Shown piece by piece: positions 1-64,000 of a DNA stretch of 64,000 bases. Source of the stretch: Ilyonectria destructans (lineage: Eukaryota; Ascomycota; Sordariomycetes; Hypocreales; Nectriaceae). The stretch is taken from NCBI GenBank assembly GCA_020740775.1, contig JAHEWK010000002.1, positions 2,728,001-2,792,000 on the forward strand. Direction: 5' to 3'. Under the pieces are notes generated by a model. It saw only the letters and a list, made by a program, of their open reading frames with translations. It was not told the DNA's origin and did not search any database. Every line of letters starts with the position of its first letter. The stretch's first letter is position 1. Made by a program: the position numbers and the translations under genes.

Positions 1-1390
1 ATTACTAGCCTCTTCTAGATATATTACCTTAATAAATAGTGAGTAAATTTTCTATAGAAACTCTCTATAATTTATTAAAAAGAATATTAACTAATATATT
101 AATAGAGATAGTATAATTACTCTATTAAAGCTCTTTAAGCTTAAAGCTTTTTATTTTTTAGTAGCCTTTAGATTTAATTTCTATATTAATTTTTAGCTAA
201 TTAGATATATCTATATATAAGTATCTATATCTATTTTAATTCTTTTTTATTAAATACTTAACTTATAAATATCTATTCTTAAATATTTTAATTAATAGAT
301 ATTAATCTTATTTTTAATATAGGCTTTTTTATTTTAAATATTTTATCTACTTATTTTCTAAAAAGTCTAATTTTTTAACTCTAGCTGCTATAAATTAAAT
401 TACTACCTATAGATTAAAAGATTTTATTTTTCGATTAAATTCTAAATATTGGATATTAATATATTCTATTTATTAATAGTTATAATATTTAATTTTATTA
501 GAGTTACTTTTTATAGTCTATTTATTAGATATTTAATAATTAATCTCTTTAGAGTAATCTTATTAATATCTATACTCTTTATCTAAGGTATATTAATAGT
601 TTTTACCTTCTAAAGAGTAATCTCTATTTTTAAATAATTTATAAGAAGAATCTACTTTTAGAGTTTTTAATTTTCTCTTTTAAAAACTTTTTTTTTAATT
701 TTATAGTAAATTAATATTATTAAAATATTACTATAGATAATAAGCTTTTTAAGCTAATTTCTAAGTTTAAAAAATATCTATTTTTATTTTATAGATTTTC
801 TTTTTTACTTAAAATTAGAATTTAAAGTAATATTAATAGATTAAAATTAGATTATTCTTAGTATATAATATACTTAAAGCTATATAAATTACTCTTTAGA
901 TATTAAAGTAATCTATTAGAAATTAATTAGTAAATTATTATAGCTTTATTAAGCTATTTTAAAGCTTAATCTCTTTCTAATAAAAGTTAATATACTATTT
1001 CTATAGAAAAACTATAAAGTTTTTCTACTTTAAATTTATTAAGCTTTTAGTATATACTTACTATTAAATTTATAGAAATATATATAGTTTTATATTTAAC
1101 TAATTAATCTTTTAGTAGTTTTTTATTATAATTCTTATATTATTTATCTTTTATATAGTATAGATTTAATTATCTATTTTTATATTTATAGCTTCTTCTT
1201 AAAGAGTTATATAAATATATTGTAGTAGCTTTTTATATTCTTTTAAAAGTTTTATTTCTAATATTTTAACTATTTATTTAATTAGATATATTTAAAAAGC
1301 TTAATCTTTTTATCTTTTAGCCTTATAGTATTTATCTATAGCAGTCTATTATATTATTATAGCTAAAAGTAAAATCTAAATAAAAGTAGA
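1..1390. repeat. AT-rich island, RIP-like decay
   Basis: Nearly pure A/T sequence rich in TATA, TTAA and TAAT words, with stops in all frames and no gene. Composition changes abruptly at about 1,400 to ordinary GC content. It is probably an old transposon destroyed by repeat-induced C-to-T mutation; no protein family can be recognised in it. Confidence 0.8.
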
Positions 1391-1972
1391 ATTATATAAG
1401 AGTTGGGGCGGTATGCCTAACCTTATAAAAGACCCTCCAGCCGTTAGGCCAAAAAGATCAATTAATTTAAGTAAGCTGTGTTACTCAATCGTGCCGCATA
1501 TCTATTGATAAGGGTAGCTGCTAGCTAGCCACAGAGCAGCAATATAGATCTCAGACCCAAGAATCTTCTCCCTCAATATATCGCATTATATCGCTATCTA
1601 ATTAGGCGCCCGGGCAATATAACCGGCATCCTATCATCAGCTTACTCCCTAAAAACAAGAGGGGCTGTTGTAGCAGGCCTAGGCCCCAAAAGCTGCAGCA
1701 AAAACTTAATTGGTGATACTAGTGGGTGTCAAGGAGGGGCCTTAGCCTCCGTTGAGATGCAGCCATATAGCCAAGATGAGGGAATATTCTCTTCGAAGAC
1801 TTGAGGGAGAATCTGAGGCCTCCCACGCAGAACGTCAAGGCAGCCTCTGTCTATATTTATAAATGCTGCAAAGCTCTCTGCTTCGCTTCACTTAGACCTC
1901 ACTTTTCTGACAATAACACAAAAGCATCCATACTCTGACCCTGACCCCAAAGACCCTACCCAGCAAGCAATC
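1391..1972. other. Intergenic stretch upstream of the CVNH gene
   Basis: No gene seen. A TATA-like stretch lies near 1,851-1,865, followed by a pyrimidine-rich stretch and a run of CA/CC-rich leader before the ATG at 1,973, consistent with a fungal core promoter and 5' leader for the CVNH gene. Confidence 0.4.
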
Positions 1973-2259
1973 ATGTCCTTCCATCTCTGCGCCGAGAACA
2001 TTACTCTTGAGAATGGCCACATTCTCAAGGCCAGACTGGCTAATACCAGCGGCGACTACGTTGATGCTGAGATCGACCTGAACAACTACATCGGCAACAA
2101 CTTCGGCTCCTTCGAATGGGGTGGTGCAGGTGCGGTCCCCTCATAGACCGTATACTAATGTTCCCAGCTTTTGCCGATTCGGCTGATGTCAGCCTCGTGT
2201 TCCTGGAGCTGGCCATGCGGACGGAAGTAATACTGGACCTCGCCGATTCAATGCGGTAG
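1973..2259 (+). pseudogene. Truncated cyanovirin-N homology (CVNH) protein
   Basis: Reading from the ATG at 1973, the first exon (1973-2129) encodes a typical CVNH N-terminal half: MSFHLCAENITLEN, then ILKARL, then IDLNNYIGNNFGSFEWGG. A GTGCGG donor at 2130, a TACTAAT branch site and a CCCAG acceptor at 2163-2167 define a 38-nt intron, short for a fungus. Exon 2 (2168-2259) starts FADSADVS, as CVNH proteins do, but then leaves the family and stops, giving 82 residues where the fold needs about 100-110. CVNH proteins are small fungal carbohydrate-binding lectins. The second sugar-binding half is lost and the 3' part overlaps an antisense relic of another gene, so a breakpoint lies near 2,170-2,200. 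Probably non-functional. Confidence 0.6.
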
Positions 2260-2690
2260 TAACGGCTTCCTGTCCTTGCGCGCAACCACGATGGTGCCGA
2301 CATGTGACTGCCACACTGGGGCGCGAAGCCGGAGTCGGGGTTGATGTTGAGGCACATCGCGATCTAGTTGTCTAGGTCGGCACGGTTGGCGGACCGAGTG
2401 CCTACGCGGCGGAGGACCAGCGTACCTGGATGAACCCTAGGACGGGAGGAAGGTCCTGCGAGAAAACGGGATGATCTGCCGGGATTGTGCTGGCGGACCA
2501 AGGCGGGAATTCGATTTTCTCGACGTCGCACCGGACGATGACGGCTTGGATGGGGCCAGGAGCGCTGTGTGCTGCCATCAAAGTGGAGTGTGCCGAGGCT
2601 GCAGCAGGCGGCAGGGTTGCTTTAGGCGCAGGTGCCTGCTGAGACACCGTCTCTGGCTCGAAATCCGTGTCTATGTTGTCCCATTTCGAG
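2170..2690 (-). pseudogene. Antisense relic of a conserved fungal hypothetical gene
   Basis: On the minus strand this stretch reads, across frame breaks, as a mosaic I associate from memory with a widespread uncharacterised fungal family: PIQAVIVRCDVEKIEFPPWS, ASTIPADHPVF, then MCLNINPDSGFAPQ and a GTIVVARKDRKPLLP-like end. The pieces fall in different frames and include stops, so it is not a working gene. It lies head-on against the CVNH gene and overlaps that gene's second exon. The family has no known function that I can name. The match is by recognition only and was not aligned. Confidence 0.4.
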
Positions 2691-2775
2691 TAATCCTAGG
2701 TGGTATGGAATCATTGTAAATCTTCACAATGGTTGATGGTTGAATGAAGATGACTGAATTCAATCTACGCGACAG

Positions 2776-3836
2776 GTTTGTACAAGACCCTAGCCTATGA
2801 GAACCACCTCGTAGATCGTGCCATTGAGCAAAGCGACAACGAGCACGTACAGAAAATTAGAGTAGTCTCATCCAACCAGCTCAAGAGTGGTGACCTGAGC
2901 ATCAAGACAGCGACTATCACGGACATGACAGCACTTAGACAATTTGCCGAAGACTGGGAGCACAGAATCGGCAACGGCGCCACAGTGCGCATCCCAACAT
3001 ACGGTATCTTGGCACACAGCGTACACACTAGCTCAATAGACATAGACAACTTCAAACTAGAAGGAATGCCACTGCGTGCCCGCAAGGTACAATCAAACAC
3101 GACCGGTTCTCATAACCATGTCCACTTGGGCATTCGTAATGGCAACACTCTGGTCATGGCTTTCCGGGGAACCGATGTCCCAACGAACTTGGAAAACTTC
3201 CAGGAATCGGAACGATGGCTCGGATTTGTTGTGAACTTACTGACGGACGGCTGCTACGACCTCAGGCAGCCTTCCTGGATTGTAGATACGACTGTGCTTG
3301 TTCATGAAGGCTTCTTACGTGGCTTTGACAGGCTTGTGCCTGATCTAAGTCGGCGTATTAATGATTTGTTCAACAATCGGCCTCCCGAGACGATTGAGAC
3401 CTGTGGCCACAGCCTCGGTGGAGCGTTAGCAACACTGTGTGCATTGTGGTGCAGCATACGATGGCCAAATGTACCTATTACCTGTCTAACCCTCGGATCA
3501 CCCAGGGTTGGCAACGCAGGCTTCGCTATAGCGTTCGCAGGGCACACCAATATCGCCTGTTATCGACTCGTCATACCATCCGACCCAGTCCCAACTGTCC
3601 CAAACGCAACTACCGAGAGGATCCCCGTCCGGTATTCACCGGATGCACCCTTCTACTTCAAATGGAGGGATCCTGGCACTCAGACATGGCAACATGTAGG
3701 CTGGGAGTTATGGCTGTCAGACCGACGTGAAGACCCCCGCCTACTGATGAGAGCTTTGGAACTATTATCACTATCACTGCTGTCACATAGCCCTTGGGGC
3801 TACGTTAACACGGTACAAAATATGTTACAATTATGA
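2776..3836 (+). CDS. Class 3 lipase-like alpha/beta hydrolase (5' end unresolved)
   Basis: An open frame of about 350 residues carries the lipase nucleophile elbow GHSLGGAL at 3408-3431, preceded by the oxyanion-strand motif VMAFRGTD (about 3150). A downstream Asp in IPSDPVP and a His in WQHVGWELW complete a plausible Ser-Asp-His triad. The family hydrolyses ester bonds of acylglycerols; substrate and location are unknown, and no signal peptide is visible in what remains. There is no in-frame ATG at the 5' end: the frame opens at a TTG, and CGACAG just before 2776 looks like a splice acceptor, so a first exon may be missing or unidentified. It follows the CVNH relic on the same strand. Confidence 0.65.
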
Positions 3837-3952
3837 TTGCAGTGGCAGGGGTAAGCCCGACGCATCTAATATGGGGCAGCAACAATTCTTTTACCAGAGC
3901 AGTCTGCGCTACTGTCCTGGCCACGGGCCCGCAGATCAAGAGGTTGAGAGTG

Positions 3953-4259
3953 TCACATATAGGGATATCGGATTTCAACGGTTATTAAGGAAGTGAAACT
4001 TTTCCTTCATTATCATAGGTGTCCATCGCCACTTGCTTCGTCGCCGGCCTCGTCACCGGTCTAGCCTTCCCTTCAATCAGGTCAATAGCTAGATGAAGCT
4101 AAAGACCCTGAGGCATCCGGAGCGTCTCGGCTGTCTGAGGTCATCCGAGGTCATCATCATTCTCTTCGTCTATAGGACTGACCCAAAGACACTCATTAGA
4201 TAGGAAGAATGTCAAGGGCTTCTCACATAAATGATTATTTCCATCTGCTAGATGCAACA
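3953..4259 (+). repeat. Dispersed repeat A, copy 1
   Basis: About 300 bp, starting at GATATCGGATTTC, that recurs at 42917-43225 in the same orientation and partly at about 59840-59945. Shared blocks include GTCCATCGCCAC, ATCAGGTCAATAGCTAG, GCATCCGGAG and TTCTCACA...CTAGATGCAAC. No long open frame is conserved. It may be the end of an unrecognised transposon or a duplicated gene-end fragment. Confidence 0.7.
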
Positions 4260-4760
4260 GAGGGGCAAGTCTAGGATTTTGGAACGGCTCCTTGGGAGGC
4301 TCTCGGAAAGCCTGAAGGGTCGTCTCATCAAGAACGACACTAGCCGGCTCGTTTCGTGGACGTGCGGCTTTGGGATCCCGTCGGGCCCCATCTCGTACGT
4401 GTGGGCGATCTAGAACTTCTAGCGTTCGGCAGATCTCTGGAATCTTGACTGGTTCTGCTTGAGGTATGGTGTAAGTGGGAATGGTATGGATTGGTATATC
4501 TAGAGTCTAGATGGATAAGAGTAGCCTGAATAGAAAGATGCTATACTTAATTAATAGAGGGGATAGATATTTAAATATTAATATACTATTAGTTAAGAAG
4601 AGGGAGTAGAAGGATCTTTCTATTTTATAATAAATAACTAAAATTAGACTTTTAGTTAACTTTTCGATATTTATTTAAAGGGTAATAAATATAGTATAAC
4701 TTTTATAATAATCTGATATTAAGGCTTTAAAGAGAGTATAGACTAGAGATTTATATAGTA
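4260..4760. other. Intergenic, no gene; AT-rich 3' half
   Basis: 4260-4500 has normal composition and no supported gene. From about 4500 to 4760 the sequence turns AT-rich and leads into the LTR remnant. Confidence 0.5.
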
Positions 4761-4761
4761 C

Positions 4762-5165
4762 TGAGTCGGGGATTTCCAGTCTTTTAGGGAATTAGGTCAT
4801 TTAATCAGATCCTTGCCGCAACTAGGGCTAAGATTGACAGCTTCCTTCAACAGGAAATACCGTACCGGATAGAGACCAGTGGCCTGACCCATTAGGGCCA
4901 TAAATTGGGAGACCTTATATAAGGTCTATTAGCAAGCATCATTAATATAGTATCTCGTTCAATTGACAGTCTTTTAGCCTATTCTTTTGAGACCCCTTAG
5001 AGATCTATTTAATCAAATGGTATCAGCTGAGATGTTTGTTATTCTTGCTCAATTGAGCTATTTACCTAGATTTTGATCTCGACCCTACCTACCCTTTCCG
5101 TCACAACACTATCGCGGTCATCACAGCTCTGCCTCTGGGTGGGTTGTGTGTTCTTAGTGTTCTCT
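4762..5165 (+). mobile_element. Copia-like LTR and leader remnant, copy 1
   Basis: This block aligns along its whole length with the reverse complement of 20735-21144. It contains an LTR-like segment followed by TGGTATCAGCTGAGA at about 5020, which resembles the primer-binding site that follows the 5' LTR of many Ty1/copia elements. No gag or pol remains. Compared with copy 2 this copy keeps more C and G, so it is the less mutated of the two. Confidence 0.65.
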
Positions 5166-5805
5166 GTCTCCGCCCCCACTCAGTACAATATTAGAATAAA
5201 CTTCTAAGGCATTAGTTAGTTATAGTTATGTGCAAAACTAGCTTCCTCCTTGTACTTAGACAATCTCTTTAAAACGTCGTGGTGGGGACTTCTAGGCACA
5301 TATGTTGACCTTGCATATTTCCAGAGTTCCAAAAAAGGATAATACTGTCAGCATTCCGCGTCTACTAATGTGCATTATTGCTGGCCGCCAAAAATACCTT
5401 TGAGTATACGTAAGTACTGAGTCTCCGCGTACAACAACACCCCACTATGACAGTGCCAGTTCCGTGTTGTCAGGACCTTGCTCCAAACGTTGAGGTAAAT
5501 GCCTATCCCGGCATGCAAACACCAATCCAGCGCACCGTAGCCACAAAAGTTTCACAATACTTTAAGTCACCATTGCATATTCGAATTCGTGAATAACTTC
5601 ATTGAAAGTTATTGGTTGTGATAAATGTCACTATGATGCTCACGTGACGCCGGGCCGCAGAAGGCTATGGAATATGGTGGAATGCGAGGGGTTTCAGGAT
5701 GGCCTTTATAGGCCGGCGTTGCTTGGCAGAGTACCTGCGAGGATCAACCAAGTGCGCCTTTTCAACGACGCCTTCACAAAACAGCGGCAGACTATTCAAA
5801 CCAGC
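5166..5805. other. Intergenic region upstream of the BTB gene
   Basis: No gene is supported. An open frame runs upstream of 5806 from about 5602, but its content is not BTB-like and is better read as 5' leader. Confidence 0.4.
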
Positions 5806-6811
5806 ATGGAAAATCCAAGAGACACCCAGACAAACACAGTTGTCGAAATTGCTCCAGATGGCGACCTTATTCTGATAGTTGGGCCAGAAGAGACAAAACT
5901 TCATATTCATTCTATGTTGTTAATAGCAGTCTCGAAACCTTTCTCCGCCATGTTCGGGCCAGACTGGAAGGAAGGTCATGATATGCTCGATCGCAATGGA
6001 CCTGCCGAGTTATTACTGCCTGAAGACAATGCTGCTGCGTTGAAAATTATCTGTTCTATCATTCACCATCAGAACAGAGAAGTACCTCAAACCCTCGCTG
6101 CAGGCGATGTCCTCGCAGTTGCCGTCACCGCAGACAAGTATGATTGTGTTCATGCCCTGAGATTTGCGAGCGAAAGTTGGCTTCGACCCTCCAGAGACGA
6201 AGCTAGCAATCTAATGCTTCTCACTGCCGCGGCATATCTATTCCAGAACGCACAGGCCTTCAAAGAGATCACGAGAGCATTGATACTTGACTATGATGGT
6301 CCTTATCTTGCTCTCTCATGCAAAGAAGTTGAATCTGCTATGACGTGGAGGGTCTTCTGTAAGTACCCCGATGATCGGTTTGGACATATGACTGACGGGC
6401 AAACGGACAGGCCTGCTGGAAGAGCAGAGAGGGTTTGCAAGGCTGAAGGTAGCAGAAATTCTCATAGCAGGAGTAAATGATGGGACTGGGCTGTGTGTTC
6501 ACAAGTGTGGATGGACAAGCAAATATGCATATGCATATATAAAGCTGTTGGAAAGAGAGGATCTTTGGCCAGCACACTTACCCCATATCTCTATCTCCAA
6601 GGCACTAGAGTCAGCAGAGAGGATGCCTGATCCGATCCCTGAGGAATCAAGTACCGCATGTACCTATGAGTACAAACATGCCGCGCCAGCATACAGGAGA
6701 AGTCGTAGTTGGAGTTTGGACATCTTTAACAAGAGTGTTGGGCTTTGCCTGCACTGCGTTCGGTCAGGTAGCATGTATTCTAGTTGTAGCCAGCGCCCCC
6801 ATAGCTATTAA
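5806..6811 (+). CDS. BTB/POZ domain protein (two exons)
   Basis: Exons 5806-6358 and 6411-6811 give 317 residues. The intron has a GTAAGT donor at 6359, a GACTGAC branch and an ACAG acceptor at 6410; splicing restores a Cys codon and runs into LLEEQRGFARLKVAE. Residues about 10-125 form a BTB/POZ domain: a GDLILIVG strand, HIHSMLLIAVSKPFSAMFGP (the conserved H..L...S..F..M), and LLLPEDNAAALKIICSIIHH. Fungal proteins of this type are usually dimerisation or cullin-3 adaptor-like proteins of unknown target. The remainder is alpha-helical with a Cys-containing tail (LCLHCVRSGS). ATG 5806 is preferred because the domain starts just after it. Confidence 0.75.
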
Positions 6812-7149
6812 GATCAATATTAGGGGACATGTATCCTGATGTGACAAGACAAGGAGCGGAGGATGAGCAAGGATCCTAACGGTGCAGTCTAGGCGGAACT
6901 GCGAAACACCAGGGCAGCATCTTCCGGGCCATTATTCCTTGGCAATCATGTCGGAACCTATTGGCCATATATGTCGATCACTCACGCCATAGAAGAGCTT
7001 CACATGGCTGTTGCACCAGCATGAACTTGGGCGTTTGGTCGTCAATCTGCAGGTGGCACAGGGAGGGAGATCTCGCAGGGAAAGAGAAAACCTGCCGATA
7101 TGCATGCTGGGAGAGGAGTATTTTGGCGTGAAGACGAGTGCGGAAAGGA
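6812..7149. other. Intergenic, nothing recognised
   Basis: 3' flank of the BTB gene; no gene, RNA or element seen before repeat B begins. Confidence 0.4.
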
Positions 7150-7482
7150 GAAATAACGAATAACACAGAGGGCGCAGAAGAAAGAACCTTTCGTTCCTCA
7201 AGGCACAGTCCGCAACAGGAGACCGGTCCCCTACCAGGACCGCTAATGCCTTTTGGAACAGGCCTGAAGAAGCAAGGCGCTTGCCTTGGAAAAGTGAAAG
7301 GAAGAGCCTGACATAAGCATTTGTCTTGTGAAGAAAGAACCATGCTGACAACCACTGCCTTCCAGGTAGGTGGCGACGAAACCCTGGGTAGGTACCGCCT
7401 AATGGCCTGGGATCATAGTTAGGCAGTTGTGGGTGTCCTTGCAGGTGTCTGAAAGGGAAAGAAGGAGTGAGTGCGTGGGCGC
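7150..7482 (-). repeat. Dispersed repeat B, copy 1
   Basis: On the minus strand this block shares GACACCTGCAAG, CCCACAACTGC, CGCCACCTACCTGG, CTTCACAAGACAA and GGGGACCGGTCTCCT with 63047-63325 (+), and its second half with 50950-51143 (-). About 280-330 bp. Short frames encode similar peptides in all copies (SQDKCLC, GDRSP), but no protein function is recognised. Confidence 0.7.
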
Positions 7483-8543
7483 CACATACTGAACTCTATC
7501 CCTCTGAGTGCCGTAAGGCACACTTGCGCTCATGACAGGGATTTATACAACAATGGCATAATGAAAGAGACCTCTGCCTCCACATATCTTAGGTGGTTGC
7601 CGCGACTCAAAAATGCAGCAACACCCAGTAAGGGTCCGACAGCCAATGGAACGGTTTAGCGGTTGGTAATGTACCCGTGCCTGGTGATGGTTGGGTTGGT
7701 GGCTGAAACTCCATGGCTCAGGAGAGTTGACTAAGTTAGCTTCTATCCGCTCCCTCAATATGGGCGAGTTGCTGGCTAGGAGAGTTGACACTGCAAGCGT
7801 GTGGATGTGAACGAGTCTGTTTGCTTCTTCGCAGGCTATGCATACTTGCCTCTCGGTACGTTGAGGCGCCAGTTACGTGATAATAACTTGCTCACCTTGA
7901 GGGAGCAGATAGCGATTACCCTAGAGGGGCCAGTTACTCTAGCACCTGAACCACACAACACATCTGTCGCCTAACCGCGAACTAGACTGTTACCCAACAG
8001 TGCCGGCTTCAACAACACGCTCGACATACAAACCGCCTGTATCAGAGTGTAAAGTACTCCATCCTTTCAAATGGCAGCAAGGCTAGCCGAACACAGCGAC
8101 TTGACAGAACCCATGATGCAGATGGATGCGTCGATTCCTGCCCTTATATAGGCATATATACAGTGTTTCAAGCGATCTACATTGATGTTTCAACTGCACC
8201 TCCTCCTGGTGGCTTCATCTCCCACGCCCTGTATCCCCGGCGCTCACCATTTCACTTGTTTATCTCTTTATGCCAACAGGGGGGCATTCGTCAGAGGAAT
8301 AAAGTAAATCCGACCCGCCCAGGCTAAGTAAATACCGCAGTTGTAGGGTAACAGCTGCGGCGAAAGCAGATACATCATCGCAACGTTAGCATCACCTAGG
8401 TTCAGAAGTCCTTATTTAAGCTTCCTCGCCGACCGCGGTTTCTAGCCCGCCAGTTTGAAACCACTTGTGTGATTAGTCTCAAATGGCTCAGTAACCAGTT
8501 ACGCCAAGGCTAATGTCGCGTTATGTAGACACCCGCTCGAACC
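7483..8543. other. Intergenic region upstream of the HET gene
   Basis: No gene is supported in about 1 kb. The last 200 bp before 8544 probably hold the promoter and leader of the HET-domain gene; a TATTTAAG word lies at about 8413. Confidence 0.4.
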
Positions 8544-11043
8544 ATGGAGTCCATCGGTTCAGAAGTGGAGCCAGACCCTTGGAAACGACAATTCGAGCTT
8601 AAGAAAGCTTGCACGCTCGGCGCCTGCGATGATGCTGCATTGCGAATAGATCCCTTCGAGCCATCCGCGACTTCCCCCTTGCGAGAAGTATCGGTTCTGA
8701 GAGAGTCTGGCCGGAGAGGATGCCCTGTCTGTCGATTTTTGATACAGGTTGTGGATGAGGTCTTTCCTGGATGGACGTCAGGCGATACAGTGGGCAAGCG
8801 CATTGCTTTGCAAAATGGTATAACTCTGCGTCGCGATGGCAAGGCTGTCGCCAACTTCAGGCTAAAGGGTCGCGTCAACGGTAATTTGCCAAGCAGTAGC
8901 TCTAACAAGACTTTGATAGGAAAATGCTGACTTTGACGCCTGCAAAGGTCACTTGTACCCCGAAAGTTATGTACAGCAGGGTATGGGCCAGGGCCTGATC
9001 TCCGCTGTGTTTCTATTCAACGGGTTGACCTTGAATGTGCTACCCGACCCAAGCACTGAGAGGTTTGGCCGAGCTCGAGCTTGGCTAGAGTACTGTGAAA
9101 AGAATGATGATCACTGCAAGCCATCCTCGACCAGTGCTGATTTCATGCCACGACGCTTACTAGATGTATTGTCAATCGCTTCATCAGACAGGGTGTTGCT
9201 CGTTGAAACGGAGCACCAGGTTAAGTATGCTTGCCTCAGCTACTGTTGGGGGAGAGACTTGGAAGGTGTGCTACGAACAACTCAGTCCAACGTGCAGGAA
9301 CATTGCAATGTCGGAATTGCGTGCGGAACCTTGCCGAAGACAATTCATGATGCTGTGTACGTCTGCCGCGGACTAGGAATCCAGTATCTTTGGATTGACT
9401 CACTCTGTATCATACAAGACGAACCCGCGGACTGGGCAGGCGAGGCACCGCGCATGTCCGAAATCTATGGCAGATCCCACCTCACTATATTTGCGAACCA
9501 ACATGATTCATGCAAGAGTGGGTTTCTTGGCCCACAGAGCTACGGACATCTGACCTGGCAGGGACCCTTGCAAACGCCCTTGCCACCAGAGTTTCTCTAC
9601 CCAGCGGATGCAGTATCTCTTCAAATGGGGACTCCTCTCTGCTCTCGTATCGCCCCAGGTACTGCCGTATACGGCGACGGCGCTCCAGTCTCTACCCATC
9701 GAATGGCTAGAAGCCAGCTGGATCGTCGCGGATGGTGTCTTCAAGAGGAACTCCTCCCCAACCGCAGGCTATACTTCGATGGTAACGAAATGACGTGGGA
9801 CTGTTGCACCCGTTCATTCTGCGAGTGCGGACACATGAATGAGGACAAGAGACCAACGTGGTCAGCCGCCAGCAAGGCAACTCTCACTGGGCTCAAAATG
9901 TCCCTTGGTCTTGCAACAGCGCGTAACGTCCACTACACTCCAAGCCGAGTGTTTGATACATGGAAATGGGTGTTGGAGGACTACACTGCGCGCTTTCTTA
10001 CAAATCCATCGGACAAGTTGGTTGCCATGTCAGGAGTTGCTTCAATGATGCTCAAAGCGCTCCGAAAAGATGCCAAAGCTACCAGGCGCCACAACAGCCA
10101 AATTGGGCCTGAATACTGCGCTGGTTTATGGTCTGATAACTTCCTGGTCGGGATGTCATGGGTTGCCATTCGAAATATCAGTCACAAGGGACCTTGGAAA
10201 CCACCCTCTCGAGGTGGCAAATGGAGAGCACCAACATGGTCGTGGGCATCAAATGACGCGCCTGTGGAGTACGTCTCCCACAGAGTATATACGCAATGGA
10301 AATACAAGCCGACAATGGCAAGATCACGCACAAATGTTGACGAAATATCGTGCGAGCCAGTGCTGATGGGCAACATCACTGGGCAGCTCAAAACTGGACA
10401 CGCGTGCTTAACTGGTCCTCTCGTGCCTGTGGAATTAGTGCGTCTTGACGAGAAGCTAAGCAACCGGAAACAACCCATCTTTAAGACTCAAAACCCTTTG
10501 CTTACAGAAGGCGACACCCTTCAGGATGCTCCATTCCCGGTTGCTCTGGTACGGGGGAAAAATCTCTTGAGTTACCAGGTTTCGCTTGATACACCAGATG
10601 CAGCGAATCTTCTGGGTCATGGAGACAAGGTCGCTCAGTGTTGGATGGAACGTGCCTGCAAAAAGGGCTGTTGCCGTCCACGGCGGCAATCAGAGTGGTC
10701 ATTGGGCGCGATGTTTCGAAAGAGTCGTCCACAACCCCCCCAGAAACTATTCTGCTTGGAACTGTTCAGCTGGGAGGATGATGGCGGGAATACCAATACC
10801 AGAACTGCTTACGTCGACCATGACAACGACTACCCTGGTATGCCTCCGGAAACATGGTTCCTAGTACTGCGGGAAGTAATGGACGGCGTCTTCGAACGGG
10901 TTGGAGCTGGCCTTTGCGAGGCAAGGTTTGATCGCGAGATGAAGGTCCGCTGGCCAAGGTTGGACCGTCAGCACAATGCCTGGAGCACATTTGAGTGTCC
11001 ACTGTTTCAAGACTGCGAGTTCAAATCAATTAAGATCATTTAA
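8544..11043 (+). CDS. HET-domain (heterokaryon incompatibility) protein
   Basis: Exons 8544-8880 and 8948-11043 encode 810 residues. The intron has a GTAATT donor at 8881, a TGCTGAC branch and an acceptor ending at 8947, and keeps the frame (N-G-H-L-Y). The HET domain lies at about residues 205-330: YACLSYCWG, then LPKTIHDAVYVCRGLGIQYL, WIDSLCIIQD and MSEIYGRSHLTIFA, the family's conserved blocks. An upstream Cys-rich segment (CPVCRF, about residue 65) is common in HET proteins, and RGWCLQEELLPNRRLYF follows. HET proteins trigger growth arrest or cell death after fusion of genetically different hyphae. The partner is unknown. No repeat domain (WD40 or ankyrin) is present. Confidence 0.85.
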
Positions 11044-11421
11044 AGTAGAATGATCAGGTTAGGGAGTTTGTGAGGCTGGTGACAGTAATACATTGTCCTG
11101 CTTTACCAGGTGTCATACGCGAAACGTCCTCATCTTTAACCCCTGCATGCTGACCTGCTAGAAACACTAATTTAAACGGTGAAGCTTGGTGTAAGCGATC
11201 GAAAAAAAGGATAAGCCAGTAACTTCAACAACAGCATCAACTACTGAAGTGATCCGTTTCTTATAATTTCATGATTGTGCCATAACTGAGATGTTATAAT
11301 CCTGATATGTAGCGAAAGCAAATAGAGGAGCTCTTAATTTTTCATGTAAGTGGTAATCTAGAAGACGCCACGTATCAACTGAATTAACAAAAGGCACCAG
11401 CAGGTCAAAGTCCGCAATGCA
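11044..11421. other. Intergenic, 3' flank of the HET gene
   Basis: No gene seen; moderately AT-rich untranslated or spacer sequence. Confidence 0.35.
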
Positions 11422-11933
11422 GTGACATCCAAATCCCATTCAAGATGTCAACCTTTTGATTATCCCCTCTGCACTTTCTGCGGGCTAAGCTGCGCTGGCA
11501 CTCTCTGTAAGACCCTGACCAATGTATTCTATTACCTATTGAACAGCAGTCAATCCACCTCACCCACAGGCATCGAGAAGCAATCTCTAATCAAAGAGGT
11601 TGGTTCCATCATTTCAGGACTTGATGAAGGCCTTGGCATCCCTCTGATCGAGGCTCAGCCCGATGCACTTCTTAGGTACTTGCTTGTAAAAGTATGTTCA
11701 TATGACAGAGGTTTGAACATACGGTGCTGAGATCCATTGCATAGCTTGAAGATGCTTTGGGCATCACATTTGCCGAGAACTTGCTCGGTCTCGCTGATGA
11801 GGGCGCTGGCCCTGGAACCATCCAAGCCATTGGGCAGGGTGTTGCAATGATCCGGGACGGCGTAGGAATCAGTGCGGCCGACAAGTTTCTTGACAAGGCG
11901 ACTGGTGGTGCTCCTACTTCTCTGAGCGAATAA
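11422..11933 (+). CDS. Small unknown protein (two exons, start uncertain)
   Basis: An open frame to 11691 joins, through a GTATGT donor at 11692 and a CATAG acceptor ending at 11744, to exon 11745-11933, giving an about 150-residue product ending in GAPTSLSE. The exons fit in phase 0 and the joined protein is Gly/Ala/Leu-rich: SIISGLDEGLGIPLIEAQPD, LLGLADEGAGPGTIQAIGQG. A Cys-rich stretch (LCTFCGLSCAGTLC) lies near the N-terminus. No in-frame ATG is visible, so the start codon or a first exon is missing from this model. I do not recognise the family; a small secreted or membrane-associated protein is possible but not shown. Confidence 0.45.
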
Positions 11934-12168
11934 CTTGGAATTACGGATATTAAGAAGACTATCGGCCTTGCCTAGCCTTGTACGATGGCTCTCGTAGTTA
12001 TATGGTGCCTAAATTCGTTTTGCAGAAAGCTCTATAACTCTTTATTCAAAAAGTCCTCACTTCTCTTCCAGCGCATCAACCTGAGTGCATGAGATAGCTG
12101 GCGTCCTTTTTCGCGTCGACAAGGATGCGGAATCGAGTCTGTCATGAGAAAAAATCGGATACCCCAGC
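11934..12168. other. Short spacer
   Basis: No gene seen between the small protein and the regulator fragment. Confidence 0.3.
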
Positions 12169-12607
12169 TCAAAGGAACCCATCTTGAGTAGAAGTGTCAA
12201 AAAAGCCCCAATCTAGATCGACTCCATCATCAGCTGACAATACGTCAACAACGTTTGATTCGCAATCCGTATCCTGACGTATTCCCGCCTGAGGTGGACT
12301 CTCTCCGCCTGATATCTGACGTAGGATGCCTTTCTCCTGGCCGAGAGCTTCAAGTGCCTTGGCTCTCATGGATGTTTCAACAGGAACACTATTGATAGCG
12401 CCTTGTATGTTCCCAGACACAATGGAAAGAAATATATAGTCTTTTGTGTTTTCCTGGCCAGCCAGGATGCGGCTTTTTGCCCATGAAACCGCCCCATCCA
12501 AGAGAAATCGTAGCTCGAATTCTTGGATACTTCCAGGCTGCAAAGGCGATGAGGCGATGGTGGCGCGCAACCGGGGAATGCAGGAACGTTCGTCAACAAT
12601 GGCACTC
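12169..12607 (-). pseudogene. C-terminal relic of a fungal transcription factor
   Basis: Minus-strand frame of about 145 residues: DERSCIPRLRATIASSPLQP, then FELRFLLDGAVSWAKSRI, then a Ser/Asp-rich tail ending STQDGFL. It has no DNA-binding part and a stop lies immediately upstream at about 12610. The first 100 bp match 54174-54290, which sits exactly at the C-terminal end of the decayed Zn2Cys6 regulator there, so both come from the same regulator family. It is separated from the intact regulator at 12792-14507 by stops in all frames, so it is not part of that gene. Confidence 0.5.
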
Positions 12608-12791
12608 TATACTGCTGTATAGAATAGCCACGGCTGTCACACTCTACTTGAGATCAATACACTATGTGCTTTCGTTTTCCACTTCTCATCTTGCTTCCGG
12701 TCGCAATCTCACAATTTCTCGCTCTCCTTCTAATTTTCTGCGCAGCTGGCTCTCTTCTCATATGTCTATGTGTCGCGGGCATAACCTGTCT

Positions 12792-14507
12792 TCATATCCG
12801 AGATCTATTGATCATCTGCTTTAATTGTTGAGCATTTTTCATCAACCTCTGCTCTCGTTCTTGAATTTCGTTAAACGTCCGACCCAGAAGACCCTCATCC
12901 AAGCTTTTGTTCCCCATTAAAGATCGTTTCCAGCCCTCTATGCCCCGGGAATTGGTTTCGTCATCGTGTACAACATCGGCGTTTCCATTTTCAGGTTCGC
13001 AGACCGTGAATGCTTTGTGCACACGGCCGAGAAGATATATCACCGTCTGGATAGACAGAGCTGCCTCAAGCCTCGAGTTAATGTTGCCCAGATTGCCCCC
13101 CCTTGTAATGTCTGATGAGCTTCCTGAGTGATTATGCTCCGCGTATAAACAGTCGATGGCGAGTTCGAAAGAGTATAAAAGTTGAGTGTAGCATCCTAGC
13201 AATAGAAAGATGACCGCAGAATCGGGCATGCTCGGAGCGCGTGATTGGGGTATGACGTTTATCCAATCGTCGGCACTCGCTGCTGCTGAGTGGACGCAAT
13301 CATCATCCTCATCCTCGTCAACAGGTGTTGAAGCCTCTGCCCCTGCCGACGTAGAGCATCGGCTGGATCCAACAAAGATGCGCCACAGGGTTTGCCTTGT
13401 CACACAAATCAGTTCCCCAGAAAAGTCGACGGTTTCTTTCACGATTTTACAACCACATGAAGCTTCGGAGTTGGCGCTCGCTGGGGCTGTTGAGCTATGC
13501 TTTTCTGAAGAGCGGAGCATCCTAACGCTGAGACCGGATAGCTTCAGGAGGCAAGAGGTGGAAGACCAATCTAATATCGAAACTGGAGGCTGAGCAGGTG
13601 GCTTCTTTTGTGTGTCCTTTTTGCTAGGTGATGAATTTTCGAACATGTTGGTGAACATATGGTCTCCGTTTTTGTCTTTCAATACAGGCATTCGTCCGGT
13701 TAGATTGAACATATCCGTCATGTCTTCAGGGAAGTGAAAGGTGGGGAGGTCGAGATCAATGTCGGTATCTTGGGGGAATGACTGGTACAGGACCTTGGGT
13801 CTTTGTTAGCTGTGAGGTTCTTCCAGCTGGGGTTGCTGCTAGTGAGAAGGCTTCTGTTTGACCAGCAGCGGCCATTCAAAGCACTCATTGTGACGTACCG
13901 CTTCTGGCCCTGGGAAGCTGTTTGGATCAAGATCCAGCATTCCATCAGGCCAAGCATGTCGAGATCGCCGCCCAGCTTCATTATGGTCTACGCCATCATT
14001 GCTACGCCAGGATTGTTGTTGCGTTGGCGTCCTAGCAAGACTGCCGGCGCTTGACAGCATATTCTCTGGGCCGTATTGCAGAGAGTGATCCAGTGATTCA
14101 GGTGGTGTGAGTTCGTTTTGTTGTAGCGAAGGTTCTATCGAGCCGAAGACATGGTTAAGACCGGCCCTAGCAAATGGGGGCTTTCCCGGCTCTCGGTGAT
14201 GGTCATGACGATGTGATACTTCTGCGAGCTCTGCCGCCGTTGGAAGGGTTGCTTTTCTCCTCGCAGGTCGACCAAGCTTGCCTCGCTCACGGACAATACA
14301 CGCGGCCCGGGCCTTGCGGCATCGAGAACACGGTTCATCTATTCCCCACTTGTCAAGCTGGCTGGACCGAGGACACCGCAGCTTCATGGAATGACACCTA
14401 TTGCAGGCGAACCGGAGGGGTTTCTGGGGAGCCAACGCAGCGGAGCTCATCATTAGGTGGTGTTTGGAGTGGGTGTGTTGGTGCCGGCCGATATATGCGG
14501 AGAACAA
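12792..14507 (-). CDS. Zn2Cys6 transcription factor, likely cluster regulator
   Basis: Exons 14507-13899 and 13781-12792 encode 532 residues. The intron has a GTACGT donor, a GCTAAC branch and a TACCAG acceptor, phase 0. Residues 35-70 form the binuclear zinc cluster with spacing C-x2-C-x6-C-x14-C-x2-C-x6-C, starting CNRCHSMKLRC and ending CSRCRKARAAC, followed by a basic linker (GKLGRPARRK). Such proteins bind CGG-type half sites as dimers. A C-terminal helix with a Glu/Gln-rich coiled-coil look (EIQEREQRLMKNAQQ) ends the protein. The overall plan, a short AflR-like protein without the large fungal middle-homology region, is typical of regulators inside metabolite clusters. It is the nearest intact regulator to the PKS-NRPS. 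Translation could instead begin at the Met at residue 19 or 20. Confidence 0.8.
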
Positions 14508-17500
14508 TGCCAGGTACTGGATGAGATCATAAATCTTATACTTGTAGGAATATGACTTGTATATATTTTGTACTTACTAATTCCAATGGTTGAGATAGAA
14601 TGCTTATTGCAGCTGCCTTTGACATAAGAAGACTGTGGAACTGGCACTGGTATTAGTATCTCGGACTTGTTGATAAACTCCCAAGCCTCCCGTCCCTATC
14701 AACACGGGTCGGCGAGGCACGTCAATCCTCGCCCTCATCTCAGGGCGTGATATAGCGTTATTTAATTGGCCCTTGGTTAGGCAGCATTGATTGAAGAGAT
14801 ATCATACCTTGTAGCGTCGCAGATCCCACAGTTTTCAGGGCGATCCACGAACCCGATTGGGCTATGGACCTCCCCCAAAAAGTACGGCAAATGGCACCGA
14901 GTGTCTAAGACAGGATCGACGAGAAAACGGGCTTCAGCCCAGTCCATGGTTTCTGACTGCAGGTGGTATAACGACTCCGATTGGAACGAGCAGCGGCTCG
15001 TGTTCAGCTATGGGGCCACCGGCGGTTGCGTCAAGCTCACATATTCATGAATCCATACACGTAGCACTAAGGCATTCGCCAAGTCGATCATTGCTGGCAC
15101 ATAAGGTTACGTGTCATCCCGACATTTGTGTGAGACGCTTGGCGTTGCCGCGCAGACTGTGAGACACACAGGGGAAAGCCTCGTATACTGTTGATCTGGT
15201 GTCTGGACTAAAAGCAGATAACAGAGCGCTGACGGGATCAAGAGAATGGACGTAAGAAGAGATGATGCTGTATCCGGACTAGAGCATGAGGCGGCGTGTC
15301 GTGGTGCTTCAAATCCATATGGTGAAACTGTGGTTATTCGCAGTCAGCATCTTGCAAAGTTAGATCTTTCGTTATAGCGAGAAAAGTTCTAGGCCATTGT
15401 GGTGTGATAGTGTGTAGCAAGGAACCAGCTCGAATGTAATAGGGCAATGAGGTTCCACTGCCTTCTATAGAAGTCGGCTGCAGGATGACCCCCATCGAGT
15501 TAGGGCGTTCCACCATCATGCCCTCCTGGCGATTGGATAGCCCAGTCAATCAGCTTGTATGATGCGTGCCCTTCTAGCGCAAGTGCTCGAGGAGCCATGG
15601 ACATTGAGGCCACTGCGTACGTTGGAAATCTAATATTGTAATTCTGCCTTATTTGACTCTAACGTATTGCAATATCTGTCAAGTAATTCTTCCTGTAATG
15701 TCCGGCATTGCGCTCACCAACCCTTCCCATCTGCACCTGCTCATTCCACCTAGCCTTTTCAAGAGCCTACCAATCGCGTCTATGCCGACATTCACGCCTG
15801 ATGAATATGTAGAGCCAGCAGTAAGAGGCGTCCGGCCTCACCGATCGCCGCATTCCATCTTCATTCCATCCAGGTGCATCTAAGTGAACTAGAGACTGTA
15901 TTGGAAGACCACTTTACAACGAGAGCCCCTGGAATGGACCAACACGCCTCAATGTGTCGCGTCCCCGGCTCATGAGTCACATATCCCTGCGGAGCATTGG
16001 CCATGAGTGAATAGGCGATAAAAACTGAAGATGCGGCTTTTAAAATAAAAAGCAAACTCACATTATGATACAGCCTCTTTGGCCAATGGCAATGCCGTTA
16101 GGCTCATTGCCGCCAACTTGATGCCATTTTGATGGCGTTTTCTAGAACCATACCTGCATCAAACAGCTGAGCGACGATCTCCCGCAAAAGTTCAGGGATT
16201 AGCAGGGGTGTGCTGGACATAGCTTGACGTGGGTCTTCAGTTGAGGCTGTGGATACCTTGAACTTGCTGACAGCATTCGTCAGCCGCTGAGTGCCACCAG
16301 CACCAGGCGGGGACCAAGCCAATTGTGGCCTCCGGCAATCCGAAGTGCTTCTGGGAAGCAAACATTAGGGTTATACTATTTGTAATTCAACGGTCAGCCC
16401 AACATTTTCCATTGTATGCAGACGCTGGGCGACCAATCCAAAGTGTTTGCCAGTCTTACCATGAGGGTGACTTTAAAGCCACTGCCGATAAACAGACAAA
16501 TATGCATTAGTGGTTCTGTTGATTGGATGCTAGTTTAGAAATCTAGAGCTTTAACAAAGGATCCCCGCGCAAAGGTTCCTGAGATAGCGGCATCCTGGCA
16601 TGGCCTCAGCGCCTAGCGCTGCGATCTCCGGCTGTCACAAGGGCCTGTCAGTTCAATTGCCGGGGTCGCCAAGCTTCCGTGGGGCATTTACCGGGAAAAG
16701 GTGTTGCTTCTGGTGAAGTCCCGAAAGAAGCAATGAAGAAAGATAGTGTGTAGAATGCTGAGGGGGCGACCGGAATCAGCTGAGGCGTAGAGCATGAGAT
16801 AGCTAAATTGCCAATTGGAGATAATCTTTTTAGAGTACACCAAGGACCGACTCTTATTGGTCGGTGTCTATTGGCTCAAATACTTGTGCGACCCCAAAAT
16901 TCAGGCCCAGAATGTCGATCATTGACACGTAACAAGACCAGACATGTCTTTGACCGACTCGGCAGACGACATGTAGGCGCATATAGCCGGCGGCACACCA
17001 CAAGGGAGGCCGTGCTCGACTTGCCAATTGAGTTGAGGGATTTTGGCGGAGAAGGTTGGTCCGCCATGTCCGCATTACTAAAGTAGGAAATGTATATTGG
17101 CGATCTATCTCCGTTGGGTTGAAGCCGGTTGCTATTGCGGTTAGTGAAGCTCTTCCTGTCTCGGCAGTGACGGGCGGGGCCGAAAACTAAAGCCACCGTA
17201 CTCCCTCGAACAATTTTGTTTACCCTGCCTAGTGTGACCTGTCACAAATGGGTCAGAGCGAGCAATCTCAATCCCTCATTGTCCAACCAAAACGTCACCA
17301 ACCCTTCCTTATTCCAGCCATCCCACTTCATCCGACCTGCCGTGGCATCGTCTCCCAATGTATCCCTCGAATCACTCATAGAAAATCCAAACAAGCTACC
17401 TCCTGAGATCAAGTTTCCTGAAAAGGTGACTTCGAGTACCTCCAGGGATTTCATCGGCTAGCCGCCGGAAAACAGCTCCCCCCACGACGCGATTGGCGGT

Positions 17501-17521
17501 GAACCATCGGCCTCTATCTCC
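14508..17521. other. 3 kb gene-poor spacer
   Basis: Only short, unrelated open frames are found and none has convincing protein-like content or splice-linked partners. The first few hundred bases must contain the promoter of the minus-strand regulator. A CGGAGCATT word, also found upstream of the ER and PKS-NRPS genes, lies at 15990-15998. Nothing else is recognised. Confidence 0.45.
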
Positions 17522-17533
17522 GAGGTATGATGG

Positions 17534-17845
17534 TTGAATGAGACGGTTCCCACCCGGGCAGGATTACTGGCTTTTCTTAGATGCGGGTGCAGGCCTAAGG
17601 ACAGCCCCCGGGCCGACCTCTGGCTGGGATCCAGGAAACTATCGAAACATCCATCTTGCCCGCCTTTCGGCCTCTCTCGGCTCTACTGCTATTTGGACGC
17701 CACCTATAACGCCTACCTGACCAAGAAGACCGCCTGCAAGGCCCCAGGAACTGTTGAGGACTTTGAGTCCATTGGAGTGTCCGACAATGATTATATTTCC
17801 TGGAACCCCAGTGTTGCCGGTCCTCGAATCGTTGTTGCCCCCTAA
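17534..17845 (+). pseudogene. Possible LysM-protein fragment
   Basis: The end of this frame reads GTVEDFESIGVSDNDYISWN followed by PSVAG, which resembles the second half of a fungal LysM repeat (typically ...ISxxDFxxWNPxVG). The upstream part does not look like a LysM protein and no signal peptide is visible. If real, it is a remnant of a chitin-binding LysM effector-type gene. Weak evidence. Confidence 0.25.
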
Positions 17846-18089
17846 GTAAAGATTGACAGGGAAATGTGCGGGATCATTGGTTATCACTTTCGTCTTCTTA
17901 TTCACATAGTCATTGGGTGTTCTTATTTTATCTAAGTCATGACCTTTATAATCTATAGAGCATTAACTTACAGTTTAGTTGCTTTATATTTTACGAGGAC
18001 CCTTCAAATGTCAAATTTTAGGTCACATGGAGTATGGTACACTCTCAAGATTAAGGGCATTGGTATAGATGCTTAGCTAGATAGTGAAA
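17846..18089. other. AT-rich spacer
   Basis: Short 3' spacer between the LysM-like fragment and the acyltransferase gene; no gene seen. Confidence 0.3.
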
Positions 18090-19901
18090 TCATTCCCTGA
18101 CATACACCTTTGACCCTATCCGGCCCAGCCAACCCTCAATATCAGCACCGAGTTGTTCTCCAACCCTAGTCTCGACAATCTGATCTTGCCAAGAAACCTC
18201 GATACATAAATTGCCACCCTTAGCAGCGACTACGGCGATATTGAACAGTGCTAAAAGTACATGAGCACTTACTGCGAAGGTACTTCCCTGAATAGACCAA
18301 ATATCGCCCGACGAACTTTCACGAGGACTTGGAGTCCCAGAATCTCCGTCAATAACACCCAAATTCGTGACACACCATAAGGAAGCCCTTGGCTTCTTCA
18401 TCTGGTGTTTCATATACATTCGCCAATCCGGAACAAGCCATGTTAAGCCAACAACATCATTGTTCAGCCCCATATTCAGTTTTCCCTCGATTTGTTGCCG
18501 TACAGTCGCAGAAACTAACCAAAGCACCTCTTCAAGAGCATCAGACGAATCGGTCTTCCTTAGCTCTGCTATCTTTTTCAACAAGCTATTTTTAAACTGA
18601 TGCTCCATTTTGCTCAAAAAGTTCCCAAGCAGTTGGGTAGGGTCGGACCAAGGGCATCCCGATGGACCAGGTGTAATAAACCGTCTTATATTAAGAGCAG
18701 TCTCGCCCGTCAGTGTCGCTGACCATTCCACCGGGAGCTGAGGAGCAAGTGATAAGAGAGCAATCCCGTGCAAAAGACCCGTCAAAGTCGTGCTGTGAGC
18801 TCGGCAAATGGAAAGAACATTTTGGAGAGTGCTGTTGTCGATGCTTAGACTCCTTAGCTGAGTCTTGCGTGGGCTCGAACGAATTGATCCCCAATCTGCA
18901 TCCGCACGCGAGCGTGAGGTTGGATCCAAGAAAGGTGGTTTGAGCAGTTTCCATAGCGAAGCTATGGCAAAGCCCGGAGTAATGCGATACGGAGCCAAAA
19001 CCTCTTGCGATGGAGTGATATTTTGCATTGTTGTTGTTGTCTTGACTATGCAACCATTCAAACAAGGGCGATTGTTGTTTTTGAAGTTGTTGAGTGACTT
19101 GAGTAGAGTTTGATGGAATATTTTAGCCCCGGTCCCATCTGAGTTGCAATGATTCCATACAAACATGGCATCCAATAGGTCGCCATGTCTTAAGACAATC
19201 AGGCGCCAACCAGGTCGAGTTGCAAGGTTCTGAAACCCAGTATCAAGCTGATGTCTCATGGTCTGTCGGAAGATTTCATTGTGTGGTTCTAGATCATTGA
19301 TGACTTCCCACTCGATGTGTTGACTCAGGTCAACATGATCTAGATGGACCCAGGCCGGCGTTCCTGATTTATCATTGACGAGACCGACTTGAAGAAGAGG
19401 GTGTTGAAGGATGGTTTCTGCTATTGCGAGTTTCCAACGCTCTACCAGCTTGCCATGGAAAGCCGGATCCCGGAGGTCACTAGGAATACTGTAGTGGCAA
19501 GTCATGACAGTGCTACAGTATATGTCCAGCGTATACGCTGCCACGTAGAATGATTCACTAAATAAATGATTAGGCTGTAGAACCCGGTCGAGGTAGATAA
19601 GATACGCACAACTTGCCCAATTTCCGAATGATGGGTGGTGGTGAGTCCGAGATTGTGGCTGGCTTCGACATGGCGAAATGTTGAAGATAGAAAGTAAGAA
19701 GTTTGTGTTGTATGACATGAAAAGCAAAGGTAGAGAGAAAACTGATATGTTATACAAAATAGCTGAAGTCATTCCAGCCAGGCTCCAAATGTTCCGAGAT
19801 ACATGGATCATCGGTCTCCGCGGGCGCCATTTCTTCCGTGGTGGGGCTGCCTGGGTCGCACCCGTCGGGGCATCTGCTCCTAAGACACCGATTTCAACCA
19901 T
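18090..19901 (-). CDS. Alcohol O-acetyltransferase-like acyltransferase
   Basis: A continuous minus-strand frame of 603 residues. WNHCNSDGTGAKIFHQTLL at about residue 250 is the HxxxDG catalytic motif of the CoA-dependent acyltransferase superfamily in the form used by fungal alcohol acetyltransferases. Upstream, TLDIYCSTVMTCHYSIPS and ILQHPLLQVGLV match the usual N-terminal strand and helix, and the C-terminal half contains a VSWQDQIVE strand. Such enzymes transfer an acyl group from CoA to an alcohol. Lying between the regulator and the PKS-NRPS, it could acylate a hydroxyl of the product. The first about 95 residues include a hydrophobic stretch (LYNISVFSLPLLFM) atypical of the family and may be wrongly included; the start is uncertain. 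Confidence 0.65.
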   Translation of the reverse strand: MVEIGVLGADAPTGATQAAPPRKKWRPRRPMIHVSRNIWSLAGMTSAILYNISVFSLPLLFMSYNTNFLLSIFNISPCRSQPQSRTHHHPSFGNWASCAYLIYLDRVLQPNHLFSESFYVAAYTLDIYCSTVMTCHYSIPSDLRDPAFHGKLVERWKLAIAETILQHPLLQVGLVNDKSGTPAWVHLDHVDLSQHIEWEVINDLEPHNEIFRQTMRHQLDTGFQNLATRPGWRLIVLRHGDLLDAMFVWNHCNSDGTGAKIFHQTLLKSLNNFKNNNRPCLNGCIVKTTTTMQNITPSQEVLAPYRITPGFAIASLWKLLKPPFLDPTSRSRADADWGSIRSSPRKTQLRSLSIDNSTLQNVLSICRAHSTTLTGLLHGIALLSLAPQLPVEWSATLTGETALNIRRFITPGPSGCPWSDPTQLLGNFLSKMEHQFKNSLLKKIAELRKTDSSDALEEVLWLVSATVRQQIEGKLNMGLNNDVVGLTWLVPDWRMYMKHQMKKPRASLWCVTNLGVIDGDSGTPSPRESSSGDIWSIQGSTFAVSAHVLLALFNIAVVAAKGGNLCIEVSWQDQIVETRVGEQLGADIEGWLGRIGSKVYVRE

Positions 19902-20139
19902 GGCTTGATAGATCAGTCACATTGCGGACCTTGAGACAGTGATTTTTGGGTGGGTTGCACACATGAAATGTTATACTCTACGGAGTAAATAAGACGTGGT
20001 ACATCGTATTGTAGCGGAGACTAAGTCAACCGCTCCACCTTCCGATCAAACCCCCTTCCTAGTTTTCCCCACTACAATTAACGTGCATAATAAGCAAGTT
20101 GGCCACTTCAAAATCCCGTACAACACGCCGATTTCGTCC

Positions 20140-22015
20140 TCCTTGTAAAATTATTAATTTTTAATAAAACTTAATAAGATATTAGCAATATATTTTAATT
20201 TAATATAGTAATAGTTTAATATGTTTCTAAGATTTTATATAATTTTATTTAATAAGTTATTTTAAGTTTTTATTATAAGAATATTTTATACTAAAGTTCT
20301 AAAATAGCTGAGATATATTATATATATATAGTAAGCTAGCTAGTATGAGAGGAATATATATATATAGATACTGAAGCTATTCTAACCCTTAATTATAATG
20401 TTAACCTTTTATTAACTTATATATATTTCTGTATATATTCTTAAGAGCTCTACAGTCTACACTCAATTTACTCTAGTAACTACAGTATATAGCAGAATAT
20501 AAAGATTGCTAAGTTTAAAATCTTAAATAATTCCAGTAAAATCTATTTAATTACTCTCTTAGTTACCTATTTATATATATATATTATTATTATATAATTT
20601 ATTAGCTAGTATAGCAAACTAGCTACTTTTATTATATAGTAAATAAAAGAAATTATTTCTTTTTTTATTTTAAATATTATTTAAAAATTAAAACTAAACT
20701 TAATTTCTTCTAAACTTTTATAATAATAAGTACAGGCAGGAATAGAGGACACTAAAAACACACAACCTACCTAGAGGCAGAGCTATGATAACTGCAATAG
20801 TATTATAACAGAAAGAGTAGATAGAGTCAAGATTAAAATCTGGATAAATAGCCCAATTGAGCGGAAATAACAATTCTCTCAGCTGATACTATTTAATCAA
20901 ATAGATCTCTAAGAGGTCTCAAAAGAATAGGTTAAAAGACTGTATATTAAATGAGATGTTAAAACGATAATTCTTACTAATTGACCTTATTTGAGGTCTC
21001 CTAATGTATAGCTCCAGCAGGTCAAGCTACTGGTCCCTACTCGGTACGGTATTTCCTGTTGAAGGAAGCTGTTAATCTTAGCTTTAGTTGCAGTAAGGAT
21101 CTAATTAAATAACTTTAATCTCTAAAGACTAGAAATCCCTAACTTAATAAGCTTTTAATATTTAATTTGAAAAGTACTTAGTTAAATTTTAAGAAATTCA
21201 ATTTAGGTATATTAATAGTTATTTTTAAAAAATTTAAAAATATACTTAATAAAAACTTACTATTCTAGCTAAAGAAACTAGTATAAAGAATAATTTTTTA
21301 AAAGTTAAGTATTTATAAAATTAAGTACTAAAAGCTTATTATAAAAGTTCAGTAGAAATTAAACTTAATTTTAATTTTTAAATAATATTTTTTTTAAAAA
21401 AAGCGTGCTTACTATATAATAAAAGAGTAGCTAGCTTGCTATACTAGCTAGCTCGCTATATATATATATATTAATAAGATTTACTTTTATATTTATTATA
21501 TAATATAGTATATAAGTAAGATAGCTACCTCCAAATCCTATATAAAACAGTATTTTCAATCTCCTTATAAATAACAGCACTTTAATATTAATATGCCCAA
21601 AACTTGGTAATTATTTTACTAGTATTGCAGGCGACAGTGTAACACGTTTCTGAGATTCTATTGAACCTTAGTTGTAGAGTTATTCTGAATCCTCACCTAT
21701 AAAAATACCTAATACTGAAGTTTTAAGATATCTCTATAAATAAGAAGCTATATGTTTTAAAAAGTCCATAAATTATTATTGATTTAATAGAAACATTCTT
21801 GCGTGAATTTATTTTCCTTAATGCAATAATATTGATATTTATAAGGGGGTTGAAAATAGCGTTTTATATGAGATTTAGTAGTAGCTAACTCGCTTAAGAA
21901 CTATGCTAGTATTAGTTTAGTCTTTAATTAACTATTTTAGTATTAGTTTCTATACTAACGACACTACTTACTTAGTAGTTAGGGCCCTAAACTAAACTAA
22001 TAGTAACTAATTCCC
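20140..22015. repeat. AT-rich island with embedded LTR remnant
   Basis: About 1.9 kb of strongly AT-rich sequence with TA-dinucleotide tracts (for example near 20310-20370 and 21450-21480) and no open frame. It contains the inverted LTR copy at 20735-21144 and ends sharply at about 22,010, where GC-rich sequence resumes. Consistent with RIP of a nested retrotransposon. Confidence 0.8.
20735..21144 (-). mobile_element. Copia-like LTR and leader remnant, copy 2
   Basis: The reverse complement of this block aligns with 4762-5165, including CTTCCTTCAACAGGAAATAC, CGGTACGG-like text and the AGTATCAGCTGAGAG primer-site region. Differences from copy 1 are mainly C-to-T and G-to-A transitions; for example CGTCACAACACTATCGCGG in copy 1 is TGTTATAATACTATTGCAG here. 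No coding domain remains. Confidence 0.7.
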
Positions 22016-22022
22016 AACCCTG

Positions 22023-22322
22023 TTGCTACTTACCCTCTCCGGCGTCGACCCGCTGGCCGGCTCAGTCTCCTCTGCCGAGCTCAAGCAGGCTCGAGAGACG
22101 CTCACCGCCGGCCGCGGGACTGTTGAGCCAGCGGCGGCTCCCTTGCCGGATGTGATCCAGGACGGCTGGACTGGACGGGCCTGCAGGACAATTGCTATTG
22201 ACGAAGCTCAGTTTCACCAGACTTTAGTGTCAGCTTTAGCGTCGGCTCCCGCAACCATTCTGGCCGATCTTATTACGCCACATGTCTTCATCCCCGTGTC
22301 CACTTCGGCCTATCGGAGGTGA
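22023..22322 (+). other. GC-rich open frame of unknown nature
   Basis: A 99-residue frame (DPLAGSVSSAELKQARET..., ending STSAYRR) begins exactly where the AT-rich island stops. It is protein-like in composition (Ala/Leu-rich, low Cys) but has no ATG in a convincing context and no recognisable domain. It may be the surviving 3' end of a gene truncated by the island. Confidence 0.25.
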
Positions 22323-23017
22323 TGAAGTTCATTCGGTCGGTGCCTTTCTTTTCGGGGCATAGAGTAAATGTGCCGACCCTGGAGTTGGTTACCTGATGGG
22401 GTAGCAACCAAGGACGATGAATCACCAGTGGAGGCTTTCAGACGATCCGTTGTTCGCAAATCGTCGCTTTGTCTGAGTGGCTTTGAGCTTTTTCCCGCAA
22501 AGTTTCTTTCTTGATAGTCGTTTCAGTTCTGGAGATGTTGTGGCGTCTTGCTTTTCACCCAGCCGATAACTTCCGGGCAACTCTCTGCCGGGAAAGGCTC
22601 ATCTCCACTACCAATAGAGCAGCCTTGCGAATGGCCGACAAAAGTGAGACGGTGCAAGACAGTCCATCGGCGCATTCGTTGCATGTTACTCGGTCCGCTG
22701 GGCACTACATTGAGATCACAAGAAGCTGCCTTGAATGCCAGGATCAAACTAACAATCATCGATATTCGTTACTTTCTTTCCTAAAACCTTTGCCCGTCCA
22801 TTGTTTTACTACCCAAGGAGATTGTACCGCCGCTTATTAGCGGGAAGATTAAGCTCTAAGTGGACAGTTTAATTCAACCCTGCAGTGCCATGACATGGGT
22901 GGATGGAAGCACACCGACTAATTCCCCGGGCGTTTCGGTGTGCCGATAAGCTCAAACCGGTGTGATCCCTTCGAAAGGCAACTGGAGGGCGATCAATCCT
23001 CATTCGGAGGTTCAATT
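22323..23017. other. Upstream region of the enoyl reductase gene
   Basis: No gene supported. Its 3' end leads into the CGG-rich putative regulator-binding stretch. Confidence 0.35.
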
Positions 23018-23048
23018 CGGAGCTCCGATTCGGATACGGAGCATTCCG
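23018..23048 (+). promoter_or_regulatory. Putative Zn2Cys6 binding cluster upstream of trans-ER
   Basis: Two inverted CGG pairs lie 134-164 bp before the ATG at 23182: the perfect palindrome CGGAGCTCCG (23018-23027) and CGGAGCATTCCG (23037-23048). Inverted CGG triplets are the usual target of dimeric Zn2Cys6 regulators. The CGGAGCATT word recurs twice upstream of the PKS-NRPS. Binding is inferred. Confidence 0.4.
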
Positions 23049-23181
23049 TTGTTATTTATCACAATTGCCCTTCAAGAGCCCCGTAGCTTGTATTCTTTAT
23101 ATCACATCTGATGCTCAGAACCGATCAAAAACCACAAGTACGTGTCCTAGTTGGCCAAAAAGACAGCTTCGAAGAGGAAAA

Positions 23182-24315
23182 ATGGCGCAACAGCAGACCT
23201 GTCTCATTCAACCGCCTGGTGGCCTGGGGCCACCAGTCACTTCTCATTCGTACCCTATTCCGGAGTTGAAGGAGCCCCACGATGTGCTCGTTTGCGTTTC
23301 TGCCGTCGCGCTGAATCCGACGGATTACAAGATGCCCGAGTTTCACCATACTCCCAACGCAATCATGGGATGCGACTTCACGGGCACGGTAGTTGCAGTT
23401 GGGCCCGAGGTTACCGATGTCTTCCCAGGGACTCGCCTCTGCGGTTCTGTGCAGGGGTCAAATCCTGCAAATCCTGACTCAGGGTCGTTCGCAGAGTATC
23501 TTGTCACGGATCGACGCTTATTGTTGAAGGTACCAGACAGCTTGAGTGATCTTGAGGCTGCGGCGCTAGGGGGAATCGGATGGACTACGGTGGCATTGGT
23601 GATGGAAGATTCATTGGGACTGACTGGATGCCCGTCTAAGCCTGCGCCTCCGCGAGAGGATGGAAGTCGACAGCCCGTCCTGATATATGGAGGTGCCACA
23701 GCGACAGGGACCATGGCATGCCAAATTTTATCAATGTGCGTAAGACTGCAAATCTTCATTTTGTGTTATGGGGCTAACTTTTATCTCAGTTGTGGGTATG
23801 ATCCGATCGCACTCGCCTCGGACGCATCCTCCGGCCTGGTCAAGAAGTACGGTGCAGCGATGACGGTCCCGTATACGTCTCCGACTTGTGGGGACACCAT
23901 CCGAAGCCACACGAAAGGGCAATTGCGACATGCAATCGACTGCATCACGTCCCCTGAATCGGTCCGATGCTGCTTGACGGCCATCGGCCGTACAGGTGGC
24001 CGATGTGCAACACTAGATTATGCTCCAGAGGAATGGAGAACGCGGAAAGCAGTCAAGATCGATATGCCAATGGCATATGTCACTACGGGCAAGGAAGTAA
24101 ATCTGAATGGCGTCTTCCATCGAGATGCGGACATTACCAAGTTCCATCTTGCAACCAGATGGCGCGAGGAAGTGCAGGTACTTGTTGATCAAGGGCGAAT
24201 TCAATGCCACCCTCCACAGGAGGTTCCTGGGAGATGGGATGGAATTGCGCAAGGGTTGGAAATGCTTAAAGCAGGCCAAGTCCGTGGCCATAAGCTCGTG
24301 GTGCGAGTCTCGTAG
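23182..24315 (+). CDS. Trans-acting enoyl reductase (LovC-like)
   Basis: Exons 23182-23735 and 23790-24315 encode 359 residues; the 54-nt intron (GTGCGT...CTCAG) is a multiple of three, so the frame also reads through. It is a zinc-independent medium-chain dehydrogenase/reductase: IPELKEPHDVLVCVSAVALN with PTDYK, then MGCDFTGTVVAVGPEV, GSFAEYLV, and the nucleotide-binding IYGGATATGTMACQ. Length matches LovC-type proteins (about 360). These enzymes work in trans with highly reducing PKSs whose own ER is dead, reducing the enoyl thioester with NADPH at chosen rounds. It lies 1.45 kb upstream of, and on the same strand as, the PKS-NRPS, which has no convincing ER of its own. Start chosen at MAQQQTCL, the usual family position. 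Confidence 0.9.
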   Translation: MAQQQTCLIQPPGGLGPPVTSHSYPIPELKEPHDVLVCVSAVALNPTDYKMPEFHHTPNAIMGCDFTGTVVAVGPEVTDVFPGTRLCGSVQGSNPANPDSGSFAEYLVTDRRLLLKVPDSLSDLEAAALGGIGWTTVALVMEDSLGLTGCPSKPAPPREDGSRQPVLIYGGATATGTMACQILSMCVRLQIFILCYGANFYLSCGYDPIALASDASSGLVKKYGAAMTVPYTSPTCGDTIRSHTKGQLRHAIDCITSPESVRCCLTAIGRTGGRCATLDYAPEEWRTRKAVKIDMPMAYVTTGKEVNLNGVFHRDADITKFHLATRWREEVQVLVDQGRIQCHPPQEVPGRWDGIAQGLEMLKAGQVRGHKLVVRVS

Positions 24316-25762
24316 GCTGGAAATCTTGACTGAAAGTTGTCGCTGTGTCAACTATGGAGCACTTGTTGAGCTTAGTATACGATTTAGACATTGAGATGGC
24401 CCCTAGTGACATGTGACATGCAGGGTGGAGCTGTGGGAAGGGGTATAAAGGATTGGACATCAAGTCCCTCCAAGGAAATGAGAACGTTCATCAGTCATCA
24501 GTTTTTTTCCGTCTTGCAGTCTTATGTCTTATCGAGTCTCTACGAGCTAGGTGCAAATAGCGCCTGCACCGGCCAATTCATTTCTTTTTCCTCGCATTTA
24601 ATCCAAGACCTGCGCGGCGCTATACGATCGTGTAGCAGCCTTAATTGTATGCCCATCGGCTGTCTGGTCGTGAGTCAATTCCTTGTTGACAGCTGATTCC
24701 TACCCGGCTCCAGGTTTTGCGCCTGGACAACCCCATAGGGACAGCAATTGTGGCTACGACTGGAGGTGTGGTGTTGTTTTGTTGGAAGTGTCCTTTCGTC
24801 CAATTCAACATATATGTAGGCTAAACTATTCATAAATGTCTGAGTCAGTTGGCGATTTGGACGAAGCCGTATGCTTTCACCTCTAAGGCCTTCCTTCTGT
24901 GAAATTCTTGGCATATTGAAGCAAAGCTTGGCTGCACTAGGTTGATAGCTTTGTGACGCTTTGGTTAGACGGGAGTGAATCATTCTAAACCGGCCACATA
25001 ACTCGTGGTAATACTGTCCATAGCATAAGTCTTAGCGCCGTAGTCGGCGTATTTCTGTGATGATGTATCTCCTTCGGAGCATTAGCATCCAGGCCGATGT
25101 TCGGCAGGAGATCAGCTGCAAGGGACACGCCAATCCCTCGCGCAAAGTCTACCCTAGAACAACGGGACGGTATCGAGGGAGCTAACCGTAAGAGGAATTC
25201 ATTGTGACGTCGGCCTTATGTGGCGCTGCCCGGTCTCACTCTGCCATCTCTTAGACCGCCCGGAGGGGCTTTTCTCAGAAAGCAAGACACGTTCAATGCC
25301 ATTAAGTTCCGTTCACCATTTGCCATTCACCAATGACTACACATTCATCTCGTCGGCAGATATTGATCCCTTGGCTTTGGTGCCGAAGTCAAACCCCTGC
25401 CTGTATCTCTGGCCAGTGCCTGAGCCGTATAATGTTCGGAGACATAATTTCTGGGTCGCCGAAAGAGTATACATCGGATTCGGAGCATTCATGATGACGC
25501 ATAGAATTCATAGTGGATCTGTACGGTTAATTCTGAAGGGAAACGGCAGAATGCGGTGGTGACTTGAGACAGGCATTCATCAGGATGAGATCAGGCAGCG
25601 CTTTCTAACATATAGATTCGGGTAGCTGAACCCATTTCCATTGTTAGATCATCAATTCCACATGAGCGCAGCAAGGTGACATTCCTCCAATTTTACAGAC
25701 ATCCCGATTTGTTTAGGACCTATACCTCTACACCACCAACTCTTACCCAACTGCAGCAAGCT
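24316..25762. promoter_or_regulatory. Intergenic promoter region of the PKS-NRPS
   Basis: About 1.4 kb without a supported gene. Two CGGAGCATT words occur at 25075-25083 and 25481-25489, matching the one upstream of the enoyl reductase. The longer shared text is ATCGGATTCGGAGCATTC at the PKS side and CGATTCGGATACGGAGCATTCC at the ER side. Other short frames look random. Confidence 0.4.
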
Positions 25763-28700
25763 ATGGCTCCTAAAGAACCCATCGCTATCGTGGGGAGCGC
25801 CTGTAGGTTCCCTGGAGGTTCCAACTCACCATCGAAGCTCTGGGATCTTTTACGAAATCCTCGCGATGTCCTGAGGAAAATTCCCCTTAATCGCTTTGAC
25901 CCCGAGGGATTCCATCATGATGATCCTTCATTCCCCGGTCACGCCAACGTCAAGCACTCGCATATGTTGGATGACAATATCGCCCAGTTTGATGCTCAAT
26001 TCTTTAACATCAAGCCAGATGAATCCCTGGCCATGGACCCTCAGCAGCGCCTACTTCTAGAAACTGTTTACGAGGGTCTGGATGCAGCCGGCTTCACAAT
26101 CGAGGGGATGAAGGGCTCAGACACTGGTGTCTATGTTGGCTTGATGTTTGGAGACTACGAAGTTATGCAGCTTCGTGACCTGCAATCCTTCCCTACCTAC
26201 CATGCCACAGGTAATGAATGTGTTGGTACACACAAAGGCATCATGGCTAATGTTGATTTTAGGCACTGCTCGCAGCATCGTTTCCAACCGAGTTTCTTAC
26301 TTCTACGACTGGCATGGACCATCCTTGACGGTCGACACCGCATGTTCTTCTAGTTTGGTTGCTGTCCATCAAGGAGTTCAGGCTTTGCGATCTGGTGAGG
26401 TCCAAGTTGCACTGGCCGCAGGTACCAACATCATTCTCGGGCCGGAGCCGTACGTTTCGGAAAGCAAACTGAAGATGCTGTCTCCAGACGGAAGATCGCG
26501 AATGTGGGATGCAGATGCGAACGGCTACGCCCGTGGTGAGGGTGTTGCCGCTGTCTTTATGAAGACCCTGAGTGCTGCTATAGCTGATGGTGACAACATC
26601 GAGTGCATCATTCGAGAGACCGGAGTCAACCAAGATGGTCGCAGCCGTGGCATTACCATGCCTAGCGCAACAGCGCAGGCTACACTCATTCGGGAGACCT
26701 ATGCCAGAGCAGGTTTGGACGTAACAAAAGATCGATGCCAGGTTAGTATTGACAAGTCTCGATTTTACATGTTATGGTGGAACCAGTTGCTTCTTGGCTC
26801 ACCACCCCCCTTTGGACACCTACATTTACTGACTCTTGAATGCTGTAAAGTATTTTGAAGCCCATGGTACCGGTACCCCAGCGGGAGATCCGGTCGAGGC
26901 GGAAGCCGTACATACGGCCTTCTTTGGACACAAGATACCCGGCGACGAAAAGGAATCGTCGCCTCTGTTTGTTGGCTCCATCAAGACCATTGTCGGACAC
27001 ACCGAGAGTACTGCAGGTCTTGCCGGTGTGCTCAAGGTTGCCCAAGCACTGAAGCACGGCTTTATTCCTCCGAACCGTCTACTCAACCGTCTTAACCCTG
27101 ATGTGCTTCCTTTCTACGACCATCTGCAAATCCCACAGGAACTCACCCCGTGGCCCAAACTTCCACCGGGCCAAAAACGTCGTGCCAGCGTCAACAGCTT
27201 TGGCTTCGGAGGTACCAATGCACATGCCATCCTTGAGAACTATGAGCCACCGGAGAATAAGAGTTCCGTATTGTCCTTGTTTTCGCCCTTTGTGTTTTCG
27301 GCACAGTCAAAGCAGTCCCTTGTCGCCAATCTTCGAGTCCACGCCGAGTACTTGAAGCAGCATCCCGAGACCAACCCCGCAGATCTCTCATGGACTTTGC
27401 GGTCACGCCGGTCCCGTCTGCCGCTTCGCGTCTCGTTCCCCGCCTCAACCCTTGAAGAACTCCGTTCCAGCCTCGAGGAGCTGAGCAACAACTTCCAGCT
27501 AGAACCGAAGTCAGCTGCCAAGGGCGATCGCGAGTTGAAGCTTCTCGGAGTTTTCACCGGTCAAGGTGCGCAGTGGGCGCGCATGGGAGCGGAATTAGTT
27601 GAGAGTTCCGAGTATGCGGCGAAGATCCTGGCCGACCTGGACGAGTCACTTGCACAGCTGCCCAATGGAGACCGACCGGCCATTACAATGCGACAGGAGC
27701 TTCTTGAAGAGGCCGCGACCAGTCGTGTTGGTAAGGCTTCTGTCTCACAGCCTCTCTGCACGGCCGTTCAAATTATTCTTGTCCAACTCCTGCAACAGGC
27801 TGGAATCCACTTTACCGCAGTCGTCGGTCACTCGTCTGGAGAAATCGCAGCCGCCTACACCGCGGGATACTTCTCAGCCAGCGACGCTATCCGTGTCGCT
27901 TACTACCGTGGACTCCACGCGCACCTGGCTGCTGGTCCAAACAATTGTCAAGGTGCTATGCTTGCGGTTGGCACGACTCAAGAAGATGCCGAGGAGCTCT
28001 GCAACGACGAACAGTTCCAGGGCAAGGTCAAGCTTGCCGCCTGCAACTCTCCCGCTAGCGTCTCGCTTTCCGGAGACGAAGAGGCCATTGACGAGATATC
28101 GGTTCTCTTTGAAGATGAGGGCAAGTTTGTTCGAAAGCTTCGCGTCGACAAGGCCTATCATTCCCATCACATGCTCCGGTGCTCCCAGGCATATGTGGAC
28201 TCCATCAAGAACATCACGGCCAGAGCTCACACTTCTGAGAAGACTTGCACTTGGGTGTCCAGTGTCTATCCTAACAGAAGCCCGGATGAAATGAAGGAGC
28301 TAGATGCGTCGTACTGGGTTGAAAACATGGTGTCTCCCGTGTTGTTCAGGCAAGCCGTCGAACGCGCCACGTCACTGGGTCCTTTTGATGGAGCCGTCGA
28401 AGTCGGGCCTCACCCTGCCCTCAAAGGTCCCGTGCGCGAGACACTTCAGAGCCTCAAGATCGATATGCCTTACACAGGTCTCCTCCAGAGGAACACCAAC
28501 GCTATTAAAAGCATCTCGACTGCTTTCGGATACCTTTGGACTCATGTGGACAATCTGGATATCAAGTTCGACCGGTACGAACAGGCCGTGAGTGGACAGG
28601 CCTCGTACCATTTCATCTCAGATCTCCCAGCGTACCAGTGGAACCACAGTCAGGAATATTGGCATGAATCTCCCTTGTCCCGTGGCCTCCGACAGAGAAG

Positions 28701-31700
28701 CAATACGGTCCATCCTTTGCTTGGTGATCTTAGCGCTCACAGCTCTCCAAACCACCTTACTTGGAAGCATGTGCTACGTCCCAAGGACCTCCCGTGGGTG
28801 CATGGTCATCAAGTCCAAGGTCAGACGGTCTTCCCAGCGGCCGGGTACGCTTCCACCGCATTGGAGACTGTTCCTTACGTAGCTGGAGACAGCCCAGTTC
28901 AGCTTGTGGAGATTGAAAATATGTTCATTCATCAAGCTATGGTTATGGACAATGAGAACGAAGAAGCGGGCATCGATATCCAATTTTCACTCGACCATGT
29001 GAATCGAGATGATGCCACAGTGATCACAGCTCATTTCACTTACGAAGCAGCCATTGGAAATCGGGGCTCATGGGGACTGATTGCAAGTGGTCAACTGCGC
29101 ATCAGCATTGGCGATCCGTCTCCTGAACTGCTACCTGCTAGCACTTCAGATGAGCCTTATATGATCCCAGTCACACAGGACGAATTTTACAGCTCGCTGG
29201 AAGAGGTGGGCTACGGATATTCCGGCCCCTTCAGGGCACTGGGGGATATTAGGAGAAAGCTCTGGAAAGCATCTGGGTCTCTGGAAGTGATCAAGGATGA
29301 GTCTACAGACAAAACTTACACCGTTCATCCTGGGTGCCTGGATGCCGCTTTTCACGCCGTCATCTTAGCCCTGAGCTATCCCCAGGATGGACAACTCTGG
29401 TCCATGCATATTCCGACCAGCATTCAAAGGATCCGATTCAACCCTGCCCTCTGCGGACGTTATTGGAAGAGTAATGGCCGTGTCCCATTTCTCGCTTCTG
29501 CCCAGGACCCTAGCGTTGGCAGTGGATTCCAAGGTGACGCCGAAGTACACAGCATTGACGGCCAGTTTTCTGCTATTCAAGTTGAAGGCATCAAGGTAGT
29601 TCCACTGGCTGACGCGACTTCGGCCGATGATAAGCCCTTGTTTCACGCTATGCATTGGTTCGATGCCGAGCCGAATGCAGACACACCCGGGGCATACAAG
29701 GCCACAGCTGAACAAACGGAGCTTGCTTGCCTTCTCGAGCGTGGCTCAATCTTTTATTTGCGCGAGCTAGAGAAGCAGATCCCTGCTGATCACCCTGGAC
29801 GATCCGACAAGTATAATGCTGCGTATCTGGAGTTTGCCGCCCACACTGATAGGTTGTGCCGGGAAGGGAAGCACCGCTACGCGAAGAAAGAGTGGCTTAA
29901 AGACACAGTGGAAGACATTATCGCCTCCGCAAAGCCATACGCTGACCTCCCCGAGGTGAAGGCGATGCACATCGTTGGCGAGCATATGCCGAGATCCATC
30001 AGGGGGGAGACTATGATCCTTGAGCATCTGCTCATGACCGGGCTTCTCGACGAGTACTACGCCAAGGCATTGGGCTATCGTCAAGTTTCCGAAGCCCTTG
30101 CCGACACTGTCCAACAGATTGCCCGGCGATATCCCAACATGAACATTTTGGAGGTCGGCGCTGGAACTGGAGGTGCTACCAATATGATCCTCGACCGCAT
30201 CGGTCGGAACTTTTCCTCCTACACGTTTACGGACGTGTCGACGGGCTTCTTCGGCAATGCGCAGGAGAAGTTCTCGTCTTATAAGGATCAGATGACATAT
30301 ACGGTCCTTGATCTCGAGCAAGACATGCAATCTCAGGGTTTAAAGAAGCACTCTTATGACCTTGTGATTTCATCGCTCGTCGTTCATGCCACCAAGAGCA
30401 TTGAGGAGACAATGCGTAGGGTCCGGTCGCTCCTGAAGCCAGGGGGATACTTGGTCATGACTGAGTGTACCAACCTCGAATGTACCCGTGTATCGGCCCT
30501 TTTTGGCACCCTTCCAGCATGGTGGTTGGGTGTGGACGAGGGCCGGAAATGGGGCCCTTCCATCACAGAGTCCGAGTGGGATACTGTTCTCCGCAAGGTT
30601 GGGTTTTCCGGTATCGATACCATGACTCCCACTGATGATGGTCTGGCCCTGGTTAACTCGGTCTTGGTCACACAAGCAGTCAATGACTGGGTAGAGTTCA
30701 TTCGAGAACCCCTCTTGGCGCAGTCCTCGCTTTTTGTGGGACGGCTTGTCATCGACAACCTATTCGTTGTGGGGGGATCCTCATTCCGCAACACTCGCCT
30801 GATTAATGAGATCCAAAAGCTCATCGGGGTATTCTGCGAAAATGTTACGAAAGTGAAGGCCATCGAGGCTTTGGACCACAGCAAGATTGATTCCAAGTCC
30901 ACCGTGTTGGTCCTCCAGGACCTCGATCAACCCGTCTTCCAAGATATCACGCATGAACGCTTCGAGAGCCTGAAGACGCTGTTCGGATCAGAGAAGACGA
31001 TAATTTGGGTCACTCAGAACCGTTTTGTTGACCACCCATATTCGAACATGCCTGTTGGATTTGCCCGCTCTACCCTGTGGGAAGTCCCTGAGCTCCGCTA
31101 TCAGTTCGTGGATTTTGAGGGTGTTCATAGGATCGACGCTCGGGTCTTGGCTGAGACCGTGTTGCGATTCCAAGCGGCAGGATCTTCTCGAGAGCAGAAC
31201 CAACGCAACGCGCTGTGGTCGGTGGAGCAGGAAGTCGTCATCGACTCTGATGGACGTCAGCGGGTTCCGCGGCTGATGCCTTTCGGTGAGGCAAACGATC
31301 GATATAACTCTACTCGGAGGAAGATAACGAAAGAAGTCCACGCTCAGATTTCCCCAATCGCCATCTCCAGGGAGAATGGTTGCTACGTTATTTCTCAGCA
31401 GCCTACTTTACCCAGTACAAGCCTGGACAAGACAATCCGATTGAAGTTAAGCCATACTAGTTCACGGGCTATCAAGACCACGGCTGGTGATGCGTTCGTT
31501 GTCTTGGGCAATTGCACTTCAACTGGGGCCCAGCATCTCGGTTTAACACAGTTCCCGGCTTCCCTGGTCGACATCTCCAAGGCCGCCTTGATTCCTTGCT
31601 CTGTTCCCTCCCAGTCGGAAGCGATATTCGTGGGTCTGGTCGCAGCAAATCTTCTCTCGCCTGTTCTCACGGATGGCCTGGGCAGAGGCGACACCCTTCT

Positions 31701-34700
31701 TGTCAACGACGCTCCTCCCATGGTGGCAACCCTTCTGACTCGTCAGGCCTCACCCCAGGGTATCCGGTTAGTGTACACGAGCTTCTCCAGGAAGGAGGCT
31801 AAGAGCAATGGATGGCTCCATGTCGATCGATACATCCGTCAGTCTCATCTGAAGTCGCTTCTCCCCAACAAAATCACTCGCTTTGTCGATTTCACCAACC
31901 TCGACCGACATAACGCCCGTCCTTCTCCGATCTCTTCATGTCTGCCTGCGTACATCCCCACCATCAATACTTCGTCCATGTTCCCCCAAGTTGCATCTTC
32001 CCTTTCCTCTGACTTGGCAGTTGATTCTGCATCGGCCGAGGTTTTAACTATAGCGATGCACGCCGCACTGGGAGATTTGAGCGCATTGCCACATGACTCT
32101 ACTGTCTCAGGCCGAATCAACGTCCAGAAGTTGCCGGAGGAAGATGCCTGCGAACCCTTGACAGTTATAGAGTGGGCGGCCTCATCTGTCCCAGTCGCTG
32201 TTGAACCAGTCAAATCTCAATTCCGACCAGATCGAACTTACTGGCTTGTCGGACTGACTGGAGACATGGGTATTTCCATTACAAACTGGATGATCAAGAG
32301 CGGTGCGAGATACCTGGTTCTTACCAGTCGCGAACCAAAGATTGATAAGTCTTGGCTTAAGAATACTGAAGCACTGGGGGTAGTGGTTCGAGTTATGAGC
32401 AAGTAGGTTCTTTTAACGAAACGCATTATGAAAAAAACCTGCTAAATCGAAATTACAGCGATCTTACCGATTTCGACGCCGTGCAGAAAACCTATCACGA
32501 GATTTCCGATACAATGCCTCCCGTTGCTGGAGTTGCCCAAGGAGCCATGGTCCTGGTTGATGTTGCAACTCGAGACATGACATTGGATCAATTGAACCGA
32601 GTCCTTCGTCCCAAGGTCGAGGGCAGTCTGAATTTGGATCGCTTGTTCCAGGATCAGTCCCTCGACTTCTTTATTTTCTTCTCCTCGACCGCCAGTGTCA
32701 CAGGTAATCCAGGCCAGGCCAACTACTGTTCCGCAAACTTGTTCATGTGCGGACTGGCGCATCAACGTCGACGACGTGGTCTTGCCGCCTCAGTCATGGA
32801 CTTGGGAGCGGTCCTTGGCACTGGCTACATCACCCGTGAGCGTAAGGCGGACTTTGGCGCTCAGCAAGTGATGGAACGGGGCTTCTACACCCTCTCTGAG
32901 TTTGATGTGCATCACACCGTCTCTGAAGCCATCAACGCCAGTCGGCCCGACTCTGGTCCTGAGTCGCATATCTCGACAGGTCTCAGACCCATGGCAGCCA
33001 CAGATCCGAACCGCCTGCCATGGTGCAGCTATCCCCAGTTTGGCCATTTGACTCTGAGGGATTCCGAGGGTGAAATGAACACTGGAAAGGGCCAGGAGGG
33101 TGCCTCCATCTGCGAGCAGCTCGTCAGCGCAACGACAAAGGACGAGGTCCGGAGAATCGTTACAGGTGTGACATGACACTCCCCGCATTTAGAAAGGAAC
33201 CTTGCTCACAATGTTAGAATCATTTACTGCTGATCTGCGCACCATGCTGCAGTTGGGCGATGACTACGAGGTCACGACATCTGCCCGCACCGACGAGCTC
33301 GGTCTTGATTCTCTTGTCGCGGTCCGAATCAGGTCTTGGTTCCTGAATAATTTCCAAGTCAACATCCCGGCTCTGAGAATTCTAAAGGGAGTTTCTATTC
33401 AGGAACTTATTGACCAAGCCCTCGAGACTATGCCGCAGACACTGACGCCAAACGTCGGAAACTCGGGCCACGCCGCTCAATCAAGTTCTGAACAAGCCAC
33501 CACATCCGATAGCTCCTCTGACAGGTCCGACGGCCGGGACACGCCGCCTTCCACCTACTCACAATCACACGATTCAGCAGAATGGATTGCTGCTGATGAA
33601 AAGGCAAAGGAGTATTCATCCCAGAAGATGCAATTTACGAGGTTTGGGGACCTTTCCTACACCCAGTCGATGTTCCTTTTTGCTCATAGGCTCTTAAATG
33701 ACACGACAACTCTGAACAATTCAGGCCTGTTGCATCTTCAGGGCGACCTCCGAATGTCTGGCCTCAAACAAGCTATTGAAACGATCGCACAACGCCACGA
33801 GATCCTTCGAACCTGCTTTGTCGAACGCGATGGTCAGATTGTTCAAGGAATCACGGACTCATCGCCATTGACTCTCGAATACAAGAAGATTTACAATCAA
33901 CAAGAACTTTTCGCAGAGTACGAGTCTCTGAAGAAGCACGAATTCGATCTAGCACGCGGTCACACAATCAGATTGATCCTTCTATCGTATTCGCCGAGGG
34001 ACCACTACCTCATGGTTGGCTATCACCACATCATCCTCGATCGCGGAAGCCACGATGCTTTCATGATCTACCTTGAACAACTATACCATGGACAAGATTC
34101 ACAGAAGCAGCCTGTGCAATACCTCGACCACTCAAACTGGCAACACGAGCAATATTCGTCAGGGAACTGGAAGGACATGACTGACTTTTGGCGTCGTGAA
34201 TTCACCACAATCCCTGCCCCCTTGCCCCTACACCGCAGTCAAATCTCCGAGCGCCGGCCGATTGAGAGGTTCGCTTCCCGTATCAAACACTTCCGTATCA
34301 ACAGCAAGATGGCGGGAACTATTCGAAATGTCGCGAGAAAGTACCGATCCACACCCTTCCATATCTACCTTGCCGCTTTCAAGGTGTTGCTGTATCGCTT
34401 CCTCGGCATCACCGATGTTTGCATCGGTATTGTGGACAGTGGTCGCAGGGACGAGGAAACACAGCTCAGCATCGGTCCGTATCTCAACACTCTTCCTTTG
34501 AGAATGAATGCTAGTGCAAAGCAAAAGTTTAGCGATGCCATTGTGGAAGCTCGAGAGAAGAGTATCTCGGTTCTCTCGAACCCACTCCCTCTTGAGCTCA
34601 TTCTGAAGGAAACCCAAACGAATCGTGCCTCAACTCATACGCCATTGGCCCAAGCGTTCATGAATTATGCAGAGACAAACATCCCGGATGGTCACCCATT

Positions 34701-37700
34701 CCTCGGTTGCGAAATGTCCGCCTTGAGTCAAGACCAAGCCGAACTGGTATATGACATTGCCTTCACAGTCATCAACCAAGGTGTCGGAGAGACGCACATC
34801 TGGATGAACGTCCAAGAGACGCTCTATACGGAAGACGATGCCGCATTTCTGGCTCATGGATACGAAGATATTCTCGAGGAGTTTATTACAACGCCGAGTG
34901 ACGCTGTTGGTGACGAGTGGCGGTTTAGAAAGTCAGCCCTTAAACAAGCGTTGACTGCCGGCAAAGGTGAGCATTTCTGTGTTCCAGGTCACATCCTTTT
35001 TCATTCATTGGCTAATTATCTACCAGGTCCTGCTTTCAATTCTACTTGGCCACAAACCTTGGTACACAGATTCGAAGATGTTGCCCAGATGTTTCCTTCG
35101 AACGTGGCTGTGAAGGATACTGATGGAAACTCGTTGACGTACAGTGATCTCCATCGACATGCTGACACAATCGCCTCCGAGTTGCTATGCCAGAAGGTTG
35201 AACCTGGGTCTAGAGTTGCCGTCTATCAGCATTCATCGATTCACTGGGCTGCCTCGGTTCTCGCCATCATGAAGGTCGGTGGCGTTTATGTCCCGCTTGA
35301 TGTCAGCAACCCACCTGCCAGGTTGGCCTTAATTGTGGACAACTCTCAACCCAAAGCTATCCTCATTCACGGGCCCACAGAGTCCATGACCAAGGGGCTG
35401 GGAGTTGCTTCTGGCACTGCCTTCATTGACGTCTCTCGACTTTCAAATCAACGGGCGGACGTGGTTTCCAACCTTGCTCAGGCCGATTCTCCTGCCATCA
35501 TCCTCTACACTAGTGGCTCGACTGGAACTCCAAAAGGTGTCATTATTCGACACAGCGCTTTGAAGCACGAGATGGACTTCGGTGTGGGTTTCTATGGGTT
35601 TCAAGAGAATGACGTTGTTCTACAACAGAGTGCTTGGAGCTTTGACCTTTCTTCTATACAGCTGTTCGTTACCTTGGGAGTCGGGGCAACATTGCAAATG
35701 GCCCCGCATCTCATGCGTGCAGATGCCCGAGCAATGGTAGAACTGATCAAGAATGAAGGTGTGACAACTACACTGGCAACTCCCACCGAGTACAAGAGCT
35801 GGATGCGTCGAGGAAACCAGGCTCTGCTGCAGACGTCGTCCTGGCGACTAGCGCTATTTGCCGGAGAACTAGTGACTGAGTCCTTACTTGAGCTTTTCCG
35901 ACACATGGACTTCCGCGGCAAAGTCTTCAATATATATGGTCCAACGGAGACGACATGCACTTCAGCCAAGATGGAGCTCGATTTCCGAACTGCCGGGTTG
36001 TACCAAGGCGCGATTCCGGCGGGACGGATCTCCGCTAATGAGTCTGTCTATATTCTTGACAAAAGTCAGAGACTCTTGCCCTGTGGCCAAGCCGGAGAGG
36101 TTGTCATTGGGGGCATGGGTGTGACTATGGGATACCTCAACGACGACGAGCGGACCCGAGCGTCCTTCTTGCCCGACCCATACGCCGACGATGAATACGT
36201 TAAGAACGACTGGAAGACCATGTACCGAACTGGTGACTTTGGCTTCTTGCAACAAGATGGAGTCCTTGTCGTTCACGGCCGCATTGAAGGCGACACTGAA
36301 ATCAAGCTAAACGGCGTACGAATCAATCTCGCTGATGTGGAGCAGACTGTACTGAAAGCCTCGAACGGCGTGCTCTCTGATGCAGTCACGACCCTCCGTT
36401 CTGACCCCGATGGCCAAGTCAAGTTCATGGTGGTCCATGTGGTATTCTCATCCGACAACTCGAATATGGATAAGAATGACTACCTTCACAGCCTACTCGA
36501 AGACCTGCCGCTGTCTCGCATGATGCGTCCGTCTGCCATTATCCCCATCGATGAGTTCCCCAGAACAGTATCCGGGAAAATTGACAGAAAAGCCGTTGCC
36601 CGCTTATCTATTCCAAACAAGCTTCAGAGTACTGAGGAGCCAAGTCTGTCGAAGGCTGAAGCCGTAATGCTTAGCCTGTGGGAAGCTGTGATTCCAGAGG
36701 AAATCTTCGGTCTTCACCAGGTCAACGGAGACACTGACTTCTTCGCCGCTGGAGGCGGTTCCATGTCCCTTATCGAGTTGCAGCACAAAATCCAAGAGAA
36801 ACAGGGTGTCTTGTTCCCGCTTCTCCAACTGTTCCAGGCGAGCACGCTTCGGGGTATGGCTGGGCTCCTCGGCATGGAAGAGGCGGGTAGCGGCCATCAG
36901 ATTGACTGGGATGCGGAAACTGCCGTACAACCTGGGCTGGACTCCTTGTCAGAATCCTTGAACATGGGATCCCCTAGAACTCCACCCCGAGTCATCGTAC
37001 TCACCGGTGCATCGGGTTTCCTTGGCCAACATCTAATGCGCGGTATTGCAGCTCAAAAACATGTCGAAAAGGTCATTTGCATTGCGATACGGAAACTGAA
37101 CGAGAAACAATCCATCTTCTCGGGAATCGACAAGGTCGAATGCTACGAAGGCGACCTGCGAAAACCTCGCCTGGGCCTATCTGAGAAAGCAGCCAACATG
37201 ATATTCCAGCATGCCGACACAGTCGTTCACAATGCTGCTGAGGTATCACATCTCAGGACCTACTTTTCCCTCAGCCAAGCAAACTTCGGGTCAACCCAGG
37301 CGCTCGTCAAGCTGTGTCTGCCCAGGAAGATCCCAATGCACTTCGTGTCCTCGGCATCGGTGTCAATGTACACGAAGGACGAAAACTTCCCCGAGGCGTC
37401 TGTTCGGGATTCCTTTCCACCAGTGGATGGACAATATGGCTACGCCGCATGCAAGTGGGCAAGCGAGGTCTACCTCGAAAATGTGCATGCTACCTATGGA
37501 CTTCCCGTTTACATCCATCGCCCGACGAGCATTCTCCGTCCCGACGAAGACATAAAGGGAGGTGATGCAGTGGACGATGTCATGCAGGGCATGCTGGCGT
37601 ACTCTGAGCGTATTCGCGCTGTTCCCGTGGGTCTTAACTTGCACGGCACCTTGGACATTGTCCGACCTGAGACCGTTACAAGCAAACTTGTTCGTGCCGT

Positions 37701-37938
37701 CATGGCCCAGAGAGAGGACAGAGTCATTTATATCCATGAGTCGGGTGACTTGGTGTTGAGGGATACGGAGCTCGCAAAGTATCTAGCCAAACGATGCGGC
37801 GAAACGGTTGATGAGATACCATTGGAAGAGTGGATTCCCCAGGCCCAAGCAGCGGGGTTATCAGATACTCTGGTTGCTGTGTTCCAGGGTGCGGGACGTG
37901 TGGGAAATATGAATTTCCCGAGGGTGCTGACGAATTAG
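25763..37938 (+). CDS. Hybrid highly reducing PKS-NRPS
   Basis: Six exons (25763-26210, 26263-26741, 26851-32402, 32459-33165, 33218-34966, 35027-37938) encode 3948 residues with every junction in frame. Domains: KS about 8-430 (DTACSSS, EAHGTGT), AT 540-860 (GHSSGE), DH 930-1210 ([10 protein letters not shown]), C-methyltransferase near 1410 (LEVGAGTGG), degenerate ER region about 1800-2010 without a clear cofactor motif, KR 2105-2350 (GLTGDMG, NYCSANL), ACP (ELGLDSL), condensation (HHIILDRGS), adenylation near 3139 ([18 protein letters not shown]), PCP (GGGSMSL) and C-terminal reductase from about 3630 ([15 protein letters not shown]). It should build a methylated reduced polyketide, couple it to one amino acid and release it. 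The release domain keeps the SDR Tyr and Lys, so reductive aldehyde release is possible; Dieckmann cyclisation cannot be excluded. The start at [11 protein letters not shown] is typical. The enoyl reductase upstream is the likely partner. Confidence 0.93.
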
Positions 37939-38681
37939 GACAATATCTTTTTTATATGTTTAGTCGATGTTTGTAGTTTAGGTTACCGCACATCCCCAGA
38001 TGCATGCATCCAAGTTATCAATGCAAGCAGAATTTGTGTCGTACTTCTATGCAGCTGTGCCAAAGCAAGATGAACTTGGAGGGAACTCCCACAGGTGATG
38101 GGGATACCCCTGTTCCAGACGACTTGAGAGTGTCTTGATAAAGCCCAGACTGCTGTACCAGCGCGAGGTCCAGTCTACGTTGTGAAAGGAAAACACATCA
38201 CTGTCATCTCTCGCATGACACATCTTTTAGAGCACTTAGGCACGAGCACATTAGACTCGAAAAATCCTCTCCTGTCTAGAGCGCGCAGCACCGTTAGATT
38301 TGCATTAGAGATTGACAAACTGGAGAATAATGAGACGAATCACCTAATTTGAGTCATTCAGAGTATACTTCGTCTTCAAAAGGCGAGTAAGGGAATGGGT
38401 TGCAGTATGCCTCGAATGGATATAAAGCCCGCTCTATCTAAAACCTCTTCACACTTGAAGCAGAGTGATTATAGTGTGCGATAGTAAGCCATGAGCAATT
38501 CAGTGCATAAAAAGGAGATTTATTAGTAGCTGCCGGAACCATTGTAAAAAGACGAATAAACACCAACGCCCCGACATAGCTTAGGTACCATTCTTGCTGT
38601 ATATCGCAAGGTATATCTAGTTGTATTCGATCTCTAATCGAACTCTCTCCTTTCTAGCCCTCGCTCCCCGTGTCCCGCCCT
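37939..38681. other. Spacer between PKS-NRPS and P450 pseudogene
   Basis: Convergent intergenic region; no gene supported. It should hold the 3' end of the PKS-NRPS transcript. Confidence 0.4.
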
Positions 38682-40410
38682 CTACCACGCAACGCTGTCA
38701 ACTTTGACCTTGACGTGCCGCTTAATCATAGCATTCCCGCAGTCAGTCCAATCCGTGGTCTCCCCATTGGTCTGGAACAGGCTCATGTTCAGTGAGGCAA
38801 AAGAATTGGAGAAGGTGAGGTATGTCTCCATCCAAGCGACACTGTGGATGATAGTTGGTCAGTAATCGCATTACAGACGCTCCGAAAGGGCGCCGGAGTT
38901 GTTTTGGGGACATCTTTCTTAAGACCAATGCAAGTGCGGGGAGCCCTTGCCGAAGACAACGAGGTAGTGGTCCGGATTTTGATTAGCTAACCACCCCTCA
39001 GGGATGAACTGGTCAGGGTCGGGGAAAATGTCGGGGTTATCGTGAACAGAGCGGATTGAACTGGACCCGGAAGTTCCTGCGGGTAGGTAGTGGCCCTTCC
39101 AGGTCATGCCACCAGCAGGTACAGGACGGGGAATGATACCAGGTACAGGGGATGACATCCGGAGAGACTCCTTAATGCAAGCGTTCAAGTAAGGCAGAGA
39201 ACGGACTATCTTGTACTCGTACAGGCCCTGATCATTCTTGGGAACAGTCCTCAGCTCATCACGAAGCCTCTGCAGCTTGGACAGATTGCTTAACAGATAG
39301 TAGGTACCCATGCTCATGGTGAGGCTGGTGGTGCGGGTTCCGGCAAATGCAAACGAGTAGGCTGTTTCATCCTCAACAGCTTGGTAGGTCAGCGGCCTCC
39401 CTCCGTCTTCGGGGTGCAGAAGCAGATCGATGACGGTTTTGCGACCATCCCGGGCCTTCTCTACACCAAGCTCATGCTCTGCAGCGCGGTCGCGGATCCA
39501 CTGGTTAATGTTGGCGCGGAACTCAAACTCGCCGGGAATTAGCTTGGCAGCAATGCTTTTAGGAATATTCATTGCCATCCAGATGAGGATGGGGAAGTGC
39601 TTGAGGACGAAAAAGTTCTCCGAGAATGTGCGCAGGGTGGCAAGGAATGGCGGCTCCCGCTCCGTGGCGTCGATGAAGTTGAGGGTGCTCTCACACAAGA
39701 CTTGCATGATGGTGTCTATCGTAATACCGGTGTAGAGACGCTGGATGTCGAGGACTTTGTCCTCGTCGTGGTGCTCATGAGCCTTCCGAAGCGCGTTCTT
39801 GACAACTTTCAGGACAAGATGGGAAAGCGCCTCCATGGACTTGCAGAGAACAAATCATTAATCAGCTTTCTCTGGCGCCTGTGGTACTCGACATCGACGA
39901 CGGCAGGGAGCGCTTCGGGAATACCACCAGGCGACTGGAAAAATGCAGGATCCTTCATGTATTTTGGAACCAGAAGAGTAGACCCTGAAGCGTAGGTCAG
40001 ATTCTGAATAACTCACAAATAGGTGTCAAACTCACTCGTGGAAGAAGCCGGGATCACTGACATGAATCCGATCTAGGCTGGCTCTGATGACAGGTCCTGT
40101 TAAGACGGGATCAGTCCACGGATTCAGACAGCTAAGTAGCTGTAAATCTGGCCAGGCGGGCTTCCAAACTTAAAAAAAATAAAAAATAAAACCCGTATTT
40201 CTCGTGAAGCGCGGGATAGGTCTTGACGTACATCCCACCCAGGATGATGTCTTGGTATAATTCATACCAATACGTTGACCGCGCTAGGAACGGACCTGGG
40301 ATCTTGGCCAGGGGATGGAAGTAAAGCCGCCTTACAACTAATTGGACAGAGTAGACAGTGAAGACTGCAAGCGTAAGAGCGGCCCATGCGTAGTATGAGG
40401 TACGCAGTTG
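38682..40410 (-). pseudogene. Decayed cytochrome P450 (cluster tailoring enzyme relic)
   Basis: Minus-strand pieces cover almost a whole fungal P450: membrane anchor and HPLAKIPGPFLARSTYWYE (exon from 40410), PVIRASLDRIHVSDPGFFHE, the long block 39836-38919 with the I-helix AGTRTTS, KESLR (ExxR) and a PERF-region equivalent FIPEGW, then the last exon WMETYLTFSNSF ending at 38682. Lesions seen: an extra A in the run at 39962-39965, a missing base near 39837, an extra C in the run at 38938-38941 inside the haem-binding loop so that the Cys is lost, and a GA instead of GT where the last intron should begin (38917-38918). The I-helix acidic residue is also Arg. P450s beside PKS-NRPS genes oxidise the released product. 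The first exon was not found. Confidence 0.75.
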
Positions 40411-42916
<2,506 letters not shown>

Positions 42917-43225
42917 CATATGTATCGGGATATCGGATTTCTACGGTTGTTGCGGCAGTTAAGCTTTTATTTCCTTCATCACAGGCGTCCATCGCCACCG
43001 GCAGGTGCCATCGTCACCTTCCTCGTCATCGGTCTAGTCCTAGGCCTAGCTTTTCATTTGATCAGGTCAATAGCTAGCTAAAGCCAAACACCCCGAAGCA
43101 TCCGGAGCCTCTCGGCTGTTCGAGGCCATCTTCATCTATAAGACTGACCCAAAGACCCTCAATTAGATAGGAAGAAAGCAAGAGCTTCTCACACATATGA
43201 TCATTTCCATCTTCTAGATGCAACA
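42917..43225 (+). repeat. Dispersed repeat A, copy 2
   Basis: Matches 3953-4259 over its whole length in the same orientation (GGGATATCGGATTTC at the start, TTCTAGATGCAACA at the end). It lies between the terpene synthase relic and the SDR gene. Flanks on both sides differ between copies, so the ends are probably real element or fragment boundaries. Confidence 0.7.
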
Positions 43226-43594
43226 AATTCCGATCCACTTTACCACACATTCTCGTAGAGGTTAATTTCCGCAACCCCCCTTGCCCGCCTCGACGAGACT
43301 TAGCCAAAACCGGCATCCGGCTTGTCGTTTAAGTGCCCACCCAGGTGTTCGGCAGTTTTCAGATCAGGCAAGGGCAACATGGAGTCTAGCGCTAATCCCA
43401 CATCAGGTGCTGCACTTCCTTTCCTGGGACATCTCCGCCTCCTTATATATTCTCAAGTGACTAAAACGTTCATCTAGATAACTAAGGAAGCGCATATCTA
43501 AAGACACGTCAACATCTTCTTTTATACAACATTGAGACAATACTTGTATCTCCCGTGCAGTAATATCTTTCAAGCTCTTGCATAGTATTACGTC
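43226..43594. other. Promoter region of the SDR gene
   Basis: No gene seen; leads to the ATG at 43595. Confidence 0.35.
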
Positions 43595-44742
43595 ATGGCA
43601 GCACCCAAGCCTGTTTATAACCTGCCTGATAATGCAGTCTGGTTCAGTAAGTGCAACGGAGCCAGTCCTCATCTAAGACCCGGAGTCCTGCGCCTCATCA
43701 ATATTGGATATCTCAATCCGTATCTAACACATACGACTCAGTTACCGGCTGCTCCTCTGGTATGGGCCAGGCTTTGGCACGGATCATTGCTTCACATCCG
43801 ACCCAGCGTTTAGTTGCCACGGCACGTAATTTGTCCAAATTGAGCGACACTTTCCCGACAGATGATTCCCGTACTATCTTAATGGCTCTGGATGTTACCA
43901 GCGCCGACTCCATCAAGGCCGCGTTCGACTCCGCGGTCGCCAGATTCGGCCGCATCGACGTTGTTGTTAACAACGCAGGCTATGGCTTGATGGGTGATGC
44001 AGAGTCATTTGTGACGAACGATGAAGATTGGAACAAGGCTCGCCAGGTCGTCGAGACGAACTTCTGGGGGACAGCCCAAGTGTCTGCACACGCTGTGCGT
44101 GTCTTCCGTGATGCCAACCCCAAGAACGGCCAGATCGGCGGCGTAGTCCTGAACATCACATCCATTGGTGGTTTTGCTGGGTTCCCCGGCAGTGCATTCT
44201 ACCATGCTTCCAAGTTTGCCGTCGAAGGCTACACGGAGTCTCTGAGCAAGGAAATGCGGGCCGACTGGAATAGTAAGTTCACACACTCTCTGTTGAATTT
44301 GTTCGTCGCCTAGCAGCGAGTGCAGATTCCTTCAGCAGGCATCGGTCCAGTCTACTAACGGTACCCTACAGTCCACTTCTGCATCATCGAGCCCGGCGGC
44401 ACAAAAACTAATTTCGCCGGCGACAGTATGGCATGGCTCTCTCCTCATCCCGCCTACAAAGCACCGGACACTCCTACTAGACTGCTGGAAGGTTACGTCA
44501 AGAGCCCAGATATGCAGGCGACTTGGGCACCGAGCGAGCACGTCGCCGCTGCCATGTACCAGGTTGTTGCCCGGAAGCAAGCTATCCCTCTTCGGTTCCC
44601 CACAGGTGCACAAGCTTGGAGGGTGATCAAGGCCGAGTGTGAGGAAGTGGACAATGCGCTGCTTGAGGTCAAGGACCTGAGTTTCTCGATTGACGATGGC
44701 TTGATCAACAAGAGTGGCGAATTCCTGACGAAGACCTTCTAA
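43595..44742 (+). CDS. Short-chain dehydrogenase/reductase (intact)
   Basis: Exons 43595-43646, 43742-44272 and 44372-44742 encode 317 residues with GTAAGT donors at introns 1 and 2 and an ACTAAC branch in intron 2. The Rossmann motif ITGCSSGMGQALA (T-G-x3-G-x-G) is at about residue 18, NNAGYG at about 97, the catalytic Ser in NITSIGGFAG and the YxxxK pair in FYHASKFAVEGY. The family oxidises alcohols or reduces carbonyls with NAD(P)H; the order and the IEPGG..TNFAG tail fit the classical fungal subfamily close to 17-beta-hydroxysteroid-like and retinol-like dehydrogenases. It is the only undamaged enzyme gene between the two broken P450s. Membership of the PKS-NRPS pathway or of a former terpene pathway is unproven. 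Confidence 0.88.
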
Positions 44743-45558
44743 AGCAAAGCCGGTATGCTTGCCAAGTGCCAGGAAGTGTTTAGTATTTCATCCTCTTGGA
44801 TAGATAACATATAGGGGCTGAATAGGTAATGCAAAGAGGCTCTCTGGGTCAGACTGTGAATTTGTCTTTGAGATGCTGTGATAATTGAAATCGCCGGATG
44901 TGTTCAACTTGCGAAATTTACCGGCTCAGCATTCACACCTGCCTAGGTGTAAATTTTGGCAATTTTGTCAATTAACAGACCATCCGTGTGTTGTGGGGTG
45001 AGGTCTACGATGTCATGAGTCATATGGCTACAGGAACAAGCTTCAGGGTTTGTCGATATGCCATTGCGGACGCGATTGTCCGCTAAGAACAAAAGCGTGC
45101 GGAGATGCATTAAACGGCCAGGGAATGTATCGGAGGCCTGCGCGAAAAGCCAGGAAATGCGGACATAATTGAGGTAACTCCGTCTACAGTCCATCGAAAT
45201 CAGTGTGCTGAGCTTCTACAAATATGGAATGTCGACTAGTTGCCTTTTTGGGCTTCAGGCGATCGGTGATTCCTCAATCGGGAAGACGCCGGCTGATGGA
45301 CGCTTGGTGGATGTCGCGGCACTTTTGACTAGGCTCACAAGACCACCGCACACGGGAGGCCACGAACACGTATGTAAGCAAAGAGACTGTCCATTCGCCA
45401 ACAATCTTGAAATACTTGGACTGAAGCTATCTCAGATACCACGAATCAGAAACCAAATGGATGTCGTTAAGAAATATGTCTCAAGTACCGCTCTGGAGTT
45501 TAAGCCTGGGTGGCCTATTGTTGACTGTCTAGTCGGAGGAGCCTACACCACGCTGGAG
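44743..45558. other. Spacer with an unrecognised open frame
   Basis: A plus-strand frame at about 45205-45636 (containing TGGHEHVCKQRDCPFANNLE) is protein-like but of unknown family, and its 3' end overlaps the start of the P450 fragment. It may be chance. No other feature seen. Confidence 0.3.
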
Positions 45559-48159
<2,601 letters not shown>

Positions 48160-48516
48160 TCACTTCTGTCCAGCCTTCGGTGCAGCTTTGTTTGGTGGCC
48201 ACCGCTGTCTTTGAATCATCGTTTGCCCTACACCAAGAGAGTAATCTGGCATAGGGCGGAGAGTGATTGTGCGAGTTGTGGGGGTTGGCACAGTACTCAA
48301 TTCGGTCTGAATCTGGGCTGGGTAGTGTTTCAATGGGAATAATGCGAGCGGTATGTTCTGCTTGTTCCAGCTCTGTAAGATCTCCACATATACAGCTGCA
48401 TTACTAGGAGGCAATAAGAAGGTCTCTAGGAAGGCCTCGAGTGAGGAATTGCTTTTGAGTGAGTTGCTGGATTTGGCGCACAACGCTATTAGCGGCTGAT
48501 TCAACTGGGATAGTAC
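48160..48516 (-). other. Unrecognised open frame beside the Tc1 insertion
   Basis: A minus-strand frame of about 119 codons (SLEAFLETFLLPPSNAAVYV..., RWPPNKAAPKAGQK at the end) is interrupted upstream by the transposon end at 48519. It is protein-like but no family is recognised. It could be the 3' part of a gene disrupted by the insertion, although no matching 5' part is evident beyond 50065. Confidence 0.3.
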
Positions 48517-48518
48517 TA

Positions 48519-48550
48519 CGGAGGTGCATTTCAAAAGTTTCTGCTCGCGC
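48519..48550 (+). repeat. Tc1-like element left terminal inverted repeat
   Basis: 32 bp identical to the reverse complement of 50032-50063; TA target duplicate immediately outside. Confidence 0.93.
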
Positions 48551-48618
48551 TAGAGACACTAGTGTCACGGGAAAAAGCAAATTTGTATATGTAATGTATA
48601 GTGGGATTCCCAAGGTAC

Positions 48619-49902
48619 CTACACCTTTATCCGACCTTCCTTGTACTCGTTTCCTCCTTCCAATCTGATGATTTCTTCAATATGCCGAGGGATACGTTCA
48701 ATCCAAGCTTGGATAGCTTCCTGCGGCATCTCCTGCCAAGCAGCTTTCCAAGCAATAACTGCATCCCGCCGTGACTTGGGGGCTCCCTTCCTCGTAGTCC
48801 GTCTCTTCATCCATAGCCAAGCCGGCTCGATTGCATTAAGGTCCGGGGAATTCCCACACCATAGCAGCCTCATGGTGCTATTTGCATCATAAATCTGCTG
48901 CTGGATGTAGTGACTGTGGGCTGGAGCTTTGTCTTCTTGAACAACTGTGCCCGGCCGGTCCTTGGCACATTCCAAAGCAAAAGGAAACATCTTCGGGAGC
49001 AGGATCGGCTTCTGATAGCGATACCAGTCAATACCGCCCTTGCCACCCCTCGTCAGCTTTCCGGACTGCTTGTTCCATCGCCAGACGGGCTTCGGGCCCG
49101 GCAGCTGACGCAGATGGAGTCGCTGCATCCCATTCGAGATCTCCCAATCTTCCTTTAGAAGCGGCTTAAGTTCCTTATTCATCTCTTTAACGGCTTCCTC
49201 AGCTGCCTTCCTCTCAGCTTCTGTCTCCGGACTCCAGCAGTGACAAGGGCCTTTCTTATCATAAGAAAAACAGCCCCAGAACATGAATTCCGACGCCCCC
49301 TTCCATCTCTCCCGTATACAGCTTCGGACAAATGCTTCATCCGCTTTCCGCCACACTCGATAGCTTCCTCGCCGATGGAGCAGAATAACGGCAGTCTCGT
49401 CAGACCAAATGACGTTCTTCCAGTCCTCCAGAGTCCAGTGCCGCCGCTGGAGACACCAAGCTAGACGTGCTTGCCTCATCTTCTTCGTCAACCCAGGCTT
49501 CCTCGTCGGCTTCGTCTTTCGAAATCCTGCTTTCTTTAGGATCCGCCACACAGTAACAGCCGAAATCTCGGTCCCATCGCTGCTCAGTTCACCGGCAATA
49601 TCAGCACACGTCTTTTCCCTGCCAAATCGATCGCAGCGAACCTTAACGAGGATCTGGTCTCGTGTCTCGTCCGTCTGCTTCTTCGGGCGCCCGGAGGCAG
49701 GGGCGTCGCGGACGTATTCGTCGTGTAGAATCATGGGTCGAAGATTGGGATCGAATCCACGGCTGATGGCGCGAGAATAGATGTCATTGATCGTACGCGG
49801 CGATAGCCCTGTAATTCCTGCTACTTCAGATGTTGTTTTCCCGCCGGTAGGGCTCTTGAGGCAGACCACAAGGGCCCGAGTCGCAATATCGGTTCTTGGC
49901 AT
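48619..49902 (-). CDS. Tc1-like transposase (DD34E)
   Basis: 427 residues from ATG 49902 with no stops. The N-terminal 120 residues contain two helix-turn-helix-like segments (TTSEVAGITGLSPRTINDIY and AVTVWRILKKAGFRKTKPTR) for binding the inverted repeats. The catalytic triad is Asp in VIWSDETA, Asp in VVQEDKAPAHSH and Glu in SPDLNAIEPAW; 34 residues separate the last two, the DD34E spacing of Tc1-type enzymes. It cuts the element out and inserts it at TA. The enzyme acts in the nucleus. All catalytic residues are present and no frame damage is visible. Confidence 0.92.
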   Translation of the reverse strand: MPRTDIATRALVVCLKSPTGGKTTSEVAGITGLSPRTINDIYSRAISRGFDPNLRPMILHDEYVRDAPASGRPKKQTDETRDQILVKVRCDRFGREKTCADIAGELSSDGTEISAVTVWRILKKAGFRKTKPTRKPGLTKKMRQARLAWCLQRRHWTLEDWKNVIWSDETAVILLHRRGSYRVWRKADEAFVRSCIRERWKGASEFMFWGCFSYDKKGPCHCWSPETEAERKAAEEAVKEMNKELKPLLKEDWEISNGMQRLHLRQLPGPKPVWRWNKQSGKLTRGGKGGIDWYRYQKPILLPKMFPFALECAKDRPGTVVQEDKAPAHSHYIQQQIYDANSTMRLLWCGNSPDLNAIEPAWLWMKRRTTRKGAPKSRRDAVIAWKAAWQEMPQEAIQAWIERIPRHIEEIIRLEGGNEYKEGRIKV

Positions 49903-50031
49903 ATTTGCTGTTGAGGGGGCGGTCAGAATGCGAGATGAACAGGAAATACAAATGAGGGGAAGGGTACATAGGATTTTGGGTGGTACATTCGCCGACCACG
50001 TAATCCCTGTTTGTGGCTGATACTAGCGTCT

Positions 50032-50063
50032 GCGCGAGCAGAAACTTTTGAAATGCACCTCCG
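50032..50063 (-). repeat. Tc1-like element right terminal inverted repeat
   Basis: Partner of 48519-48550; the TA at 50064-50065 lies just outside, within a TATATATA run. Confidence 0.93.
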
Positions 50064-50065
50064 TA

Positions 50066-50949
50066 TATATAGATTGTTTGACTTTTCTTTACTTAGTTAC
50101 TTAAGTCTGCTTGTAACGATCCCCCGCCCCTCATATAGATCTTTAGAATCCCTAGAAGAGATGAATTAAAGAAAACGCAGCCTGTATCGCCCAATTAGAT
50201 AATGTCAAGAGGTCAAAGATGTGTGTATTGTTCTGATTATCACGAGCTAGCTAGGCGAGGGAATTGGAGCCTGTATGAGGTCCCGGCTGCCTGAGGCCAC
50301 AGCCGCCGTAGGCGGCAGTGGGCTTCCTTCAACAGATAATAAAAGACGAATGTGGCCAAACTGAGTCGGAGACCCCGTTCAGTGTCAGGGATTCTGACAC
50401 CAGTGCGCTGAATGTATAAGCCTACCCTCGCGTACATTTATCTAGCTACAGAGGAGATGGCGGTAGAAAGATAAAAGCCAGTACAAGAAAGGCATTGTGG
50501 TAAATAAACCCAAGGCAAAAGACAAACCGAGAAGAAGTAAGTGAAGAGAATGGTGGAATTCGGTCGCTGAATAAGCATATTTAACGCTTTCGGCCAAAAC
50601 TCTTCGCAGCTGTATATGCGTACGTACTAGACATACAATCTTCTCACATTGTGCGAGGACAAAAGCCACCAATCCTCTTGCATCGATAGAACGAGTTTCG
50701 ATAGGCATCGTTCCAAGCCCTACAACAACCAATATTGAAGCCTATTTGACGTCTAATGGTTGTGAGTCCCAAACGCCCAACTTCAGTGTAAATGTGAAAG
50801 CGGCAATGATTGGAAGGCGATAATTGCTGGGTGCGGGCTGGGCCGTGGCTCGTGGTTGTAGTTGAGATGGTGGCCTTCAATCGTGGCGAAGCTAAGGTGG
50901 CGCGGAGTTGTGGTGCAGCCAGCTCGCACGGACTGTTTACTGGCCCGAG
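50066..50949. other. Spacer, no supported gene
   Basis: Minus-strand frames here (for example 50732-50442 with a hydrophobic LLLLGLSFALGLFTTMPFLY stretch) lack recognisable domains or a clear gene structure. Confidence 0.35.
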
Positions 50950-51143
50950 TTTACGATGGAGGGCGCGGAAGAAAGAACAGGAGACCGGTCCCCTAGGGGT
51001 CCGCCAATGCCTTTCAGAACGGGCCTGACAAGCAAGGCACTTGTCTTGTGAAAGAAAGAGCCCGACACCAGCACTTGTCTTGTGAAGGAGCGAGGCTGAT
51101 AAGCACAGTCTTGTACTTGTAAAGCCTAGCATGCGCGTTTGTA
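50950..51143 (-). repeat. Dispersed repeat B, copy 2
   Basis: Minus-strand text AAACGCGCATGCTAGGCTTT, CTTCACAAGACAAGTGCT, GTCGGGCTCTTTCTTTCA and GGGGACCGGTCTCCT matches 63164-63325, and the second half matches the copy at 7150-7345. The outer part of the repeat seen in copies 1 and 3 is missing here. Confidence 0.75.
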
Positions 51144-51648
51144 TTGCCTTTTGGGGTTTGAGACGCTGCGCACAGGCGCTAGCTTACAGCTCAGACCCCG
51201 GCGTTCGGTGGCATTGCAGTTTAACCCCGTTTCGTGACTCGTCTTTATTTTCAAGCATCAAACTTCTTCAACGAGTCTTCCTCAGGTAGTAAACAAAATC
51301 ATTGGGCCGCTCTTTATAACGATCGATTACTCAAGCTCTGGCGGTGGCGACACAGATAACCTAATATCTATGTTCTCCATGTGAACTTATAATCGTGGAA
51401 GCGTCTGGTTGAGCTTGTTGCCACACTCCTGCAGCGCTGCGGCGGTCATGAGATGGGTCTTGCCGATGCCTCTTGATGATATGTCGAAGGAGGCCTGTCC
51501 CACAGGGAGACTCCACTATGGCTTTATTCGAGGTGGCGATTTTCTCACCAGAGGCCATCATGGTCTTTTGCATGAGTTTACATCATCAGTTATCTGGATG
51601 GTGAGTAGGCACAGATAGGGTAATTCGTTCGTTCGTGTCATAGCCGGC
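51144..51648. other. Spacer, 3' flank of the regulator
   Basis: No gene supported. Confidence 0.3.
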
Positions 51649-53112
51649 TCATCCTTGCTCTCTGGCCACCTCCTCCAAAGGCCAGCGCATTGGCTCTTGC
51701 CAGAAGCTGCCCAAGTAATCGGCAATAAGCCGCACCAAGAAGGTGCCCGCATCGTCTATAATCCAAGATTTGCGGCACCGATGTAGTAAGACGCCGTAAT
51801 ATGCCAAGACTATGAGGGCTTCAGGTCGGTGCTTTCGTACGGTATCCACGAAGTCTGCCGTCAAGAGTACAGGAAATGCGGTTGCGGCGTGAATGTTGTC
51901 CTCGAGTGACAGGTTAGCATGGACATTGAAGGCCCATTGTAGCATGCGAGCGGCGCTTAGGCATCCTGTCACTGCTGTCGGGCCCAAATCAGAAGCTCGG
52001 ATGAGGCTAATAAGCTCGACACATTCACTGCCACCATGCTTCGCTGCTTTTTCGGCGTTGCGTATGTTGATAAGGAATGGACGTATGCTAGACTCAAGAA
52101 TGGTCTCATACATTGAAGAGGTCACGGTTCGAACCCCTTGATGGAGATATGCCAATTCGAGAAATCTTTCTATAAAGACGTGGAAGTTGGCACGGTAGTG
52201 AGTAAACGTCTCGTAAAGTATTTGGAGGCTGAGAAGAGACGAAAAGAGGAATCGAGGGACGCAAGCCTTGTTTGGATCAGACCGGCCCCTATTCGTCAGG
52301 TCGGGAGGAGCACGGTTGAAACACATGAGAGCGCGAGTCTGAAGCTCAGCAGCAGTGCGACGATGAGACATGGCGTTCTCGGGTGATAATAGAGCTAGAT
52401 GTTCCGCTGCCAAGGCGAGGAGCTGGTCCATAGCGTACGGTGCTGCATGGCACCACTCCAAGGCGATGTTGACAACAGGCCCGTGGAAGCCCCCCGCAAG
52501 GGGCATATCCGTAACGGCATGGTGAAGTAAGGTGAGATGTTTGGTGGTGAAGATGGGTTGAGGAAGGCCGTTAGGGACTGATGGAGAGGAAGAGGAATCA
52601 ACGAAAGTGGTTACGGCAAGGGAGTCGGTAAAGGAGGGGAGTGTGGCAGGAAAGGGGATTGGGTTATCAGTGACCTTAGGAAAACCAAGCCGGCCATGCG
52701 AGCACGACGGCGGCCGTCCTGCAGACTGAAGACGTTGGATAGCCCTAGCGTCGGAGCAGCTATCGGCACGGCTCTGAACTTGGTTATTGCTGGCATTATT
52801 CGGGGTGACCCGGGGCAGAGGTAGAGGATGAAACGGAATCGGGGTTGGAGTTGGAGCAGAGGCTGGAGTTGGCGCACTGGTAGCGGGCGTTGCGGCGGGT
52901 GGAAAGGAACATGATCGTTCACTGACGACGCAGTTCCCACACGCGGGTCGAGATTCGTCGCATTTGATATGCCGTCGCTTGCACTCCCAACAGCCCTTAC
53001 GCGATTTGCGATGGGCGCGCCGGAGCTTGGCAGGAACGGTGCCGGCCTCGGAGCCAGAGCCGGGGCATTTGCTCTCTGGGGCGGTGCACGGCGGCATTGC
53101 AAAGGGAAACAA
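51649..53112 (-). CDS. Zn2Cys6 transcription factor
   Basis: One uninterrupted frame of 487 residues. The zinc cluster, about residues 41-68, reads CWECKRRHIKCDESRPACGN followed by CVVSERSC, with C-x2-C-x6-C-x5-C-x2-C-x6-C spacing, preceded by HRKSRKG. A Pro/Thr/Ala-rich linker (PATSAPTPASAPTPTPI) follows. The C-terminal 300 residues are helical, with TTKHLTLLHHAVTDM and ALEWCHAAPYAMDQLLALAA, the pattern of the Upc2/sterol-regulator-like fungal family, where this region is a ligand-responsive domain. Length fits that family. No link to the PKS-NRPS locus is shown; it is 14 kb away with a transposon between. Target genes are unknown. A GC-rich linker with Pro-codon repeats is the only oddity. 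Confidence 0.85.
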   Translation of the reverse strand: MFPFAMPPCTAPESKCPGSGSEAGTVPAKLRRAHRKSRKGCWECKRRHIKCDESRPACGNCVVSERSCSFPPAATPATSAPTPASAPTPTPIPFHPLPLPRVTPNNASNNQVQSRADSCSDARAIQRLQSAGRPPSCSHGRLGFPKVTDNPIPFPATLPSFTDSLAVTTFVDSSSSPSVPNGLPQPIFTTKHLTLLHHAVTDMPLAGGFHGPVVNIALEWCHAAPYAMDQLLALAAEHLALLSPENAMSHRRTAAELQTRALMCFNRAPPDLTNRGRSDPNKACVPRFLFSSLLSLQILYETFTHYRANFHVFIERFLELAYLHQGVRTVTSSMYETILESSIRPFLINIRNAEKAAKHGGSECVELISLIRASDLGPTAVTGCLSAARMLQWAFNVHANLSLEDNIHAATAFPVLLTADFVDTVRKHRPEALIVLAYYGVLLHRCRKSWIIDDAGTFLVRLIADYLGSFWQEPMRWPLEEVAREQG

Positions 53113-53690
53113 CTCAGGGTCGCAGGCGAGTGTCGTCGTTGTCGTCCTGATAAGCAGAAATGGAAGATCACGGTCTTGGCTGGTGTTGTCTGTCGCTGAA
53201 CAGCCAGAGCCCGTCGAGCCGGGAGCTCCTCGCTGACGTGGGTGGTGACACGTCTTTGGAGAAGTTCTGGCGGTGGCAGTTTTGAAACGGTGAGAGGGGG
53301 GAAAAAAACACGCTTGCAGATCGGGGGCTAAGACGATTAGTCAGAATTCGGAGATTCGGGGATTCCTGCGGAGGAGTCACGACCTGGAGTTAAGGCAGGC
53401 ATCATGCTCTGGCATTCTGTCAAATGCATAGCAATTGAAGGATGATCAGCATTTTGCATCTTTCTTCCCCTCGTTGACTCATTGATTTTTATTCTGGTCG
53501 TAGCTCGCGCCCATCCTTTCCGCTGTGGAAAAGAAGGGTCTTTGTGGCTGAAGCTGTTAGGGAGACTGCATTCAAGACTGCATTCCGTTCTGTCCAGAAT
53601 TAGAAGCAATCCCTGCTTCTTTCTCCTTGTTATCTGATGGAAATACTGCACTACCTTCTTCAAATAGATACTTTAATAGTCTTATGCGCT
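53113..53690. other. Promoter-side spacer of the regulator
   Basis: No gene supported; should contain the promoter of the minus-strand regulator at 51649-53112. Confidence 0.35.
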
Positions 53691-54165
53691 ATAACTTAAA
53701 AGTGTACATCACACTTCTCCAAATTATATATCTGAGATCCGCTAAACCTATTCTAGAAGTGTTGCTAATAATAACCTCAACTGGAGGAAAGATATAATAT
53801 TTAAAATATAGCTATTATTATAGCTTATTAAGATATTAGAAAATGTAACTAATTAGATTAAAAATCTTAATCTATTTAAGTAAATTATTAATCTTTAAAT
53901 AAATTAAGTATATAATTTATATTATTAATTTTATTATTAGTATTTATTTTTACTGGTAAGCTTTTAGATCTCTCTTTAAGTATAAATATATTAAGGTATT
54001 TTAATCTTTTAATAAAAGCTTTATAAGTTTTTTATTATTTCTTTATATCTTTTTACCTTTATATATATATTAATTAATTACTGTACTAACTAAATAAAAT
54101 ATCTACTTTTTATTAAATAGAATAAATTAAAAAAAACTTCTTTTAATTATTACCTATCAAACGAC
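53691..54165. repeat. AT-rich island
   Basis: About 475 bp of AT-rich sequence with the same TATA/TTAA texture as the islands at 1-1390 and 20140-22015. It runs into the mutated 3' end of the regulator pseudogene. Confidence 0.7.
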
Positions 54166-54173
54166 TCTATCTA

Positions 54174-56112
54174 AGAGCAATTATAGCTTGAGTTCTTAGA
54201 TACTTCCAGGCTGTAAAGACGATAAGGCGACGATAACGCATAACTGAGGAATGCAGGAACCTTCCTCAACAATAGCAGACAGCTCTGCCAATAACTATAT
54301 AGGCCTGATATTGCATGGAGCGAAAGGGGCCGCACCCACAAAGCATCAAGCGAGTATAATCAACGCACTGCTCCTTCGGGCCCACGGCTTCCTGGATCGC
54401 TGTCATCAGAGGGTCCTGGGAGGACTTGGGAGGGAGAATGGGGTAGGCCAACTTCAGGGCCGCATCCAAAGAAGCCCTTCGTGAAAAGCAATAGGCCGGG
54501 TTTCTCAGCGCCGCCGACATAAAAGGGATGTGCAAGGCGAAGATGTAGCGAGAAATGACCAAGTAGCAATAATGCTGCTGGAACAACGAAGGCTCTGGGT
54601 CCATTGACCTCAGACAGCGATCCAAGTCGCGACAGACAGCCGTATACTCGGAGTTCAATCTCAAAATCTCGTCGTAAGGGACTTCAGGCTTTCTGGTTGT
54701 TGCGCACTGGAGCACTGATATCCTAATAGCAAAGGAGCGCCCCATGGATATCTGTAGAGATGTATCCGTACGATGATTGTCAGGGTACGGAACTGGGTGC
54801 GCGTTTGAACCGGGAATCAACTGATGGTCGTTGAAGTTGGACGGCAATGCGCAGTCAAAGTCATCCGGACTCAGCAAGGGAGATTGGCCAGCATCGATGC
54901 TGGAATCTAGCACGATCTCGGCGACTGTTATCCAAGCCGTCTTCGCATCTCGGCCTCAAACAGGGACATTTCTGGTAGTCTGGCTGGGTCGCGGTGCAGC
55001 CCAATGCACATGGCCGACCTCATCAAAAAGCCAGATTTGATCCACAAGTGTTCACCATAGACACCTTGGGCACATCGACGAGCGGGATAAGTTAGAAACA
55101 TGATCTGACCGCCCATGATGGTGAGGCGAATCTTTGCCTCCGATCCGAGCCACGATTCGGCTTCCTTGATCCACTGTAATGCGTTAGGCCTTAGAGAAAA
55201 CGAATCGTCATTCACTCAAGCGCCTATGGCACAACAGAGCTGCATCTGGATGAGGAAAGCTCTCGATGACGAGCTTGGGTTATCCAGGAATCTGTCCATG
55301 TCTCTCTTAAAGTTGGGTACGTGGAGAACACGATGGATCGTCTCCGAGGTATGCATTGATCAGAGACTCGGCGACTTGCCTTTAGGGGAGAAATTTTCCA
55401 TACTCTCCGTCTGTCCATGTGAGCATTCGTCGAGTTTTGAGCCGTCGAGATAAAGATTTACATGACTGCATCATCTAGCAGCACTCGCCCCCGTGTTGCA
55501 GCAGTTCTTGAATCAGCCAACCTATGGTATGGGGCGCTTAAACCTGGTGTCAGAGAGCCATCTCACCAGTAAGCCTCACGATGGGATGCAGGCTAGAGCC
55601 AGAATGGGTACTCACTAAGCATATGGCGTACAGCCAGTGGTTGGGCGACATGAACCGAGTCTTGACTATGAAGCCGCGAATCGGGTGGGACAAGTTGCAT
55701 AGAGTGGCGGTGATGGGACTCGAATGCGAGGCTGAATCTGTGGTGACTGTTCGACTTGGTTGCGTAGTCACTAGTGTAGAGATTGTAGCAGCATTGAGAC
55801 TGGGACTATCTTTGTGGGATTCATCCACCAAGATGCTTCCCAGTTTCGTATAGTTCCATCTTCGACTAGATCCCGCTGGATCCGGATCCTCTAGATTTGG
55901 TCGTTGATTTTCCGTCTCAGGCGCAGCAGCCCTGGTACCCGTTTGAGTGAGTGTGCTGTGGCTGGACTCTGTAGAGGCGAGCAATCCAGATGCCGGTGGC
56001 TTCGCAATGTTTGTCACCCGGCGGAGCCCTCCAGGATACGGATATGTGCATGTCGCGCTCCTAGAGCGCGCGCAATTACTGCAAGGATGATTGCGGTCAC
56101 AGCGGAGCTCCC
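54174..56112 (-). pseudogene. Decayed Zn2Cys6 transcription factor
   Basis: Reads from about 56112 down. It begins with the second half of a zinc cluster (LRCDRNHPCSNCARSRSATC) but the first Cys pair is missing, because sequence above 56112 is repeat C. A fungal middle-homology region follows in pieces: SPNHWLYAI, FLIQMQLCCAIGA, LQWIKEAESWLG, MRSAMCIGLHRDPARLPEM and SPLLSPDDFDCALPSNF. Lesions: TAA at 55382-55384, an extra base near 55343-55346, TGA at 55216-55218, a missing base near 54931-54935 and a further frame break near 54290. The final part (54174-54290) matches 12500-12607 and carries many G-to-A/C-to-T changes where it meets the AT-rich island. Not functional. Confidence 0.75.
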
Positions 56113-56207
56113 CAGTCCAATGGTTGCTGACAACATTGCGAAGTACGTCGTCATTACCAAGCAATGCAGTGCGTTTGACAGACGGCCAAATTAGGTACAT
56201 TGAATTC
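56112..56207 (-). repeat. Repeat C, copy 1
   Basis: About 96 bp (TCCCCAGTCCAATGGTTGCT ... GCAATGCAGTGCGTTTGACA) nearly identical to 63616-63713. It abuts the truncated regulator exactly where the first half of its zinc cluster should be. Confidence 0.8.
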
Positions 56208-57730
56208 CTAAGGCTAGTTGATTAGGCCTGGCCTGCGAAACTATTGTGAGGTCAACGATGTGTATTGGGTTGAGTTGAGTAGGCTATCTAGGGGAGGCTA
56301 TTCCGGGCCGTAAGGGCCTCGGCTGTGGGCTGCGTTCAACAGAAATTAAACTACAACCAAACAGCACAGCACTTTGACGAGCACGACACCGAAGAGCCAT
56401 AATAAGTCCAATCCCTTTTCTGGTGCCCCTACGAAACCTAAACCCTGCCCTACATCTACCGCTCTCCTGCTTCTATACGCATCTCCTTTTTCGTCGGGGT
56501 CGCCGCTGCTGCTATAACTATTGCCCCTGTTAGGTGGTCCGCTATGAAATCTGGCATTTCGTTATTCAGTCGCGCCGCTTTCTCTCATTTGTTCTGAAGA
56601 ACACTCACTCGTTGATTCTTGTTTCGGCTGCGTGGCGATTGCAGAAGATTTGTCATCCACTGACTTCTCTTTGCCCACCCAAACCCCATTCATTTGCCCC
56701 TCTAACAGAGGAGGAGTCCAACTCCTGGACCTCCAACTCCTGGACCTCCACCACCTGGACCCGAAACCGCCCTCGGCCAAGCTCTTCATCCTATCCTAGA
56801 ATATTTACTCGTTGCTAAGATATTTCGATTCAATTTTATATAGAAATGGTTGCGATTGGTGCCTCGGTTGCACAACAAAACCTTCTTTCGCTGGCCGCCA
56901 TCCAACTATCGCGGCCTCTGAGACATGTCCCGTTTTGGGTCCGTTTTGTCGATTATGCACCGTCCAACTTCTGACAGGGCTTCGGATATGTACTCCGAAG
57001 GCATTGCCGTGCCCTGAACATCGGGATTTCCTCACTCATGTCCCACTTTAAGCCGCAGTCCAGGCGCCATGACTGTTAAGAGCCTCTCACCTACCGCCTT
57101 TTCCGACCCTGGCTCTGTCTGAAGGATCGAAAGTACGAAAGGCTTTTCCTTCTGTCCGTCGCCTAAAAGTTTGACAGGTCAAACTTTGGGAAGCAAAATT
57201 GAGGTCATAGAAGCTCTTATTTCTTCAATCTATGGAGTGGCTTGGAGCCCTATTTCTATCTGTTCAGTGGTGCGTAGCGAAGGGGTTGTTACAGTGTTGA
57301 GACTGCTCCGGGAGTTCGGACCTCCGGCCAGCCTGTCTAAACTTGACATAGTAGATCCGACCGGACATCTGGAGGTCCGGACTTCAAGGCTCTTATTTGG
57401 CCCATGAACAACTCCTATTGAGGTCACCGGCGACCACGAGTTTATACCACCGGACTCCGAGAATATTGCTCAAAGAGGACCGTGTCCTGGTCTGAAATTG
57501 GCGAACCATCGTTATATTAGCCGAAAGGGTCTTACATGTCTGACCGAGGTCACGGGCGTCATCAATCAAGTATTCGGGATGGATCCAGAGCTTGCAGTCG
57601 GTTAAAGAACATTAAGACCAGGTGCAAACCAGCGGATGACATGACAGTTCACAACCGATAGATAAGTCAATCCACCTAACAACGCACCACCTTGTTATTC
57701 ATGTGAAAGTCAAGTGTCCGTAATTGATTC
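56208..57730. other. Gene-poor spacer
   Basis: No supported gene in 1.5 kb. It holds a small tandem array at 56717-56761 and CT-rich sequence near 56390-56530. Confidence 0.4.
56717..56761 (+). repeat. 15-bp tandem repeat, three units
   Basis: Three adjacent units of TCCAACTCCTGGACC, the last with two changes (TCCACCACCTGGACC). Confidence 0.85.
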
Positions 57731-59312
57731 TTACAAAGAAATGCTATTTAGAATTCCGAGGACCTTTTCAATATACCTCACACCTACCGCCACTCCATCC
57801 TCATCCTGGAATTCTCGTTCGTCACCAAAATCCAAATTGTCCTCATCCAGACAAGTCAGGCATGTCTCGACCACCTCGCTGTACTTTGTACCCATCTTAG
57901 CTCTTAACATATTGCTACGACTAAGAGTAACTAGGTGCTCCTTCAGTATACTGGGACTCTTAAGCTGTGACCTGTCTTCAGTGAGACTAAGAGCTGTCGA
58001 CGGCTGCGCAGACCCGTCGGGGTCGTAAGCAACGAGCGACTCCCACAGACCAATCTCGAGAAGGCATACTCCAAGGCTGTAGATGTCGTGCTGCATCACA
58101 TAGTAGTCGACGTTGTTTCCCTGCCGCAACGGATGCTGGTACAGATTGGTCTCCCACTTCATATCGGTCACCGGGTATGTCCTCCCATCTGCATTTCGGA
58201 TGACCTGGAACCCAACTAGGCATGCCATGCTGGAGAGTCTCCCCTCCTCCGTATCGCTGAGGTTCAGTATTGTCTCAGGACGGATATTCTTGTGTACGAA
58301 CCCGTATAAGTGAACGTAATAGACAGCATTGACAAGCTTTTTCGCCATCTCGAGGCGGTCGGAAAGTGAGTCATGGGCTTGGCCGGAGAGCAGCAGTTGC
58401 CGAACAGTGCGGATGGCCGTGTATCCCTCTGGAACCCGGAAGAGGAAGGCCATGCCGGAGGTCTTACCCTGCCGCACGACCCCCTTGCAGCTAAAGACTC
58501 CAAAGGTGAAGGGATCCGAGTCTCGAAGACGGCGGGCGAACTCTCGTGCGTCTTTGGACTGGACTGCCCCGTTGGTGACCATGTCGACAATGAGCCGTCT
58601 GGAGTCTCCTGGACGCGTGGCTATCAGAGCCGTGCAGGACAAAATGGCTTCTTTGTTATAGCAGTCTAGCTCCTCTTCGCGAATAAAGACGCTCTGGGAT
58701 TCTGTCGAGGGCACTTTGAACGCTCGACGAAACTTCCGGGCTACCAAACTGAAGTCCGCTGCTCCTGTAGGTCCGGCTTTGATGACGTTGTCGAGTGTCA
58801 CGTCAACAGTCGGAGGAGCAAGTTTGATCAAGTGAAACCAAGAAGGCTCGTAGAGTCTCTGCCAGGATTCCAGTTCCGCTATGGTCTCCTCAAGGGTATC
58901 CTTCAAACGCACGAACTGTAGCTTTTTCACCATTTCGGGCATTAGGCGCCGGGAAAACTTTGAGAGATTCTGAGTAGCTGTATCCAACTTGCCCCGGAGG
59001 ATGCAAAGAATTCGCTGTTGGAGAGCTTTGTGGTCGTCGGTCATAGTGCTTTCTAGCTCCTTGGTCACCTCCAGCTGGCTGAGAACTCGTATCCAACACA
59101 CTTCAATGCGGACAATCATCTCGTCGACCTTGGCGTCAGCTTCCCGGTAGTCCTTGCATGCCTGAACCAGAGCCTTCCCCCATCTTTTTTTTGACATGGT
59201 TAGCCCTTATGATCCTCGGTGATATCTATGAAATTATTGTCCTGGATACATACTTCATGCATAAGTCGATAGTCCCAGTAAGGCCAATAACTCCAATAGC
59301 GAACTCAGCCAT
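57731..59312 (-). CDS. HeLo-like domain plus pseudokinase protein
   Basis: Exons 59312-59254 and 59183-57731 encode 503 residues; the intron has a GTATGT donor and an AAAAG acceptor, and splicing gives MAEFAIGVIGLTGTIDLCMK joined to WGKALVQACKDYREA. Residues about 1-210 resemble the HeLo/HET-s-LopB helical family: a hydrophobic N-terminal helix followed by Glu/Lys/Leu-rich helices. In that family the bundle can act on membranes in fungal cell death. Residues about 215-490 are kinase-like (MAKKLVNAVYYVHLYGFVHK, YSLGVCLLEIGLWESL) but the catalytic loop is HKNIRPETI (HRD Asp is Asn), DFG is replaced by LVGFQV, and no glycine loop or VAIK Lys is evident, so it is probably a pseudokinase. This order is that of MLKL. 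It is divergent to the kinase-ankyrin gene 1.26 kb away. Confidence 0.75.
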
Positions 59313-60572
59313 TAAGCGCTAAAACCTAGAAGTCAGTGGAATTTTCGAATGTCGTGCTCAGGTAGAAGTCCAGGATGTGTGAAGTGCTACCGTTACTTCA
59401 GTGTGCGCCTAAGTGTAGGAATACAGAACGCGAAGACAACCCAACCCGAGAGTCGATCGGAGGGGGGGGAACTGACTAGGGTCAATCCGCCTCCCTCAAG
59501 ACAGCGATTTGCAAATGGGCAAGCGCGCGGACCGCCAACCTTTCTAGTGCTGCCAATGGTGTGATAATGACGTGAAAGGCTGAACGGCAGCAGGTGGCTT
59601 GCTAGGGTTACCCATCCAAAGTCTTTATGGCGCCAATAGTTGGTCAACGCGTATGCCCGAGTCCTTCACACTGCGGCAATTTCGCGATTGGTCAGGATGA
59701 GACTTTGGGCCTCTGTCACATTCTGGGGTCATCGTAAGACGCCTGGAATAGCTTCCAGACCGGGTGCTAGGAACCCGGTCTGGACTACGGTCTCAGACCC
59801 CCGGCAGGTGGGTCCTCCGGTCTCAGACCTCCGGACCTCGGGCCCGGAGGCTGCCGGAGGCCGCCCTTATCTTCATCTATAAGACCGATCCCTAGCCCTT
59901 CGTTAGATAGAAAATCAAGAGCTTTCATCAGCATCATTTAGATCCTACGTTCAGTGTGACAGCCTCAATCCAATAATGTTATCAACCGACCTTCTCAGAA
60001 ATCTTACTAGGCGGGGTGTCCGCCACATATATGGCACCTCCTATCACCCGCGACAGTACGTAGAATGTCAGGAAATCAGTTTGTGATGTATTCGAAACTC
60101 ATGCTATTATTGACGCCGCACGTCGATTGTCTTTTCAATGAACTGTGTAACTATCTTGAGCTGTGTAAGGCCGCGGTGGCTGGGTCTTCAGCTAACAGAG
60201 GGATGTTGCAAGCCGATCTAAACGAGGATAGCGCTTACAAGCCGGATGCAGACAAGGAGCTTCCCAGCCTGTGCCTCCCCGCATACTTATCTCACTAGGT
60301 GGCTCGCATGACCAAAAAAGTGGACCACAGGTAATGGTGATTTGCTTGATGTTAAGTATTCGCGGCCCAACATATTAGCCGTTACAACCAATTAACGTAC
60401 AAAGTAGAGCAGTAGGCGACAAGTCGTGACTTATGGTGTAAAAGCTAGCCAAGGTCTAGATAAACCCACTTCATTCCGTGCCACTAATGGTCACGGCGAT
60501 CATCCAGGTAGAATTCTATCCCATTTCCCCTGAGATTCACCCATCGCCGAATTTGTGGAAATACTCATCTCA
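59313..60572. promoter_or_regulatory. Divergent intergenic region of the kinase pair
   Basis: 1.26 kb between the two start codons, which must contain both promoters. It also holds a part of repeat A (about 59840-59945), a GC-rich stretch with repeated GGTCTCAGACC-like words at 59790-59835, and a 77-codon frame at 60065-60298 (MSGNQFVMYSKLMLLLTPHV...) of unknown meaning. Confidence 0.4.
59840..59945 (+). repeat. Dispersed repeat A, partial copy 3
   Basis: ATCTTCATCTATAAGAC, GTTAGATAG and AAGAGCTTTC...TAGATCC follow the order of the 3' half of the copies at 4140-4259 and 43120-43225. Shorter and more divergent. Confidence 0.55.
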
Positions 60573-62669
60573 ATGGAGGATGAACTTCTGGATCATGTGC
60601 GGGACTACAAGCTGGAGACCACATTCCCTAAGAAACGCGAAATTGTCCATATCTATGATGACCCTGATGCGCCTCCAGCGTCGCAACGACGGTTGGAATG
60701 TTGGAAGAGCGACAAACGGCCCATTGGCCGTGGCGGCCAGGGGCAAGTTTTTTTACAGACATGCACCAGTGGCAGTCGCCATTATACTTATCGCGCAGTG
60801 AAAATAATCCCACTTCAGGATGGCGGCGGAAGACGACGATACGTTCGAGAACTCGAAACCATTGTCAAATTCTCTCACGACAAGGTATGTGCTCGTCCTG
60901 GTTGCGATGTCATGCCACAGCCAGGCCGTTCAGCGCGATAACGGTCTATCAAGGCACTTCATGCTAACTCGAACGAGTAGTACTCCAAATACTTCGTGAA
61001 GTCGCTGGGATGGTATGAGAAAAAGGACTCGTTGTGTATCGCCATGGAGTATGTCCCTACAGGAGATTTGCAGACATATCTCTGCGATCATCCTGCCTTG
61101 CCTGAAGACGACTCCCGCCAGATCACTAGTCAAGTGCTGCGTGGCTTGGCAATCATGCACGGAGAAGGTTTTGCTCACCGTGACATAAAGCCCCAGGTGA
61201 GTGAACTCCGAAAAACTCGACCACCGTTCAATTTGGCAGTGGACAAGTATCTGATCTCCGGCACAAGAATGTCTTGATTCAACAGCGTCCAACGCCTACA
61301 GAGCCAGGCTCTTGGTGGATCAAACTGTCAGATTTCGGTATCAGCAAAAAACTAGAAGCAGCTACGAGCGGCGCAAGCACAGTGATCGGTACCGTCGAAT
61401 ACATGGCACCCGAGCTCTTTGACCAAGACAGCCTCCCAGATATTAACTACCCGGCGGCAGACATGTGGGCCTTGGGCATAATGACCTTTTGGATATTGAC
61501 CAAGTCTCGCATATTCCCGAGTCAACGGCATTTCTTTCAGTATGAAGCGCGCCCAGACACACTCTTCCCTCGTGGCTCGTTAGACGATTTTCGTGTCAGC
61601 TTGGACGGGCAGGCTTTTATTCGTGCTTTGATGAGGCCGAAGCCGGATGAACGACTAGACTCTAAAGCAGCCATTTGTCATGCCTGGGTTCAGTCTTGTA
61701 CGCCAAGTGCGCCGATGATTCCAGACGATCGCAGCGAGTAAGTCCAGCGACTCATAGAATATTCTGAGCTGATATTTGACGATGTAGATCATCAACTTCA
61801 TCTTCCGGAAGGAGTTCGTTCGATGAAGAGAGAGGAATGACAACACAAGTCTCAAATATCACTGATCTCCCAAATGCTTTCCAAACGGGCTCGAATACCC
61901 AACTGACTGTTATTCCACGGAAGCTGTCATACGAGGTGCTTAACGATCACATATCGAACTTCCATGCCGAAGGGTCAGCGGCTAACCGTCTATACATAAT
62001 CAGGTCCAGACACCGCTATTGCCAGCAGTAAAGTTGTGGGACGAGGCCGAGGTCAAGCTGCTTCTCGAGAGAGGCACCGACCTAGAGGCCAAAGATCGCT
62101 TCGGTCAGACACCGCTATGGTGGGCAGCTGAGAATGGGCGCGAGGCCGTGGTCAAGCTGCTTCTCGAGAAAGGGGCCGACCCAAAGGCGAAAGATGGCCA
62201 GGGTCGGACACCGCTATGCTGGGCAGCCGCGATTGGAGATGCGGTTATAGTCAAGCTGCTTCTCGAGAAAGGCGCCGACCTAGAGGCCAAAGATCGCTTC
62301 GGTCAGACACCGCTATGGTGGGCAGCTATAGATGGGCATAAGGCTGTGGTCAAGCTGCTTCTCGAGAAAGGCGCCAACCTAGAGGTCGAAGATTATAGCG
62401 AGGGCCAGACACCGCTATGGCGGGCAGCCGGGAACGGGCATGAGGCTGTGGTCAAGCTGCTTCTCGAGAAAGGCGCCGACCTAGAGGCCAAAGATCGCTT
62501 GGGTCGGACACCGCTATGGTGGGCAGCTGTGAATGGGCGCGAGGCCGTGGTCAAGCTGCTTCTCGAGAAAGGGGCCGATCCAGAGGCCGAAGATGGCGAC
62601 GGACGGACACTGGTATTAGTAGCGAGCGAGGCTGTAGTCAAGCTGCTCCAAACCTATACTATCCCATGA
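60573..62669 (+). CDS. Protein kinase with C-terminal ankyrin repeats
   Basis: Exons 60573-60884, 60981-61196, 61268-61737, 61788-61935 and 62004-62669 encode 603 residues with all phases consistent. The kinase, about residues 45-345, has every key motif: GRGGQGQVF glycine loop, Lys in YRAVKII, Glu in RYVRELET, HRDIKPQN (split by intron 2), SDFGISKK, GTVEYMAPE and DMWALGIMTF, so it should be active on Ser/Thr. A Ser-rich linker (SSTSSSGRSSFDEE) follows, then about six ankyrin repeats of 33 residues (TPLWWAA..G..AVVKLLLEK) that are almost identical at DNA level. Ankyrins bind other proteins; the kinase-plus-repeat plan recalls animal RIPK4/ANKK1. It is divergent from the HeLo-pseudokinase gene, a likely partner or substrate. 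An acceptor at 62003 is inferred from frame. Confidence 0.8.
62052..62640 (+). repeat. 99-bp coding repeats (ankyrin units)
   Basis: GTCAAGCTGCTTCTCGAGA recurs at 62052, 62151, 62250, 62349, 62451 and 62550, and GTCAAGCTGCT again at 62637: spacing 99, 99, 99, 102, 99 and 87. Long exact blocks such as GCCAAAGATCGCTTCGGTCA are shared between units. Confidence 0.92.
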
Positions 62670-63046
62670 AGACCCAAGTCACTGATCCCTTCTAGTCTCT
62701 CGACCCATACGCGACCTAACCTGGATTAGGCCATACGCTCCTCAGCTATCAATACAACTATTTTTTATTTCCTTTGTTCTTGGAGGGTTGTAGGGGCCGG
62801 GATAAATTTATCTTCCTTTAGATCGAATGTTCGAGAATCATCTACAATTATTGCCAGACGCTAGGGGTCTCTAAAAGAGAATAGGGCCAAGCCAGCCAGG
62901 GAAAACAGCGAGAACGAGTAATAAATAGTATAGCTAGTAAGGCAAGGAATACCCGCGAAGGATATATATCAGGTTCGGTTGGAGGCGGCGAAGATCTGGT
63001 GATGCCATGTCCGTGACATCACTGGCGATAGCGCCTGGTCTAAAAG
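62670..63046. other. Spacer after the kinase gene
   Basis: No gene supported; 3' flank of the kinase-ankyrin gene. Confidence 0.35.
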
Positions 63047-63325
63047 GCATCGACACCCACGCCCACATTCTCTCCTTTCCTCCTTTCCCTTCAAACGGAC
63101 ACCTGCAAGTTCGCCCACAACTGCTTAAGGCATACCTACCCCCAAGGCGCCACCTACCTGGCATAGAAACGCGCATGCTAGGCTTTATAAGACGGTGCTT
63201 GTCAGCCTCATTCCTTCACAAGACAAGTGCTTGTGTCGGGCTCTTTCTTTCATAAGGCAAGTGCCTTGCTTCTCAGGCCTGTTCCGAAAGGCATTAGCGG
63301 GCCCCGTAGGGGACCGGTCTCCTCG
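63047..63325 (+). repeat. Dispersed repeat B, copy 3
   Basis: Matches the reverse complement of 7150-7482 in order: CACCCACGC, GACACCTGCAAG, CCCACAACTGC, CGCCACCTACCTGG, CTTCACAAGACAAGTGCT, GGGGACCGGTCTCCT. It stops where the DUF6594-like coding sequence begins. Confidence 0.75.
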
Positions 63326-63614
63326 CTTCATCATGGCGCTCTTCGGCGGCTTTGCGCTCATCGTGCCGACCATAATCATGGCCAAAGTCGATGGCATCAA
63401 TGTCAGCCTCATTACAACGTCGGTGGCTGTGTTCATATTCGGGCTCATCCTCGCGTTCGGCGCGACGGACAGCACCGGGAAGGACGTGTTCGCTGCGACG
63501 GCGGCGTATACGACCGTGTTAGTCGTGTTTGTGGGGACGAGTCTTGCAGGAGATGGGACAGGAGACAAGACCGGGACGCCGAATGGCACTGTAAATGGCA
63601 CTACGAGTGGGTAA
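63326..63614 (+). pseudogene. C-terminal fragment of a DUF6594-like membrane protein
   Basis: The frame RFIMALFGGFALIVPTIIMA, then SLITTSVAVFIFGLILAFGA, TDSTGKDVFAATAAY and TTVLVVFVGTSLA matches, as I remember it, the C-terminal three-helix membrane part of the fungal DUF6594 family. The N-terminal cytosolic part is missing: repeat B directly precedes it. The tail (GDKTGTPNGTVNGTTSG) is low-complexity. An ATG within repeat B at 63195 is in frame, so a fused product could be made, but this is more likely a transposed gene end. Function of the family is unknown. Confidence 0.6.
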
Positions 63615-63615
63615 C

Positions 63616-63713
63616 GGGTCCCCAGTCTAATGGTTGCTGCCAACATTGCGAAGTACGTCGTCAACACCAAGCAATGCAGTGCGTTTGACAGACGCCAAAT
63701 CAGGTACATTGAA
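63616..63713 (+). repeat. Repeat C, copy 2
   Basis: Same about 96 bp as 56112-56207 (minus orientation relative to the regulator relic), immediately after the stop of the DUF6594-like fragment. Only a handful of differences. Confidence 0.8.
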
Positions 63714-64000
63714 ACCCTCACATCATCCTACATTACCTTTCCAATGGATTTTATTGGCGACGGTCCCCGGGAGACTACTCAATCGATCCCCATGACGGAT
63801 TCATTGTTTGGCGCGAAGAGAGACGACGCTGAAAGCTGTGGATGGTGTCTTACCATCATGCACCGCCACCACCAAAGTCAACTCAGCTGAGGAATAGCGC
63901 CACTCAGCCGCTCGAGGAGGCGGTCAAGTCACCGACTTAAAAGATCAGCACCGCCAGCGGATTTCTTTCAGCTACCTACCTCAGAATGCTTAGTTTCAAG
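63714..64000. other. Window end, nothing recognised
   Basis: An open frame continues from repeat C to 63890 without recognisable content. Confidence 0.3.

What the first reader, a model, noticed from the sequence alone, without database searches (positions are those of the whole stretch)
57731..62669. Divergent HeLo-pseudokinase and kinase-ankyrin pair with a RIPK/MLKL-like layout
Seen: one gene encodes a HeLo-like helical N-terminus plus a degenerate kinase; the neighbour, head-to-head, encodes a kinase with all catalytic motifs plus ankyrin repeats. Known: fungal HeLo/HeLL domains drive membrane-targeted cell death and are related in fold to the MLKL bundle; in animals an active RIP kinase phosphorylates the MLKL pseudokinase to trigger necroptosis. 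Inference: the pair may be a two-gene sensor/executioner module in a fungus, with the ankyrins as recognition surface. I am not aware of a described system with this exact two-gene pairing.
Basis: partly seen in the sequence, partly recalled or inferred. Interest (0 to 1): 0.88.

Follow-up and report, generated by a model that had tools for sequence, protein, structure and literature searches.

The report
Paired fungal kinase and pseudokinase genes
A soil fungus carries side-by-side genes for an apparently working protein kinase with recognition-type repeats and for a dead kinase fused to a helical bundle resembling those that pierce membranes in cell death; related gene pairs recur in other fungi, which suggests a fungal counterpart of the animal RIPK3-MLKL death switch, not yet tested at the bench.

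Summary
In Ilyonectria destructans a gene for a helical-bundle pseudokinase ("HPK", 503 aa, 57731-59312, minus) faces a gene for an intact Ser/Thr kinase followed by ankyrin repeats ("KANK", 60573-62669, plus). The pairing is not chance: 11 of 14 HPK-type loci in this genome have a kinase within 5 kb (6 of 14 by the neutral Pfam list, 0.30 expected), against 0 of 30 HeLo places without a pseudokinase. In 14 other species an HPK and a kinase homologue share a contig length, and two gene models hold both; 11 species show them only on different contigs. Trees of 25 pairs broadly agree (r 0.91). The window pair and its C40 paralogue pair seem to have duplicated together (dS 0.369, 0.370). The HRD Asp is missing in 62 of 62 aligned homologues. 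The N-terminus has no Pfam HeLo match, but 10 of 14 loci have one, and its model resembles plant Rx/NRG1 domains, not conclusively. Best reading: an NLR-free sensor-kinase/executioner module working like RIPK3-MLKL; phosphorylation and death are inferred. In the window copy the ankyrin tail hangs on one doubtful intron. New variant of a known kind.

The parts
57731..59312 (-). HPK gene: exon 1 59312-59254, intron 59253-59184 (GTATGT...GCTAAC...AG), exon 2 59183-57731; 503 aa helical bundle + pseudokinase
   Evidence: Splice search and translation; homologues of the same length, best 91% identity
58718..59312 (-). HPK residues 1-175: predicted HeLo/4HB-like helical bundle plus two further helices (span includes the intron)
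57734..58696 (-). HPK residues 183-503: pseudokinase domain
58265..58294 (-). HPK residues 317-326, HKNIRPETIL in place of the catalytic-loop motif
   Evidence: H and K in 62 of 62; third residue N 57, S 4, G 1, D none
58178..58180 (-). HPK Thr355 in the activation-loop region, candidate phospho-acceptor (inference)
   Evidence: Thr in 61 of 61 rows with a residue there (one gap)
59313..60572 (.). Intergenic region between the two start codons (1,260 bases), possible shared promoter
   Evidence: gene models
60573..62669 (+). KANK gene: exons 60573-60884, 60981-61196, 61268-61737, 61788-61935, 62004-62669; 603 aa kinase-ankyrin protein (fourth intron uncertain)
   Evidence: boundaries of exons 1-3 conserved in the C40 paralogue
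60714..61690 (+). Protein kinase domain, residues 48-317 (span includes introns 1 and 2)
   Evidence: Pfam Pkinase E 2.5e-46
61788..61935 (+). Ser-rich linker with the SSGRSSFDEERGMTTQVSN motif
   Evidence: Related motif by regular expression in 18 of 73 kinase homologues (P0121-P0193), 0 of 120 HPK homologues
61936..62003 (+). Doubtful fourth intron (GTGCTT...GCTAAC...CAG); without it the frame stops before the ankyrins
   Evidence: (P0121 ends at 413 aa)
62004..62669 (+). Ankyrin array: six full units of 33-34 aa and a partial seventh
   Evidence: Pfam Ank E 4.9e-51; periodicity and unit comparison
56109..56209 (.). Left copy of a direct repeat that flanks the pair
   Evidence: a 95-base stretch of it found at only two places in the genome search
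63619..63718 (.). Right copy of the same direct repeat (about 94% identical)

Best explanation
A co-inherited two-gene module. KANK is a sensor kinase whose C-terminal repeats (ankyrin here; WD40 or FYVE in linked homologues) stand where an NLR receptor would. On sensing a ligand or non-self partner it would phosphorylate or bind the partner pseudokinase, most plausibly in its activation-loop region (Thr355). This would release the N-terminal HeLo/4HB-like bundle, which oligomerises at the plasma membrane and kills the hyphal compartment, as RIPK3 and MLKL do in animals. Shown here: both genes, loss of catalytic residues in HPK, recurrent physical linkage, joint duplication with one paralogue pair, broadly matching trees, purifying selection on both genes, and a model with bundle plus kinase fold. 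Inferred: kinase-substrate relation, membrane attack, cell death, and what is sensed.
For: Within the genome: 11 of 14 HPK-type loci have a kinase place or 34 within 5 kb against 0 of 30 HeLo-only places; by the Pfam list alone 6 of 14, 0.30 expected, p 2.6e-7, 0 of 30 for HeLo-only. A twelfth (C74b) came only from looking next door. Head-to-head: C12, C40, C1a, C29, C67, C73a, C74a, plus a fragment or degraded copy at C73b and C74b. Pkinase + Ank at C29, C67, C73a and, tail-to-tail, C23. Between species: 16 of 75 kinase rows (14 species) share a contig length with an HPK row, and 2 more rows are models holding both (by eye); F53441_13769/13770 are consecutive tags on a 32.7 kb contig. Trees of 25 pairs r 0.91, p 2e-4; 8 own-genome pairs r 0.74, p 0.011. 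Joint duplication: dS 0.369 and 0.370, dN/dS 0.19 and 0.31. Dead kinase. Bundle. RPW8 at E<=1 in 11 of 62 homologues, best 0.0074. MLKL entries are second and third of 177,635 PDB sequences for the family profile (E 2e-5).
Confidence: 0.58

Rival explanations
1. Decoy/guard logic: the pseudokinase is a decoy or scaffold sensed by or regulating the kinase, and the kinase is the signalling output; the bundle serves oligomerisation rather than membrane attack.
For: A pseudokinase is part of the plant ZAR1 resistosome recognition step (passage in PMC9950082). Kinases of this kind also occur with no HPK nearby.
Against: The bundle sits where recognised HeLo domains sit in 10 of 14 loci, and HeLo is a death domain (PMC12881547 passages); Rx/NRG1-like model.
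Confidence: 0.15
2. Killer-protector pair: HPK is constitutively harmful and KANK is its inhibitor, as in a selfish or allorecognition locus.
For: Linkage, patchy distribution, and a direct repeat around the pair found at only these two places.
Against: Two HPK loci have no kinase and two keep only a fragment or degraded copy; the window kinase keeps its catalytic motifs (by eye), which a simple inhibitor would not need.
Confidence: 0.13
3. A paired signalling module unrelated to death, for example membrane-stress or developmental signalling by a kinase and its pseudokinase regulator.
For: No functional data; Pfam HeLo is absent in the window gene.
Against: HeLo domains in paralogues; repeat classes on or directly behind these kinases (Ank, WD40, TPR) are those of fungal NLRs (PMC9815663 passage).
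Confidence: 0.12
4. Chance neighbours.
For: Kinases are common (139 PF00069 places), and 11 species show HPK and kinase homologues only on different contigs.
Confidence: 0.02

Closest known systems
Animal RIPK3-MLKL necroptosis pair
   Same: Active kinase plus a pseudokinase that carries an N-terminal helical bundle with extra helices before the pseudokinase domain (MLKL anatomy partly recalled)
   Different: Genes linked here; the kinase carries ankyrin-type repeats; no RHIM looked for; no phosphorylation data; homology of the bundle to MLKL not shown directly
Fungal HET-S/NWD2 and HELLP/PNT1 gene pairs (passages of PMC3321046 and PMC12881547)
   Same: Two adjacent genes, repeat-bearing receptor and HeLo-family executioner; orientation divergent in some pairs, tandem in others
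   Different: Receptor is a protein kinase instead of an NLR; executioner carries a pseudokinase instead of an amyloid motif
Fungal gasdermin/protease clusters (PMC12881547 section 20)
   Same: Two-gene logic: an enzyme with repeats next to a membrane-lytic protein that it activates
   Different: Kinase instead of protease; helical bundle instead of gasdermin
Fungal HELL proteins with kinase/pseudokinase domain (one sentence in the Fig. 6 legend of PMC12881547)
   Same: Executioner architecture as described there
   Different: That sentence does not mention a paired kinase gene
Plant MLKL and RPW8-type or CC NLRs (NRG1, Rx)
   Same: Bundle resembles the Rx and NRG1 domains
   Different: NLR or single-protein context

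Membership tests
HeLo domain (PF14479) | Profile match of the N-terminus | tested here: not met
   No match at E<=10 in the window protein; 2 of 62 homologues at E<=1, best 0.05
HeLo domain (PF14479) | Same place and partner domain as recognised HeLo in paralogues | tested here: met
   PF14479 places lie in 10 of 14 HPK-type loci; not in C12, C40, C1a, C74a
HeLo domain (PF14479) | Profile-profile similarity | tested here: inconclusive
   hhalign score 31.3 (probability 37%) and 26.9 (14%) against two HeLo sets, colinear; four reversed controls 13.6-16.9. The sets contain HPK paralogues
HeLo/4HB/RPW8 superfamily | Four-helix bundle fold with superfamily matches | tested here: inconclusive
HeLo/4HB/RPW8 superfamily | Membrane permeabilisation | not testable with these tools
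   Needs expression
MLKL | Helical bundle + linker helices + catalytically dead kinase in one chain | tested here: met
MLKL | Pseudokinase closest to MLKL / orthology | tested here: inconclusive
   MLKL ranks 2 and 3 in PDB by profile after eIF2-alpha kinase 1, small margins; no tree with animal MLKL made
MLKL | Phosphorylation by partner kinase | not testable with these tools
   -
RIPK | Catalytically competent kinase | tested here: met
   Sequence level only: Pkinase E 2.5e-46, motifs by eye
RIPK | RHIM or death-domain adaptor region | not tested
   No RHIM scan run
Fungal NLR (STAND) receptor | NACHT or NB-ARC domain | tested here: not met
   None among the 13 families listed for KANK
HET-S/NWD2-type gene pair | Adjacent receptor and executioner genes | tested here: met
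HET-S/NWD2-type gene pair | Amyloid motif shared by both proteins | not tested
   No amyloid predictor run; one linker motif found on the kinase side only

The most novel reading that the evidence does not exclude
Filamentous fungi possess a genuine kinase-pseudokinase necroptosis circuit: a large family of linked gene pairs in which kinases with interchangeable repeat domains act as NLR-free receptors and switch on MLKL-type executioners. The architecture would then be either older than the animal-fungal split or a second invention of the RIPK3-MLKL logic.
Probability: 0.38. Interest if true: 0.92.

Novelty: new variant of a known kind. Interest (0 to 1): 0.77.

Why it matters
The fungal death pathways described in the 2025 review whose passages I read use NLRs with amyloid signals, all-in-one NLRs, or proteases with gasdermins. 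It notes in one sentence that some HELL domains belong to proteins with a kinase or pseudokinase domain, and calls for work on how far necroptosis is conserved (PMC12881547, Fig. 6 legend and section 18). A recurrent partner kinase next door makes that testable: it names a likely activator, gives cognate and non-cognate pairs within one genome, and offers a candidate phosphosite.

Tried and rejected
Pfam HeLo for the window gene: no match. Foldseek on the whole model: the 50 rows shown are kinase structures; on the bundle alone nothing at E<=0.001. MLKL 4HB and HET-s were not among the rows listed, which does not exclude them. Rfam on the window: nothing at the gathering threshold. A strict linker motif hit 3 of 73 kinase homologues, a loose one 18 of 73.

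The first adjacency count gave 12 of 14 but used a hand-made list that added kinases only near HPK loci. I recounted with the 139 + 99 + 32 places: 11 of 14, and 0 of 30 HeLo-only places. Searches used pair kinases as queries, so (6 of 14) is the neutral figure. HeLo-only places include fragments and places of one gene counted twice. Three HPK-like hits without PF14479 (C2 2384787, C74 1354402, C74 655759) were left out of the 14; with them it is 11 of 17. Not every HPK locus was read on both sides beyond about 1.5 kb.

Rows left out of the tree test: C4, C2a, C74b, C73b, C45, C1b and the F. agapanthi model P0084. Its kinase models for C40, C1a, C74a and C23 were joined from reading frames; the C1a model lacks its middle piece and the C40 model carries a few intron-coded residues. 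One of the 16 contig pairs (MKX08_007734/007756) has tags 22 apart, so it is linked, not adjacent. An early reading of the beta3 Lys position was replaced after the model showed strand 216-221 before the helix 229-238; there the column is Asp 56, Glu 5.
Full report
What is there. The window is contig C12:2728001-2792000 of a 71.7 Mb genome. I take it to be Ilyonectria destructans: protein P0121 of that species is 100% identical over 96% of the kinase query and lies on a contig of 5,981,941 bases, the length of C12. HPK (57731-59312, minus) has two exons and 503 residues. KANK (60573-62669, plus) has five exons and 603 residues in my model. Start codons are 1,260 bases apart, head-to-head.

Linkage within the genome. 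I defined 14 HPK-type loci. By the PF00069 list, 6 of 14 have a kinase within 5 kb, 0.30 expected, and 0 of 30 HeLo places outside such loci do. With the places added it is 11 of 14 against 0 of 30; a twelfth, C74b, has a kinase fragment found only by reading its flank. Head-to-head: C12, C40, C1a, C29, C67, C73a and C74a with open kinase frames (C1a and C74a in pieces, presumably exons), C73b with a degraded copy, C74b with the fragment. C23 is tail-to-tail; C4 is tandem with an Hsp70-kinase; C2a is tandem with what looks like a housekeeping kinase. In one search the four best matches to the C29 kinase after itself all lie beside HPK loci. Duplicated loci are not independent. Seven kinases of KANK's kind have no HPK place within 5 kb; one carries TPR repeats and another is followed directly by a WD40 frame.

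Linkage between species. Of 75 kinase rows (P0121-P0193, P0051, P0084; one of them unnamed), 16 share the exact contig length of an HPK row, in 14 species of Fusarium, Trichoderma, Rhypophila, Lasiosphaeria, Stachybotrys and Madurella; 2 more (P0051 Purpureocillium, P0084 Fusarium agapanthi) are single models holding both proteins, kinase first in one and HPK first in the other. All counted by eye. F53441_13769/13770 carry consecutive tags on a 32.7 kb contig; Rhypophila has the two on a 46 kb contig, with WD40 in place of ankyrin; a Trichoderma kinase carries FYVE. On larger contigs only linkage, not adjacency, is shown. Against this, 11 species occur in both lists only on different contig lengths, including Thelonectria olida, Dactylonectria macrodidyma and Ilyonectria robusta; tags show different strains in some, and both lists are capped at 120 rows of 90% clusters, so partners can be missing.

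Co-diversification. Trees of 25 pairs agree broadly (Mantel r 0.91, p 2e-4); within this genome, where species history cannot explain it, 8 pairs give r 0.74, p 0.011. T. barbatum has two pairs whose kinase and HPK fall in matching clades. The trees disagree on C1a and within the C23/C29/C67/C73a/C74a group. Between the window pair and the C40 pair dS is 0.369 for HPK and 0.370 for the kinase, as if the two genes duplicated together, and both are under purifying selection (dN/dS 0.19 and 0.31; bundle 0.45, pseudokinase 0.11).

The ankyrins. Six full units of 33-34 aa; the 15 pairs compared are 48-85% identical in protein and 71-91% in DNA, varying most at positions 5, 6, 9, 10, 12, 13, 15, 31 and 32. 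In the window the array is in frame with the kinase only if 61936-62003 is spliced; P0121 ends before it. So this copy may lack the tail, whereas C40 has linker and ankyrins in one frame.

Mechanism and rank. I commit to a sensor-kinase/executioner module working like RIPK3-MLKL (0.58; lowered slightly on recheck because of the 11 species with separate contigs). Linkage, joint duplication and a dead kinase domain are shown; phosphorylation, membrane attack, death and ligand are inferred. Works-like and is-a are kept apart: membership in HeLo fails the direct profile test, membership in MLKL is open.

What is in print. Searches (open-licence PMC only) listed no title or abstract on such a pair; later searches failed, and subscription papers, including Daskalov 2016, were not seen. 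Passages were read in PMC12881547, PMC10197012, PMC9815663, PMC8914235, PMC12258605, PMC3321046 and PMC9950082, and sections 18 and 20 of the first. The nearest statement is one sentence in its Fig. 6 legend. HET-S/NWD2 pairs may be divergent or tandem too (PMC3321046, passage).

Noticed in passing
window 56109-56209 and 63619-63718: A roughly 100-base direct repeat, about 94% identical, flanks the gene pair; a 95-base stretch of it was found at only these two places in the genome search, as if the segment with the pair had been inserted or duplicated there.
   Followed up: partly
window 50996-51144 and 63163-63305: A long inverted repeat (89-93% complementary, 12 kb apart) encloses the pair and its left neighbours; the right arm overlaps the start of an open frame with a DUF6594 match.
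   Followed up: no
window 48619-50022, minus strand: Transposase-like open frame (HTH_Tnp_Tc3_2 E 1.1e-19, DDE_3 below cut-off).
   Followed up: no
G000:C4:250765-257081 (L014, L062): A HeLo-pseudokinase gene followed in the same direction by a gene region with Hsp70 and protein kinase matches.
   Followed up: partly
L043, L047, L056 (C45 and C3): Kinases like KANK without a nearby HPK carry TPR or ankyrin repeats or sit directly before a WD40 frame; the C3 ankyrin units look almost identical to each other by eye.
   Followed up: partly
L041 3-1460, minus strand (C1a): The kinase paired with the C1a HPK is followed by a low-complexity repeat with no Pfam match instead of ankyrins.
   Followed up: no
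protein P0001: The closest HPK homologue (91%) is labelled Diaporthe, by recall a different order; either horizontal transfer or a mislabelled isolate.
   Followed up: no
window 61788-61935: A Ser-rich linker motif (SSxRSSF...GxTTE) recurs between kinase and repeats in 18 of 73 kinase homologues, mostly Fusarium.
   Followed up: partly
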